NCBI RefSeq assembly: GCF_964355755.1
Contig: NC_092679.1
Span: 13,816,932-13,880,931 of the forward strand
Source of the DNA: Antedon mediterranea
Taxonomy: Eukaryota; Echinodermata; Crinoidea; Comatulida; Antedonidae
Reading direction: 5' to 3'
Length of the DNA stretch: 64,000 nucleotides
In this document: positions 1 through 64,000 of the stretch, one piece after another
Position numbering within the stretch: position 1 is the stretch's first letter
Layout of the letters: every line of letters begins with the position of its first letter
Program-made: the position numbers and the translations under genes
The notes under the pieces: model-generated
Seen by the model: only the letters and a program-made list of their open reading frames with translations
Told to the model about the DNA's origin: nothing
Database searches by the model: none

Positions 1-330
1 CAAAATTTATTTTCGATGAAATAAGGGTATGTTTCAGGCAATTTTAACCGTTTACAAAATTGCCATGAGTGCGCACTGCGCGTTAAATGTTATTGCGCAC
101 TCTTTTTGCCGATTTCTGTTTTCTTGACTTACTTATCAACTCGAAATTACGTTATACGAGCACGTCAAAAGTGACAGGCTACGCACGTGTAAATTTAAAA
201 AATATAAATGTTTTTAAACATTTCAACATTTTTAAACATGTTCAGTGATTTCGGTCAGTTGGTAGGTTGGTCGGTCGGTTGATAAACACTAATGATCACG
301 CGACTGCAGCCATCTATATGGCCTTGTTAT
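1..330 (-). repeat. Dispersed repeat, inverted copy of the one at 29263-29600
   Basis: Read on the minus strand, this segment starts with a motif containing CATGGCTGCAGTCGCG-like sequence (seen on the plus strand as the block near 300-330). It then has a GACC/AACC-rich stretch, an AT-rich centre with repeated AAACATTT words, and a conserved block near 150-195. The same blocks occur in the same order on the plus strand at 29263-29600, and the first part recurs near 9440-9520. No coding potential is seen. It is an interspersed repeat of unknown class, cut by the window edge. Confidence 0.6.
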
Positions 331-340
331 GAACACATAC

Positions 341-1271
341 ACGCCCGTATTCTTAAACCGGACTTTAGTCGTAGTTCGAGCTAAAATTAAAAAAATGATG
401 TCATTTTAATTCATAAACCGAACTTCAACTAAATCACCGACTAAATCAGGCCAACCTCGACTAAATCGAGACGGATTTTGATCGATTTTTTTAGTCCTGG
501 AGGGGGCAGACTAAATGGTCGACTAAATGGTTTTTAAACGATGTTTATAAAAAAACGTAACAGTCATTGAGTTGTTAAATTGGCCAGATATTGAAGAATG
601 AAATATCTATATTTATATTAGCTTAATTAAATATACATTGGTATAAATTATAATAATGAAAATCATCTTTATTTACAACTGTATACAAATTACATTATTT
701 TCTTCACGCAAGTCCGACTTGAGCTACGTCACACGCCATAGCGACAATGGGAGATGCGGCAATTCACCACGCGATGGAATGTTTAGGGGGCCTAGCGCTT
801 TCTTGTCACGCTATGAAGTGCGTGGTTCGTGGCGATCATACTTTGTTGGGGGCCTAGAAAATTTAAAAGTTACCGTACCGCCATGGTTCCTAAATATATT
901 TTTAAGATTTTATTTGTTGTTAATCAAATATACTTCACTGTTAAATTAATACTGATATTGTTCTAATAATTAACGATTAAAATTGTTTTTCATGTATATA
1001 GTCCTGATGCGTAAAAAGTGTTGTAAGAAATGGAAAGTGATATCAATGCGCAAAATTTCGTCTGCTCCTCAAATACTCTCTTGTCATTGGCCAATGTATA
1101 GCCTTTGTTACCCAGACGTGTGCAACTCGACTAAAAGCTCGACTTCATTAAGTCGAACTGCAAACTTCGACTACTTCGTTTTTTAATCGAATTTGAAGTA
1201 ATAGCTCGAACTACGACTTTTTCAAGTCGAACTTCGAACTACGACTAAAGTCCGGTTTAAGAATACGGGCG
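341..1271. mobile_element. MITE-like element with about 40-bp terminal inverted repeats
   Basis: The left end (341-380) and right end (1232-1271) are inverted copies starting CGCCCGTATTCTTAAACCGG. Degenerate GACTAAAT and CGACTAAA words follow inside both ends. The interior has only short unrelated frames and no transposase. The CCCGTATTC terminus resembles ends of Harbinger or ISL2EU-type non-autonomous elements; that is family resemblance only. No clear target duplication could be fixed. Confidence 0.65.
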
Positions 1272-2730
1272 ATAGTATTGGTTTAACATAGTATACGGTT
1301 TGACACGGATTGTCGGAAGAACACACAGTGTGAAACACATCGAAAAGAGAAACACCGTATATGAAGAAAATCAGTGTTGGAAGGAACCGGACATAAAAAA
1401 CAAGAAAACCTTTTCTCATTAGTTTGTTTTTATGGCTGGCAGCTATTAATACATTATTATACAGATATTGCCTGCTTAGAGGTGAAATATAAGATTTGAC
1501 ATCCCCAAGGGAATGATATTATGTTCGAGTGAAAATATATTTTCCGAAGCGCATCTGAGGTAAATATATAATTCCCCGAGAATACAAAAATCTGGTTTGA
1601 TATTGAAATAAAATCATGATTGTTTCTTCAATTCTATAAATTGTATAAGCATTTCCAACTGAGTTGGTATCAACAAAAGAAGTTCCGGATTCGGATCGTG
1701 ACATTAGTTTACTTTCACTTTACTTCTTTTCATTATACAGTACCTGTTTTTGTCATAACATACTTATTATGTATATCATTTTTTATTTCCTTGTGGTAGT
1801 CAAGTTTTAAATATATCTATCGATTTTATTGCTTACAATCGATGACATCTTGGCCACATCTGCAAAAAAGTCTTATCATTTGCTCACCAAGGTCGCCTTT
1901 TCCATTAGAAACAACTAGAATTTACGAACAAAATTGTATTTTAACCCTTTGAAGACGCAAGGTTTCTACCCCAAATGACTGAGCTTAAATAAGGTATTAA
2001 AGATTAGTATAAACTAGTAGATTCCGAAAATTCTCTGTTAATGGCTCTTCAAACAAACTTTCTTACTCTTACTTCTTGAATCGGAGGTATCTCTGGCGGG
2101 AATTTATTAAGTCATAGAGAATCAGTTTCCATATTGCAATAATAACAATGTATCCTAAATAAAAGCTGATTTCTTAACCTACTCATAATAATTACACAGA
2201 TACTGTACTGTATTTTTTTGTTAATTACTTAAGGTGTATTATTTAGGGACCACAGAGTAATAAAATAACTAAATACTATTGTAAAATGAACAACATGTAA
2301 ACAAGTAGAGTGAATCTTCCCTGATATAAAGCGGTTTCTTTTTTTTTTTTTTTATTTGTATTTTGAAAACAAATTAATATGTATTTTAATATGTTATTTT
2401 AAATTAACTTTTCTTGATTTGATCTCTGAGTTCACAATTACAACATATATTATGTTGGGAAATGGTGTGAACAAACAGTGCATGCCACTATGCGAACCTC
2501 ACAAATTACATTAATAGTGTTCAATTTGGTGAAAAGTATCAATACCATCAATGGAATCTTCTAAAAAAAGTATATCTAGTTTAAAATAAATCGAAATAGT
2601 GTTTGTATGTCTGTAATACACACAAATACATAATTGGACATACATAGAAATTCCCTATCCACCAAAAATGAACTGATAACAACAAATTAATACGGTTTAA
2701 TTGATAACGGTTTGTAAAAATGTCTGAGTC
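1272..2730. other. AT-rich stretch without a recognisable gene
   Basis: No exon-like frame with flanking splice signals was found. A block near 1460-1520 recurs near 47655-47712, just upstream of an exon of the receptor-like gene. It shares the words GAGGTGAAATAT and GATTTGACATCC, so it may be a fragment of the duplicated receptor locus or a shared repeat. A T-run lies near 2340. Confidence 0.4.
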
Positions 2731-2910
2731 ATAAGGTTTATCGCAAATACCTTGATTTCGCGAGACACGTCATTGCACAATGCATGATGGGAAGGGTTTG
2801 GGAGCAATAGCGCCAACCGTATAATACAAACTTTATATACTGGTGGTGGCGCTATTGCTCCCAAACCCTTCCCATTATGCATCGCTCACGCAATTTTCGA
2901 TAAACCTTAT
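2731..2910. mobile_element. 180-bp hairpin MITE flanked by TA
   Basis: The outer ends AGGTTTATCG and CGATAAACCT lie between TA dinucleotides (2731-2743 and 2898-2910). Inside, 2782-2815 and 2847-2880 form a second, almost perfect 34-bp inverted repeat around a 31-bp loop. The whole unit folds into a long hairpin. A TA target fits a Tc1/mariner-type non-autonomous element. There is no coding sequence. Confidence 0.75.
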
Positions 2911-3839
2911 TGTATATAGATATAAAATTAACACAATAAATACAAACAGTACAGTACAGCTATACGGTAACTAATGCAAACACTTTTTAAAAATGTTTCA
3001 AGAATTATCGCAGTTAGGTAACTATATATTTTATTAAATCAATCATTTCATCATTAATTAACATCTTGTAAGCAATATTAGTAATATGGAATATAAAGTT
3101 AATTTACACGATTTAAAAATGTTAATGAATGAAGTTTAAAAAGATAAAAAATGTGATAAGAATGATAATAATAGAGATTTTAGGGTGATGACATGAAAGA
3201 TGATATTATTGTGGTGTTTAGGCCACAAAGGAGAGAAAAACAAGCTCTTATTTATGCGTATTGTTCTTTAAAAATAGGTCTAATTTACAATGGTATTTCG
3301 TAAGTACAAGATCAAGACTTATTGATGTATTGTATATGTCAGTAAAATTTACAGTTTACAAAATGGTTCTTTCTATAATCTGAATCTGACTACAGTATCA
3401 TACAGTGTATGACCTTCTTATATATACAAAATATTCATATGTCATACATACATTATACACAATGGCAATGATATACGACTATTTTTACCCTACGTATCAA
3501 CATGTTGTTTTCTCTTTTTTCACATTCATTGATATTCTTTTTAACACTAAAATTTGATAATTCCGTCATGACACAGTAATAATCGTAATAATATAAACAT
3601 TCTAGTCACAACCAGGTGATACTTTCCACACTTTAATAATTTAATCAGATTTTTAGACTAACTTAAAACAAGCATATTTTATTCCTCTTTCATTACTATA
3701 TTAAAACAAATTGAATATGTAAAGTTACAATGGAAAACTTAACAAAACTGGCTATTACAACTGAAAAGTTAAAAAGGTTATTTTATCTTTTTTTTTAATC
3801 TTATACTATACAGTAACAAGAGTTATGGTATAAATATTA
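2911..3839. other. AT-rich stretch, nothing recognised
   Basis: There are many short A/T runs and stop codons in all frames. No splice-bounded exon, terminal repeat or RNA gene was recognised. Confidence 0.5.
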
Positions 3840-4088
3840 CCTCATTATAAAAATAAAGCTATATTATAATATTATTTTGCTACTCGGAGACTGCGGCAAT
3901 TAACAAACTCATAGAATAATAAATAAAGACGCATACAACATAAGTTCTGGCTTAAATAGTTTAATTAGTAAATGAACATTCACCCATGTTAAACTGCACA
4001 TAAAAGTCATAAGCAAATATAAGTTATATAGCAATAATTTTCCAATTCTAAGTAAGCACAACAGGGATGCTCAGAGAAAAATAGCCCG

Positions 4089-4303
4089 CGGCAGGTGCCA
4101 AGGCACCGCCAAGAGCAGCCCACCAAAGTGCAGGAAAAAAGGAAGAATTTTCACTTACCCGCATGAAACTGAGATAAAAAAAAACAACCAGGACTCCCTG
4201 GAAAAGTCTCCAAAGAGACTGATAGGTACAAAAATCACCATTATTACAACGATGCTCCCCATGAAAGTATACGCAGATACTTCATGGCAGTATGTTGAGC
4301 ATC
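4089..4303. other. Cluster of short hairpins, possible structured or SINE-like sequence
   Basis: Several stems lie in about 215 bp. GGTGCC pairs with GGCACC (4094-4107). AGTCTC pairs with GAGACT around 4206-4220. CCATGAAAGTAT pairs with a near-complement inside an outer GATGCTC/GAGCATC stem (4251-4303). It is not coding. It does not match the tRNA, U1, U2, U5 or U6 layouts I know, so it is left unassigned. Confidence 0.35.
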
Positions 4304-4677
4304 AGCACCTTCCACCCAAGGCTAATCCAAGGGCTCCACTACCGTACACTGCAATGGGAGCAAAGTTTTACTAACACATCGCAAATAAACATTACTGACA
4401 GAAAAAAAAACCAAAAACGCATGGATGTGAGTTATAATGTAAATGTAGATTTTTATTATGTTGTTGAAAATTCGCAGAAATATAAATTATTCAATGAAAT
4501 ACAACAATACAGCTGGCCACCTCTTGAACATGATGAGGGAAATCCCTGTTTGCAGTTTATGACCGCCCCTTTGGAGATCTAAAAGTATGATGCTTTTTGA
4601 AGTTTCCGTAACAACCTGAGGTGATTGTCAATTAGATTGCCAAGGGCTTTAGGTTGTCAACAAAGCATGTCACAGGT

Positions 4678-4945
4678 TAAGATAAGATAAGATATGATAA
4701 GATAAATCTTTATTGTCATGAACACAAGGCGAGCATGAAATTGGTTTTCCTTGATGCTTAAAAACACATACAATATATAAAACATTAAAAATATCAATAC
4801 AATACATTAAAAATATATACAGTTGTAAACAAGTGAAACAAACTATCTTTGAAATGTTGAGTTGGAAACATGAATAGAGTTGTGGACGATGTCTAGAACA
4901 GAATTGGTGAACTTTCAAAAATTGTCTTCGGTTTTTCGGTAGGTT
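4678..4945 (-). mobile_element. 3' end of a LINE with a simple-repeat tail
   Basis: On the minus strand this ends in AATAAAGATTTATCTTATC followed by repeated ATCTT words. That is the usual shape of a CR1/L2-like LINE tail. Only a short 3' untranslated piece is present and no reverse transcriptase frame remains. Confidence 0.5.
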
Positions 4946-5049
4946 GATCCAATATTTAAATCAAAGACACATATAAAATAAAAATATAATGTTTAAAGTA
5001 CATTGTTAAAATATTAAAGTGATTGGTTGACCTCATTATAAAAATAAAG

Positions 5050-6972
5050 CTATATTATAATATTATTTTTCTCAATGTGTGATTCTTCAAGGTCATCTTC
5101 ATCGATTTGAAGAAGCAGTGCTCCACTCGCTTGACGACAACAGTCTGTTTTGAATTTCTTCAAAAAATCAACTGAAAACGAGAGCAAACAAATAATTTAA
5201 TATTAATTTATAAGCAGTTGGCTGAATATGGTGGTTTAATATTCCTACATTTACATTATAGGCCTTCAATAAATATCTCACCAATTACGACTAGCATGAT
5301 AGAAACATTCAGCATAATTAGGATAACGGGAGTTATCTTGTGAAGTAAACCAATGACGTCATCTTCATTGAAACTCTGATCCAAGTTTACGATCGCCCCA
5401 ATGGATAGATTGGAATTGGAATCTCTGCTCTGACTTCTCTTTTATTGGTTCAAGGTATAAGTGCAACACAATAAATATGACAGTAAAAATAGAGAGTAAG
5501 TGTCACAAGTGACATAAGTTTTGTATTTATTTTGCAAGTCATGCTTACTTTTCCTTTTGTTTTCATTATTTGAACCTTTCTTTTGTTTTAGGAAACTATT
5601 GTTTGAAGCCAGTGGAGCAGAGTGTTTGTGTGCAGAGAAGGAGTGTGTGGAGGTTGCTGATTGGAGGAGAGGTGTAAGAGTTGAGTTGGTGTTTGAGTTG
5701 CTGATTGGTTGAGAAGGATAAGGTGGTGGTATGTGTGCAATTGAGGGAAGGTTGAGAGGGGGATGAAAATTGAGAGGAGACAGAGAAGGAGGGCTATGTT
5801 ATGTTGAAGCAGAAAGGAAATAAAGTGATACATATGAAGTTAATAAAGTGTGGGTTGGAAAGAATTATGGTGATATAGAGCTGAAGCAGAAAGGAAAAAA
5901 AGGGATATACATGAAGTTAATAATTGTGAGTTGGAAATAATTATGGTGATATAGAGCTGAAGCAGAAAATAGAGCTGAAGCAGGAAGGAAATAAAGTGAT
6001 ATACATGAAGTTAATAAATTGTGCGTTGGAAATAATTATGGTGATATAGAGCTGAAGCAGAAAGGAAATAAAGTGATATACATGAAGTTAATAAATTGTG
6101 AGTTGGAAGTAATACTATAAGGCAGTACAGAAAGACATCAAGAAACATTTTAACTTTATATTTCATTTATTTATATGTCAGAAAATAGTTGCAGTTTGAG
6201 AAGAATAATAATTGGGAATACAAGCATAACGGGAGCAGAGGCGTGGGAGTTGTTTAGTTGCAGAATCGTTTTAACTTTTATCTTTCGAATTTGTTTTTGT
6301 GTCAGCGTAGGAGAAAAGGCAAGAAGGAACGATATTTGTGGACATTCATTGTTGTTTAATTATTCATCTTGTGATATTATTGTATTTGGAAGGGGGGTTC
6401 TGGGATTTATTTGACAATAAGAAGATTGTTGATATTTTGTCTGGAAGGATTGGGAATTTGGGAAAGTGTATAAATTGTGTAAGGAATAGGGATACTGTAT
6501 CATTGTTTGAGAATTGGTGGTTTTTTTGTGGGGGGGGGGGGGGGGGGGTTGGATTATAGAAGGAAGAATTGTTTGTCAAAGATTATTATTAAATTTACTT
6601 TTTACATTTATATTTGTACAGTTGTGGCTATTTACCGTTGTTTACCGGTGGTTACCAGATATTACATGTCCGAAAGAGCCGTAATTGCGGCTGTTTGACA
6701 GTAAGACAAACTTGAGGACACGTCATCTTTCAAGTTTGCAATGAGTGCCAACAGAGCCTTGTTGTACAGCTCAAAGGATTCCCAAAACCAAAATGTTTGC
6801 TTGTATTGTACCCAAAAGAACCTTCCTCCAATAATCCACTCTTTACTCTGATTTTTCTTATGTTGATCACAACGTACATTTTTATAGTATAGCATAAGAA
6901 ATATGGCCAATGGAAAACCAATGATGTATATTAAAGCAAGGTAAACAAGTGTTTTGTTAGTTTGATACGATA
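5050..6972 (-). pseudogene. Truncated copy of the 3' exons of the GCC2/GCC3 multi-membrane receptor gene
   Basis: On the minus strand, 6972-6706 plus 5500-5282 match the last third of the large exon of the gene at 45210-47562, including frames such as FWFWESFELYNKALLALIAN. The terminal exon (5171-5050) encodes a tail very like that of the intact gene (LLLQIDEDD versus LLLQIDDDP). The splice sites around the last intron remain: a GTGAGA donor at 5281-5276 and a CAG acceptor at 5174-5172. The copy is dead by several marks. It loses homology upstream near 6972, has a net 23-bp deletion near 5410 that shifts the frame, and is split by a solo LTR at 5501-6700. It is most simply a partial duplicate that decayed. 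Confidence 0.85.
5501..6700 (+). mobile_element. Solo LTR, copy 1 (1200 bp)
   Basis: It begins TGTCACAAGTGACATAAG and ends CGGCTGTTTGACA, so it has TG...CA ends with short inverted TGTCA/TGACA. It is flanked by the 5-bp duplication GTAAG (5496-5500 and 6701-6705). Removing it and one GTAAG restores the exon sequence found uninterrupted at about 45697-45727. It contains about four 78-bp tandem units (near 5815-6115) and a G run near 6530. No internal retroelement genes remain, so it is a recombined LTR. The 5-bp duplication fits Gypsy or BEL-type families. A second copy lies at 24626-25923. Confidence 0.9.
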
Positions 6973-8010
6973 AAAATATGGTATAAAAATATCTAAAGCT
7001 GATCTGTATTGTACTGTACTATAAAAACAATCAGGTCCAGTGCGGTAGACAAATCATCAAACTGATGTGATTCCTAGGCCAAAGGAGTGCCCTTTCTAGA
7101 TAAAGTGCAGCGGGAAATTCAAATTGTCAATGGTACACATATGTCATTCAACACTCGAAAGGTGGCCTAGCGGAGCTCGTTATTGAATGTCCGCACAGTA
7201 CGACAGTCCGTTCGGATACAACCGTAGCACAATCGTTATAATAGACCAATGAAAGTAAGCATATAAACGAAAACAAGATTATCAAATGCCTGAATAATAA
7301 AATACAATGATGACTGTAGCAAAATCAATGGCGTCAAACAGATGGCATTGAGCTTGAGCATGTAGCCTACATGAAAATGTGATCATTTTGTTATAGGGCC
7401 TAACTAACTGGGAAGTATTAACCTCTGTGTATCCCTGCAGCATCTATAGAGATTGTTCATCCAAAAGGACGAAAATTTATAAATAAATAACCTACTGTAA
7501 TATATAATAATAATATTCATTAGTAGTTTAATGACAAAATCAGTAGCATTAGCATAACAATTGCTTTAGAGTGAACATTACCTATTATTATTGAAACCAG
7601 ATGGAATTGTGTTCACAGTTATAAACAGTTACACCAAGGAAAATCCATCGGTTTCGTTTTTGTTTTAAACAAGTTTGCAATTATGTGTCTTGAAAGTATT
7701 ATTTTGATCACATGATGTCCATACATGTTTCTTTTCATTCGGACCACCAAAGCTTTGAATTGTCGCTGTCATCCACTGTCATAATGCGAAGTTAGACTAT
7801 GCTTTAATTAGGAATTAGAATACACTCTATATAATGAATACATTTAGTTTATTCTGTGACAGTACTCAGTTCACTAAAACGAAACTTGGCTCTGGGTTTT
7901 CACCACGTTCTCGGAATACATACATCATAAGAGTAACTTTCTATCAATTAAATTTAAATCATTAAAACAGTTTCTGATACATTGAATTCCTATACCACTG
8001 TTTTGTTTGT
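6973..8010. other. Non-coding stretch with a dispersed repeat (7676-7905)
   Basis: No exon was recognised. Bases 7676-7905 are repeated at about 11940-12155 with the same order of words, for example TATTATTTTGATCAC and GAATACATTTAGTTTATTC. The segment just upstream of 8010 is the likely 3' untranslated region of the minus-strand gene ending at 8011. Confidence 0.5.
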
Positions 8011-9189
8011 CTATTGCCTAGATCCTTTGTAATTTCGACGTAAACTGCTGCTCTGATTTTGAGGTCGTGTCATGTCTGGTGGTCTTGGTGCTGTTTTTGA
8101 GGGTTTTGCTATTTTTCCTGTGGCATTTATTGATGGTAATGTCAAACTAGTATGTTCGTCGTCACTGGGAAGACGACTTGCACTCAGCCGTGGTGGGCTC
8201 AGTTGTGGTCTATTTGTTAGTCGTCCATTTGGTGGTTGCTTCCTCGCAGCTTGCTTATATGTTGCCGTATGTGGACCAATGTTATTCGAGGAAAGTCTTG
8301 CAATTTTAGCATTATCAAGCGATGGTCTGCTTCCTGGAAATACGGTAGCAGTACGTCCGACGCATCCATCTGAAAGTTTGTTTCTTGTATCAGAAGTGTA
8401 GCGGTTTCCCATCTTTTGACAGCTTGCAGTCGAGTTGTCTCTATGTAGTCTTTTAATCAGAGGACTAGATTTACCAGAAAGTTCAACCATATCCAGAAGA
8501 CTTCTCTCGTGCTGCTTCTTTCTTTGAGGCTTTCTTGTATACTTGATTGAGTCTGCAAAGTAAAATTATAAGTTACACTTTTAATTAGGTCTTGTTTCAT
8601 TTCAACCCATTTAAGCTAATGCATAGTAGACTGGTTTGACTCCATCTCAAAGTAAAAATATTTTGTTACACTTTTAGTTAGGTCTTGTTTCATTTGAACA
8701 CTCTCTCATTTCAATCTAAACTAAAGCACGGTGGACTTGTTTGACTCCATATCCTACATATTACTGGTATCCTACATGGTTCTGAATTGGGAGACATGTG
8801 CTTTACCTTCATTGTTAGAGAATCCGATTTTAGATGACATCAAGTCACACCCAGAAGTGACATCTGAAGGATGCACATCAAAGATCTGAAAATCTGTGTT
8901 TGATCTATATCTACGATCGTCAGATAATCTATATAAGAAGACATGGATTTATAAACTATAATATTGGTCTAAATGATTTCGGTACAAATAACTAAATACG
9001 GTTATGTATGTAGGCCTATATTGAATTGGCGTGTAGTGTACCTAGGCTAAAAAAGCATTGATACAAAACATCGTTCAAAAAATGTTTCAAAACACAAATC
9101 TTTTATCTATTTATTTAATTATACATGCTATTGAAATTTCATTTAGACTATAATTTAGTAACTTACCGTTTGTTTTTTCGTGAATCCAT
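8011..9189 (-). CDS. Three-exon gene for a 228-residue basic, low-complexity protein of unknown function
   Basis: Coding exons on the minus strand are 9189-9167 (23 nt, ATG, MDSRKNKR with the last codon split), 8928-8807 (122 nt) and 8552-8011 (542 nt, ending TAG). They sum to 687 nt, which is exactly 229 codons. Splice signals are GTAAGT at 9166, a TATAG acceptor before 8928, a GTAAAG donor after 8807 and a TTTGCAG acceptor before 8552, with compatible phases. The protein is rich in Lys, Arg, Ser, Pro and Asn and has a basic cluster TRKPQRKKQHER near residue 50. I see no signal peptide, membrane segment or known catalytic motif. It looks disordered and possibly nuclear, which is an inference from composition. 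A second first exon lies at 10637-10659. I do not recognise the family. Confidence 0.7.
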
Positions 9190-9439
9190 TAGTAAATTAG
9201 TGAAATATTTTCGGAGAAATTGTAAGACAGTGTAAGTTTGTTTGCTTTTAGACGTTTGTATGCTGTAGTAGTTACTATACTAATGCGAAAACGTATACAA
9301 TGGCAACAATCACGCGCTGCGCGCGTTACCATGGCTGGAAGTGGGAGCATACGCATTAATGCACTGTAATCTGCAGCTGTGATATGATGTGTGGCAAACA
9401 AGTATGACATGAACTTACATTGTTATAAATAAACAAGAC

Positions 9440-9530
9440 CATATACATGGCTGCAGTCGCGTGTGCAAATTTGAGTCAGTGTTTACCGACCGACCGACCT
9501 ACCAACCGATCGACATAGTTAGCTATAGAG
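9440..9530 (+). repeat. Fragment of the dispersed repeat with GACC-rich block
   Basis: It carries the CATGGCTGCAGTCGCGTG word followed by TTTACCGACCGACCGACC, as in the copies at 29263-29600 and (inverted) 1-330. It leads directly into the tandem array at 9530-10235 and probably seeded it. Confidence 0.55.
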
Positions 9531-10235
9531 TAGCGTTTGCACGCGATTAAATTAAATAAATAATTAAATTAAAAACATCTATATTTGCCTCCAAGTATTA
9601 ATATCCACTGTCAAAATAACGAAAAAACATAAATATGAGTTAGTGTTTACCGACCGACCGACCGAAATTGTGAAAATGTTAAAAAATGTTAAACAAATTT
9701 TAAAAACATTTATATTTGCCTCCAAGTATCAATATCCACTGTCAAAATAACGAAAAAATATGAATATGAGTTTGTGTTTACACCGATCGACTGACCGACA
9801 TAGTGAGCTACTAAAAAAAAACGAAAGAAATATGAATATGAATTAGTATTTACCGAACGACTAACAGACCGAAAAAAAAAACATTTTTTAAACATTTATA
9901 TTTGCCTCCAAGTATTAATATCCAGTGTCAAATTAAAGAAAAAAATATGAATATGAGTTTAGTGTTTACCGACCGACCAACCGACCGAAACTGCTAAAAA
10001 TGCTGAAAAATTGTTTTAAACACTTATGTTGGCCTCCAAGTATTAATATCCAGTGTCAAATTAAAAAAAAAATATGATTATGTGTTTAGTGTTTACCGAC
10101 CGACCGACCAACCTACCGAAATTGCTGAAGATGTAAAAAAATGTTGAAAAATGTTAAAAAACATTCATTATATTTGCATCCAAGTATTAATATCCACTGT
10201 CAAAATAACGGGGAAAAATATGAATATGAGTTTCA
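9530..10235 (+). repeat. Tandem array, about five units of 130-185 bp
   Basis: The marker CCAAGTATTAATATCC, or a close variant, recurs near 9590, 9720, 9905, 10035 and 10176, giving spacings of about 130, 185, 130 and 141 bp. Each unit also has a TTTACCGACCGACCGA-type block and runs of AAAATGTT. The array lies between the two alternative first exons (9167-9189 and 10637-10659) of the minus-strand gene. No coding sequence. Confidence 0.8.
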
Positions 10236-10636
10236 ATTAAATAAAATTAGCAAACGATACAATACGGTAGTATGTTGCTATGAGTATAATTATCATACCG
10301 ACTAACTGCTATTTATTTGATATAATACAGATTCCATCGATCAGTATCGAATGTAAAGATGGTATATGCTTGCTTTTTTACACGATCATACAATCGAGTG
10401 TGTGAATTTTGTTACATTAAAACAAATTTAAAAATGTATAATTAGTTAAACAAAATAGCATTAAATTTAGAGAGGATAAATTAGTTTGAAAGTAGAAAAT
10501 ACAATTTTCATTTCAAGATACAAAATCCACTTTTAATAGGATAGGGGTTATGCCTAGTTTCGATGTAAATGTTGTATGACTTGTGAATTCCATCGGAATG
10601 AGATCGAATGAAAATCAATATAAAATAAATACTTAC

Positions 10637-10659
10637 CGTTTGTTTTTTCTTGATTCCAT
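10637..10659 (-). CDS. Second copy of the first coding exon (possible alternative start)
   Basis: On the minus strand this reads ATG then MESRKNKR with the last codon split after CG, followed by the donor GTAAGT. It has the same 23-nt length and phase as the first exon at 9167-9189 (MDSRKNKR), so it can splice to the same second exon (8928). The coding bases differ by two substitutions, one of them synonymous (CGA/AGA) and the other conservative (GAT/GAA). The upstream flanks of both copies share CCGAGAAACT/CGGAGAAATT-like words and a CGTATACAAT block. This suggests duplication of a promoter plus first exon. Transcription from it is an inference. Confidence 0.6.
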
Positions 10660-10769
10660 TGTATATTTTGTTTTTTTCCGAGAAACTATAGTATAATTGC
10701 TTATGATTATAATGAAGTTTTTAGAGTATGTTGTTGCTAACGCTATTTACGTATACAATCGTGCGTTAA

Positions 10770-11144
10770 GCCGATTTTCTACTAGGCGAATTTGTTCGCG
10801 CGAATCAAACGTTTCGAAGAGAAAAAAATCGCCTACTCTCTTTCCACTACATAGCGAATAGCTGCGACGTTCATGTTCCTCGCGTGGTTGCTGAGCATTT
10901 CGATTCGCATGACTGCTCATGAAAGCGTCATAACTCATTTCCTGAGCTCTGATTGGTTGCGCAATATTTCGCTTCGCAAAAAGTAGAAACAATTCGAACT
11001 AGTAAATTTCGCTGATTAAAGCGAAAAATCAAGGAACTAGAATTCGTCGCAGAAGGGAGTATGACAGACAGAAACTCGAATACGCATGCGCAGAGCATGA
11101 CGCTTTCGATTCGCGCGAACAAATTCGCCTAGTGGAAAATAGGC
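10770..11144. mobile_element. 375-bp MITE with long terminal inverted repeats and TTAA-type flank
   Basis: The ends are inverted copies with the core TAGGCGAATTTGTTCGCG (10770-10812 and about 11105-11144). The left flank is TTAA (10766-10769) and the right flank is TTTA (11145-11148), consistent with one mutated TTAA target duplication as in piggyBac or Kolobok-type elements. The interior has no transposase. It lies about 110 bp upstream of the second first exon, in its possible promoter. Confidence 0.75.
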
Positions 11145-11148
11145 TTTA

Positions 11149-11939
11149 CGTGCATTGCTAAAGAGATATTTGATCATGCTCATTATTACATTGTGTTCTC
11201 AAATATACCTATTGTTTTCACTTAATTTCTTAATACCGTATTCAATCGAATAAACTCTTCGGGGCGTGTATTGCTTTGGAGGGTTTTTGGAGGGTAGGGA
11301 TATTCGAGGGAGGCGTTTATTCGGGGAAGGCGTTTATTTTTTTGGGTGTAATATGTACAATCAAATAAATTCCCCATAGATATGAATAAATACAACACAA
11401 TTAATATCGAGAAGTTATAAAATATAAATAAAAATATAGTAAAAACTGGGGGTTATTCGAAGGGAGGGGAGCGTTTATTCAAAATGATGTTCTATGGGGG
11501 TGAAATCTCAAAATACTCAATAACAATTTTTTTTCACAAATGTTTTTCAAAAAAAACTCAAACAAAATACATAAATATTTAAGGCCGTCTGAACATTAAT
11601 TTTAGAATCAAAATTCGTAAATTGGTTGTCGTATGGCAATATTTCAAAATGTATAACTTCTTTTATAATTCAAAACAGGCTATATTATAGTGTAAAATCT
11701 ATTTAAATTAGGGAAGAATGAAATTTCACTCTTTCCTGATTTAAATATATTAACCTGTCGATCTATCATTCATACAATGTTGAGTTGTATGCTTACCTCC
11801 CTGCTGTTATCATTATATTAATTGCTATGAATTCATCTAATCAAAACAAATTTCTAAAAGTAAAAAATCGAGAATGTAGTTTATCTTGTGTATAACATTT
11901 TATTTTCAAATAACTTCATATTAATTCAGACCTTCAAAA
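11149..11939. other. Non-coding stretch with repeated G-rich GCGTTTATTC words
   Basis: Near 11240-11500 the motif GAGG/GGGG...GCGTTTATTC appears several times (for example GGAGGCGTTTATTCGGGG and GGAGCGTTTATTC). It looks like a degraded repeat. The rest is AT-rich with no exon. Confidence 0.4.
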
Positions 11940-12155
11940 AATTATGCAATCATGTGTCGAAAGTATTATTTTGATCACGTGGTGCTCATACATGTTACCT
12001 TTTAGTCGAATCATCAAAGTACCAACTGTCATCATGCGAAGTTAGACTATGCTTAGTCAGGAATTGGGATACACTCTACTTATGAATACATTTAGTTTAT
12101 TCTGTGACAGTACTCAGGTCCTTCGCTGCCATGATCATTGGAACGAAAGTTGGCT
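11940..12155 (+). repeat. Direct-repeat partner of 7676-7905
   Basis: It has the same succession of conserved words as the segment at 7676-7905, including TATTATTTTGATCAC, GCGAAGTTAGACTATGCTT and TAGTTTATTCTGTGACAG, with scattered substitutions and indels. The first copy lies in or just past the 3' flank of the minus-strand gene. This pair and the duplicated first exon may both trace to duplication of the locus. Confidence 0.65.
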
Positions 12156-12868
12156 CAACTTGAAACAACTACAAATTAACAAGCTGCTTCCTTTGGTGCA
12201 AATTGTATTGTAAAATCAAATTGTGTGAAGAGAGGACTATGAGGGCGTTGTACCACAGTATACATTAACAATATTTGACTTGAAATTATTAAAATATCGA
12301 CGTATGTACCTCAGATTTGTAGTCTATTTTGTAATAAGTGTAGCGATATTTATTTATTTTTAACTTACAAACTATGAAAAACGATTTTCTTAATTGGCGC
12401 AGTTAGCTATGTTTTCATAATAGGAAGACTAAGAAATGTATGAACCTGTCCAACGGGGGAAAGAGAGATTGATTTTCAAATCGTCTAATGTAATCAATTT
12501 ATCAATAGTGTAGGTTTTTTTTAATCTAAAGTAAAATTAAGAGTTTTTTTGCTGTAGAATACGAATTGGAATAAAATGAAATAATTAGAAATGTTTAAGT
12601 CATAAACACATCATGAATATAATTATTCTTTAGGTTCTAAAAACGTGTATTGTCCTAATTGCTCAAGAGTGGGGAGAAAATGTAAAAAAACAAATCAATT
12701 AAAGTTCTTCTATGAAGTAGTAACAGCCAAACCAATATTCCATTATTACTGGACTTGTAGTAGTAAATGTATAATGTCATTAAACAGCATGACATAAGCT
12801 GTTAGAGTAAAACATTTGTTTTGAAAAAGAAAAAAGAGAACAAAATCGGGCCAATGTTACCGATATTA
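12156..12868. other. AT-rich stretch, nothing recognised
   Basis: No open exon with splice signals, no terminal repeats and no RNA gene was found. Confidence 0.4.
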
Positions 12869-13445
12869 AGGGGCTGCTCCAGTCCCACTATCTTACAACT
12901 ACCTTCTAGTCCAACTGCTATGTCCCTAGGACAACTACCCCTCTAGAACAACAGCACTCTCTGACCAACCACACCTATTACACCTTAGGTTATAATTACG
13001 ATCTTGAAAAAAGGGGAAAGAGATCTTAATTGAAAGGCTGTTTGATTGACTGGTGCAGCTAGGTAAACTGTATGTTCATAGGTTTATATACGGCATCTAC
13101 ATGTCACACAAGAATAAAATAAGCCCACCCCTTTGTTTTTCAAGATTGGAATACCTTTTAATAATGTAATCGATTCTCGTTTAATCTAAAATAACTGCTG
13201 ACGATACGCATATTAAAAATTCAAAAGCTTTCATTTAAGATCAATCTCTCTCCATATGTTTATAAGTTCAGTAAGTTTTACAAGATCGTAATTATAACCT
13301 AAGGTGTATGTGTGTGTCATGGTATAGGTGTGGTTGTTCAGAGGGTGTTGTTGTCCTAGGGGCATGGCAGTTGGACTAGAGGGTAGTTGTCCAAGGAGGG
13401 TAGTTGTCCTAGGTGTAGTTTTTCTAGGGGGTAGTTCAAAAACTA
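12869..13445. mobile_element. Foldback element with CTAGGACAACTACCC-type subrepeats
   Basis: Bases 12869-13015 and 13270-13442 are inverted relatives. CACCTTAGGTTATAATTACG on the left matches its complement near 13290 on the right. Both arms contain several copies of a short unit like GTAGTTGTCCTAGG or its complement. A roughly 250-bp unique loop separates the arms. There is no coding frame. Tandem subrepeats inside inverted arms are a feature of foldback elements. Confidence 0.6.
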
Positions 13446-13977
13446 TCGTGGGATTGATATTATTAAACAAAATAAATGGAAATTGCTAGATGAACGTAGA
13501 GACTACGCTATTGCTTGTATTAAGTACAAATGTATACATGGTATTGCACCTACCAGTATTTGCAACGATATTGAAATGGTTTACGACCAACATGGATTTT
13601 CCCAAGATGTTCCCAATCTCTGAATGTTATACCACCTATGCCAAATGGCTTATTACTGAACGGATCGCTAAACAGTTCAGGAGCAAAAGTTTGGAATAAA
13701 ATACCTGTAAAAATTCAAGATATAGTTTGTCTGTAAATAGTTTTAAAATTAATTATAAAAGCATTTCTTAAAAAAATAATTGTATTTCCACTATTATTTT
13801 TAAAGTTCTATATTCACTGATTGTTTCATTTATTTATTTATTTATTTTTTTAATTTCTTGGGTTTTTTGGGGTTTTTTAAGTTGTTTCATTGCAGGACCA
13901 TATTGAAAAACAGAATTTTTTCTTTTCTAAATTATGTTATCCTGCCTAAATATATTTTAATAAACAAAATAAAATAA
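13446..13977 (+). mobile_element. 3' end of a plus-strand LINE
   Basis: In one frame the 5' part gives a peptide resembling the C-terminus of LINE ORF2 (KWKLLDERRDYA and KCIHGIAPTSICND). Stops and a frameshift follow, then an AT-rich 3' region ending in repeated AAATA words at about 13955-13977. It is a short, dead fragment. Confidence 0.6.
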
Positions 13978-14050
13978 AATTTTGCAAAGCAGGCTCGTTG
14001 AGCTTGTGCACTCTTTGTGTTCATAATCAGTGTACCATGTTCTGCATACC
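13978..14050 (+). repeat. Left half of a repeat unit split by the LINE insertion
   Basis: This block (GAGCTTGTGCACTCTTTGTG and flanks) is nearly repeated at 27975-28055. There it continues into GGCTCAG..., whereas here it stops exactly where the LINE tail begins. The missing right half resumes at about 27779, beyond the LINE nest. Confidence 0.6.
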
Positions 14051-14355
14051 TCAATTCAATTCAATTCAAATTAACATTTATTTCTTCCACAGTAAAATAA
14101 CAACAAATATTCAATATAATTGTAAAATGAAGGAAGAGGGCAAAACTAAAAAAGTAACGCCAGATGAAAAACAGAAATTATATTAATCAAAAGACCTTGT
14201 GACAAGCAAGCCCTTAATAAATAATATAAATAAAAATTACAAATTAATTAACGTACAAAAACACACAGACAGGACAGGGCAAAAAAAAGAGAAAAAATGA
14301 ACAAACGATCATGTGATATAAAAGCTGATGATAATATAAAAAAACATTTTATAAA

Positions 14356-15179
14356 TCATATTTTGACAAAAGAAATTTGTTTGGCTTTATGAGAGAAAAT
14401 TTTCCTGGAGGGGGTTGCAATGATTTCAGGAGAAAGGTCATTATATAATTTAACACCGCTATAACGGACATTGTGTTGGAGCAAGGTAAGTTTGGGCTGA
14501 GGAAGATGAAGTTTGTTGCAAGTTCTAGTAGAATAGGAGTGAGTGAGTTTTTGAAGAAGAAGCATAAATTGGATGGAAGAAGAGAATGCAAAGCTTCGTA
14601 AACAGAGATTGTGTAATTTATTAATGTCATAAATAGTTAGTAAATTTAAATTTTATAAAAGAGGGGACCCGAATGATCAAGGGCTAGCGAATCAGATATA
14701 ATGCGTACCGCCTTCTTTTGGAGCTTATGAATTTGATAGAGATTTGATTTAAAATGATTGGCCCAGACAATATTACAATAGGTAATAAAAGGAAGGATAA
14801 GAGAGGAATAAATAGAATGTAAGATTGAATTAGGAAGGAAAAATGGAAGGCGATAAATAATAACGATATTTTTGGATATTTTTAATTCTTTTATATGTTT
14901 TTTAAAATTGAGTTCGTAACATTATTAAGTTCGCGATTAATAGAAAGAAAGAGGGAATCAAGATTTGAATTAGAATAAAATATGGTGGTGTCGTCAGCGT
15001 AAAGGTAGAACGTTAAATTTTTAGATGAGTTTGGTAAATCATTTACATAAAGAAGAAATAAAAGAGGACCGAGGAGGGAACCCTTTTTAGATTGATTAAT
15101 AAGAACGAAATGCGTGTACAGAAAAGAGTATTTGCTTAAAAATAAATCATATGCTGCGTTGGGGTCCCGGGCATTGATG
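14356..15179 (-). pseudogene. LINE ORF2, C-terminal part of reverse transcriptase
   Basis: On the minus strand from 15179 the frame gives INARDPNAAYDLFLSKY, typical of the linker before the RT domain. After an apparent internal deletion it continues with the RT motifs GSLLGPLLFLLYVNDLP and LYADDTTIFY, the latter holding the catalytic YADD. A C-terminal stretch RYSGVKLYNDLSPEI follows in another frame near 14450. The N-terminal half of RT is missing. The 5' end of this frame continues across the palindrome into the endonuclease part at 23352 and above. Confidence 0.8.
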
Positions 15180-18100
15180 CACCCGATTCTGCTACTGTCC
15201 ACATGTGCTATCTGTAAAACTATAGCAAGTTATACACGTTGTTGTCTGCTATAAATGCTGTACTTTTAACACACGGTACACTGTCTGTAGCACAGTGTCT
15301 GTTGACAATTTACAATGATGTACTGTACAACCATAGATAGGCAGGTTTTCGTACTGCCATGCAAGAATGGATAGGTGTTTTCCGCCGCTTTTAGGCCTTC
15401 TTGTCAATTATTGTTATTATTATACGAATTACGTAATTAGTTTAGTAGCTCATCTACCTTTTTAGCAGGGCATAATGAATATTGTAGCTAGGCTAGGCCT
15501 ACTAGTCTAGCGGGAAATCAACCAATTATTTGGTTGGATACGAGTTTAGGGTAGGAAGTTAAGTACGAGTTGGCATGGGTACGAGTCGACCAGGGGTGAA
15601 TCGACCAGGGTACACCCGGCCGCCCTACTAGAGCATAGGCTACAGGCCTGCAGGAATGGGAAATCTGTCCTAGCTATAGGCATAGGCCTACATTGGGACG
15701 CCCAAAAAAGCCATCCCATGAGCATAAAAAGGCCTCGTAGAGCCAGACGTGTTAGCCTATACTACACAGTACTAACTACTAGTACGTCTACCATTTATTA
15801 TAGTTCCATGGTACTATACTACGGATCACTACTATCTAGGCCTAGCTAGTATGCTAGAGTTCCAGTAATTTCGGTCGCGTTTTCGGCCTACTTATCAGGA
15901 GGGCATGTGAGAGGTGAGGTAGGTTAGCCCAGCTAGGCTAAACTAACCTGTAAGTAGTATTCTAGCATGGGAACGAGTTGACACAGTGGTACGGGTTGAC
16001 CCTTATCATTTTCTAGGGTGCTGGTCAACCTACCCATGCCAACTCATACCCAATTTGGCTAACCCGTACTCAAATAATTGGTCAAATCGTACCAACTTTG
16101 GCTAACCTGTACCAAAACTTTTAATAGCATTAAACATGGATACTGGTCAGCCCATGAAGAGTACGAGCCAGCCCTTGATGATTGCTAGAGTGCGAGCCAA
16201 CATTTTGGGTACGAATATCCCAAAATTTGGTTACCAGTTGGAATTGCGGGTTGACCTGTATTCTTCTAGCTAATCTTACTAGGCCTCGAGTAGGTCTACG
16301 CTAAATTCCGGCTACAATAATGGTCTATTCTGTTTATAGCTTTATTGATACTGGGTTCAAATCTGGGTTGGGACGGCTTTTTCTCATTCAAAAACAGATT
16401 TCCTTATAATAATAAAATAATATCGGCCTATGAATTTAACTTAATATTGTATTGTTTACATAATATTAGTAATTCCCATTGCATTTATTATTATTATTAT
16501 TATATATTTTACGGTTACCCCTTAATTATAGTAACTATAGTATAACTTCCTTGTTATATTTTACAATATTGTCTTCATAATTCAGCAATTTTTTTTTTCA
16601 CAGCACAAATTATCATACTGAATCATCACACACCAAGTCTCATGAAATCTCTACTGTATTTCTGCAAGCTAATGCAGCTACATGGTATTGCCTTGAGGCT
16701 AAATTACACTGTATACTGGCACTACCATCATTCCTAGCCCACACGTAAGTACAGTCGTGTACTACTGATTCCATCCTGTGGTCAAGGCTTTATTTGCTCT
16801 TATGCTTATTTCCTCTTACATACAGAGTATGTATGGCTTCTAATTTGCTTTTATACCGGTTAATTTAAAAATCATTTATGCCTATTGGTGCATAAAGATC
16901 AAATTTAGACTGTAAATACTGGAATAATCACCCAAAATTTATTTCACAGCTAGAAAAAAGCATACAGAGTTTTTTGTTGTTTGTTTTATTCATAACTGTT
17001 GAATTGCATCCCAATACATGGTACCTATTGGTATTATATCTATAAATATAAAGTACTCTCTTATAAATAGATGTATTTCTCCAAACTACTCCAACTATAG
17101 TATACTAATAATATATGTACTATTAGCATACTACTGTACACTTTGTAGACAAGAAATAAGTTGTATCCACCTAGAGGACTTATGTTAGTACTGTACAGTC
17201 GATCGTCCTCTCACTGGCCTGGTCAACATAATCTACGCCTAGATTATTACAGTAATTAAAAAGTACATTATTAAGAGATTTTTTTTTTTTTGCAGAAATC
17301 AAAGTTATGTGTATAGAAAGCAGTACTCGTATTAAAAACTAAGCAGGTTGTACTGAACGCAAACTGGCAGGATATTTTGAATATTTTTTGTTCATTTTCC
17401 ACGAACTGGAGACAAAGACATATTACGACCCTTTTATTAAAATTTATTTGGATAGACCTCCATGTAAATTCATTAAAGGCTATATGATTGTTTTATATTT
17501 TAATAATGTGATAGTAGAAAGCCATTGTGCATAATGAGGACTATGAATCTAATATTTACTTGCATTCTCATCTTTTTAACATTTTATTTATAATGCTGGT
17601 AATGAATTTACTATTGAAAAGGTCATGTTTCCACTTATCTCAAATGTTGGCACCCGGCCCACCTCTAACCTTGGTAGAACTGACTGTGTTCTACCTTTCT
17701 ACATGAGTACATATAGTAGTGTTTCCACCATACTACTTCAACCTGGTAATTGAATAAATTTCATTGGGGTAACATTTAAACTAATTATCACCTTTAACAT
17801 AAAGTATCCTCCTCCTGAAACACGTATTTGTACTGTACTTCATCCATTACTTAATACTAATTTATGTGATTTATGTCTAACTTCAGGAATGATCTGAAGC
17901 TAGAAGAACGAATTTCTGTACACATATAAAAAATAAACCAATGTTTTCCTAATAATTTAACCCCTAGGTTGATAACTAACAAAGAAATTATTGAAATTAT
18001 GTTCTCACAATATATAGGTGTACTGTATCTACAATGCATGCTGCTGTACTTGTTTTTAACCGCATAATGGCATTGAAAACAAGAATGTTTTATAATTATT

Positions 18101-19231
18101 ATAGGTTATTTCTAAATATTAAAGGTCTGAAACAGAAACTAAATGTTACCAAACTATGTTTTTGAAAATCTCTATGATATAATATAATAATATGAACATA
18201 ATATTAAATTATATTGATAATCATCATGTCCTTATAAATTCATTTATATTTCTTTTGTGTAATATAGTTCATATAATATGTATTAAATAAATTGGTAAGG
18301 CCCTATATTGTTTATATTTAAGGAAAGTTTATATACACTATTATTTTATGCCTACCAATATAGTATTAATTGTTTATGTAACTATTTTGTCTAATTGCAT
18401 TGATTTTTTGTATAGGCCAATGGCATTAATGTTTTTCTCAAAGCAAATTAGCCTAATAATGCCATATTTAGACACATAATTCTTTGATTTCTGATATTGT
18501 ACTTGTGTATGCATTACTAAAATAGTAGTTATTTTATTTCATTTATAATGTATGTATAAACATTTATTCAGTTTTTTTTTTACCTTTTTAAGTTTAAAAA
18601 ATATTAAAATACCTATCAACCTTTCTGTTATTGTTACTATTATAATATTTTTTGCAGAAGATTGATTTCAATAAAAAAATTTAAAACATTTAATTTGACT
18701 TATACTGTACTATGTTAGTTCAGGAGATGAAGTGTGTGTTGGTAGAATCTGGTGTGTTTGAGGTTGGTGATGTGAGGTGTATTTTTGTGACTTTAAGACC
18801 TAAATTAGATGTTTTCTGAAGAAAAGAAGCGAATAGGCTTCCCAATAAAATAGTATGTAACAGTGTATATTAAAGTACATTGAATGAATTCGAGCGGAAA
18901 AATAACACACATAAAAAAACATTCATTTCCTTGTCGAAAAGCGCCCTCTCTAGTTTTCTATTAATTTATTAATAATTATTATTAATTAATGAGTAATATA
19001 AACATATTTTTAACATTTGATGATGGAAGCTGATACTACTCCAAACAAAGTTTCATACCTCCAAATTTCATCAACGTATTCAAAGCACTTCAATAAATAT
19101 CACATTGAACATTAAAAATTAGGGTTATGGATAGAATTTTGCTTAAAACATATACAAAAAACATCGATAAAAAAATTTTTCGTATTCAAAAACATTTGAT
19201 ACTTGGTATAAATGTTCAATATAGGTTGCTC
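15180..19231 (+). repeat. Left arm of the 8.17-kb palindrome
   Basis: The arm is non-coding. Its outer part (15480-16320) is richer in GC and in TAGGCCTA words and contains about ten degenerate copies of a GGTACGAGTTGACC motif. A tRNA-like tail fragment (GGGTTCAAATCTGGGTTGGG, 16352-16371) is also present in the right arm. The inner part (17000-19231) is AT-rich. Only short frames with no recognisable product are present. Confidence 0.85.
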
Positions 19232-19416
19232 CATCCATATTGCAAAAAAAAAAATGACTATCGAGCCATATTACTGATTTTTTAAATTTACGTTTTTACA
19301 AAATGTACACTTATGAAAGACCTTACAATTCCAATGCATTTTTTAAACCTAATAACGATTTTGAAAAAAACAACCAACAAAATACGTTCATGAATGAAAT
19401 TTTGTTTCTGTGAATA
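19232..19416. other. 185-bp spacer at the centre of the palindrome
   Basis: This is the only part of the insertion not matched in the other arm. It is AT-rich with A-runs, has no coding frame, and lies between GTTCAATATAGGTTGCTC (19214-19231) and its complement (19417-19434). Confidence 0.8.
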
Positions 19417-22400
19417 GAGCAACCTATATTGAACATATAAAAGAAGTTTCAAATGTTTTTAAATTCGGAAAGTATTTTTTATCGATGTTTTTTGTATATG
19501 TTTTTAAGCAAAATTCTATCCATAACCCTAATTTTTAATGTTCAATGTGATATTTATTGAAGTGCTTTGAATACGTTGACGAAATTGGGAGGTATGACAC
19601 CTTGTTAGGAGTAGTATCAGCTTCCAGCATTAAATGTTAAAAATAAGTTTATATTACTCATTAATTAATAATAATTATTAATAAATTAATAGAAAACTAG
19701 AGAGGGCGCTTTTCGACAAGGAAATGAATGATTTTTTTATGTGTGTTATTTTTCCGCTCGAGTTTATTCAATGTAGTGTAATATACACTGTTATATACAT
19801 ACTATTTTATTGGGAATTATTTTTGTGTGAATCATCTTGGAGTTGTTTGAAAGCCTATCCACTTACTTCTTTTCTTCAGAAAACATCTAATTTAGGTCTT
19901 AAAGTGACAAAAATACACCTCACATCACCAACCTCCAACACACCAGATTCTACCAACACACACTTCATCTCCTGAACTAACATAGTACAGTATAAGTCAA
20001 ATTAATTGTTTAAATTTTTTTTATTGAAATCAATCTGCCTCAAAAAATATAATAATAGTAACAATAACAGAAAGGTAGATAGGTATTTTAATAATTATTT
20101 TTAAACTTAAAAATGTAAAAAAAAACTGATTAAAAGTTTATACATACATTATAAATGAAATAAAATAACTACTCTTTTAGTAATGCATACACAAGTACAG
20201 AATATCAGAAATCAATGAATTATGTTTCTAAATATGGCATTTAGGCTAATTTGATTTGAGAAAACATTAATGCCATTGGCCTATACAAAAAATCAATGCA
20301 ATTAGACAAAATAGTTACATAAACAATTAATACTAATATTGGTAGGCATAAAATAATAGTGTATATAAACTTTCCTTAAATATAAACAGTATAGGGCCTT
20401 ACCAATTTATTTAATACATAATATATGAACTATATTACACAAAAGAAATATAAATGAATTTATAAGGACATGATGATTATCAAAAATAGTCAATATAATT
20501 TAATATTATGTTCATATTATTATATTATATCAATCATAGAGATTTTCAAAAACATAGTTTGGTAACATTTAGTTTCTTTTTCAGACCTTTAATATTTGGA
20601 AATAACATAATAATTATAAAACATTCTTTTTTTTAATGCCATTATGCGGTTAAAAACAAGTACAGCAGTATGCATATGTAGATACAGTACACATATATTA
20701 TTGTGAGAACACAATTTCAATAATTTCTTTGTTAGTTATCAACACCTAGGGGTTAAATTTTTAGGAAAACATTGGTTTATTTTTTATATAAATTATATGT
20801 GCAGAAATTCGTTCTTCTAGCCTCAGATCATTCCTGAAGTTAGACATAAATCACCCAAATTAGTATTAAGTAATTAAATGAATAGTAGATGAAGTACAGT
20901 ACAAATACATGTTTCAGGAGGATACTTTATGTTAAAGGTGATAATTTTACCCCGATGAAATGTATTCAATTACCAGGTTGAAGTATGGTGGAAACACTAC
21001 TATATGGCAAATTAAATGTACTCATATAGAACACAGTCAGTTCTACCAAGGTTAGAGGTGTGCCACAATTTGAGATAAGTGGACACATGACTTTTTCAAT
21101 AGTAAATTCATTACCAGCATTATAAATAAAGTTTTAAAAAGATGAGAATGTAAGTAAATATCAGATTCATAGTCCTCATTATACACAATGATTTTCTACT
21201 ATCACATATTAAAATATAAAACAATCATGAAGCCTTTAATGAAATTAAATGGAGGTCTATCCAAATAAATTTAAATAAAAGGGTCGTAATATGTCTTCGT
21301 CTCCAGTTCGTGGAAATTGAAGTTAGGATTCCATCATTTCAACAACAAAAAATATTCAAAATTTTCCTGCCAGTTTGCGTTCAAGAGTACAACCTGCTTA
21401 GTTTTAAATACGAGTACTGCTTTCTATACACATAACTTTGATTTCTGAAAAAAAAAATCCCTGTAATAAATGTACTTTAATTACTGTAATAATCTAGGCG
21501 TAGATTATGTTGACCAGACCAGTGAGAGGACGATCGACTGTACAGTACTAACATAAGTCCTCTAGGTGGATACAACTTATTTCTTGTCTAAAAAGTGTAC
21601 AGTAGTATGCTAATAGTACTATTATTAGATTAGGTAGTTGGAGTAGTTTGGAGAGATACATCTATTTATAAGAAAGTACTTTATTATTATAGATATAATA
21701 CTAATAGGTACCATGTATTGGGATGCAATTCAACAGTTATGAATAAAAAAAACTCTGTATGCTTTTTTCTGGCTGTGAAATATAAAATTGTTAAATGAAA
21801 AAGAAAATTTAGGGTGATCATCCCAGTATTTACAGTCTAAATTTGATCTTTATGCAACAATAGGCATAAACGATTTTTTAATTAACAGGTATAAAAGCAA
21901 ATTAAAAGCCTTACGTACTCTGTATGTTGGAGGAAATAAGCATAAGTGCAAATAAATCCTTGACCACAGGATGTAATTCACTATTTGGAATCAGTAGTAC
22001 ACGATTGTGTTGGACCATAATGTGGTCCAGGTTGACGGGCCAGGAATGATGGTAGTGCCCAGTATACAGTGTAGTTTAGCCTCAAGGCAATACCATGTAG
22101 CTGGATTAGCTTGGAGAAATACACTAGAGATTTCATGAGATTTGGTGTGTGATGATTCAGTTTGATAATTAGCTGTGAAAAAAAAGTGTTGAATTATGAA
22201 GAAAATATTGTAAAATATAACAAGGAAGTTATACTATAGTATAATTAAGGGGTAACAGTAAAATATATTATAATAATAAATGCAATGGGAATTACTATTA
22301 CTACTAATATTATGTATACAATACAATATTACAGTTAAATTCATAGGTCGATATTATTTTATTATTATAAGGAAATCTGTTTTAGAATGAGAAAAAACCG

Positions 22401-23351
22401 TCCCAACCTAGATTTGAACCCAGCTATCAATAAAGCTATAAAGCTATTGGTACGAGTTGACCAATTATTTGGGTACGAGTTAGCCAAGTTTGGTACGAGT
22501 TGACATGGGTATGTTACGGGTTGACCAGCACCTAGAATACGGATAAAGATCAACCCGTACCCCCATGCCGACTCATTCCCATCCCATGGTAGAATACTAC
22601 TTACATGTTAGTTTAGCCTAGCTGGGCTAACCTACCTCACCTCTCACATGCCCTCCTGAAAAAACGCGACCGAAATTACTGGAACCCTACCCTACCAGAC
22701 CTAGATAGTAGTGATCCGTAGTACCATGGAACTATAATAAATGGTAGACGTACTAGTACTGTGTAGTATATGTTAACATGTCTGGCTCTACGAGGCCTTT
22801 TTATGCTCATAGGATGGCTTTTTTGGACGTCCCAATGTAGGCCTATGCATATAACTAGGACAGATTTCCCATTCCTGCAGGCCTGTAGCCTATGCTCTAG
22901 TAGGGCGCCCGGGTGTACCCTGGTCGATTCACCCCTGGTCGACTCGTACCCATGCCAACTCGTACTTAACTTCCTATCCTAAACTCGTATCCAACCAAAT
23001 AATTGGTTGATTTCCCGCTAGACTAGTAGGCCTAGCCTAGCTACAATATTCATTATGCCCTACTAAAAAGGTAGATGAGCTACTAGACTAATTACGTAAT
23101 TCGTATAATAATAACAATAATTGACTAGAAGGCCTAAAAGCGGCGGAAAACACCTAGGCCTAGGCCTATCCATTCTTGCATGGCAGTACGAAAACCTGCC
23201 TATGGTTGTACATCATTGTAAATTGTCAGCAGACACTGTGCTACGGACAGTGTACCGTGTGTTAAAATTACAGCATTTATAGCAGACAACAACGTGTATA
23301 ACTAGCTATAGTTTTACAGATAGCACCTGTGGACAGTAGCAGAATCGGGTG
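19417..23351 (-). repeat. Right arm of the 8.17-kb palindrome
   Basis: It is an inverted copy of the left arm, about 117 bp shorter in total. Much of the difference lies in the GTACGAGTTGACC repeat region, which spans about 160 bp here (22440-22600) and about 300 bp in the comparable inner block of the left arm. It carries no gene. Confidence 0.85.
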
Positions 23352-23367
23352 ATTGATGACATCGTCC

Positions 23368-24245
23368 CAGGAACAATTTGATAGGTCAGTGTGAAATTTA
23401 TTAATATTATTGACGTTAATTTGCGTTTTATATTATTATTGTTAGTATTATTTTAGCTTTACTTGAGATGTTAAAAACAGGGAGATGATCAGTAACATTA
23501 CCAATATTTGAAGATTCAATTTCATTTGTAATGATATTGTCTAAAAGCGTAGCAGTATAGGGAGTAATCCGTGTAGGTCTATGAATAAGACTGATATAGG
23601 AATTATTAAAAAGGCAATTAACAAAATGTTTTGTATTATCATCACTCAAATTTTAGTACATCAACATTAAAATCTCCTAAAATATAGATACGCTTGTTTT
23701 CTTTGGAAAGTCTTTTAAGTAATAAATCAAGTTGCTCGTTTAATATGGAATATTAATTATATCAATATTCTTATCATTAGTTTTTATTTCGATAAAATGG
23801 TATTCACAAAAGTATGGACTGGATGACAAATCGGTTTTAAATGAAAGACCGTCTCTGACATACATAAGAATGCCACCACACTTGTACGTACGTGGTTTAA
23901 AAGTAATAGAATAATTAGGAATATTAATAAGAGGGTTTTCATGTTTCATACATGTTTCAGATACAGAAATTACATCAAAATTAAAATTTATAGAATATAA
24001 ACAGGATGTGAAGTTATCGAAATATTTTTGGATGCTTCTAGCATTAAATGAATACAAGAAAATTTTCTCTCATAATCCGAATTATAAGTTTGCAAAAATT
24101 CATGTGGTAAATAATACTTGGAAAAATTAACATCAGTAAAGTAGTGTTCATCTGGATCAATATCATTAAAATGTTTATTAGAAGTTGAATAGGGATTAAA
24201 CAAAATATTAGATAATCGATCGGGATTGTTAGCCATTACCGGCAT
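23368..24245 (-). pseudogene. LINE ORF2, endonuclease (EEP) domain
   Basis: On the minus strand it starts near 24245 with MPVMANNPDRLSNILF. After a frameshift it gives the endonuclease motifs FNARSIQKYFDNF, VISVSETC (E-rich catalytic motif) and CGGILMYVRDG, then HRPTRITPYTATLLDNIITN and VTDHLPVFN (the D-H-x-x-V-type end motif). It cleaves target DNA to prime reverse transcription in LINEs. Frameshifts near 24060, 23750 and 23645 make it non-functional. It joins the RT half at 15179 when the palindrome is removed. Confidence 0.8.
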
Positions 24246-24448
24246 TTAAATGGGGATAGTAGTATAGCAGCATAGTTGAACACGGTTGGAATATAACATT
24301 TGAACGTTAGATAACTATAATAATAATAACAACAACAACAGCAGGTGAGTTAGTAAATGAATATAATAAAGAAAACATCATAAAGAACGGAATCGTGATA
24401 TTATAATTAAAAAAACTTCGGTTAGCATTGTTAACTACAATATATATT

Positions 24449-26556
24449 TTAAGGCCTAGAGTGGTCATAAATGTTCAAGCGTTTAAGCCTTTTAGACACC
24501 TGGATAGATCCGACTGATTGCAGACAACTAATTTCTTCGATGCGTTGGTGAGTATGCATTTTCCCATCTTGAGTCCAGGTGGATTTGATTGATTTGGCAT
24601 ACTTCGTCTTAACGTCTCGTAGTAGTGTCACAAGTGACATAAGTTTTGTATTTATTGTGCAAGTCATTCTTATTTTTCCTTTTGTTTTCATTATTTGAAC
24701 CTTTCTTTTGTTTTAGGAAACTATTGTTTGAAGCCAGTGGAGCAGAGTGTTTGTGTGCAGAGAAGGAGTGTGTGGAGGTTGCTGATTGGAGGAGAGGTGT
24801 AAGAGTTGAGTTGGTGTGTGAGTTGCTGATTGGTTGAGAAGGATAAGGTGGTGGTATGTGTGCAATTGAGGGAAGGTTGAGAGGGAGATGAAAATTGAGA
24901 GGAGACAGAGAAGGAGGGCTATGTTATGTGGAAGCAGAAAGGAAGTAAAGTGATATATATGAAGTTAATAAATTGTGGGTTGGAAAGAATTATGGTGATA
25001 TAGAGCTGAAGCGGAAAGGAAATAAGGTGATATACATGAAGTTAGTAAATTGTGAGTTGGAAACAATTATGGTGGTATATAGCTGAAGCAGAAAGGAAAT
25101 AAGGTGATATACATGAAGTTATTAGATTGTGAGTTGGAAATAATTATGGTGATATAGAGCTGGAACAGAAATGAAATGAAATAAAGTGATATACATGAAG
25201 TGAATAAATCGAAGAATAACTGTTGGAAATAGCAGAATTAATTGCTTTTAAAGACTTGTTGAAAGTATCGAAGACTGACTTTATTGATACTGATATTATT
25301 TTACGTGGAAAAGGAGAAAGAAATAATTGATCGGGGAGCGGATTGCAGTGCAGAACATCAAGAAACATTTTAACTTTATATTTCATTTATTTATATGTCA
25401 GAAAATAGTTGCAGTTTGAGAAGAATTATAATTGGGAATACAAGCAGAACGGGAGCAGAGGCGTGGGAGTTGTTTAGTTGCAGAATCGTTTTAACTTTTA
25501 TCTTTCGAATTTGTTTTTGTGTCAGCGTAGGAGAAAAGGCAAGAAGGAACGATATTGTGGACATTTATTATTGTTTAATTATTCATCTTGTGATATTATT
25601 GTATTTGGAGGGGGGGGGGGGGTTCTTGGATTTATTTGACAATAAGAAGATTGTTGATATTTTGTCTGGAAGGATTGGGAATTTGGGAAAGTGTATACAT
25701 TGTGTGGGAATAGGGATACTGTTTCATTGTTTGAGAATTGCTTGGGGTTTTTTTTGTTGTTTTTTTTGGGGGGTTTGGATTATAAGAGGAAGAATTGGTT
25801 GTCAAGGATTATTAAAGTTACTTTTTACATTTATATGTGTACAGTTGTGGCTATTTACCGTTGTTTACCGGTGGTTACCAGATATTACATGTCCGAAAGA
25901 GCCGTAATTGCGGCTGTGTGACAAGTAGCTTTGAACGTTTTAAAGTCAGGTTTTCGTGCACAAAATATTGGGTGCCTTTGAAACGTTTCTTAGCTTTAGA
26001 AAATCTCGCTTCTCCTCTTGTATTTGGTAAACTTGATTATGATACTCCTCTTTTTTTTGTTGGTATCGGGGTCTCTTTTTGGTCCCAACCTATCAGATCG
26101 ATTAATATCTGTCTCATCAATAGAAACGTTCAGTTTTTCTTTGAAGACCTTTATTACTTCAATGTCGGTACTTTCATTTAGCGTTTCAGGGACACCATGT
26201 GAAATTTCGTCTGGAATACTGCTCTGCATTATCGATATCATTTTCTAGCCCTGTAATTCGTTCTTCTAGGTGCCTATCTTAGAGTTAGTTTCGTTAATGT
26301 CAAAATGTAAAAAGGGTCCGATAAGGAGAGTAAGCTTACCGATAATTTCGTCATGAACGACATTAGAAACAGCTTCATCGCTTTTTGTCATAAAAGGTGA
26401 GTCAGATGCAAGGCATTTCTGCAATTCTGAGTCAATCATTTCTTTCACATCTAAATCATTAATGCATTCCTTTTGTTTTTCAGGCTGGCTGCTGTCTCCA
26501 ACAGAATCTGCCGATTGCTCGTCGGTATCTGCCTTTTTCTTTTTGCTACCTGCCAT
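24449..26556 (-). pseudogene. LINE ORF1, split by a solo LTR
   Basis: Starting near 26556 on the minus strand (MAGSKKKKADTDEQSADS), the frame is acidic and then, after frame breaks, gives IDETDINRSDRLGPKRD and RSIIIKFTKYKRRSEIF. These are the usual conserved blocks of ORF1 nucleic-acid-binding proteins in CR1/L1-like LINEs. The frame is cut at 25929 by the solo LTR and resumes at about 24620 with LLRDVKTKYAKSIKSTWTQD. Several stops make it inactive. Confidence 0.7.
24626..25923 (+). mobile_element. Solo LTR, copy 2 (1298 bp)
   Basis: It belongs to the same family as 5501-6700, with the same TGTCACAAGTGACATAAG start and a CGGCTGTGTGACA end. Flanking 5-bp duplication AGTAG (24621-24625 and 25924-25928). 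It contains the same ~78-bp tandem units (about 24950-25230) and about 140 bp near 25230-25370 that copy 1 lacks. It has no internal genes. It interrupts LINE ORF1 and is therefore younger than the LINE. Confidence 0.9.
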
Positions 26557-26766
26557 CGAGTTAGAATTAAATGGAGATAACACAGCAAAGCAAGTTGAAA
26601 ACGACCACAGTCAAGGTATGCACAAGCAAAGTATGCAGTAGTCCGTTGTTTGGTATAGTGTGGGACAGGTGATGCTTAGTAGTTGATCAATACAAGTAAG
26701 AGATAGCTGTATGCCTAGTAGTTGGGCAAGCTTGAATAGGAATTGGCTAACAATGGTAACCCGGAG

Positions 26767-27721
26767 GCGATTTTTTTTTTCGTACATAAGTTGGGGACCC
26801 CCTCATGAAACGTCACAAAATAAACATGAATAATTCATCAGTTAAATTTTCTTGTTCCGTGTGCACCCAAGCGTATAGCAACAAGAAGTGATTACACAAG
26901 TGCGGTACGATTCTAGGCCTATCTCCGCTGTTGTTGCGGCGTGCGATTTCATAGAAGAATAGCGGCGTTTTGTGTGGATTGTCGAAATAATCAGCCTTTA
27001 GTTTATGGTGTTTTTAATATAATTTTTTACTAAAGAATTACGTGTTAAAACTATAGTTTCTATTAATACTATTAGGCCTAATTATTAGTCTCTAAACCCA
27101 TGTCTATTCTAGTAGTAGCTGTGTGGGTGTGTGTGACGTGTGTGTGTTAGGTATGACCAAAGATAGTTACACTATAGTGTAACTATCTTTGGTATGACAC
27201 AATCCGAGTAATAAGTCAGCAAAATTAAACAATAAACATTACACAAAAATACATTTTTATTCTCGTGGGTCAAATCTTCCCATCTCATGTGTTCATATAC
27301 GCGCATTTTTAAAGTTCCTTTGAGTACATGCATATTGTTTGATAATAAAATAGCAGAATTAAAAAAATACAGTACACAAATTATACACATTCTTTATTCT
27401 TGTGGGTCTAAGCTTTCTTTGGGCTATGTCCAATGAATTACTACTTAGTTTAATGTCTTGCCTAGCTGTCGATTAGCCTCGACTCGACACATTTTGTGTG
27501 AAGAAGAGTGCGCGAAGAAGAGTGCGCGAAGGCAATCACGTGAATTTACTTATAATCCTAGGCCTACTGTAGAAAGTATCGTATCGCAGTTGTGTAATCA
27601 CTTCTTGTTGCTATACGCTTGGGTGCACACGGAACAACAAATTTAACTGATGAATTATTCATGTTTATTTTGTGACGTTTCATGAAGGGGTCCCCAACTT
27701 ATGTACGAAAAAAAAAATCGC
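26767..27721. mobile_element. 955-bp inverted-repeat DNA element with 9-bp target duplication
   Basis: The ends are inverted copies starting GCGATTTTTTTTTT then CGTACATAAGTTGGGGACC (26767-26800 and 27687-27721), with similarity continuing inward for about 170 bp. Direct 9-bp repeats AACCCGGAG flank it (26758-26766 and 27722-27730). A 9-bp duplication suits Mutator-like elements, but no transposase is present to test this. A perfect palindrome of about 36 bp centred at 27175 lies inside. Confidence 0.85.
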
Positions 27722-27778
27722 AACCCGGAGCGCGTCGCTCAAACACATCCGTTCACCATGAGAGCTTGTGTGAATGTA

Positions 27779-28165
27779 TATGGCTCAGGCTATATTATTG
27801 TGCCAGTTCTGCGGTACATTTCATTTCGAAACCTAAGCTCTACTGACGAGATCTAATAAGATCGAAACAGTCTTGTCTGCAGATTGGATATTACACTCCT
27901 CTACTTTCTGCTATATACATATGTATGTTTTATAGAGCACTCTTCAGTTTGAAACGGTGCATTTTGTTGTGAATACTATTTGCATTTTGCAAAGCACGCT
28001 CATTGAGCTTGTGCACTCTTTGTGTTCATAATCCGAGTACCATGTCCCACATACCTGGCTCAGCCTTTATATTGTTCCAGTTCTGCGGTACATTTCATTT
28101 TGAAACCTGAGCTGCACTGACTAGATCTAATAAGATCGAAACAATACTGTCTGCAGATTGGAGAG
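27779..28165 (+). repeat. Two tandem units of a host repeat flanking the LINE nest
   Basis: Bases 27781-27890 and 28068-28165 repeat the same sequence (for example CCAGTTCTGCGGTACATTTC and GATCTAATAAGATCGAAACA). The block at 27975-28055 matches 13978-14050. The first unit is the right half of the one split by the LINE. Confidence 0.65.
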
Positions 28166-29262
28166 ATTCTAGATGCATAACAAAAACGTAGATCCAGGCT
28201 AATGTACTTGCGCTTTATTTATACATCAAATATACATCAACATAATTTTATGATTCGGTGAAAATACAAAAATGCTACATATTTATATGCAATGCAATTG
28301 CAAATTTATATAATCATAAGCTTTCATTTTTATGCCATATATCAATATGTATGACTTTTAAGATTGTTTACTAACTTATTTAATACCCGAGTATATATTG
28401 TTGTGGCTTAAATGATGTCATTACATTGTTCAAAATATATTTGACATATGTTTGTGTTGTTATACATGTCATAAGTTTTAATTTGATACAAAAATTGACA
28501 TGTTTATTGTAACTGGGGCCTCACCGGTCACTTATTTGAGTTGAATAGGAGTCAACTAGCCACACTAGCTAGTGAGATTTCTATTATACGTCGCTTGGCA
28601 TTATGCAAATCAATCCAGGTAAGCATACGTTCAACAATGATTAAGTAATAGTTAGCTCAGTTACGCATACTGCCGTTTCATTTTTCACAAAGTTATGTAA
28701 TTTATTTATTACATATTATAAACACAAGAGGCAAAGAACATTAATTCTAAACCGCCCGGTGATATACTGAACAGCGGTCCGAGTTCGAGTCTCGGTTGGG
28801 GCGACTTTTTCTCATTCTCACAGATTTTCTCATTTTTATCGTTTCAAATTTATTATATATTATATATATTTCATGTAGTTCCGTGGTGTTTGTACGTCAG
28901 AAGCTTTAATTTAATACCAAACATGCCATATTAATTTCCCACGAAGTTATGTAATATATTATGGATGTGGCTTTGATGACGTCATTATATTGTGAAATTA
29001 TATTGTTCTTATGATAGTGGTATTGTACATGTCATATGCTTTAATTTGATACCAAACTTGCCATATTTAATTATTTGTTTAATTTTTTCACGAAGTTATG
29101 TAATATATAATAAGTGTGGCTTTGATGAAGTCATTATATTGGAAAATTATATTTTCTCATGTGAGTGGTATTGTACATGTAATAAGCTATAATTTGATAC
29201 TAAACTTGACATATTTATGTAATTTATATTTTTTAAATATTTTTCTATAGCTATATAATATA
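28166..29262. repeat. AT-rich region with degenerate ~150-bp tandem repeats
   Basis: Units sharing GTGGCTTTGATGA(C/A)GTCATTATATTG and GTATTGTACATGT...TTTAATTTGATAC words occur near 28400-28510, 28860-28935, 28940-29080 and 29090-29215. A tRNA-like 3' fragment (CGAGTTCGAGTCTCGG, near 28785) is probably a SINE piece. No coding sequence. Confidence 0.55.
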
Positions 29263-29600
29263 TTAACAAGGCCATATACATGGCTGCAGTCGCGTGCTCA
29301 AGTTAGTGTTTACCGACCGACCAACCAACCGACCGAAATTGCTGAACATATTTAAAAATGTTGAAAATGTTTAAAAACATATATATACATATATTTTTTT
29401 AATTTACACGTGCGTAGCCTGTCACTTTTGACGTGCTCGTATAACGTAATTTCCAGTTGGAAAGTGAATCAAATATCATGACATTTATTAAAAGAAAGGT
29501 GCTGTGCGCGTGCAAAAATCTGCGCACTTATTGCAATTAAATTATTTTTTTTTTAAATTGCCTGAAACGTACTTTAATTTCATCGAAAATAAATTTGACA
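29263..29600 (+). repeat. Dispersed repeat, plus-strand copy
   Basis: It starts with CATGGCTGCAGTCGCGTG, followed by TTTACCGACCGACCAACCAA and an AAATGTT-rich part. The conserved block ACGTGCGTAGCCTGTCACTT (29408 onward) leads into a segment complementary to the first 60 bases of the window. A related GACCGACATAGTGAGCT fragment lies at 29818-29853. No gene. Confidence 0.65.
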
Positions 29601-29882
29601 TTTTTGAAAATTTTAAGCGCGCGTACGCATGCGTTATATGCGCTACGCACGTTGCCATATGATGAAATATGATCTGAAATTTATGAGTACCAAATTTTAT
29701 TTAATTGTGATTCATGCTTGTGAAGATATGATTACACGTGATTTCGTTAAATCGTGCGTAGACCGCGTAATTTTTTAGTCTTGGCCATAAGAAATATACT
29801 CTGAAAATATGACTTACCGACCAACCGACCAACCGACCGACATAGTGAGCTGCAGAATATTCCCTTCATTTGAGGTAATCTA

Positions 29883-30563
29883 TGTTAACTTTGAAATGTA
29901 TAATGTCGCCCTCTATTTCATGTTTGGGGAGCAAGAGGGCAGACTTGCTCAGAGTTGTGCTTTGGGCAAGGATAGTTCATAGCCTAGATAAATACACTGA
30001 TAGTTAAAAATATGTACTGTAATCTATAGGTTCTGGTGAAGAAACAGATGTAAGTTTATGAGGCTTTATATTTAGATAATATAATCTTTTGTATCATTTA
30101 ACTGTAGCCTACTAGATAATTACAAATTACTGACTCAATTATACTATAATCTAGGCCTAGGCCTAGGCTAGGCCTACTGTTAAATTGAAGTAATGATGGT
30201 AATACAGTAATGATGAATCGATCATTTTCTATAAATCTAGTTTAATATGATTGTTGAGCTATTTAGCTTAGATGTTCCAATTGTTATACCAATTGATTAT
30301 TTAATTACAATGACGGCTTTAATTATCCATTAATTTACAGTTTAAACCGTTCGATCTATCGTTCGTTCCACTGCTGTGTGTTCGTTCAACATCTATTCAT
30401 TTTGTGCTCAACCAATTGTTCGACCATTCAACCAATCGTTTTACCAATTTGTCAAATCGTTCGTTTCATTGCCGTGTTGAATAAACATTATTTATATCTA
30501 TACCTTTGTGAACGCGTTTAATTCGTTTTGACTCCCAGAACCGCACGTGACGTCAAGGTTACA
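29883..30563 (+). repeat. 5' LTR of the BEL/Pao element
   Basis: The 681-bp direct repeat has TG...CA ends. It includes a TAGGCCTAGGCCTAGG cluster near 30153 and an AATAAA near 30480 that could serve as polyadenylation signal. It is expected to hold the promoter of the element; I cannot place the start site. Confidence 0.95.
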
Positions 30564-30606
30564 TAAGTTTAAAATCTATCTTCTACTGCAATAATCTATC
30601 TCTAAG

Positions 30607-31575
30607 ATGTTTGACGTTGAACCAAGTGATTCAGTGAGTTGCGTAAGCTCCAAACGCTCATCATCGAGCAGCAGATCTAGGATCCGGGTTAAGGCTGAAG
30701 CTGCAGCATTAAGGGAACGAGCTGCCAGACAGAAAGAAATGCATGACTTGGAAATGCAGGAATTGGTGCTCAAACAAAAGAAGGCTGATGTGGAATTGCA
30801 AATTGAAATCGGGGCAATTGAAGCTGCCGACAAAGTTTACAACGAAGCTGAACAGGACGAGGATGAGGCAGTAGATCGTGAACTCGAAGATCTTTCTCTA
30901 CCAAAGCTTCAAATTGAAACAACCACTCCCAAACTTCCATCAGGAAATCTGCCCGACCAACGATTTGCTCCTGATTATCGAGCAGATTATGTTCCAAAGG
31001 AGGAGACAGAACTGTTAGGGAATCCTATGCTGTGGCAGCCTACACCTCAACCAGCAGTGTTCCAACCATTTAATCTGGATGCTCCTGTATTCCACCAACA
31101 CAAGCAGATCGATGCCATAGATAGACTGGCATCCACAATGATGAGAGCACAAGATAAGCAAAATGAAGCATTGAGACAGATCGTCCAACAACAGCAACAA
31201 AGTGTTACTGCGCTTACCTTGCCTAACCCGTCAATGAAGTTATACAGTGGCAATCCTGCTGAATACTGCGAGTTTGTCACTTCATTCAAACATCTTGTTG
31301 AGAACAAAACTGTGAGCCAGAGTGCAAGACTGCACTACTTGGTACAGTACACGACTGGGGCTGTACAAGAGTTGATGAGAAGCTGTCTATCGATGAGTGA
31401 TGATAAAGGATATGTTGAGGCGAGACGCTTGCTAAAGGAAAGATATGGACAAGCATACAAGATAGCTGCTGCCCACGTTCAACTCTTGCTGGATTGGCCG
31501 ATTATCAAAGTCGAGGATGGCATAGCTCTACAACGCTTCTCTACTCAACTAACAAGCTGTGCAAATACACTTTAG
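30607..31575 (+). CDS. BEL/Pao Gag N-terminal part, ending at an in-frame TAG
   Basis: The ATG at 30607 is the first in frame after the 5' LTR and gives 322 residues before TAG. The N-terminus is Ser-rich, then comes a charged, probably coiled-coil stretch (residues 25-100). A region from about residue 205 (PSMKLYSGNPAEYCEFVTSF) resembles the DUF1759 capsid-like domain of BEL/Pao Gag. The next codons after the TAG continue the domain without a shift (EIGYLSKLDNPDNLRKI), so the stop cuts the domain itself. The stop is either a recent point mutation or a read-through site. The protein would form the virus-like particle core. Confidence 0.85.
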   Translation: MFDVEPSDSVSCVSSKRSSSSSRSRIRVKAEAAALRERAARQKEMHDLEMQELVLKQKKADVELQIEIGAIEAADKVYNEAEQDEDEAVDRELEDLSLPKLQIETTTPKLPSGNLPDQRFAPDYRADYVPKEETELLGNPMLWQPTPQPAVFQPFNLDAPVFHQHKQIDAIDRLASTMMRAQDKQNEALRQIVQQQQQSVTALTLPNPSMKLYSGNPAEYCEFVTSFKHLVENKTVSQSARLHYLVQYTTGAVQELMRSCLSMSDDKGYVEARRLLKERYGQAYKIAAAHVQLLLDWPIIKVEDGIALQRFSTQLTSCANTL

Positions 31576-32781
31576 GAAATTGGATACCTTAGCAAGCTAG
31601 ATAATCCAGACAATCTTCGGAAAATCATTGAACGTCTTCCGTATCGACTAAGGCTAAGATGGCGGGAAGTGGTTGACACTATCATCGTAAAGGAAAAGAG
31701 AGATGTAAACATTAAGGATATTACCAAGTTTGTCACCGATAAGGCTAGGGTAGCAACTCATCCAGTCTTTGGTAAAATAGAGCCAGTGAAGTCTACCAAT
31801 TCTCCAAATTCGGATAAATTATCGACCAACCACAAATCTAGCAGTTATGCCGTTCACAATTCTCAGTCAAACACACCTGTAACATCACAACCAACGTGTC
31901 CGCTATGCTGTGAGGACCATTGGCTCTCCAGATGTGAGCAGTTCCGACGGAAGTCACTCAACGACCGATGGAAATGTGTAAATGACAAGAAAATCTGTAT
32001 CAACTGTCTTACAGTTGGACATTTTGTGAAAGATTGTCAAAAGCAAAGTTTCTGCAAAATATCCGGATGCACGAAGAAACACTCAACATATTTACATCCC
32101 AAAGGTGAGACTGCAAGTAATGCTGGTACTGTTGCTGTACAACCAGTTCAGACATCTCCAGCAACCTTCAGTGGTGAACAGGTCAACATGTCGGCATCGA
32201 GAAGCACATCAACCGTTACTGGTCTTGCTGCCGTACCTGTGAGAGTCAAGGCTCCAGGAAGTGCCAAGCTTGTAGAAACCTATGCATTTCTTGATAGTGG
32301 ATCCAACACAACTTTCTGCACCACTGGTCTACTAAAGCAATTAGGGATATCGTCGAATACTGTAGACTTATCATTGACAACCATGAACGGAGTAAATAGA
32401 CCAATCCAGTGTGAACTTACAAAGTTGGAGATTTTGGATTTAAATCATGGACATTCCGTCTTACTTCCAAACGTCTATTCAGTGCAAACCCTACCAATTT
32501 CTACCGATACGATCGCTACTCCAGATGACATCAACAAATGGCCTCACCTAGCTGGGATTAAAGTAGATAAAATAAATGCAGATATTGGTATTCTCATTGG
32601 AAGTGATGTGCCAGAATTGCTACAACCGCTGGAAGTACGCGAATGCCACGATGGTGGTCCATTTGCCACTAGAACAATATTTGGCTGGGTTGTCAACGGC
32701 CCATTGGGAAGGAAGAACTCTGGATCAACACACTGCGCTAACTACATCGATTCACATGAAGAGTTGTCAACACAGTTCTAG
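31576..32781 (+). CDS. BEL/Pao Gag C-terminus and aspartic protease, between two TAG codons
   Basis: It is in the same frame as the preceding part. The first internal ATG is at 31669. Cys/His-rich motifs follow: CPLC...HWLSRC, then a CCHC zinc knuckle CINCLTVGHFVKDC (nt 31996-32037), which binds RNA in Gag. The protease active site DSGSN lies at 32293-32307. The segment ends with TAG at 32779, inside the usual link between protease and reverse transcriptase. The sequence on both sides of that stop keeps BEL/Pao similarity. Confidence 0.85.
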   Translation, partial: EIGYLSKLDNPDNLRKIIERLPYRLRLRWREVVDTIIVKEKRDVNIKDITKFVTDKARVATHPVFGKIEPVKSTNSPNSDKLSTNHKSSSYAVHNSQSNTPVTSQPTCPLCCEDHWLSRCEQFRRKSLNDRWKCVNDKKICINCLTVGHFVKDCQKQSFCKISGCTKKHSTYLHPKGETASNAGTVAVQPVQTSPATFSGEQVNMSASRSTSTVTGLAAVPVRVKAPGSAKLVETYAFLDSGSNTTFCTTGLLKQLGISSNTVDLSLTTMNGVNRPIQCELTKLEILDLNHGHSVLLPNVYSVQTLPISTDTIATPDDINKWPHLAGIKVDKINADIGILIGSDVPELLQPLEVRECHDGGPFATRTIFGWVVNGPLGRKNSGSTHCANYIDSHEELSTQF

Positions 32782-35700
32782 GACTACTGTAATCTAGAAT
32801 TCAATGACAGCCTGTACAACCCGAAGGCTGCGATGTCGCAAAATGACAAACAGGCATTGCGAATTATGGAAAAAAGCGCTGTTTTGAAAGATGGACATTA
32901 TGAGATTGCGTTACCATGGAAGTTTTATCCACCAAATCTGAAGACCAACAAAATACAAGCTGAACGCAGACTTCAGTCCCTCAAACGACGTCTAGACAAT
33001 GATCCAATTGTATTTGAGAAATATCGCATGTTCATGAACGACTTGGTAAGAAAGGGCTATGCTGATAAGGTGGAAGTTAATGGTTCGGTACCTGAAGGAT
33101 GGTACTTACCACATCACCCAGTATTTCATCCTCAAAAACCTGACAAGGTACGTGTTGTTTTTGACTGTTCGGCGAGATATGGAGGCACATCATTAAACGA
33201 CCAGCTTCTACAGGGGCCGGACCTTACTAACACACTAGTCGGGGTACTAACCCGTTTCCGGCGAGAACAAATCGCTTTCATGGCGGACATTGAATCGATG
33301 TATTACCAGGTACGAGTACGAAAAAATGATTCAGACTACCTTAAATACCTCTGGTGGCCAGATGGCAATACCGAGAAGCAGCCTGAAGAGTACAAGATGA
33401 TGGTTCATCTGTTTGGGGGTGTGTCATCTCCCAGCTGCGCCAACTATGCACTAAAACGTAATGCAGAAGACAACCGAGATGACTTTGATGCAGAGACAAT
33501 CAAAACAGCGAAGGAAAGCTTTTATGTGGATGATTGTCTTCATTCTGTAAAGACAGAGCCAGAAGCCAAACAACTGATCAAACAACTTCAGGAACTACTA
33601 AACCAGGGCGGGTTCCGTCTGACAAAGTGGACGTCAAATTCAATAAATGTTATTGAATCAGTTCCGGATGCCGAAAGGGCAAAATCGGTGAAGGACTTGG
33701 ATCTGAACTTCGGTGGCATGATGTTAACTGAACGAGCATTAGGTGTCAAATGGAGCCTGTCAACTGACACATTTGGTTATAGTATCAACAAGAAAGAACG
33801 TCCAGCGACAAGACGTGGAATGTTATCAATAACAAGTTCGGTGTACGATCCACTTGGATTTGTCGGTCCATGCATCTTGCCTGCAAAGGCCATTCAACAA
33901 GAACTGTGCCAAAAGGGTTTAGGATGGGATGACAAGATTCCAGATGCTTGCAAAGCAAGGTGGGAGGATTGGCTCCAGGATCTTCCTAAGCTGGAGCAGT
34001 TCAGCATTCCAAGATGCTTCAAGCCTCTAAACTTTGAAAATATAGTTAAACGAGAACTACATCACTTCTCAGATGCTTCAAGTCATGGATATGGTGCAGT
34101 ATCTTATCTTCGACAAATCAATGTAAATGGAGACATCAGTTGTGCTATTGTGATGGCAAAATCCAGGTTAGCTCCTCTCAAGACGATGACTATACCAAGA
34201 ATGGAGTTATCGGCAGCTGTTGTTTCCACACGATTAGACAAAATGATTAAACAAGAACTGCAAACACCTATTGATAGTTGTACGTTTTGGACGGATAGCA
34301 CATGTGTTCTACGCTATTTAGAAAACAAGGAAACACGATTTCAGACGTTTGTAGCTAATCGAGTCACAACCATACTTGATCAAAGTGACGCAAGTCAATG
34401 GAGATTTGTGGATGGGTTACATAACCCTGCAGATGAAGCATCAAGAGGTATGACAGTAAATGAATTACTGATCAATCAACATTGGAAGGAAGGTCCAGAA
34501 TTCCTAAAGCAACCTGAGAGGACATGGCCACAAAGACCAGCAAACATGGGTGAAATCCCACAAGATGACCCAGAGGTAAAGGCAAAATCCACAGTCTGTG
34601 CTACTGGTATAAATGTAATTGACTCGATTTCATCAGTCATTAACTACTACTCATCATGGGAGAAGTTGAAGAAGTCGTTTGCATGGATTTTGAGGTACAA
34701 AGAAAAGTTACGAGAAGTGGTTCGCAGGCGTAAGGCTGGAGACGATGTTTCATTTAATAGAAATGACACAGTTGATCCAATCAATGTTTTGGAGATGAAA
34801 GGTGCTGAAATTGCTATCACGAAGCATGTACAGAAATGCTTTGAAGACGAGCAAGTTTGCCTGAAGCATGTAAGCCTATCTCAACCCTGCAATACCAAAA
34901 AGCAACGAGCACTACCAAAATCCAGCAAGATCTACAAACTCGATCCCATCTTAAGTGAGGGAGTGATCAGAGTAGGGGGCCGTCTTCAAAATTCACCTAT
35001 CAACGGTGACATGAAACATCAGATAATCCTACCAAAGAATCACCACATAGTGAAGCTCATTACTACATACTATCACCATTTATCAGGACACAGTGGACTA
35101 AAATACACACTGTCCCTAGTTCGACAGAAGTTCTGGCCGATTGATGCACGTACTGCAGTGAAGAAAGTTCTAAACGAGTGTTTCAGCTGTAAGAGACGCC
35201 AATCATCAGTTGGGAAACAAAAAATGGCTTCACTTCCGCAAGACCGAGTAACACCTTCGAAGCCACCGTTCACGTACGTTGGTGTTGACTGCTTCGGCCC
35301 ATTCGAAGTAAAAAGGGGGAGGTCAAATGTGAAGAGATATGGTGTCCTTTTCACGTGTCTCACTGTACGAGCAATCCACATCGAAGTTTCAAACTCACTT
35401 GACACGGAGTCATTCATGAATGCTATGAGAAGATTCATAGCACGAAGAGGACAGCCAGAAGAGATTCGATCAGATAATGGAGGAAACTTCAAAAAGGGAG
35501 AGAAGGAACTGAATAAGGCAATTAAAGAGTGGAATCACGGACAAATCCATGAATTCTTGTTGCAACGAAATGTGAAATGGTTATTCAATCCACCAATGGG
35601 ATCTCATCATGGAGGAGTATGGGAGCGCTGTATTCGGACAGTGAGGAAAGTCATGATGGCTGTGCTGAAACAACAAGCGCTTGATGATGAAGGCCTAAAC

Positions 35701-36165
35701 ACTTTAATGTGTGAAGCAGAGGCTATTGTTAATGGTCGGCCGATTACTAAGATATCGGATGACCCTCGTGACATGACGCCTTTAACTCCGAATCATTTAC
35801 TGCTGTTGCGAGGAGGGAACAGCTTACCTCCTGGTAACTTTTCAAAGGAGGATATGTATCGTCGACGATGGAAACAAGTACAGTACTTATCAAATGTGTT
35901 CTGGCGACGATGGGTACGGGAGTATTTACCGTCACTGCAACAAAGACAAAAATGGAATGTGCAAAAGAGAAACTTTGCTGTAGACGATGTTGTGCTTGTT
36001 CTTGACGAAAACACACCACGAAGTTCATGGCCATTGGGAAGAGTTCTTGAAGTGTACAGCAACCAAAAGGATGGACTTGTACGGTCAGTGAAAGTAAAGA
36101 CAAACACATCAACGCTTGTGAGACCAATTGACAAACTGGTCCTTCTTGAGAATGCGACCAACTAA
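32782..36165 (+). CDS. BEL/Pao Pol: reverse transcriptase, RNase H, integrase
   Basis: It continues the same frame after the second TAG; the first ATG is at 32833, giving 1110 residues. In order: RT with [24 protein letters not shown] and the catalytic YVDD (33523-33534); RNase H with [17 protein letters not shown] (near 34060) and [12 protein letters not shown]; and integrase with an H-H-C-C zinc module ([10 protein letters not shown]...CFSCKRR). The integrase catalytic residues lie in [19 protein letters not shown] and HGGVWERC (D, D, E). A C-terminal DUF5641-like region [18 protein letters not shown] follows. All catalytic motifs are present and no frameshift is seen. It copies the element's RNA to DNA and inserts it. 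Confidence 0.93.
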
Positions 36166-36329
36166 TTGGAAATATGAACTTTTGAACATTACAGATTGTT
36201 CTTCTGCGTTTTATAAGATCCAATTTTGGAATTTATCTTTTCCTTATAAATTTTAACAATATTAGGTTTTTGTTGACATGTTTCTTTTTATGTAAAGGCT
36301 ATCCATACGGTGCCTTTAAGGGGCCGGAA

Positions 36330-37010
36330 TGTTAACTTTGAAATGTATAATGTCGCCCTCTATTTCATGTTTGGGGAGCAAGAGGGCAGACTTGCTCAGA
36401 GTTGTGCTTTGGGCAAGGATAGTTCATAGCCTAGATAAATACACTGATAGTTAAAAATATGTACTGTAATCTATAGGTTCTGGTGAAGAAACAGATGTAA
36501 GTTTATGAGGCTTTATATTTAGATAATATAATCTTTTGTATCATTTAACTGTAGCCTACTAGATAATTACAAATTACTGACTCAATTATACTATAATCTA
36601 GGCCTAGGCCTAGGCTAGGCCTACTGTTAAATTGAAGTAATGATGGTAATACAGTAATGATGAATCGATCATTTTCTATAAATCTAGTTTAATATGATTG
36701 TTGAGCTATTTAGCTTAGATGTTCCAATTGTTATACCAATTGATTATTTGATTACAATGACGGCTTTAATTATCCATTAATTTACAGTTTAAACCGTTCG
36801 ATCTATCGTTCGTTCCACTGCTGTGTGTTCGTTCAACATCTATTCATTTTGTGCTCAACCAATTGTTCGACCATTCAACCAATCGTTTTACCAATTTGTC
36901 AAATCGTTCGTTTCATTGCCGTGTTGAATAAACATTATTTATATCTATACCTTTGTGAACGCGTTTAATTCGTTTTGACTCCCAGAACCGCACGTGACGT
37001 CAAGGTTACA
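36330..37010 (+). repeat. 3' LTR of the BEL/Pao element
   Basis: It matches the 5' LTR at every position I compared except one (36750 G versus 30303 A). It follows the polypurine tract directly and is followed by the target duplication ATCTA. Confidence 0.95.
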
Positions 37011-37760
37011 ATCTATAATTATATAAATTTACGTAAGGGCAAAATTCGGTAAATCACGCGTTATTTCTAGAATGTTTACTCGATGGTATATAAAGTTGAT
37101 TAGAATCTCGGTACTGATTTAAACCACCAGATGTAACCATGTTTACTAATTAAATTGAGTTAGATAATTAGTTATTGACAATTAAAACGAATTTAGGTTT
37201 AACGATTTGCCCCAAATAGGGGTGTTTTCCGACCGTAGTATATACTGTCTAATGGATGTCCTCTTAAAAAATACCTGCACACAATAATACGAGGATGATA
37301 AATCACGCGTTAATTCTAGAATGTTTACTCGATGGTATATATAGTTGGTACGTACTTTCGATACTGATTTTAACCATCTGATGTAACCCTGTTTACTAAT
37401 TAAATTGAGTTAGATAATTAGTTATTGACAATACCCGCATACAATAATACGAGGATGATTCACATTTTCCTATCTCCTCCTACGATAATTGTTTTTAATG
37501 GCTGAAAACGGGTTGAACAGCTCGAGTACAGTATCATAATGTTGAAGACAGGCCGATTTTCTATTTTGATAGATTTAATATACGTTTATACAGTACAAAT
37601 GTACTGATTTGCAATGAATGGAACATTCCAAATTAGTTGGTTTAAACATGCTTGCATACCTCCATGGTTTAACACAAGTAGGTAAATTTATGGGCAATTA
37701 GAGAATAAACATAAATAGTATTGTAATGCTATAGGTATTAACCACTTTTGATCGCCATTT
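37011..37760 (+). repeat. Interspersed repeat shared with 51550-52330
   Basis: Blocks such as AATTTACGTAAGGGCAAAAT, GTTTACTCGATGGTATATA and GATTTGCCCCAAATAGGGGT occur in the same order at 51550-52330. In this copy a part with ATGTTTACTCGATGGTATAT and AATACGAGGATGAT appears twice (about 37070-37270 and 37310-37460), an internal duplication. The BEL element sits at its left edge. No coding frame. Confidence 0.7.
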
Positions 37761-38091
37761 GAATCGCAAATTTCTTATTGTGTGTCTTGATAGGCCTACT
37801 GTTAGATATAATATAAACAAATATACTAATAAACTTTATTACTGTGACTGTGGGGGTAGTCTCTACTTTTGGATTATAAATATATAATAATAATAATACT
37901 TTATTACTGAAAGTTGCTTCTCCACGTTTGTACCTAGTTAAGCTTAGCCTAACTGGTAGGCTCACTGCTCTGTAGGCGCCTAGTGTACGAGGGTACTGTG
38001 AAGTGTAATCAGCCTAGCCTAGTAGGCTTGGTCTAGTCCTGATGACTTTTACATTGCTTATAGTCCAGAATGGAATGAAATGTAGCGATAT
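37761..38091. other. Short non-coding stretch
   Basis: It is AT-rich, with several TAGGCCTA-like words near 37990-38030. No feature was recognised. Confidence 0.4.
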
Positions 38092-38894
38092 GATATGATT
38101 GTAGAATACACATCACTGAATCCAAAAAGTATTTTCTCCATTTTTTTTTTCATACGCAAGGGGGGTTGGCAGCCATTTCAAAATGGCCGCCATTTTGGAC
38201 AAAATATTGTAAGTATATGGCATTAAAAGATGTTATCGAGATAGAAATTCAATCATAAAAGTAACAATAAATGTTCAAATAATATTTCACATAATTTTTG
38301 TAACTGAACAAGCCAAAATGGCCGCCATTATGCCCAAAATGGCTGCCATTTTATCCAATATGGCCATCATTTTATCTAAAATGGCCACATATATCAATCA
38401 AATATTTCTTTCAACTTTTATTCACATATATTTGGTAAAAATTAGATATGTTGTAGAATAGACATCACTGAATCCAAAAAGTATTTGCTCCATTTTTTTT
38501 TCATACGCAAGGAGGATTGGCAGCCATTTAAAAATGGCCCCAATTTTGGACAAAATTGTTTCAAATATTGTAAGTTTATGACATTTAAAGATGTTATCGA
38601 GATAGAAATTCAATCATAAAAGTAACAATAAATGTTCAAATAATATTTCATATTTGTGTAACAGAAAAAGCCAAAATGGCAGACATTTCAACCAAAATGG
38701 CCGCCATTTTATCCAACATGGCCGCCATTTTTATCTGAAATGGCTACATAATCAAACTGTTTTTTTTAACTTTAATTAAATACATAGGCTATAACATAAT
38801 GATATTTGTGTTTAATTACTTTAATTATTCGTCGTCATTTTAGCCATCACTATCACTGTCCGAATCGGATGTAGACAACAATGGTCATATGTTG

Positions 38895-39540
38895 ATTTGA
38901 TTTGAATTCATTTGGAAAATCATCATAAAAAATACATACAAAGTGATAACATACATTACGGACATTACAAATAATACATTTATAAAAGATTTTCCAGGAT
39001 AGCCCAAAAAGCTTATCAGCTTATTTCCATTGGGATCCTTTACAATCTAAAATAAAAACATTACAAAATATTGCATTAAACACGTAAATATAACAAAAAC
39101 AATAATATAAAAAACAAGTTAAATTAAAGACTATGATTGACTTATATAGTTATTTGGTAGAACAGAAATGTGATTTAACATTTTTCTTAAAATTAAATTT
39201 GTTTTCTATTTGCTGAATGGAATGAGGTAGGTTATTCCATGCCTTTATGCCTGTATAATAAAACGTAGATATTTGACTATCAGATTTAGGAACTGAAAAT
39301 CCATTGACCTTACTTCTAGTCATATAATGGTGGTTAGACGAAACTCTTTTAAACTTTTCAGTTAAATAAGGTACTGATTTTCCATAAAAAATCTTATGAA
39401 CATGATTAAGTTTGAGTTGGCAAATTCTATCCTCTAGACATAATTGACCGATTTGGTTCAGTTCGTCTTTACCAATATGTGCACGATCATTTTTATTTAA
39501 TATAAACCTAGCAACTTTATTTTGACTGGTTTGAAGTCTG
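38895..39540 (-). mobile_element. 5'-truncated LINE 3' end inside the left arm
   Basis: On the minus strand the frame encodes a LINE ORF2 C-terminus (QTSQNKVARFILNKNDRAH, IKAWNNLPHSIQQIENKF). It then runs into a 3' region ending in CAAATGAATTCAAATCAAAT-like repeats at 38917-38895. The right arm has no such insert at the matching place (41340-41370), so the LINE arrived after the inverted duplication or was lost from one arm. Confidence 0.75.
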
Positions 39541-40171
39541 TTATTCACGTCTGCTTCGCATTTACACATCTCGGTACATTATAGATCCATATATTGGCCT
39601 GGAGATGTGCACGTAGTATGTGCTGGTGCAACGCTCCAGAAGTTGGTGGCAATTTTTCCACACCTTGATTATTTGGCAGTGTTTTGAACCGCTGACACCC
39701 TTTTAGTTCCAAGAAGACTGCACAGAAACTTCTCACATCCTGCCTTCCCATTGAAAGATGGCATATTGTCTTTTCCGAGTTTGACTAGAGCTTCTATGAT
39801 GTGAGGAGGTGACTTCATATACAATCTTAAAAGCTGTTTTTTTCCTGTGACCCGTAACACCACATCCAGTGATAGCATAGAAACCTGGTAGTCCGGCTGC
39901 CTTTTCTGGTCCAAGGTGATCGTATATTGGTTGAAGAGTAATTCTTCTTCCTGTTTCAGCTGTGCCTGAGTGTTAAAATTCCAGTATTTTCCCCCAACTG
40001 TTGTAGGCGCCTTAGAATTAAAACAAACCAGTCGGTATCTTGCGTGAAGAAGTCGACTTCATTTCCTGGTGTAGATGCTATTTCAATGCCATGAGGGATC
40101 ATTAGTGTGTCTACCTCTTCTTGGGTGCTCACGTGACTGTTACAATAGAATGATTAATATCACCTCAGCCT

Positions 40172-40561
40172 GTGAATCACTATCTCATCATCGATGGAAT
40201 GGCAGTTGTTCAAACTCTTATGAATGTTCAGACTTTTACCACCTGCAAAGATTTTGTGGAGGCATTTGTAGCCTGCATAGATTCTCTACTTAACAAATAC
40301 ATTTATGTTGGTGGACGTGTTGTCTTTGACAATTATGAGAAGACACTTTCGCTTAAAGACAATATCCGATATCATTCATCTCCTCCTAACATTGTAGAAA
40401 TTATTGTGGAAGATTCCACACTGATTAAAAACAAAGCAATATTCTTGTCAAGCAACACGACAAAAGATCAACTCACAATTTATCTTGCCGACAAATCAGT
40501 ACGAAATTGTAAACATCCTATTGTAACAGTCATGCGACAAGATGAACACAAACACACCTGA
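40172..40561 (+). pseudogene. Transposon-type protein fragment in the foldback loop
   Basis: The 129-residue open frame (DGMAVVQTLMNVQTF, FVEAFVACIDSLLNKY, GGRVVFDNYE) resembles the middle part of a long uncharacterised protein often seen in many copies in cnidarian and other invertebrate genomes. That recognition is from memory of the family and is not checked. It is the only single-copy coding part of the foldback element. The frame stays open to the loop edge, where the right arm continues the gene with stops. Confidence 0.5.
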
Positions 40562-40576
40562 ACATTCCCCAACACC

Positions 40577-41366
40577 ACCTGTGAGCACCCAAAGAAGAGG
40601 TAGATATACTAATGATCCCTCATGGTATTGAAGTAGCATCTACACCAGGAAATGAAGTCGACTTATTTGTTTTAATTTGAAGGCGCCTACAACAGTTAGG
40701 GAAAAATTCTGGTATTTTAACAGGCACAGCTGAAACAAGAAGAATTGCTCTTTAATCAATATACGATCCCTTGGACCGGAAAAGGCAGCCAGACTACCAG
40801 GTTTCCATGCTATCACTGGATGTACACAGGAAAAAACAGCTTTTAAGATGTATATGAAGTCATCTCCTCATATCATAGAAGCGTTAGTCAAACTCGGAGA
40901 AGACAATGTGCGATCTTTCAATGTGAGGGCAGGATGCGAGGAGTTTCTGTGCGGTCTTATTGAAACTAAAAGGGTGTCAGCCAAAGATTCATCAACCCTG
41001 AGATGGAAAAAACGGTTCAAAACACTGCCAAATAATCAAGGTGTGGAAAAATTGCCACCAACGTCTGGAGCGTTGCACCAGCACATACTACGTGCACATC
41101 TCCAGGCCAATATATATATGGAGCCATGTAACTATTGATCCAATAATTCCTGATCCATGCCAAAACTTGGCTGGTTTATAGAGAACGGTAAACTAAGACC
41201 AGTATTATACGAGAAGCAAACTGCTCCAGAAGCAGTTGTGGAGCTAATACGGTGTTCATGTTTAAGTACATGTTCCCATAATACATGCACGTGCAAGAAA
41301 AACAATCTACAATATACCGAGATGTGTAAATGCGAAACAGACGAGAATAACTGTCACAATATATGA
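40577..41366 (+). pseudogene. Decayed 3' half of the same transposon-type gene, with Cys-rich end
   Basis: After several stops the frame gives KAARLPGFHAITGCTQEK, KSSPHIIEALVKLGEDNV, LPPTSGALHQHILRAHLQAN and then a Cys-rich end ELIRCSCLSTCSHNTCTCKK (41250 onward). The same blocks occur in reverse in the left arm near 39540-39900. The Cys-rich tail suggests metal binding. Function in transposition is inferred only from its repeated, element-linked nature. Confidence 0.55.
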
Positions 41367-42115
41367 CCATTGTTGTCTACATCCGATTCGGACAGTGATA
41401 ACGAAAGTGACGACGAATAAGTAAAGTAATTAAACACAAATATTATTATGTTGTTATGTTGGTTCCTTTATAGCCCATGTATTTAATCAAAGTTAAAGAA
41501 AAAACAATTTTATTATGTGGCCATTTCAGATAAAAATGACGGCCATGTTGGATAAAATGGAGACCATTTTGGTTGAAATGTCAGCCATTGTTCTGTTACA
41601 CAAATGATGTGAAATATTATTTGAACATTTATTGTTACTTATATGACTTAATTTCCATCTCAATAAAACCCCTCTTGCCAACCCCCCTTGCCTATAAACA
41701 CAAAATGGAGAAAATACTTTTTGGATTCAGTGATGTCTATTCTACAACATATCCAATTGTAAATATAGGTGAATAAAAAAATATTTGATTGATATATGTG
41801 GCAATTTTAGATAAAATGGTAGCCATATTGGCTAAAATGACAGCCATTTTGGGCATAATAGCGGCCATTTTGACTTGTTCAGTTACAAAAATGATGTGAA
41901 ATATTATGTGAACATTTATTGTTACTTTTATGATTGAATTTCTATCTCGATAACATCTTTTAATGCCATATATACTTACAATATTTTGTCCAAAATGGCG
42001 GCCATTTTGAAATGGCTGCCAACCCCCCTTGCGTATGAAAAAAAAAATGGAGCAAATAATTTTTGGATTCAGTGATGTCTATTCTACAACATATCCAAAT
42101 TTTATCAAATATAGC

Positions 42116-45100
42116 AAAAAAAAAATGCAACTTTCCAAAATATCCTAGACTATTAGCCTAGATTTCCGCATGAATACATTGTTTTTATTGTTATTCATTA
42201 TTATTGTATTCCTAAATGGGATCAGGTGCCGTTTTCGGCCACCTCGACTTGTATGGACTATTCCATTATAAAAAGATGGAAAAATAGGGGTGTCCAATTT
42301 ATTCATTTTTAGTGTGCTGATTTGTTAACATACTGCTGCTTTTGTTTTTTTGTTTAGTGCATTATGTTTCAGCAACAAAAGGAAAACAATTACGCCCTGC
42401 ATGCTGCAGAATTTATTGCAGTTTTTCAAGTTAATAGGCATGCTGCAGAATTTATTGCAGTTTTTAAGTTAATACAATATAAAATATATTATATATCAAT
42501 TATGGCTCTCTTTCTATATCATTTTTAAGGTATTTCTTCCCTAATACGGATATTAGGTCGATAATTTTTTAACTGATTTATTATTTCTGTATCTACAATC
42601 GTTTTATTTATTTACATTTAACATTAAATGTATCAGGTCAGCAAAACTAAAATACATATCATTTATGTCAATTAATCTATTACCATTTTGTTTCTGTATC
42701 TACAATCGTTTCATTTATTTACATTAACAAGTAGGCCTAGTCGTAATGTACTATAGTATTATAGTACAGTAAACAAGGTGATCATTAAAACAAAATACAT
42801 AGTATGTCAATGAATCTGTTCCTATGTTGTTTCTGTATCTACAATCGTGTTTATTTACATTTAACAGTAAATGTAAAACCACATACGATTAACAACACCT
42901 TTGTTTATTTAAGTTCTATATACTTGTTCTTATGTAAAAGGGTCCTACAAAAAAAACACGAAGCTACAGCTTTTTTATGCAGGATCCCTGTTCTCAGTTG
43001 TACTGTAATTATGATGTACTGTAATTGATGACTAAATAAATGTGGAATAAACAATTATAGTAGTTTACCATTTCGTTAAAATTGCGCCGATTGCAATGTC
43101 TCATATCACCATGTCAACAAGTTCCTTTGTGCAAAAATGCGCGATGTTCAAAGCACATCTTGTGAATAAGGTGTTACGGTACGCAAAAGCACAGTACGTG
43201 TGGAGCGGCTATCCGTTTGTGGATGAAGAAAACAATGAAATAAAAACTCTCTTTTACACACAACACAAATAGGTTAAGCTTCCAAGTTTATTCAGAGTAT
43301 ACATATTTAACAATACATAATATTTATTTCTACTGATCCTGTACAAGCAATGCTAAAAACCACTAAAGCTTAATAATAAACTACATTTTGGCCTCTTGGG
43401 GGCTACCACTCATATGACATCGCTGTATGAAAGGTCCAGTGTGTTGTCACAGGAGCCAGTAAATCAAATGGTTGTTATTAAGTATATCGGTAAGGATGTA
43501 AGTGACATCCGTTAGGTAAGTTGTGGAATTTGGGGGCAAAATAATTCCCCAGAATTATACCAGCCAAATTAGCGAATAACATGAGTAACATATGAGTAGC
43601 GCCTGTGTTGAGTTAGGTGTTGGATGATGCCGGGGGATGGCTGGGTGGGAAAGATTGAAAAGTTTGTACAACTATCGAACGGCTAATTTAACAATGAAGT
43701 GTGCTAGTATGCATCTTAGTAAACAACTGAAAACACACTGAATTCCCATTGGTTGCCAATTAGAAATTAGCCTATCCTACATTTTTGTGGTTCCACTATT
43801 AGATATACCCGTTGGTCTATAGAAATACATTGTCAATTACTGTGGTTGGAACTTTGATAAAGTGTCTCCCTTGACTAACATTCCGTTTTAATTACCTGTA
43901 AAAACAATATACCATTCATCCTAACACTTCTATTACTCTGAAATCTACCCACATTTATATACCACATCCTTAGTTAAAAGAAAGTACTTGTGTTGTGTAT
44001 AAACTATAATTTATTACTTTAAATTTCCTTATAAATTTTGATTACTATTACTTTATTCGAAAGCTATACACCACCAAATATATAAATATGCAGACATGAT
44101 CTAGCCCAGTTAAGGTTTTAGTTGATTATCGTTGATTTAATTGTATTTTGCAGGTTACGGTTCAAGTAATTTAATTGAAGAATTTGTAAACAAAATGGCG
44201 GCGGCCAGCTCACTTTACTGCAGACTAAGTTAATTTTTCTGTGTATTTTATGCAAGTAGGCCTAGTACATTTTCATTAAAAATAAAAGATTTTGAAATAA
44301 TATTTTAGAATAGAATAGTACATGGTAGGCCTATTGAATTATAAACAAAACGAAAATAATAAACATTTGTGTTAATTTGAATCAATTTTGTACCTCTGTA
44401 AATTTATGTTTAATTTTGATCAATAAAAAAATCATGTGATTTCTTAAATATTTTTTTCTATTTTGTTTCTGTTTTTTGAGGAAAACCAACTTAAATCGAC
44501 ATTTTGATGTAACCAGATTACCCAAAATAGTTGGGTGCTACTTTGCTGCCACCAAAAACTGGTTAAAAAAAATTCATCAAAAGTTTGGTATTGTAACCCA
44601 AAATACCCGGGTAAGCTTTAAACTTTTCCACTTTCCCAAAGGTGGAAATCAAAGTTTATCCCACTAATTGGTGGCAGCCTGGTGACACCCACTTTATGGG
44701 GTAAACCAAGCATATATTTTTTACAGTGTATTGTTCAAATTTATTCAACATCCTCAGTGCGGCACGGCGGAATAGTTCCCATACCAAATAACATTATACT
44801 GTATATAATAATTCTTACCATTTATATCAACATTTTTTGTACTTCTTATTTGTACATTTATTGATATTCTTGTTCACGATACATTTTTAATTTCAACTGT
44901 GATTATGGATATTCTACATTTTTATATTAACAATACCGCCATAACATTAATTTTCCCTTTCCACTCTAGAATAATTTATCAAATGTATATACTGTCGAAA
45001 ATGTTATTCAACTTAAGCCAACTTAAAATATATAATAAGATCCATACTTTCCACAAAAAAAAAACCCTTTTTATAATTCACTATATTCATCAATATCTAA

Positions 45101-45209
45101 AAAATAGCCAAAGTTATAACAAACGCAACACTTCATGTTAACAAATATTTCTGTTTAAATAGAATAGATTAACGTATTTATATTTATATATACGATAATG
45201 TTACTGAAG
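42116..45209. other. 3-kb stretch without a recognised gene
   Basis: Three segments with CTGTATCTACAATCGTTT...TTATTTACATT occur near 42585, 42690 and 42835, a short tandem repeat of about 100-150 bp. Near 44510-44700 there is an imperfect inverted pair (TGCTGCCACC and GGTGGCAGCC) with CCAAAATAGTTGGGT-like repeats. Near 44195 lies an AAAATGGCGGCGGCCAGC word. No exon with splice signals was recognised. The part just left of 45210 should be the 3' untranslated region of the receptor-like gene. Confidence 0.45.
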
Positions 45210-47562
45210 CTAAATAATAATATTGTTTTCTTCAATCTGCGATTCGTCCGGGTCATCATCGATTTGGAGAAGCAGTACACCCCTTTCTTGGTGACAGCAG
45301 TCTGTTTTGAGTTTCTTTAAAAAATCAACTAAGAATGAGAAAAACAGATTTAAATTTAATTAAAAGTACACACAACTTAATTTGTTAAAGCTGTTGACCA
45401 AATATGGTTTAATGTGCCAATATTTACACAGTTAGGATATAAACATTATATACGATAGATATCGTACCTGTTACCACCAGCATGATAGACACGTTCAGCA
45501 TAATTAGGATAACGGGAGTTATCTTGTGAAGTAAACCAATGACGTCATCTTCATTGAAACTCTGATCCAAGTTTACGATCGCCCCAATGGATAGATTGAC
45601 AACGATAAAGACAAGAGTCAACAATTGGAATCTCTGCTCTGACTTCTCTTTCATTGGTTCAAGGTACAAATGCAATACAATAAATATGACAGTAAAAAAT
45701 AGAGAGTAAGACAAACTTGAGGACACGTCATCTTTCAAGTTTGCAATGAGTGCCAACAGAGCCTTGTTGTACAGCTCAAATGATTCCCAAAACCAAAATG
45801 TGTGCTTGTATTGTCCACAAAAGAACCTTACTCCAATCATCCACCCTTTACTCTGATTTTTCTTCTGTTGATCACAACGTACATTTTTATAGTATAGCAT
45901 AAGAACTATGACCAATGGAAAACCAATGATGTATGTTAAAGCAACGTAAACAAGTGTTTTGTTAGTTTGATACGTAGATCCACCATTTTGGTTCATATCA
46001 ATGGAGTAGTCTGACGTTAGTACTGTTTTATTGACCTTTCCGTCTGCTGTGACGTTAAATACACGAATTGACCATGGCCCCACTGCTAATATATCAGCAC
46101 ATGTATTTGCATACGTAAGGTAAAGGAGCAACATGGATATAACAATACATCTATCACGTATGCAACTCTCAGTTACTGCTCCATGACACTTATTCCAGAT
46201 GTAGCAAATGAAGTAAATGGTAGACATAGTCAACAGTATGACTAGTGGTGTAGCCATAGCAATATGAAGGGAGGAATACGCATTCCAAGAGTCGTATAAA
46301 CATATTGGACTTAACATACTAATATATCTTATGACGTCAAAATATTGAAGTATTTGGCCAGCATACTCAAAGTTTTTAGGCCAATGAATGTCGGTTACTT
46401 CTGATAGTATACCTAAGACTTGATAAAAATTAATAGAAATTTTTAAATAGGTAACAAATGAATCTAGGCCGGTTTGTCTTCGATCCACATTTCTTTCCTG
46501 CATTCTCCATAAAAGTAAAATCATTCCAATTATTGCAAAGGCAACACTAACAAATATAATTACAGTTACAGCAGCTCCTTGACATTTGTGACATTCGTTA
46601 AACAGCTCATAATGTCCATTAGAACATGCTGCACAAAGCCAACCTGTGTACCCTTCGACACAAGTGTCATTAAATTTTAGTCCAATATTACAACTTTTTT
46701 CGCCTAGTGGACAAGCATAAACTTTTGGTAACGGACCTCTGTATACAGCATCTTTCAGTTGATTTGGGTTGGTAATAGGAAAAATGTCGTTTTTTAATTT
46801 AGTTACAAATGTTGTGTAAGCCAATAAACAGTTTTTATATTGTTCTTCGCCTACTCTACAGTCACCATGAAAGTCCCACGACCACCAGTAACCTTTTGTT
46901 AGATTCTGATATCCTCCTTCACAGTTAATACCCTCTGAGCAGGGCATGCATGGCCCAAATCGATCAGTTCGATGGAAATTGTCAAGGCAATAACATGCAT
47001 TTAGATTGGCAATATTATTGGTTTTAGTTCCTGATGGACAAGTCTGACAACCGGCAATGGACGCTGCTCCTGCATTATTTGAAAAACTTCCAAGAGGACA
47101 TCGTTGACAGGAATCTTTGTAACCACCCTTTTCATTTACTCCTCGTTTATCTTGATAGAAACCACCTGTAACATTTTATTTTTATTTATAAGTACCCGTC
47201 GTTGTTTTATTGTTATATACTTTTACTATTAATTATTATTATATAACACCTATATAAATTCCTGTCATTTGATTGGACGAATGTGGGTCACATGGCGTGC
47301 AATAGTACGCACTATTCAACGATCGTTAAATAATATAATAATATTTGTATACTATTTACTGTCATAACTAAATTAGAGAGATTATTATATTGCACCATAC
47401 CTGGTGGGCATTTTCCACATTTGGTGCTATCATACAAACGGTATGTCCCTTCCTTACACGGACTGCATTTACTCGTCATGGAATTACATGTCAAACCTAT
47501 TTCTCTACCGATAATACTTAACAGCTCCTTTTCGAATCCTTTTATTTCGATTTCTGTACCTT
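45210..47562 (-). CDS. Receptor-like protein: GCC2/GCC3-type Cys-rich modules plus about eight membrane segments (3' part of gene)
   Basis: Minus-strand coding exons are 47562-47401 (162 nt), 47165-45468 (1698 nt) and 45328-45210 (119 nt, stop TAG). They have CAG/TAG acceptors, GT donors and matching phases. The N-terminal part has repeated Cys modules (CSPCKEGTYRLYDSTKCGKC, CQRCPLGSFSNNAGAAS, CQTCPSGTKTNN) typical of GCC2/GCC3 (ephrin-receptor-like) domains, then CVEGYTGWLCAAC. About eight hydrophobic segments follow, such as VTVIIFVSVAFAIIGMILLL and VYVALTYIIGFPLVIVLMLY. The cytoplasmic tail ends DDDPDESQIEENNIII. It is probably a plasma-membrane receptor; ligand unknown. The 5' end lies further right and is incomplete. 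Confidence 0.85.
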
Positions 47563-47855
47563 CTGTAACACAAACACTAGCAAAAACAATTAGTTTGTAA
47601 TTCTACATGCAATTATATTGATTCAATTATATCTATTCTGTGTATAGTACTATACATATATTACCTACTTAGAGGTGAAATATCAGATTTGACATCCACG
47701 TGGGAATGATTCCTTTTATTGTTTGTTAGGCAGGATAGTCAGATGCTCACATCACTATGACACTTGTGAATAAATAGTTAGCTTGTCTTGACAAGTTAGT
47801 GAAACAGTGTGGTGATGTGAGATTCCGTTTTTCGGACTTTTTCTGTTGTGTTTAA
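47563..47855. other. Intron or upstream stretch of the receptor-like gene
   Basis: The block near 47655-47712 is shared with 1460-1520. It could hold a short conserved exon, since HS...DVKS.ISPLSR reads in both copies on the minus strand. I could not find a convincing acceptor or a phase that fits the next exon. Confidence 0.35.
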
Positions 47856-48948
47856 CAGGGGTGTCACGAAACCTAAGACCACGAAAGCTAAGACCCCCTA
47901 AGACCTAAGATCACGAAAGCTAAGACCCAAGACCTAAGATTACAAATTCTAAGATATACTACAGCTTAAAAACAATACTTGTTTATCCATACATAATTTT
48001 AAACACAGTAGGTTTCATTTATTACCATAAATATAATTAAATACTACCGCAAAACATAGATAAACTCACATTATTTTCGCCCGTTGAGTAAATGTATATT
48101 TTTTTCCTTACAACAAACAAACTTGACGGGTTGTTTGTTGGTATATATTTACTCCATTGTGTTGGTTCAGAGGATGTTTTTCTTACGCACCTGCCTTTCT
48201 TGTATTTTGACTCCAAATTTGTTGACTAACTTTATCCTGAATACCACACTTTAAAATTAGGATTTATAAGTACTTTGAGACGGAGAAACACATAAAAACA
48301 AATAAATAAATCCTTTAAATTGATGATTTTACAGACATGTTTCTTTGTATACTGTAACTCCTCGAGCTCCCCCCCCCCCCCCATGCTCAATGTTTTTGTT
48401 TCTATGGAGCGCCAAAAGAGCAACAATAATAGTACAAGTATAAAAACAGAAAGAAAACGAAACAAATCATGATTTTTAAATTAAAATTTATTTGCCAGTA
48501 TTTATTTCTTCGTACTTGCATGATTATACTATTATCATTACAATTTTAATTTTACATTGTTCCATCCACACTGTAGATGGACTCCACAGAGTTTTCAGCC
48601 CTCTATATCATTTTTGCTCTTTTGAAGTTCCATAGAAACAAAAACATTGAACATGGTAGGCCTACTGCTACTGTACTGCTGTAGGCTAGTCATGCGAAAT
48701 TCGCAAACAGTTTGTGTGCGAGAAAAACGTCTGTAAAATCATCAATTTAAAAATGTATTTGTTACTTTTTATGTTATTCTTTTTCATAAAAGTGCCAATT
48801 CTAAGGTGTGGTATTCAGAATAAATGTTGGGAGTTAAAATACAAGGCAGGTGCAAAAGATAAATATTTGTAATCTTGGGTCTTAGCTTTCGTGATTTTAG
48901 GTCTTAGGGGGTCTTACCTTTCGTGGTCTTAGGTTTCGTGACACCCTG
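47856..48948. mobile_element. 1093-bp foldback element flanked by TTAA
   Basis: The ends CAGGG(G)TGTCACGAAACC are inverted copies, flanked by TTAA at 47852-47855 and 48949-48952. Both arms contain repeats of CTAAGACC(T/C)...CACGAAAG. Similarity between arms continues inward to about 48420 and 48615, including TTTTTGTTTCTATGGA and its complement. A C run lies at 48369. TTAA targets are used by piggyBac and Kolobok families; no transposase is present. It sits in an intron or spacer on the receptor gene strand. Confidence 0.85.
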
Positions 48949-49064
48949 TTAAACAGCGTATATAGACTATCTGTATTTTGCGCTATATAAAATTAAAACC
49001 ATAAAACCATAAACCATATTTTTCTCGAAGGACTATCTATTTCACGAAGCGAAGAATAACATAA

Positions 49065-49422
49065 GCGAGTCATATGGCCGAGCGGTTAAGGCAGGGGCGC
49101 CGTTTACCGTACCTAAAGAGCCAACAACAACATCGGCAAGGGTTCGAGGCCGACTCCCTCCTAGTTCTGGTGGTGGAAGTTTTCTCGGATAAGGACTATA
49201 AACCGTAGGTCCAGTGTACACAGTTATAACCTGTGTGTACTTTAAAGAACCCAGTTCATTATTCGAAAAAGAGTAGGGGGTTACCCCGGTGAACTGGTTC
49301 ACACAATAGCCCCTGTATCAGGGGGATTACCACCTATCTGATAGGACAGTGATTAATTCACTATTGGTAATCCTTGGCCACATTGCCTAAAGACATAAAA
49401 TAAAAATAAATAAAATAAATAA
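49065..49422 (+). mobile_element. tRNA-derived SINE-like element
   Basis: It opens with a Leu/Ser-tRNA-like A box (ATGGCCGAGCGGTTAAGGC, near 49074) and a B box (GGTTCGAGGCC, 49141-49151). There is no foldable mature tRNA acceptor, and about 250 bp of body follow. The body has TCTCGGATAAGGACTATAAA followed by CCAGTGTACACAG, which resembles the conserved core of widespread animal SINEs. The 3' end is an A/T-rich AAATAAAATAAAT tail. A related sequence lies inverted at 53650-53850. Confidence 0.75.
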
Positions 49423-49582
49423 CATTCTTTTTCAAATCTTATATTTCACCGAAATAAAAGGTGATATTTGTTATATTATATAGCCAGATATCAGTTTCCC
49501 CTTACCTTGTACATATTAGAAAGGTAACTAAAAAATATAGATAAAATCAATACATCAAATCTTTTATTTTAAGTGTATTTAC

Positions 49583-49642
49583 ATGTTAATAAATTTCCCG
49601 ATGTTTGAAGGAATCGATTTCAGTCCACAGCAGTTGAGATAT
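49583..49642 (-). CDS. Leucine-rich-repeat-like exon (60 nt)
   Basis: On the minus strand it has acceptor TTATTTTTATTTAG, coding for YLNCCGLKSIPSNIGKFIN, and donor GTAAAT. It starts with one nucleotide and ends with two, the same phase as the three other LRR exons. The LKSIPSNI part looks like an LRR or LRR-flank segment. It is shorter than the usual 72 nt. Its end phase does not fit the start of the exon at 47562, so at least one exon between them is missing from my model. Confidence 0.55.
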
Positions 49643-49884
49643 CTAAATAAAAATAACATGATTAATGCATATGTTGTAACAAAGCATAGTAGCACGTTGT
49701 TAACACATTGCAATGGTGAATGATGCTGATGAGAATGATGCGACGATCATTGATGATAAAAAGATTGATAAATATACCGAGGATGATGATGACGGTTCAA
49801 TCGTGGTGAAATTGAAATTATCATTATCTTTTGTAAATTGTTTTGACTTAAAAACTAAAAACAATAATATACTAATGTACATAC

Positions 49885-49956
49885 ACTGTTCCCTTTTCTA
49901 TCATATGTGATAGAGCATTTTCCTCGATCTGTTTTATTGGATTGTCAAATAGATAT
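49885..49956 (-). CDS. Leucine-rich-repeat exon (72 nt)
   Basis: Minus strand: acceptor TTTTCCTCCAG, coding YLFDNPIKQIEENALSHM..., donor GTATGT. The exact 72-nt length and 1/2 phase are those of one-repeat-per-exon LRR genes. The L-x-x-N-P-I-x-x-I-x-x-x-A pattern matches the repeat. LRR exons form extracellular binding surfaces in such receptors. Confidence 0.75.
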
Positions 49957-50112
49957 CTGGAGGAAAATATGAACTTTTTTTGTTATTTTAATACTTAATT
50001 TGAATCATTAAACTGTGATTAAAATGTAATAGAAAAAAGTTTAACTTTAAAGTACCTATCATCGAGTATTTATTTTATCTTAGGCTAAAAAAGTATTAAA
50101 AAAAAATCTCAC

Positions 50113-50187
50113 ATGTATTCCAGTGTTGTGTTTTGGGTTTCCAATGTTTTATACGTAATGTTGGAAATTTTATTCCCATAGAGGAAT
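50113..50187 (-). CDS. Leucine-rich-repeat exon (75 nt)
   Basis: Minus strand: acceptor CTAACCTGCAG, coding FLYGNKISNITYKTLETQNT then TLEY, donor GTGAGA. The L-x-x-N-x-I-x-x-I pattern and the phase are the same as in the neighbouring LRR exons. It lies 156 bp upstream of the 49885-49956 exon. Confidence 0.75.
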
Positions 50188-50820
50188 CTGCAGGTTAGAA
50201 AAACAATTATATTAATATAAATTAAGACAATATCAATGCAATTAGTGTTTGTCCCTGTATTGTTAGTAAAAAAATGATTTACTTGTTTTAGTGCATGTGT
50301 GTAGTAGGCATACTGTACAATTGCATACACCATGGATAGATGGATATGTATCGACGGTGACATCAAACGCGCTTGCCTATACTAAAGCACTGCTGCAAAC
50401 ACGCTCCTTGAACTCCATGTCTCTAATCGCGCCCTCTATAGAACGCTGCGAATCAACTGTTTTTTCGACAACAAAACTTACCCATGTAGAAATCGTTTGC
50501 GCAGTCTGATTGTTATATTGGCATATCTGCGTCGAGAATTAATTGACAACAAGATATTGGTATGTTTGAATTTATTGAAGAGTGGAAAATAAACGAAACG
50601 AAACGAACATCCATGCATACACATATAGTATTCCACACAAACATTATAGTGACAACAATGTTGGAGCATACAATGATAGATTCATGCAAACAAAATACTA
50701 TTTAATAAATAATGCACATGCTAAAGGTGTAGGCCCGTATGTAATAACAATTTAACACGATAGCGTAAGCCTATTTCAGTTACAGTTGGACAACGGAGAG
50801 CAAACGTAACATATGTTAGG
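50188..50820. other. Intronic stretch, nothing else recognised
   Basis: It is AT-rich and lies between LRR exons on the minus strand. An AAACGAAACGAAACGAAC microsatellite-like piece is near 50590. No exon seen. Confidence 0.4.
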
Positions 50821-50824
50821 TTAA

Positions 50825-53420
50825 GGCTGGTTTCCTGTCGACGTAAGAAGTCGAATTTTGCAACGATTCTTGCGTTTCATACGTTTCTTACGTCTCTTAC
50901 GAAAGTTGAGAAAAAATTGACGTCGTTGACGTTAGTCAAGATCGTGTCGGGCCGCAGAGAAACATCTGTAGTTATGCTGCTCCCGAAAGTTGAAATTTTG
51001 GCTGTGAAACACACGTCGTATGCTTACGTCGATTTTAGTGTTGTTACGAAAGTTGAAATTTTTTTCTTACGTCGGTCGGATTTATGACGTATTTGAAACA
51101 ACATCTCTGATTGGTGTTTCTTTTTAGAGCGGGTTTTATCATTTTTCGCGCAAAATGTTGAATGTTGTTATTGTAGCCTACCTGTCAGTGCAGCACACCA
51201 ACATGTTATTTTCAGTAGATAAGCTAGGTCCTAGTATTAGTAAAATACTTAATTAATACTGTATGGTACCGTACTAATAGGAATTGATTTGACCAAATAA
51301 TCAAACTAGCCTAGGCTAGTAGGCCTATGTATTATTTGTATGAATCAAAATATGAATTAATTATCCTGGCCCTCTAGGCCTAGCCTTAAATAGTTTTCAA
51401 AATTAAAAAAAGGCAAATCATTTCGAGATTCCTATTATTATTAGACCTACCTAGGCCCTAGACTAGGCATTGGCCTATTGGCCTATAAGCATATATAATC
51501 GAGCATGAGATAGTACTACCGCAGTAAGATACCCATTATTTACAGGCCTAATCTATATATAAATTTACGTAAGGGCAAAATTCGGTAAATCGCGCTTTAC
51601 TTCTAGAATTTTTACTCGATGGTATATAAAGTTGGTTCGTACTTTCGGTACTGATTTTAACCACCTGATGTAACCCTGTTTACTAATTAAATTAAGTTAG
51701 ATAATTAGTTATTGACGATTAAAACGAATTTAGGTTCAACGATTTGCCCCAAATAGGGGTGTTTTCCGATCGTGGTATACAGTGTCTAATAATGGATGTC
51801 CATCTTGAAAAATACCCGCCACAAAAATGCGAGGAGGCTTCGCATTTTCCTATCTCCTCCTACGATAATTGTTTTTAATAGCTGAAAACCGGTTGAACAG
51901 CTAGAGTACAGAATCATAATGTTGAAGACAGGCCGATTTTCTTTAAAAAATACTATTTTGATTTAATATACGATTATACAAATGTATTGATTTGCGATGA
52001 ATGGAACATCCCAATCTCTCAGTCTGCCAGAGTTTGGTTTAACACAAGTAGGTAAATTTATGAGCCCTTGGTTTAACACATACGGTAGGTAAATATATGG
52101 GCCCTTTGAGAATAAACTTGAACAATACTGTAAATACCTATTATAATTACCTATTTTTGGTCCTCATTTGAATCGAACATTTCTTACTGTGAATGTTCGT
52201 ACTGTTAGATGTAATATAAAAATATATACAAATAAACTTATTACTGAGATTGTGGATAGGCTCTACTGTTAGATATATAAACACATTATTATATACAAAT
52301 AAACTATACTGACATTTCCTTCTCAACGTTTGTATTAATTAATAATTACCAAAAATATAAACGTCGTAGTGGTGTATCGTGACTATATTTCAATCGATTA
52401 TGACAATGACAGTTTTAACAAAGTATTAAATCGCAAATGTTTTACTGTATTTAGAGGTATATTATTTATAGGCCTATAAAACATGAAAAAAATATTTCGT
52501 TACTGAGTGCATAAAGAATATATTTAAAAATTGTTACATCTAATGTTACATCTCTCTGGTTACATACAAAACACAAATTGGGTTTCTTTAAATGAGTCCA
52601 AATCAAAAATTTGGACTCATTTTGTGATAAGTTTTTCCTTCGGAAGTAATTCCCAGGGTGCTAATTTTAGTTGACTACATAAATCATAGTCCTGCGGTAC
52701 GTACATTTGAAATCGCCAGTTTTGCTACTCTGAAATTACTATGTATTCGAGAACCATCGAGTAAGAATAAATTTAACAAAACAATATAAATTATACAAAA
52801 TCAAGCAAACAATTTTTTGTTAAAGTTACATATTAATATTATATTGCTTACAGGGGCTTTCTATATCTTATCTTGTTGCAAATGTTCATTTTCGCGACGT
52901 TTCTACCGATGCTGATTGTTTATTGCACGTCCATAAATAAGAGTATTATATTTTGATATGAGTTGTAAACTCCCTGATTAGAACATGATTAGGCTAAAAT
53001 TATAGTAGTAAATACATACAAATGTTATTGTCCGGCTTTATTTCACTATAAGGACATACACATTACGTCATAACTCTTGTCGCTCATTGGTTGCTTGTTA
53101 CGATTGCGCTTACGTCTCTTGCAAAAGTTGACTTCAAGTCAACTTTCGTAAGAGACGTAAGAAACGTGACGCAAGGGCTTTCATTCAAGCGTAAGATAAA
53201 AAATCCCGGTTTCCTGTAAAATCGGAAGAAAACGTCGTAACGCAACAATTGTTAGGTCATCGGTTTCCTGTAAAATCGTTTGTCGTTACCATTTTTCTTA
53301 CGTTGCGTCGATTTTATAAATTTTCGATCGTAATCGGTTTCCTGTAAAATCCGCATTTCTTACGACAAATCGACGTAGTCGCAACAAAAGTGATGTTCTT
53401 ACGTCGACAGGAAACCAGCC
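50825..53420. mobile_element. 2.6-kb inverted-repeat element flanked by TTAA
   Basis: The ends GGCTGGTTTCCTGTCGACGT are inverted copies directly inside TTAA (50821-50824 and 53421-53424). The right arm holds three or four CGGTTTCCTGTAAAATC subrepeats (53210-53355) and an internal hairpin (about 53110-53162). The left arm has related CTTACGTCTCTTACG words. The centre includes the repeat shared with 37011-37760. No transposase frame was found. It lies in the intron between two LRR exons and starts only about 18 nt past the donor of the exon at 53443-53511. Confidence 0.85.
51550..52330 (+). repeat. Second copy of the 37011-37760 repeat
   Basis: It has the same ordered blocks (AATTTACGTAAGGGCAAAAT, GGTGTTTTCCGA, CGCATTTTCCTATCTCCTCC) without the internal duplication seen at 37 kb. 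It lies inside the TTAA-flanked element, either nested there or part of its body. Confidence 0.7.
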
Positions 53421-53442
53421 TTAATACATAACATTTGCTTAC

Positions 53443-53511
53443 AGAAAATAAAGATTAGTTCCATTGAACGCTCCATCTTCTATAAATGTAATGTTGTTGT
53501 GTACAAGAAAT
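53443..53511 (-). CDS. Leucine-rich-repeat exon (69 nt)
   Basis: Minus strand: acceptor ATATTTTTCAG, coding FLVHNNITFIEDGAFNGTNL then YF, donor GTAAGC. It is a clear LRR with L-x-x-N-x-I-x-x-I-x-x-G-A-F, in the 1/2 phase shared by the other three exons. This supports one LRR gene running leftward across at least 49583-53511. Confidence 0.8.
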
Positions 53512-53649
53512 CTGAAAAATATAACAATTATATTTTAGTTAGATTTCAGAGCTACACTAACGGTACAGTGAACATAGTTTTAACATTTATACTTTTTAAA
53601 TTTAAATTGTTTGAAACAAATGTAAATATGGGGAAATAACCTGCGACAA

Positions 53650-53850
53650 GTGAACGGAAGATGAACTTGATTCTTTACAGCTCACACGAGTCAGATGTGT
53701 ACACTGAACCACCAGTTTCAAGTCCTTATCCGAGAAGACTTTTAATTCTACAACCAGACCAATAATCGAGGATTGCCTTGAACCTTTACCGATTGTATAG
53801 TTATTGTTCCGGAGCACCCGCCTTTACCGCTTTACCGAAAACGACCAAAT
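53650..53850 (-). mobile_element. Second SINE-like copy
   Basis: On the minus strand a B-box-like GGTTCAAGGC (near 53785) is followed by TCTCGGATAAGGACTTGAAA and GTTCAGTGTACACA, matching the core of the SINE at 49065-49422 with substitutions. Its A/T tail is not clear. Confidence 0.65.
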
Positions 53851-54060
53851 AGTATACGAAATAGCTGTATTCAAAGCTTAACTCTAACATTTTACACTCA
53901 GAATTAGAATATTCTGTTGATTAGAACTTGTGCCAAATTGTAGGCTAAATGACGTTAATACATCCTGGATAAGTTTCAGAGATAAGCTTTTATTATGTAT
54001 AAATAATTATGTTATAATAAGTATATTGGCTTGCTTTTCATGATCTGTCACGACACTAGT

Positions 54061-54367
54061 CTACCATTATCTTTCAATCTGGAACCAGCAACAGACTTCT
54101 CAGACTTTTGATTAATTTTCATAACTTCTCGTTGGCCATATTTTTACCATTAGATGATCTTTTCACAGATACCGTCTGTTCTACATAGATCCAATATTAA
54201 CGGTCATTTGAGCACTCTTCGTCCCGACTAATTATCTTTCAATCTGCAACCAGCAACAGACTTCTAAGACTTTTGATTAGTTTTCATAACTTCTCGTTGG
54301 CCATATTTTTACCATTAGATGATCTTTTCACAGAAACCGTCTGTTCTACATAGATCCAATATTAACG
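54061..54367 (+). repeat. Two tandem copies of a 165-bp unit
   Basis: ATTATCTTTCAATCTG-type starts occur at 54066 and 54231. The copies share CCAGCAACAGACTTCT, CTTCTCGTTGGCCATATTTT and CCAATATTAACG with only a few differences, so the duplication is recent. Non-coding. Confidence 0.85.
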
Positions 54368-54521
54368 CCTGAGTGAGCGTTACATGCCCCTTTTTAGTTT
54401 CTTATACTTAATTACACAGAAGAGGTTAGCAGTTTCCACTTTGTATAGAGTGTATTCTTCCTCTTGATCTTCTAGTTGTGTTTACTTTGATACACATATC
54501 GATAGTTGGCTCTTGATAGTT

Positions 54522-57080
54522 TAATAATAATAATAATAATAATAATAACAGGATTTTTTATAGCACACATACCACTCAAGAGTGCTTAAGGCGCATTCAA
54601 AAAAATAGAAACAAATCATACAAATGCCTGAAAAATAAAATGCAATTTCTTTGGAGGGTCCCCATCCGTTCGCGTTCTGTCGCGGCCCCGGACCCCTACC
54701 TAGGTGACCAAACAAAGGAACAGGATACACATTTGCCTTGTCACAGACGACCGGGTGCTCAGAGACAACAACCAAGACAGAGGCACCCCAAAGATAATGC
54801 TGGTCAGGAAAAAGTATACTATACAATTCTAGAACTTTAAGAAACCTTGATTTCCATATGCATTAATGAATAAATGTGCTTTTAATAATTTTTTAAAAGT
54901 ATCAACCGTTTTGCAAAATCTGATAGAGCTCGGTAGAGCATTCCATAGACGAGGAGCAGTAACGGTGAAAGCCCTGTCTCCCCATGAGTGGTGAGACTTA
55001 GGTTGACGTAGAAGCAGCGTATCACTAGAAAGCAGATTTCGTCTGGGAACATACAGCCTAAGCATGTCAGAAATATATTCAGGAGCCATGCCATTGATAG
55101 ACTTAAAAACATAGAGTAATATTTTAAAAACAATGCAGTACCTAACGGGAAGCCAATGCAAAGTTTCCAAGGTATTTGATATGTGTGCATATCTTGGAAG
55201 TTTTTTAACAACTCGTGCCGCTGTATTTTTGAATCAGCTCAAGCCTGGGGAGTTGTTTTTGTGGGAGACCAAATAACAAGGAGTTACACATATCGAGACG
55301 CGAACTAACAAATGCATGTACAAGTTGCTCAGCAGCTGCACGATTTAAGTATTTTCTGAAGCCTCGAATATTTCTTAAATGATATGACGATGCAGACGTA
55401 ATTTTAGAAATATGAGCCGTCATTGTCATATTAGAATCCAGAATTACACCAAGATTTCTAACTTGTGTAGTATTTTTAGTACAAAAGTTACCAATGGAAA
55501 CCCTCCTAGAGAATTTTCTCTAATTGTTGTTGCGAACCAACTAGAATGTACTCAGTCTTATCATCATTAAGTTTTAAAAAGTATTTGGCCATCCAGATAC
55601 GAATTTCAGAGATACATTTTCAAGCAAATCAATTGATAATTCACTCTGTGTCATGGTAGGTTTAAACGATATATATATATATCTGAGTGTCATCAGCGTA
55701 AACATGATAGCTAAGATTATATTTCTTAATGATATCACGAATAGGATATACATAAATTGTAAACAATTGTGGACCTAACACAGATCCTTGCGGAACAGAG
55801 AAATTTAAAGTGGTAGGTTGAGAGATTACCTCTCTAATACAAATGTGTTGAGGTCTGTCCGCCAAGTATGATTGACACCATCTTCGTGCACATCCCTCAA
55901 CACCAATAGAAGCATGCAACCTCTCAATCAGAATACTATGATCTACCTTATCAAACGCAGCACTCAAATCAAGTAAAATTAAAGCAGTTACTTTTCCAAC
56001 ATCCATCGCACAAAGTATATCATTGCTAACGCGCAGCAGTGCAGTTTCAGTACTGTGATGTGCTTTATACGCTGATTGAAACGGATCAAGTAAAGAATTA
56101 TCCTTTACATGTGATAGTATACGTTTAGATTACTTTTCCAAGAAAACACAGATTTGATACTGGTCTGTAATTGGATAAGTTTTCAAGATCAAGACCCGAT
56201 TTCTTTAATTGAGGACGTATGTGCGAGATTTTACAAATATCTGGGAAAACCCCAGTTTCCAAAGACAGATTAACGACACGTGTAATTAGTGGAACAAAAA
56301 CAACAGCATTTCTCTTAATTAACAGAGTAGGAACTGGATCAAGACTGCAAGATTTAGCAGGCGAGTTTTTGACAATTTCAGAAATTTCCTTTTCACTTGC
56401 AGGTTCAAATTTACAGAGGTAGGGACAATTATAATTTTCACAGCATACGTCGTTATTAAAGTAATGAGACAAACTTCCAGCACTATCTTTAACAAGAAGT
56501 TTACGAATATTAACAATTTTATTTTTAAAAAATACGGACAATCTTTCTGCAAGCAACTCATCTGAGTGAGAAAATGGAAGCACCGACAATTTAGAACAGT
56601 GTAAAAGATTGTTTACAACTTTAAACAGCTTCTTCTGATCAGATCAGAATAATATCGTTTCTTAGCACTTTCAACAAGCATATTAACAATACACCGCTGA
56701 TGACAATATTTCTGTCTATCCTAAGGTATTTTTTGATTTCATCCATTTTCTCTCAAATACGCGACGGAGTTTTTTCGCCGATCTAATTTCATCAGTATAT
56801 CACGGCTTTGAAGAATTTAGTTTGATACATTTTGTTTTTAAAGGTGCGTGTTTATCCATAACTTCTCTTAAAGAACAGTATCTTTCAATATTTTCTTGCA
56901 AAGTACCATCATGCATATCAGACAACCATATCTGTGGGATACTACACATATTCACAGAAGAAAACTCGTTAAAGTAAATAGTTTTCTTCACGAAAACTAT
57001 AATAGCAGATGAGAGATGCGAGATAGACTCTGTCCCATCATGATGATTGGGGATAAGTACTACTTTTCCGAGCATTGCAC
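54522..57080 (-). mobile_element. Decayed minus-strand LINE with (ATT)n tail
   Basis: Reading leftward from about 57075: a linker with LREVMDKHAPLKTK; RT blocks including CSLDPVPTLLIKRN, LKKSGLDLENLSNYRPVSNL, LILLDLSAAFDKVDHSIL, SVPQGSVLGPQLFTIYV and the catalytic YADD in YHVYADDTQIYI; then a C-terminus with LHWLPVRYCIVFKILLYVFK and APRLWNALPSSIRF. The frame changes at several points (near 56590, 56120, 56006, 55660 and 55200), so it is inactive. The 3' end is the (TAA)n run at 54522-54550 on the plus strand. The endonuclease is missing, so it is 5'-truncated. Confidence 0.85.
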
Positions 57081-57663
57081 TTTTGTGCTAAAAATCTCAT
57101 TACTTACTTTGGTGTATATTACCAAATCACTGGCCAATGTATAATTTTAACTATTGTATGATAGAAAATGGATTTGAAATACAAAACCATGGTAAGGCTA
57201 AAGTGAAATGTGAATGCTGTCTATTTTTGTTTGGTTTGTTTTGCTTCTGAATATATGAGATGAGATTTCCTCATCTTTATCTTTTCAAATTAATTAATTG
57301 AATTTCGGTATATCACCGGACGGTTTGAAATACATGTTCTGTGAAGGTTGTGCATAATGGTAAAATGTATTGCTGTAGTTGGCGCATACAGTACATCTGC
57401 CAGTCACCACTGCTTCATAGTTATCGTGGTAGAACGAGAATTATTTATGTTGACGCGAGAGCACCTGTAGTGGCTTGACCAATACGGAAGTGGCGGAGTA
57501 TATCTGAACGTGAAACCCCCAGTTATAGAAAAGTTTATTCACGTATTTAGAACTTTGAGATTGTACCTGCACAGGTGTTTGTGTCTTTATTTCACAGGGT
57601 TTTTAACAATTGTAAGTAGAAAAAATAGTTTGTGCACTCATTGTGTAAGTTTAATTCAAAAAA

Positions 57664-58530
57664 TTGTGTTACAAAATGGCCTTCCCGACATGTAGAATAG
57701 GTCTTGTTGGACACTCGTTTGTACGCAGGTTGGAATGCTATACCAGCGAACGCAAATTCTTTGCCTTACGCCTAGATGCAAGTTTGTACAATGTCAAGTA
57801 TTATTCACGCGGAGGTGCAACGACATACAGATTCCCTGATCTGCTTAAGGGATGGTCCACGCCGAAAGATATCGTTTACGTTCATCTAGGAGAGAATGAC
57901 ATTGTGAAACGATCTAATAATTTTATTGTGAACAAACTCGATAATTTATTTGACTTTCTTGATTTTGGACTAGAGTGTAAACATACTGTGGTTAGCCACC
58001 TGTTAAAGCGGCACCCCAGTCGGGTAAGCTCTAACTTCAACGACTCCGCTGTGGACTTTAACCGTCGACTTCAGGCGAATTATGCCGATGGTGCATGTGT
58101 AACATATTGGCGTCACAGAGGCCTGTGGAACGACTGGTCCTATATTCACTCCGATCCGATGGCGTACATCTTAACAGAAGTTCTTCAAATGGCCGATCGT
58201 CATGTATCGGTACGAACGTCGCGTCCAACAAGCTATTCAACAAGAAGAAGAAATTATAAGGCCAGTAGTTTTAATTTAAATTTATATACAAATGTTCAGA
58301 ACCTCCACATGTTTTGCCTTCGGGCAAAAATTTGGCCTTTGGGACTAATGTTAGCCTGTGTTTGCCTTTCGGGCACTATGTTGGCCTTCGGGCCTTATGT
58401 TTGCCTACGGGCCTTATGTTTGCCTTCGGGACTTATGTTTGCCTTCGGGCCTTATGTTTGCCTTCGGGCTTTATGCTTGCCTTCGGGCTTTATGCTTGCC
58501 TTCGGGCTTTATATTTGCCTTCGGGCCTAA
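57664..58530 (+). CDS. SGNH/GDSL-hydrolase-like protein running into a minisatellite
   Basis: The likely start is the ATG at 57676 (MAFPTCRIGL), although an upstream in-frame ATG exists at 57664. SGNH blocks are visible: IGLVGHSFVRRL with the nucleophile-type Ser, SRGGATTYRF (Gly block), VYVHLGENDI (Asn block) and YIHSDPMAY (His block). The domain covers about residues 10-190. Frames of this type in retroelements are thought to act as esterases. From about residue 215 the frame enters a 19-bp repeat array and encodes a repetitive hydrophobic tail, probably not part of the original protein. Confidence 0.7.
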   Translation: MCYKMAFPTCRIGLVGHSFVRRLECYTSERKFFALRLDASLYNVKYYSRGGATTYRFPDLLKGWSTPKDIVYVHLGENDIVKRSNNFIVNKLDNLFDFLDFGLECKHTVVSHLLKRHPSRVSSNFNDSAVDFNRRLQANYADGACVTYWRHRGLWNDWSYIHSDPMAYILTEVLQMADRHVSVRTSRPTSYSTRRRNYKASSFNLNLYTNVQNLHMFCLRAKIWPLGLMLACVCLSGTMLAFGPYVCLRALCLPSGLMFAFGPYVCLRALCLPSGFMLAFGLYICLRA

Positions 58531-58556
58531 TTTTTGCCTTCGGGCTAATGCGTGCC
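58311..58556 (+). repeat. 19-bp minisatellite, about 11-12 units, open in all three forward frames
   Basis: The unit is TATGTTTGCCTTCGGGCCT or close variants. Because 19 leaves a remainder of 1 when divided by 3, three units (57 nt) make one 19-residue period, and each forward frame encodes the same cyclic peptide (LCLPSGLMFAFG and flanks). This is why three overlapping frames of 95 residues or more appear here. Units vary by one or two bases. Confidence 0.9.
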
Positions 58557-58750
58557 TTGTGGCATTCGGGCTTTGGACACATCCTCTTGTTCTCAGTCCG
58601 GTGAATTTCAGGTGGACCATGGATATAGCACATACTATGGAAACCTGACGATTGTTACAAATGCAACTCCGCTTTTCAGTAGTCAATGTGTCTCCCATGT
58701 TTTTCATTTCTAACCATCAGAGGTGTTTCTTTGATTTCTATACAGGTATA

Positions 58751-59480
58751 ATGCCGAAAGCTCCAAGAGGCCGTACAGCGTCGGCTGCGGTCCCAAAAAC
58801 CACTAGGAAGAAGGCAACGCAACGGCGAACAAAGAGACCCCACCACTAAACTACGCCAGACTGGCGGCTGAAGTCGCGAAGGTATTGAAGGCGGGCGAGG
58901 CAACTGGCCCCATGACACCAGACGGCAGTCCTCTAACAACTCAAGCCGCTACCACATGCTTGACTGTGGATAATGCCACACAGGCTCAGCCATTGGACGC
59001 GTCTATAAAGGATACATTGACCTCAGGACTCTGATCAATAACGACAATGATACTCATGGGGTCTCGTTATCAATTATTGATAAACAACTCCGTGTAGAGA
59101 CAGACAACAGTAAGAAAAAGCTAATCACAATTACTGAATGGATGCGGGCAATTACAATATACATGTCCATATTTGTCGGAAAAATCACCTGCCCAATGTT
59201 TGCCTATGCTTAAATATGTCAGCAACATACTAGAATTACATGTTTTGGGGAACCTGAACTGGCGGACCTATGACGAAAGCTTTCGCAAAGCACCACAGGG
59301 CAGGCCTTTAAATTCCGATGTGCTTCACCCAGAGCTTATGTTAAAACTGGCTTCGTTAGGGAATGCATCTTCTTTCAGACCTAACCCTCGTCCACATGGG
59401 CAGCATAATTTTCGTGGCCAACAGATATGTTTAAAATTTAATGCCGGGAAGCAATGCCACGCCCCCACACGCCGCTTCTG
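58751..59480 (+). pseudogene. Gag-like region of the tyrosine-recombinase retrotransposon
   Basis: It starts with a basic segment (MPKAPRGRTASAAVPKTTRK) and shifts frame to YARLAAEVAKVLKAGEATGP. It then gives ITEWMRAITIYMSIFVG and SPAQCLPMLKYVSNILELHV, WRTYDESFRKAP and a C-terminal CLKFNAGKQCHAPTRRF, a partial zinc-knuckle-like end. Similar blocks occur in Gag of DIRS-like elements. At least two frameshifts. Confidence 0.65.
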
Positions 59481-61122
59481 ACATCTGTGTACCGACTGCC
59501 GTCAACCACACCCCAGAATTCAATGCAATAAACCACGAACGACAAGTCTTCAAATCGGCACTCGAGCAAACCCATCTACCCACGCCAGTGGTAATAAATG
59601 AGCATTCATGGTATTTAGCAGGGTATACACAAGAATTGTTTAACGAATTGTTAGTCGGGTTCTCGTTTGGATTCCGTCTCCTCTGTTTAAAGCCCCCGGT
59701 TCCGGGCATCGCCCGCAACCATCCAAGTGCCCTCGATCACCCGATACAGATAGAAGAATTTATTTCTAATGGTTTACGACTCGATAGATTGGCTGGCCCT
59801 TTCGAGTCCCCTCCGTTTGATAAATTGATCTCCTCGCCATTGGGTGTTGTTCCCAAAGCTGAATTAGGCAAATATCGCATTATTCTGGACCTGTCGTACC
59901 CCGGGGGGCTTCTGTCAACTCAGGGATTCCACAGGATGTTTCACGGGTCTCATACGACACAATCAACGATGTAGTTAGATTAGTATTAAAAAATGGACCT
60001 AGGCCATTAATGTCTAAGACTGATATAGAAGACGCCTTCATGGTTATCCCTATTCATCCGGATGATTACCATTTGCTGGGGTTTTCTTGGGACGGCAGGT
60101 TCTTTTATGACCGGTGTTTGCCTATGGGCGCCAGTCGCTCATGCAACATTTTCGAATCATTTAGTAAAGCGTTAGTACAATATGGATACTGCGTAACAAA
60201 TTGAATGTAAGGGATGTATCCCATATTCTGGATGATTTTTTCTTCGTCGGCCCTAAAGATTCCAATGACTGCCACAACTCACTGTCTCAATTTTGATATC
60301 TTTGCGACAAGATCGGGGTTCTTATAAGGCGTCTAAGACTGTAACTCCGACTAATGTCATTACAATATACGGGATTGGGGTGGACACAGTCTTGATGGAA
60401 TGTGGCCTCCCGTTACCTAAGATTACAAAAACTGTAACAAAAATAAATGAATTTTTAAATAGAAAAAAAGTCACACACACAATGGTTGGCCTGCTTAATT
60501 ACGCTTGTAGTGTGGTGGTGCCGGGTAGAGCGTTTTTACGCCGTATATGATAAACCTCCTGTCATTAGCTAAACATCCATCTCATTTCATTTGCTTAACT
60601 TAACTCATGGAGTTAATGACGATTTGTCGATATGGCTAACATTCCTTGAATCTTTTAATGGGAAAGCCCTTATCCTTCCAGAAAAATGGCTAAATTCTTC
60701 GACACTGCGCTTATTGGTTGCGCCGCAGTATTTTGCGACAGATGGTTATACATTGACTGGGGGTCTGACTTTGTAGGTTTTTCGATCGCTGTTTTGGAGT
60801 TATTTCCAATTGTTAATGCCTTAGAAATATTGAGGCATGAGCTCGCTAATCGCCGGATTTTGTTTCGTTGTGATAATTCAGCTGTTGTGGCTGTTATCAA
60901 TGAGAAATCTGCTAAAGACAAAACGCTTTAATGCGTATTATTCGGCGGTTAGTACTAATATGCCTCCAGTATAACATAAAATTCCGTACAATGCATATTT
61001 CTGGAGTAGATAACGTGTTGGCGGATCTTTTATCAAGGAAAAAATTTACAGAGGCTCTGGAATCCATTAATTCTATTAGTCCAAATCTAATTCATGTTCC
61101 GTCCTACCACATTTATATTTAA
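59481..61122 (+). pseudogene. Reverse transcriptase and RNase H of the retrotransposon
   Basis: RT motifs: LGKYRIILDLSYPGG, SKTDIEDAFMVIPIHPDDYH, DRCLPMGASRSCNIFESFSK and the catalytic-type ILDDFFFVGP (near 60228). RNase H-like motifs: ELFPIVNALEI, LFRCDNSAVVAVINEKSAKD and MHISGVDNVLADLLSRKKF, the usual end of RNase H in DIRS-like elements. The frame breaks near 59975, 60205, 60550 and 60930. It once copied the element's RNA to DNA. Confidence 0.8.
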
Positions 61123-61549
61123 TTTATTCCTATTTACAGGTGTTGTGTGTTCCTGCAAACAACATGGTACCCCTTAGCTGTGAAGCTACAACACTCATTC
61201 ACTCGTCATTGGCGCCAGCCACTATTAAGGCGTATCAACGCAATATTCAAAAGTTGGCTTCATGGTTGGGAAAACTCGTTCAGCTCCCTATAAACCCGGC
61301 TACGGTATGCAACTTTTTGGCACATTAACATGGTCTACAATATGCACCTAGAACAATTTCATTTCGTCTGTCTCTTTTATCCACAAACTAGCAGACTTAC
61401 CCGATCCTTGTAATTCGTTTTTGGTTGTAAAAATTTGACGTGGCGTGCATTATGCTTCGGATCGTCCGGATGTACGCTTGCCTATCACTGCAGAAATTTT
61501 GACTACATTGTTAGCGAGTCTAGAGTCGATCGAACCTAGTTTTTCTTAT

Positions 61550-62900
61550 CAGGGGCGCAGCCAGTGGGGGGGGGGGAGGGGTCACGAGGGTCCTGACCCC
61601 CTCCCCCGTTTTTTTTTAGAAAAAAATAAATAAAAACATGAGACAACAATACAGATCAAATCATCCTGGAGATACTGTGGAAGATTACTACCGAGCAGTA
61701 TTACCAAATCTACTTCTTGATCATTTACAAACCGAGTTAAAAACCCGTTTTTCTGCCGATAACAGGCCATGCTTTAAAATATTTGGCGTAGTACCCGAGT
61801 CTATCGTGAAGTGTAATGTTGAAGAAGTCTTCAAGGAACTTGAATTTGGTACGATGATCTGCCAAGACCCGAACATCTTCATTCCGAGCTTCAGTGATGG
61901 AAGCGACTGTGTAAAATTAGTGGATCCAGATGTGTTCCCGAATCGAATGTGCGTGCACTTCTTCTAATCGCGTAGGCCTATGCCCGTAACGTCTACTGAA
62001 GCTGAACGGAGTTTTTCGACTTTGTGGAGAACGAAAACCTGTTTGCGAAATCACATGTCTTATGAGCAGCTTTCGGGATTGTGCCTCATGAATATACACT
62101 TTAACATGAACATTAATACAGAGAATGTCATTCGCGAATTCTGTCTCCAAGCCAAGAAGAATGTTCCAAACTTATGTTTAAAGATGCATCACGCGATGTC
62201 TAGAGCGCCGTTATAGTAACTAACGTAAAATGTATGATAATAATTTAGAAGTTAGTTATTACAATTATGTATAAGCTATCACCTATACTATACATTCGAA
62301 CAAAATAGGTATATTTTTAAACAAAATATTGTATGTACTGGGTATGATAAGCGTCTCACATACACACGGAGCCAAGATAGCTTCTTGGACTTGCACAGTG
62401 TATGAACTCTAACTTTACGGTTCTCATTTAATAATATCACTCCATGCTATCAATATCATTCTAATTTCTTTTTTCAAACTTTTGCAACTCTACGTTCATT
62501 TCATGCAACTTTTGTATTGGTGAAAAGGGAGGAATTCAAATAATTCCTCCTCTTGAGTTTACAACCTCTCTACACAAATCAACAAACAAGCAAGAAAAAA
62601 AGTGTTTGTCTGTGGCAGCCTGGAATATAAAAATGTTCTGTAATGAAAATGAGAGTTGTTTTTTGTTTTCTTTGTTTCAGTTTATTAGTGTTAACATTGT
62701 CATATTTGTGTGTGCGTAAACCGATTCAAATGATCTAGATTGCGCTAGACCGCCAAAGCTTCCAGGAGGCTTCACCCCCTGGACCCCAACCGGGGGCCCT
62801 TGGCGGCCCCCTGGCCCCCAGCCCATGGTTGCTCGCTTCGCTCGCAAAATACTCACATATTGGTTGACCCCCCCTTTAATTCTTTGCTGGCTGCGCCCCT
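61550..62900 (+). mobile_element. hAT-type DNA transposon remnant nested in the recombinase
   Basis: Inverted ends AGGGGCGCAGCCAG (61551-61564) and CTGGCTGCGCCCCT (62887-62900) bound about 1.35 kb. A G/C-rich strip GGGGGCCCTTGGCGGCCCCC lies near the right end. The flanks share CTTAT, but a clean 8-bp duplication expected for hAT is not seen. Removing it rejoins the recombinase frame, showing it is younger than the retrotransposon. Confidence 0.8.
61638..62216 (+). pseudogene. hAT transposase remnant with C-terminal dimerisation motif
   Basis: The first frame (RQQYRSNHPGDTVEDYYRAV) matches the part of ZMYM1-like hAT proteins that precedes the C-terminus. The frame breaks at 61967. Then MPVTSTEAERSFSTLWRTKT and SYEQLSGLCLMNIH give the conserved hAT C-terminal dimerisation block. 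The catalytic N-terminal and central parts are absent, so it is a deletion derivative. Confidence 0.85.
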
Positions 62901-63330
62901 TATAGATTACTTTTCAGGGCCTTTTCCCTTACCGCGTTCCAAGGGTTCTTCCGGATTGGTGAATTGGCCGTAGGTAAAGGGGACGCAGATAAGAAGGTCG
63001 GGCAATGCAGTGATCTATGTCTTTCTGGTAATTCAGCTTCCTTAACTATATACCATCACAAAACCGGCGTAGGTAAGCCCCCTATCCATATTTCATTCAA
63101 TAGTGCCACGGGCGCTCGGTTCTCAGTCCAGTAAAATGTTTACATGATTACACCAAACATTTTCGGCATACCTCTGGTCCTTTGTTCCAACATATCTATG
63201 GACGGTCGGCCGATTGCGGCTCGTTTCATATACGCAAAACTAAAAGAGGCGATTTGTTTCAATGGTCTTGACCCTACATTATAAAGGTCATAGTTTGTCG
63301 GGTTTGTGGCATGTTCACCCAGCAAACTTG

Positions 63331-64000
63331 TATTTTAATTAGTTTTAGTTTAGTAAGTCAAGTTAATCTTTGGATTCTTGATAACCAGGCATATTATATT
63401 TAACATTCAATATATATTTATGTGATTTTATGTAATAACCAAGGTGTTTAGTTAGTAGTAGTTATTGTCCGTACATATACGGTAGGCCTACACTCGATAG
63501 GGGCAGCCCATACATTATGTAGGCCTATACGTCTTAGATGGAACTAAATTAGTTATAGGCTGCCCTATTATTATTACAACTCTAGTATTATATATGATAT
63601 TATGTGTTTCCTCATTTAAATAAATATATGACAATTTCCATCCAACTTGGTGTTATTGTATTTTTCCGTCTGGCCTCTTGCGGCATAAAGGTATATTTTC
63701 GTAGTTACTTTTAATATATACTCACAGCGTTTGAAGAGATGACATATTTGCAAAGATTTTTGTTGAGATACTTTGAATATTATTTTTGCTGAGAAGCAAA
63801 TTTTTAACTGCAGGTATTTTACGGTCTTCTAATGAGGTTAGACTGTTCCAACTTACATCCCTGAAATACAATATAGTTATATTATAATTATATTATATTT
63901 CAGTGAGCAATACTTAGATAATAACATTAGGCCTACAATTACGCCTTGGTTAGACATTGATTTGTCATGTATACAATTACTTTTCAATAACATATAAATA
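63331..64000. other. Right end of window, nothing recognised
   Basis: It is AT-rich with TAGGCCTA words near 63485 and 63520 and a small inverted pair GGGGCAGCCCAT/TAGGCTGCCCTA (63499-63570). The 3' terminus of the retrotransposon may lie here, but no terminal repeat was identified. Confidence 0.35.

Follow-up and report, generated by a model that had tools for sequence, protein, structure and literature searches.

An inverted repeat of 8172 bp interrupts a LINE in the crinoid Antedon mediterranea, raising the questions of what kind of element it is and what could have moved it there. We analysed a stretch of 64,000 nucleotides (the window) on contig C10, together with the whole 354-Mb assembly of 18 contigs to which it belongs. 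The element is a member of a family of non-autonomous foldback transposons, which we consider, with moderate confidence, to be moved in trans by a transposase of the P superfamily.

The inverted repeat occupies window positions 15180-23351, is flanked on both sides by ATTGATG and contains no N; its boundaries read ATTGATG / CACCCGATTCTGCTACTGTC ... GACAGTAGCAGAATCGGGTG / ATTGATG (Table 1). The coordinates, identical ends and ATTGATG flanks given in a preliminary description, made from the sequence alone, are exact, and its estimate of about 4.0 kb for the arms was borne out (4058 bp for the left, 3941 bp for the right), but its 185-bp spacer was not: element positions 1-4058 pair with 8172-4232, leaving an unpaired centre of ~173 bp. 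Alignment of the arms, which the same description had proposed as a check, confirmed the inverted pairing, with 94.2% identity over aligned columns (218 mismatches in 3728 columns, and 51 gaps) or 86.2-89.1% when gaps are counted (blastn). The longest gap in the 3728-column alignment is 233 bp, and blastn delimits a left-arm-specific stretch of 237 bp. Tandem repeats within the arms are common in foldback transposons but not universal; TRF found no substantial array in the arms, the only arrays inside the element measuring 38 and 58 bp. Elsewhere in the window, at 58359-58545, a 19-bp unit, TGTTTGCCTTCGGGCCTTA, is tandemly repeated in 9.8 copies. A search of the window against Rfam yielded no match at the gathering threshold.

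Table 1. Features of the inverted-repeat element and its host LINE, in window coordinates
Feature	Position	Strand	Evidence
Host LINE, reverse-transcriptase side	14349..15172	-	open frames, degenerate; by eye
Left target-site duplication ATTGATG	15173..15179	.	read directly; empty-site paralogue
Left terminus CACCCGATTCTGCTACTGTC	15180..15199	+	matched at 221 places in the genome with two mismatches at most
Left arm, element 1-4058	15180..19237	+	arm alignment
Left-arm-only stretch of 237 bp, element 917-1153	16096..16332	.	blastn
Unpaired centre, ~173 bp	19238..19410	.	arm pairing
Right arm, element 4232-8172, inverted counterpart of the left arm	19411..23351	-	arm alignment
Right terminus, left 20 bp inverted	23332..23351	-	terminus search
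Right target-site duplication ATTGATG	23352..23358	.	read directly
Host LINE, upstream side, same strand	23359..24245	-	open frames, degenerate; by eye

The inverted arms thus make up most of the element, with little or no coding sequence, as the preliminary description had also noted. Four ORFs of the element (82-100 aa) gave zero Pfam matches up to E = 1, just 12 of the 51 arm-to-arm gaps are multiples of three, the arm mismatches are spread evenly over the three positions (79/73/66) and P proteins found no match in the elements (best tblastn E 2.2); on these grounds a coding remnant in the arms was rejected. Since no coding capacity was found, the element should need a transposase supplied in trans.

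The host LINE, identified by eye from its frames, is degenerate and lies on the minus strand. Joining its two flanks gives open reading across the junction (...NCSWDD-VINARDPNAAYDLF...), so that the claim that the empty site restores the LINE frame holds at the junction itself but not for the LINE as a whole, which carries stops elsewhere. A query of 300 bp of joined flanks, with the junction at 150, matched a LINE paralogue at C10:13744279-13744526 over query positions 54-300 at 96%, spanning the junction, and another at C6:18650637 over positions 54-279 at 89%. With a paralogue continuous through the junction, the empty site is seen directly and goes beyond reconstruction. Pieces of the host LINE recur several times within ~335 kb (C10:13.68-14.02 Mb, window included), pointing to local amplification.

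The 20-bp terminus CACCCGATTCTGCTACTGTC was found at 221 places in the genome with up to two mismatches, and a reversed-pattern control at none. Positions were compiled for 100 of these places, and for 131 termini in all with further end searches, at least 90 of the 221 places lying outside these 131; a 400-bp end query gave 191 candidate places, 40 of which were scored. Thirteen elements, including that of the window, were read whole; seven further pairs were read at their ends, two of them also in the middle; and 60 single termini, some being ends of the seven pairs, were read for 541 bp each, their identity across the first 20 bases reflecting selection by the exact 20-mer. Tracing eight single termini inwards for 4-6 kb revealed two short elements (29 and 152 bp) and no transposase recognisable by eye among the frames. 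Other copies with the same termini and 7-bp duplications do exist, contrary to one of the two outcomes that the preliminary description named as refutations, and its reading of the 8172-bp inverted repeat as a very large foldback transposon is thereby upheld.

The palindrome itself recurs at four further sites (C9b, C6a, C11a and C2a), with 97-99% identity over the left arm of the window element and with duplications of their own at C11a and C2a (7 bp) and C6a (8 bp). Left-type and right-type arms remain distinct in these copies. A tree built from 24 rows, each an arm end (C7tiny excluded; 8 of 21 inner branches open), places the left-type arms of six elements (win_l, C11a_l, C9b_r, C6a_r, C2a_l and C5a_r) in one clade with 99/100 support. 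Three long branches of the tree, C2a_r, C6b_r and C9a_r, are possibly misplaced. Because the left-type arms form one clade, the split between the arm types appears to be older than the burst of palindrome copies. The arm ends of other copies are more alike (98% over 1.07 kb in C3a and 98% over 2.25 kb in C9c), as expected if arms sometimes copy each other.

Short elements, 29 to 475 bp long, share the terminus. Beyond the shared start, terminal type A, GTCCACAGGTGCTATCTGTAAAAC, heads the long palindromes and type B, GTCAATAGGTATGTATCTG, the short elements; the exact CAACCGATTCTGCTACTGTC occurs at 22 places in the genome, and in 10 of 11 short sites the other end starts with CAACCG rather than CACCCG. 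The simplest reading would be that one transposase serves both types. Five loci (L021, L042, L047, L049 and L051) contain a 58-bp element remnant with identical 25-bp flanks, its duplication GCAATTC being exact in four of the five; this remnant seems to have multiplied inside another repeat, and the five loci were counted as one short site.

Target-site duplications were read for 20 elements with paired ends, excluding the alternative pairing C6:14704621-14743719. The flanks of C9a and C2:22243406 are the same, which identifies them as a single insertion copied along with its surroundings, and the 20 pairs therefore represent 19 sites. Eleven have an exact 7-bp duplication: the window element (ATTGATG), C3a (CACAAAC), C9a (AACATAT), C11a (CAGAATT), C7tiny (TTATGCT), C6b (GTAAAAC), C9c (ATTATAT), C2a (TTCCACA), C6:8186903 (TCTCGAG), C2:19865187 (CATTATT) and C6:14704621 (GAACTTG). 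One more, C6a, has an 8-bp duplication, AAAGAAAT, and C5a and C2:22243406 have 7-mers with one mismatch. In the remaining six the 7-mers differ at two or more positions: two in C9:15033707, three in C7a, five in C3:13512916, the paired ends of which lie 29 kb apart and may not belong to one element, and six each in C3b, C10:20311683 and C9b, the left arm of the last being 98% identical to that of the window element. Among the short relatives, the duplication is exactly 7 bp at 10 of 13 sites, the exceptions being L041, L056 and L069, of which L069 shows a match of 6 bp. Several dispersed copies thus carry target duplications of constant length. Across 8 sites read on both sides and 53 flanks read on one, we saw no more than a weak preference for A+T and no trace of GTANTAC, the target motif of Galileo, a foldback-like transposon of Drosophila.

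The six mismatched pairs, C9b included, bring up the possibility, doubtful but not negligible, that some copies other than that of the window are products of ectopic recombination, like those at Galileo inversion breakpoints; chimeric Galileo copies, as the consulted sections of one report describe them, likewise lack matching duplications (PMC3573991). Reciprocal exchange of duplications between copies was nevertheless discarded, with zero 7-mer exchange among 101 flank entries, in which a single 7-mer is common to different sites (C10:20311683_l and C2:19865187), and mutated duplications or mispairing account for the mismatched pairs as well.

The autonomous relative hoped for in the preliminary description did not emerge from the 131 of 221 termini and the elements read, in none of which a transposase was recognised when the frames were inspected by eye. 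Four long elements (two of 10.7 kb, one of 10.2 kb and one of 12.4 kb) and the middles of 16-kb and 26-kb elements were considered as autonomous copies and rejected, each consisting of palindrome plus other insertions, without a transposase recognisable by eye; LINE frames, again judged by eye, lie inside C9a and the 26-kb element. Measured from the closest of 131 of the 221 termini, and with match counts that are lower bounds, the nearest of at least 60 P-domain matches lies 23.7 kb away, the nearest of at least 36 MULE matches 94 kb, and the nearest of at least 59 hAT matches 11 kb, the next being at 38.6 kb. Within the window itself, a hAT dimerisation domain is matched weakly (28 bits) at ~61980-62108 (C10:13878911-13879039), 38.6 kb from the element.

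Among 13 P loci fetched from this genome, both ends could be cleanly defined in three, and scans that admitted lengths of 5 to 10 bp gave each of these a 7-bp duplication: CGGACAC in L017 (5551 bp, 47-bp TIR), GTTTCAG in L089 (3386 bp) and GATACCG in L097 (6324 bp, 32-bp perfect TIR). Their frames match PF21787, and two also match PF21788 or PF12017. In the other ten loci, where clean ends were not found, these scans came up empty or yielded weak candidates 5, 6 or 8 bp long, the best being 8 bp in L088; looser scans of some of the ten also gave weak 7-bp candidates. With three P elements sharing its length, the 7-bp duplication, initially regarded as unusual, is not odd within this genome.

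Several P-type loci have features of their own. A convergent second open frame, on the strand opposite to the transposase frame, is present in L017 (337 aa; C1:2820434-2828000), L097 (350 aa; C11:13871600-13879600) and L018 (237 aa; C6:31440100-31446500); that of L017 weakly resembles the other two (~23% identity, E 4e-4 to 6e-7), and none has a Pfam match above the cut-off. A THAP domain is usual at the N-terminus of P-element transposases; those of L018, L096 and L097 show a zf-AD-like zinc finger (PF07776) at 19.5-25.8 bits, below the 28-bit cut-off. L088 (C3:13617500-13625000) is a P-like locus between inverted tandem repeats of AGTCAAGTCGCCCCATCGCAAAGTCGCC, and a repeat similar in translation to these arrays sits inside C2a (8039-10199), perhaps representing a second long-TIR P family.

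The foldback family has target duplications of 7 or 8 bp and termini that start with CA and end with TG. Both are traits of the P superfamily, although the CA...TG termini are a weak criterion; two of the three P elements with clean ends begin with CA and L017 with CT. Because these three elements make 7-bp duplications and Galileo is a foldback of the P superfamily with the same duplication length, a P-type transposase is the mover that we favour. Several observations point the other way: a transposase with these termini was not found, the P-domain matches obtained come no closer than 23.7 kb to any of the 131 of 221 termini, the elements show no match to P proteins, the Galileo motif is absent and the 7-mers disagree at two or more positions in 6 of 20 pairs. 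The 13 fetched P loci likewise lack the terminus (up to 4 mismatches in 16), save for one 16-mer with four mismatches in L019. In the scenario that we propose, an ancestral element would have gained an inverted duplication that turned nearly its whole length into two mirror arms, and the resulting 8-kb palindrome would then have spread as a unit by cut-and-paste, with a trans-acting transposase, most probably a member of the P superfamily like that of Galileo, recognising the terminus and cutting with a 7-bp stagger.

Transposases of other kinds fit less well. We give roughly one chance in several to another or undescribed transposase with a natural 7-bp duplication, such as Dada, for which the target duplication is 6-7 bp, or an unnamed lineage; P, MULE and hAT matches are all distant from the listed termini, but P elements are the sole transposons here in which a 7-bp duplication has been verified together with a transposase frame. 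Somewhat less plausible still is mobilisation of the same foldback element by a Mutator-like (MULE) transposase, as the authors of Tetris propose for their element. MULE transposase domains do occur in the genome, yet the nearest of at least 36 matches is 94 kb from the 131 of 221 termini, and the duplications of 7 bp in 11 pairs and 8 bp in one differ from the 8-10 bp of Tetris and of other Mutator/MULE elements. Nor do these lengths agree with hAT elements, which make 8-bp target duplications, seen here just in C6a. An unlikely variant, which we rank below the MULE reading, is a lineage of giant palindromes that spread intact at 8 kb, with arms more than three times those of Galileo in D. 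mojavensis, under an undescribed transposase whose 7-bp duplication merely resembles that of P elements. Long palindromes do pose an assembly hazard, but a segmental inverted duplication or assembly artefact is very improbable and was rejected, since the arms have diverged (218 of 3728 aligned columns, 94.2% identity, and 51 gaps), the palindrome sits at other sites within duplications of their own (for example CAGAATT at C11a and TTCCACA at C2a) and an empty LINE paralogue exists.

The anatomy of the family is that of foldback transposons such as FB of D. melanogaster and Tu of sea urchin, which, as generally described, differ in having duplications of 9 and 8 bp, respectively, rather than 7 bp. 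The comparison with echinoderm foldback elements made in the preliminary description is less apt than one with Drosophila Galileo, which has the 7-bp duplication too. In the portions of the published accounts available to us, Galileo is a foldback-like element of the P superfamily with duplications of 7, rarely 8, bp, long inverted arms of highly variable length, many transposase-less copies and some copies without matching duplications (PMC4168063, PMC3573991), all of which recall the present family. In D. mojavensis, however, its arms measure 18-1250 bp, with one TIR of 1,264 bp (PMC3573991), compared with ~4 kb here, and our family differs further in that its arms have no substantial tandem array and that we found neither a GTANTAC target motif nor a transposase-bearing copy. 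In its described features the family would work like Galileo, which does not imply membership. From what the corresponding excerpts state, Tetris and DAIBAM of Drosophila virilis, a foldback element and a MITE with a common terminal sequence, also resemble our foldback and short elements in sharing a terminus and in that no autonomous copy was found, but Tetris, assigned to Mutator by its authors, has 8-10 bp duplications and tandem TIR-220 repeats in its arms (PMC4079207). Tm1 of root-knot nematodes is, by its description, another foldback family of an invertebrate, although its authors title it a Mutator/Foldback family (PMC3169594).

Repeat libraries (Repbase, Dfam) aside, the portions of the literature covered by our search contained no description of an 8-kb palindromic foldback element. 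Given this result and arms well beyond those reported for Galileo of D. mojavensis in the sections consulted, the family appears to be new within a known kind, and its earlier designation as undescribed is not contradicted by that literature. Foldback elements can drive inversions, as Galileo did by ectopic recombination between copies, according to the accessible part of the report (PMC2775673). The family presented here is well preserved: the palindrome as a whole, and not its ends alone, recurs at several sites with arm types that can still be told apart, making the family a test case for the formation, survival and spread of long palindromes. Should its transposase prove to be of the P type, biology of the Galileo kind would be extended to a genome in which the resident P elements, too, duplicate 7 bp on insertion.
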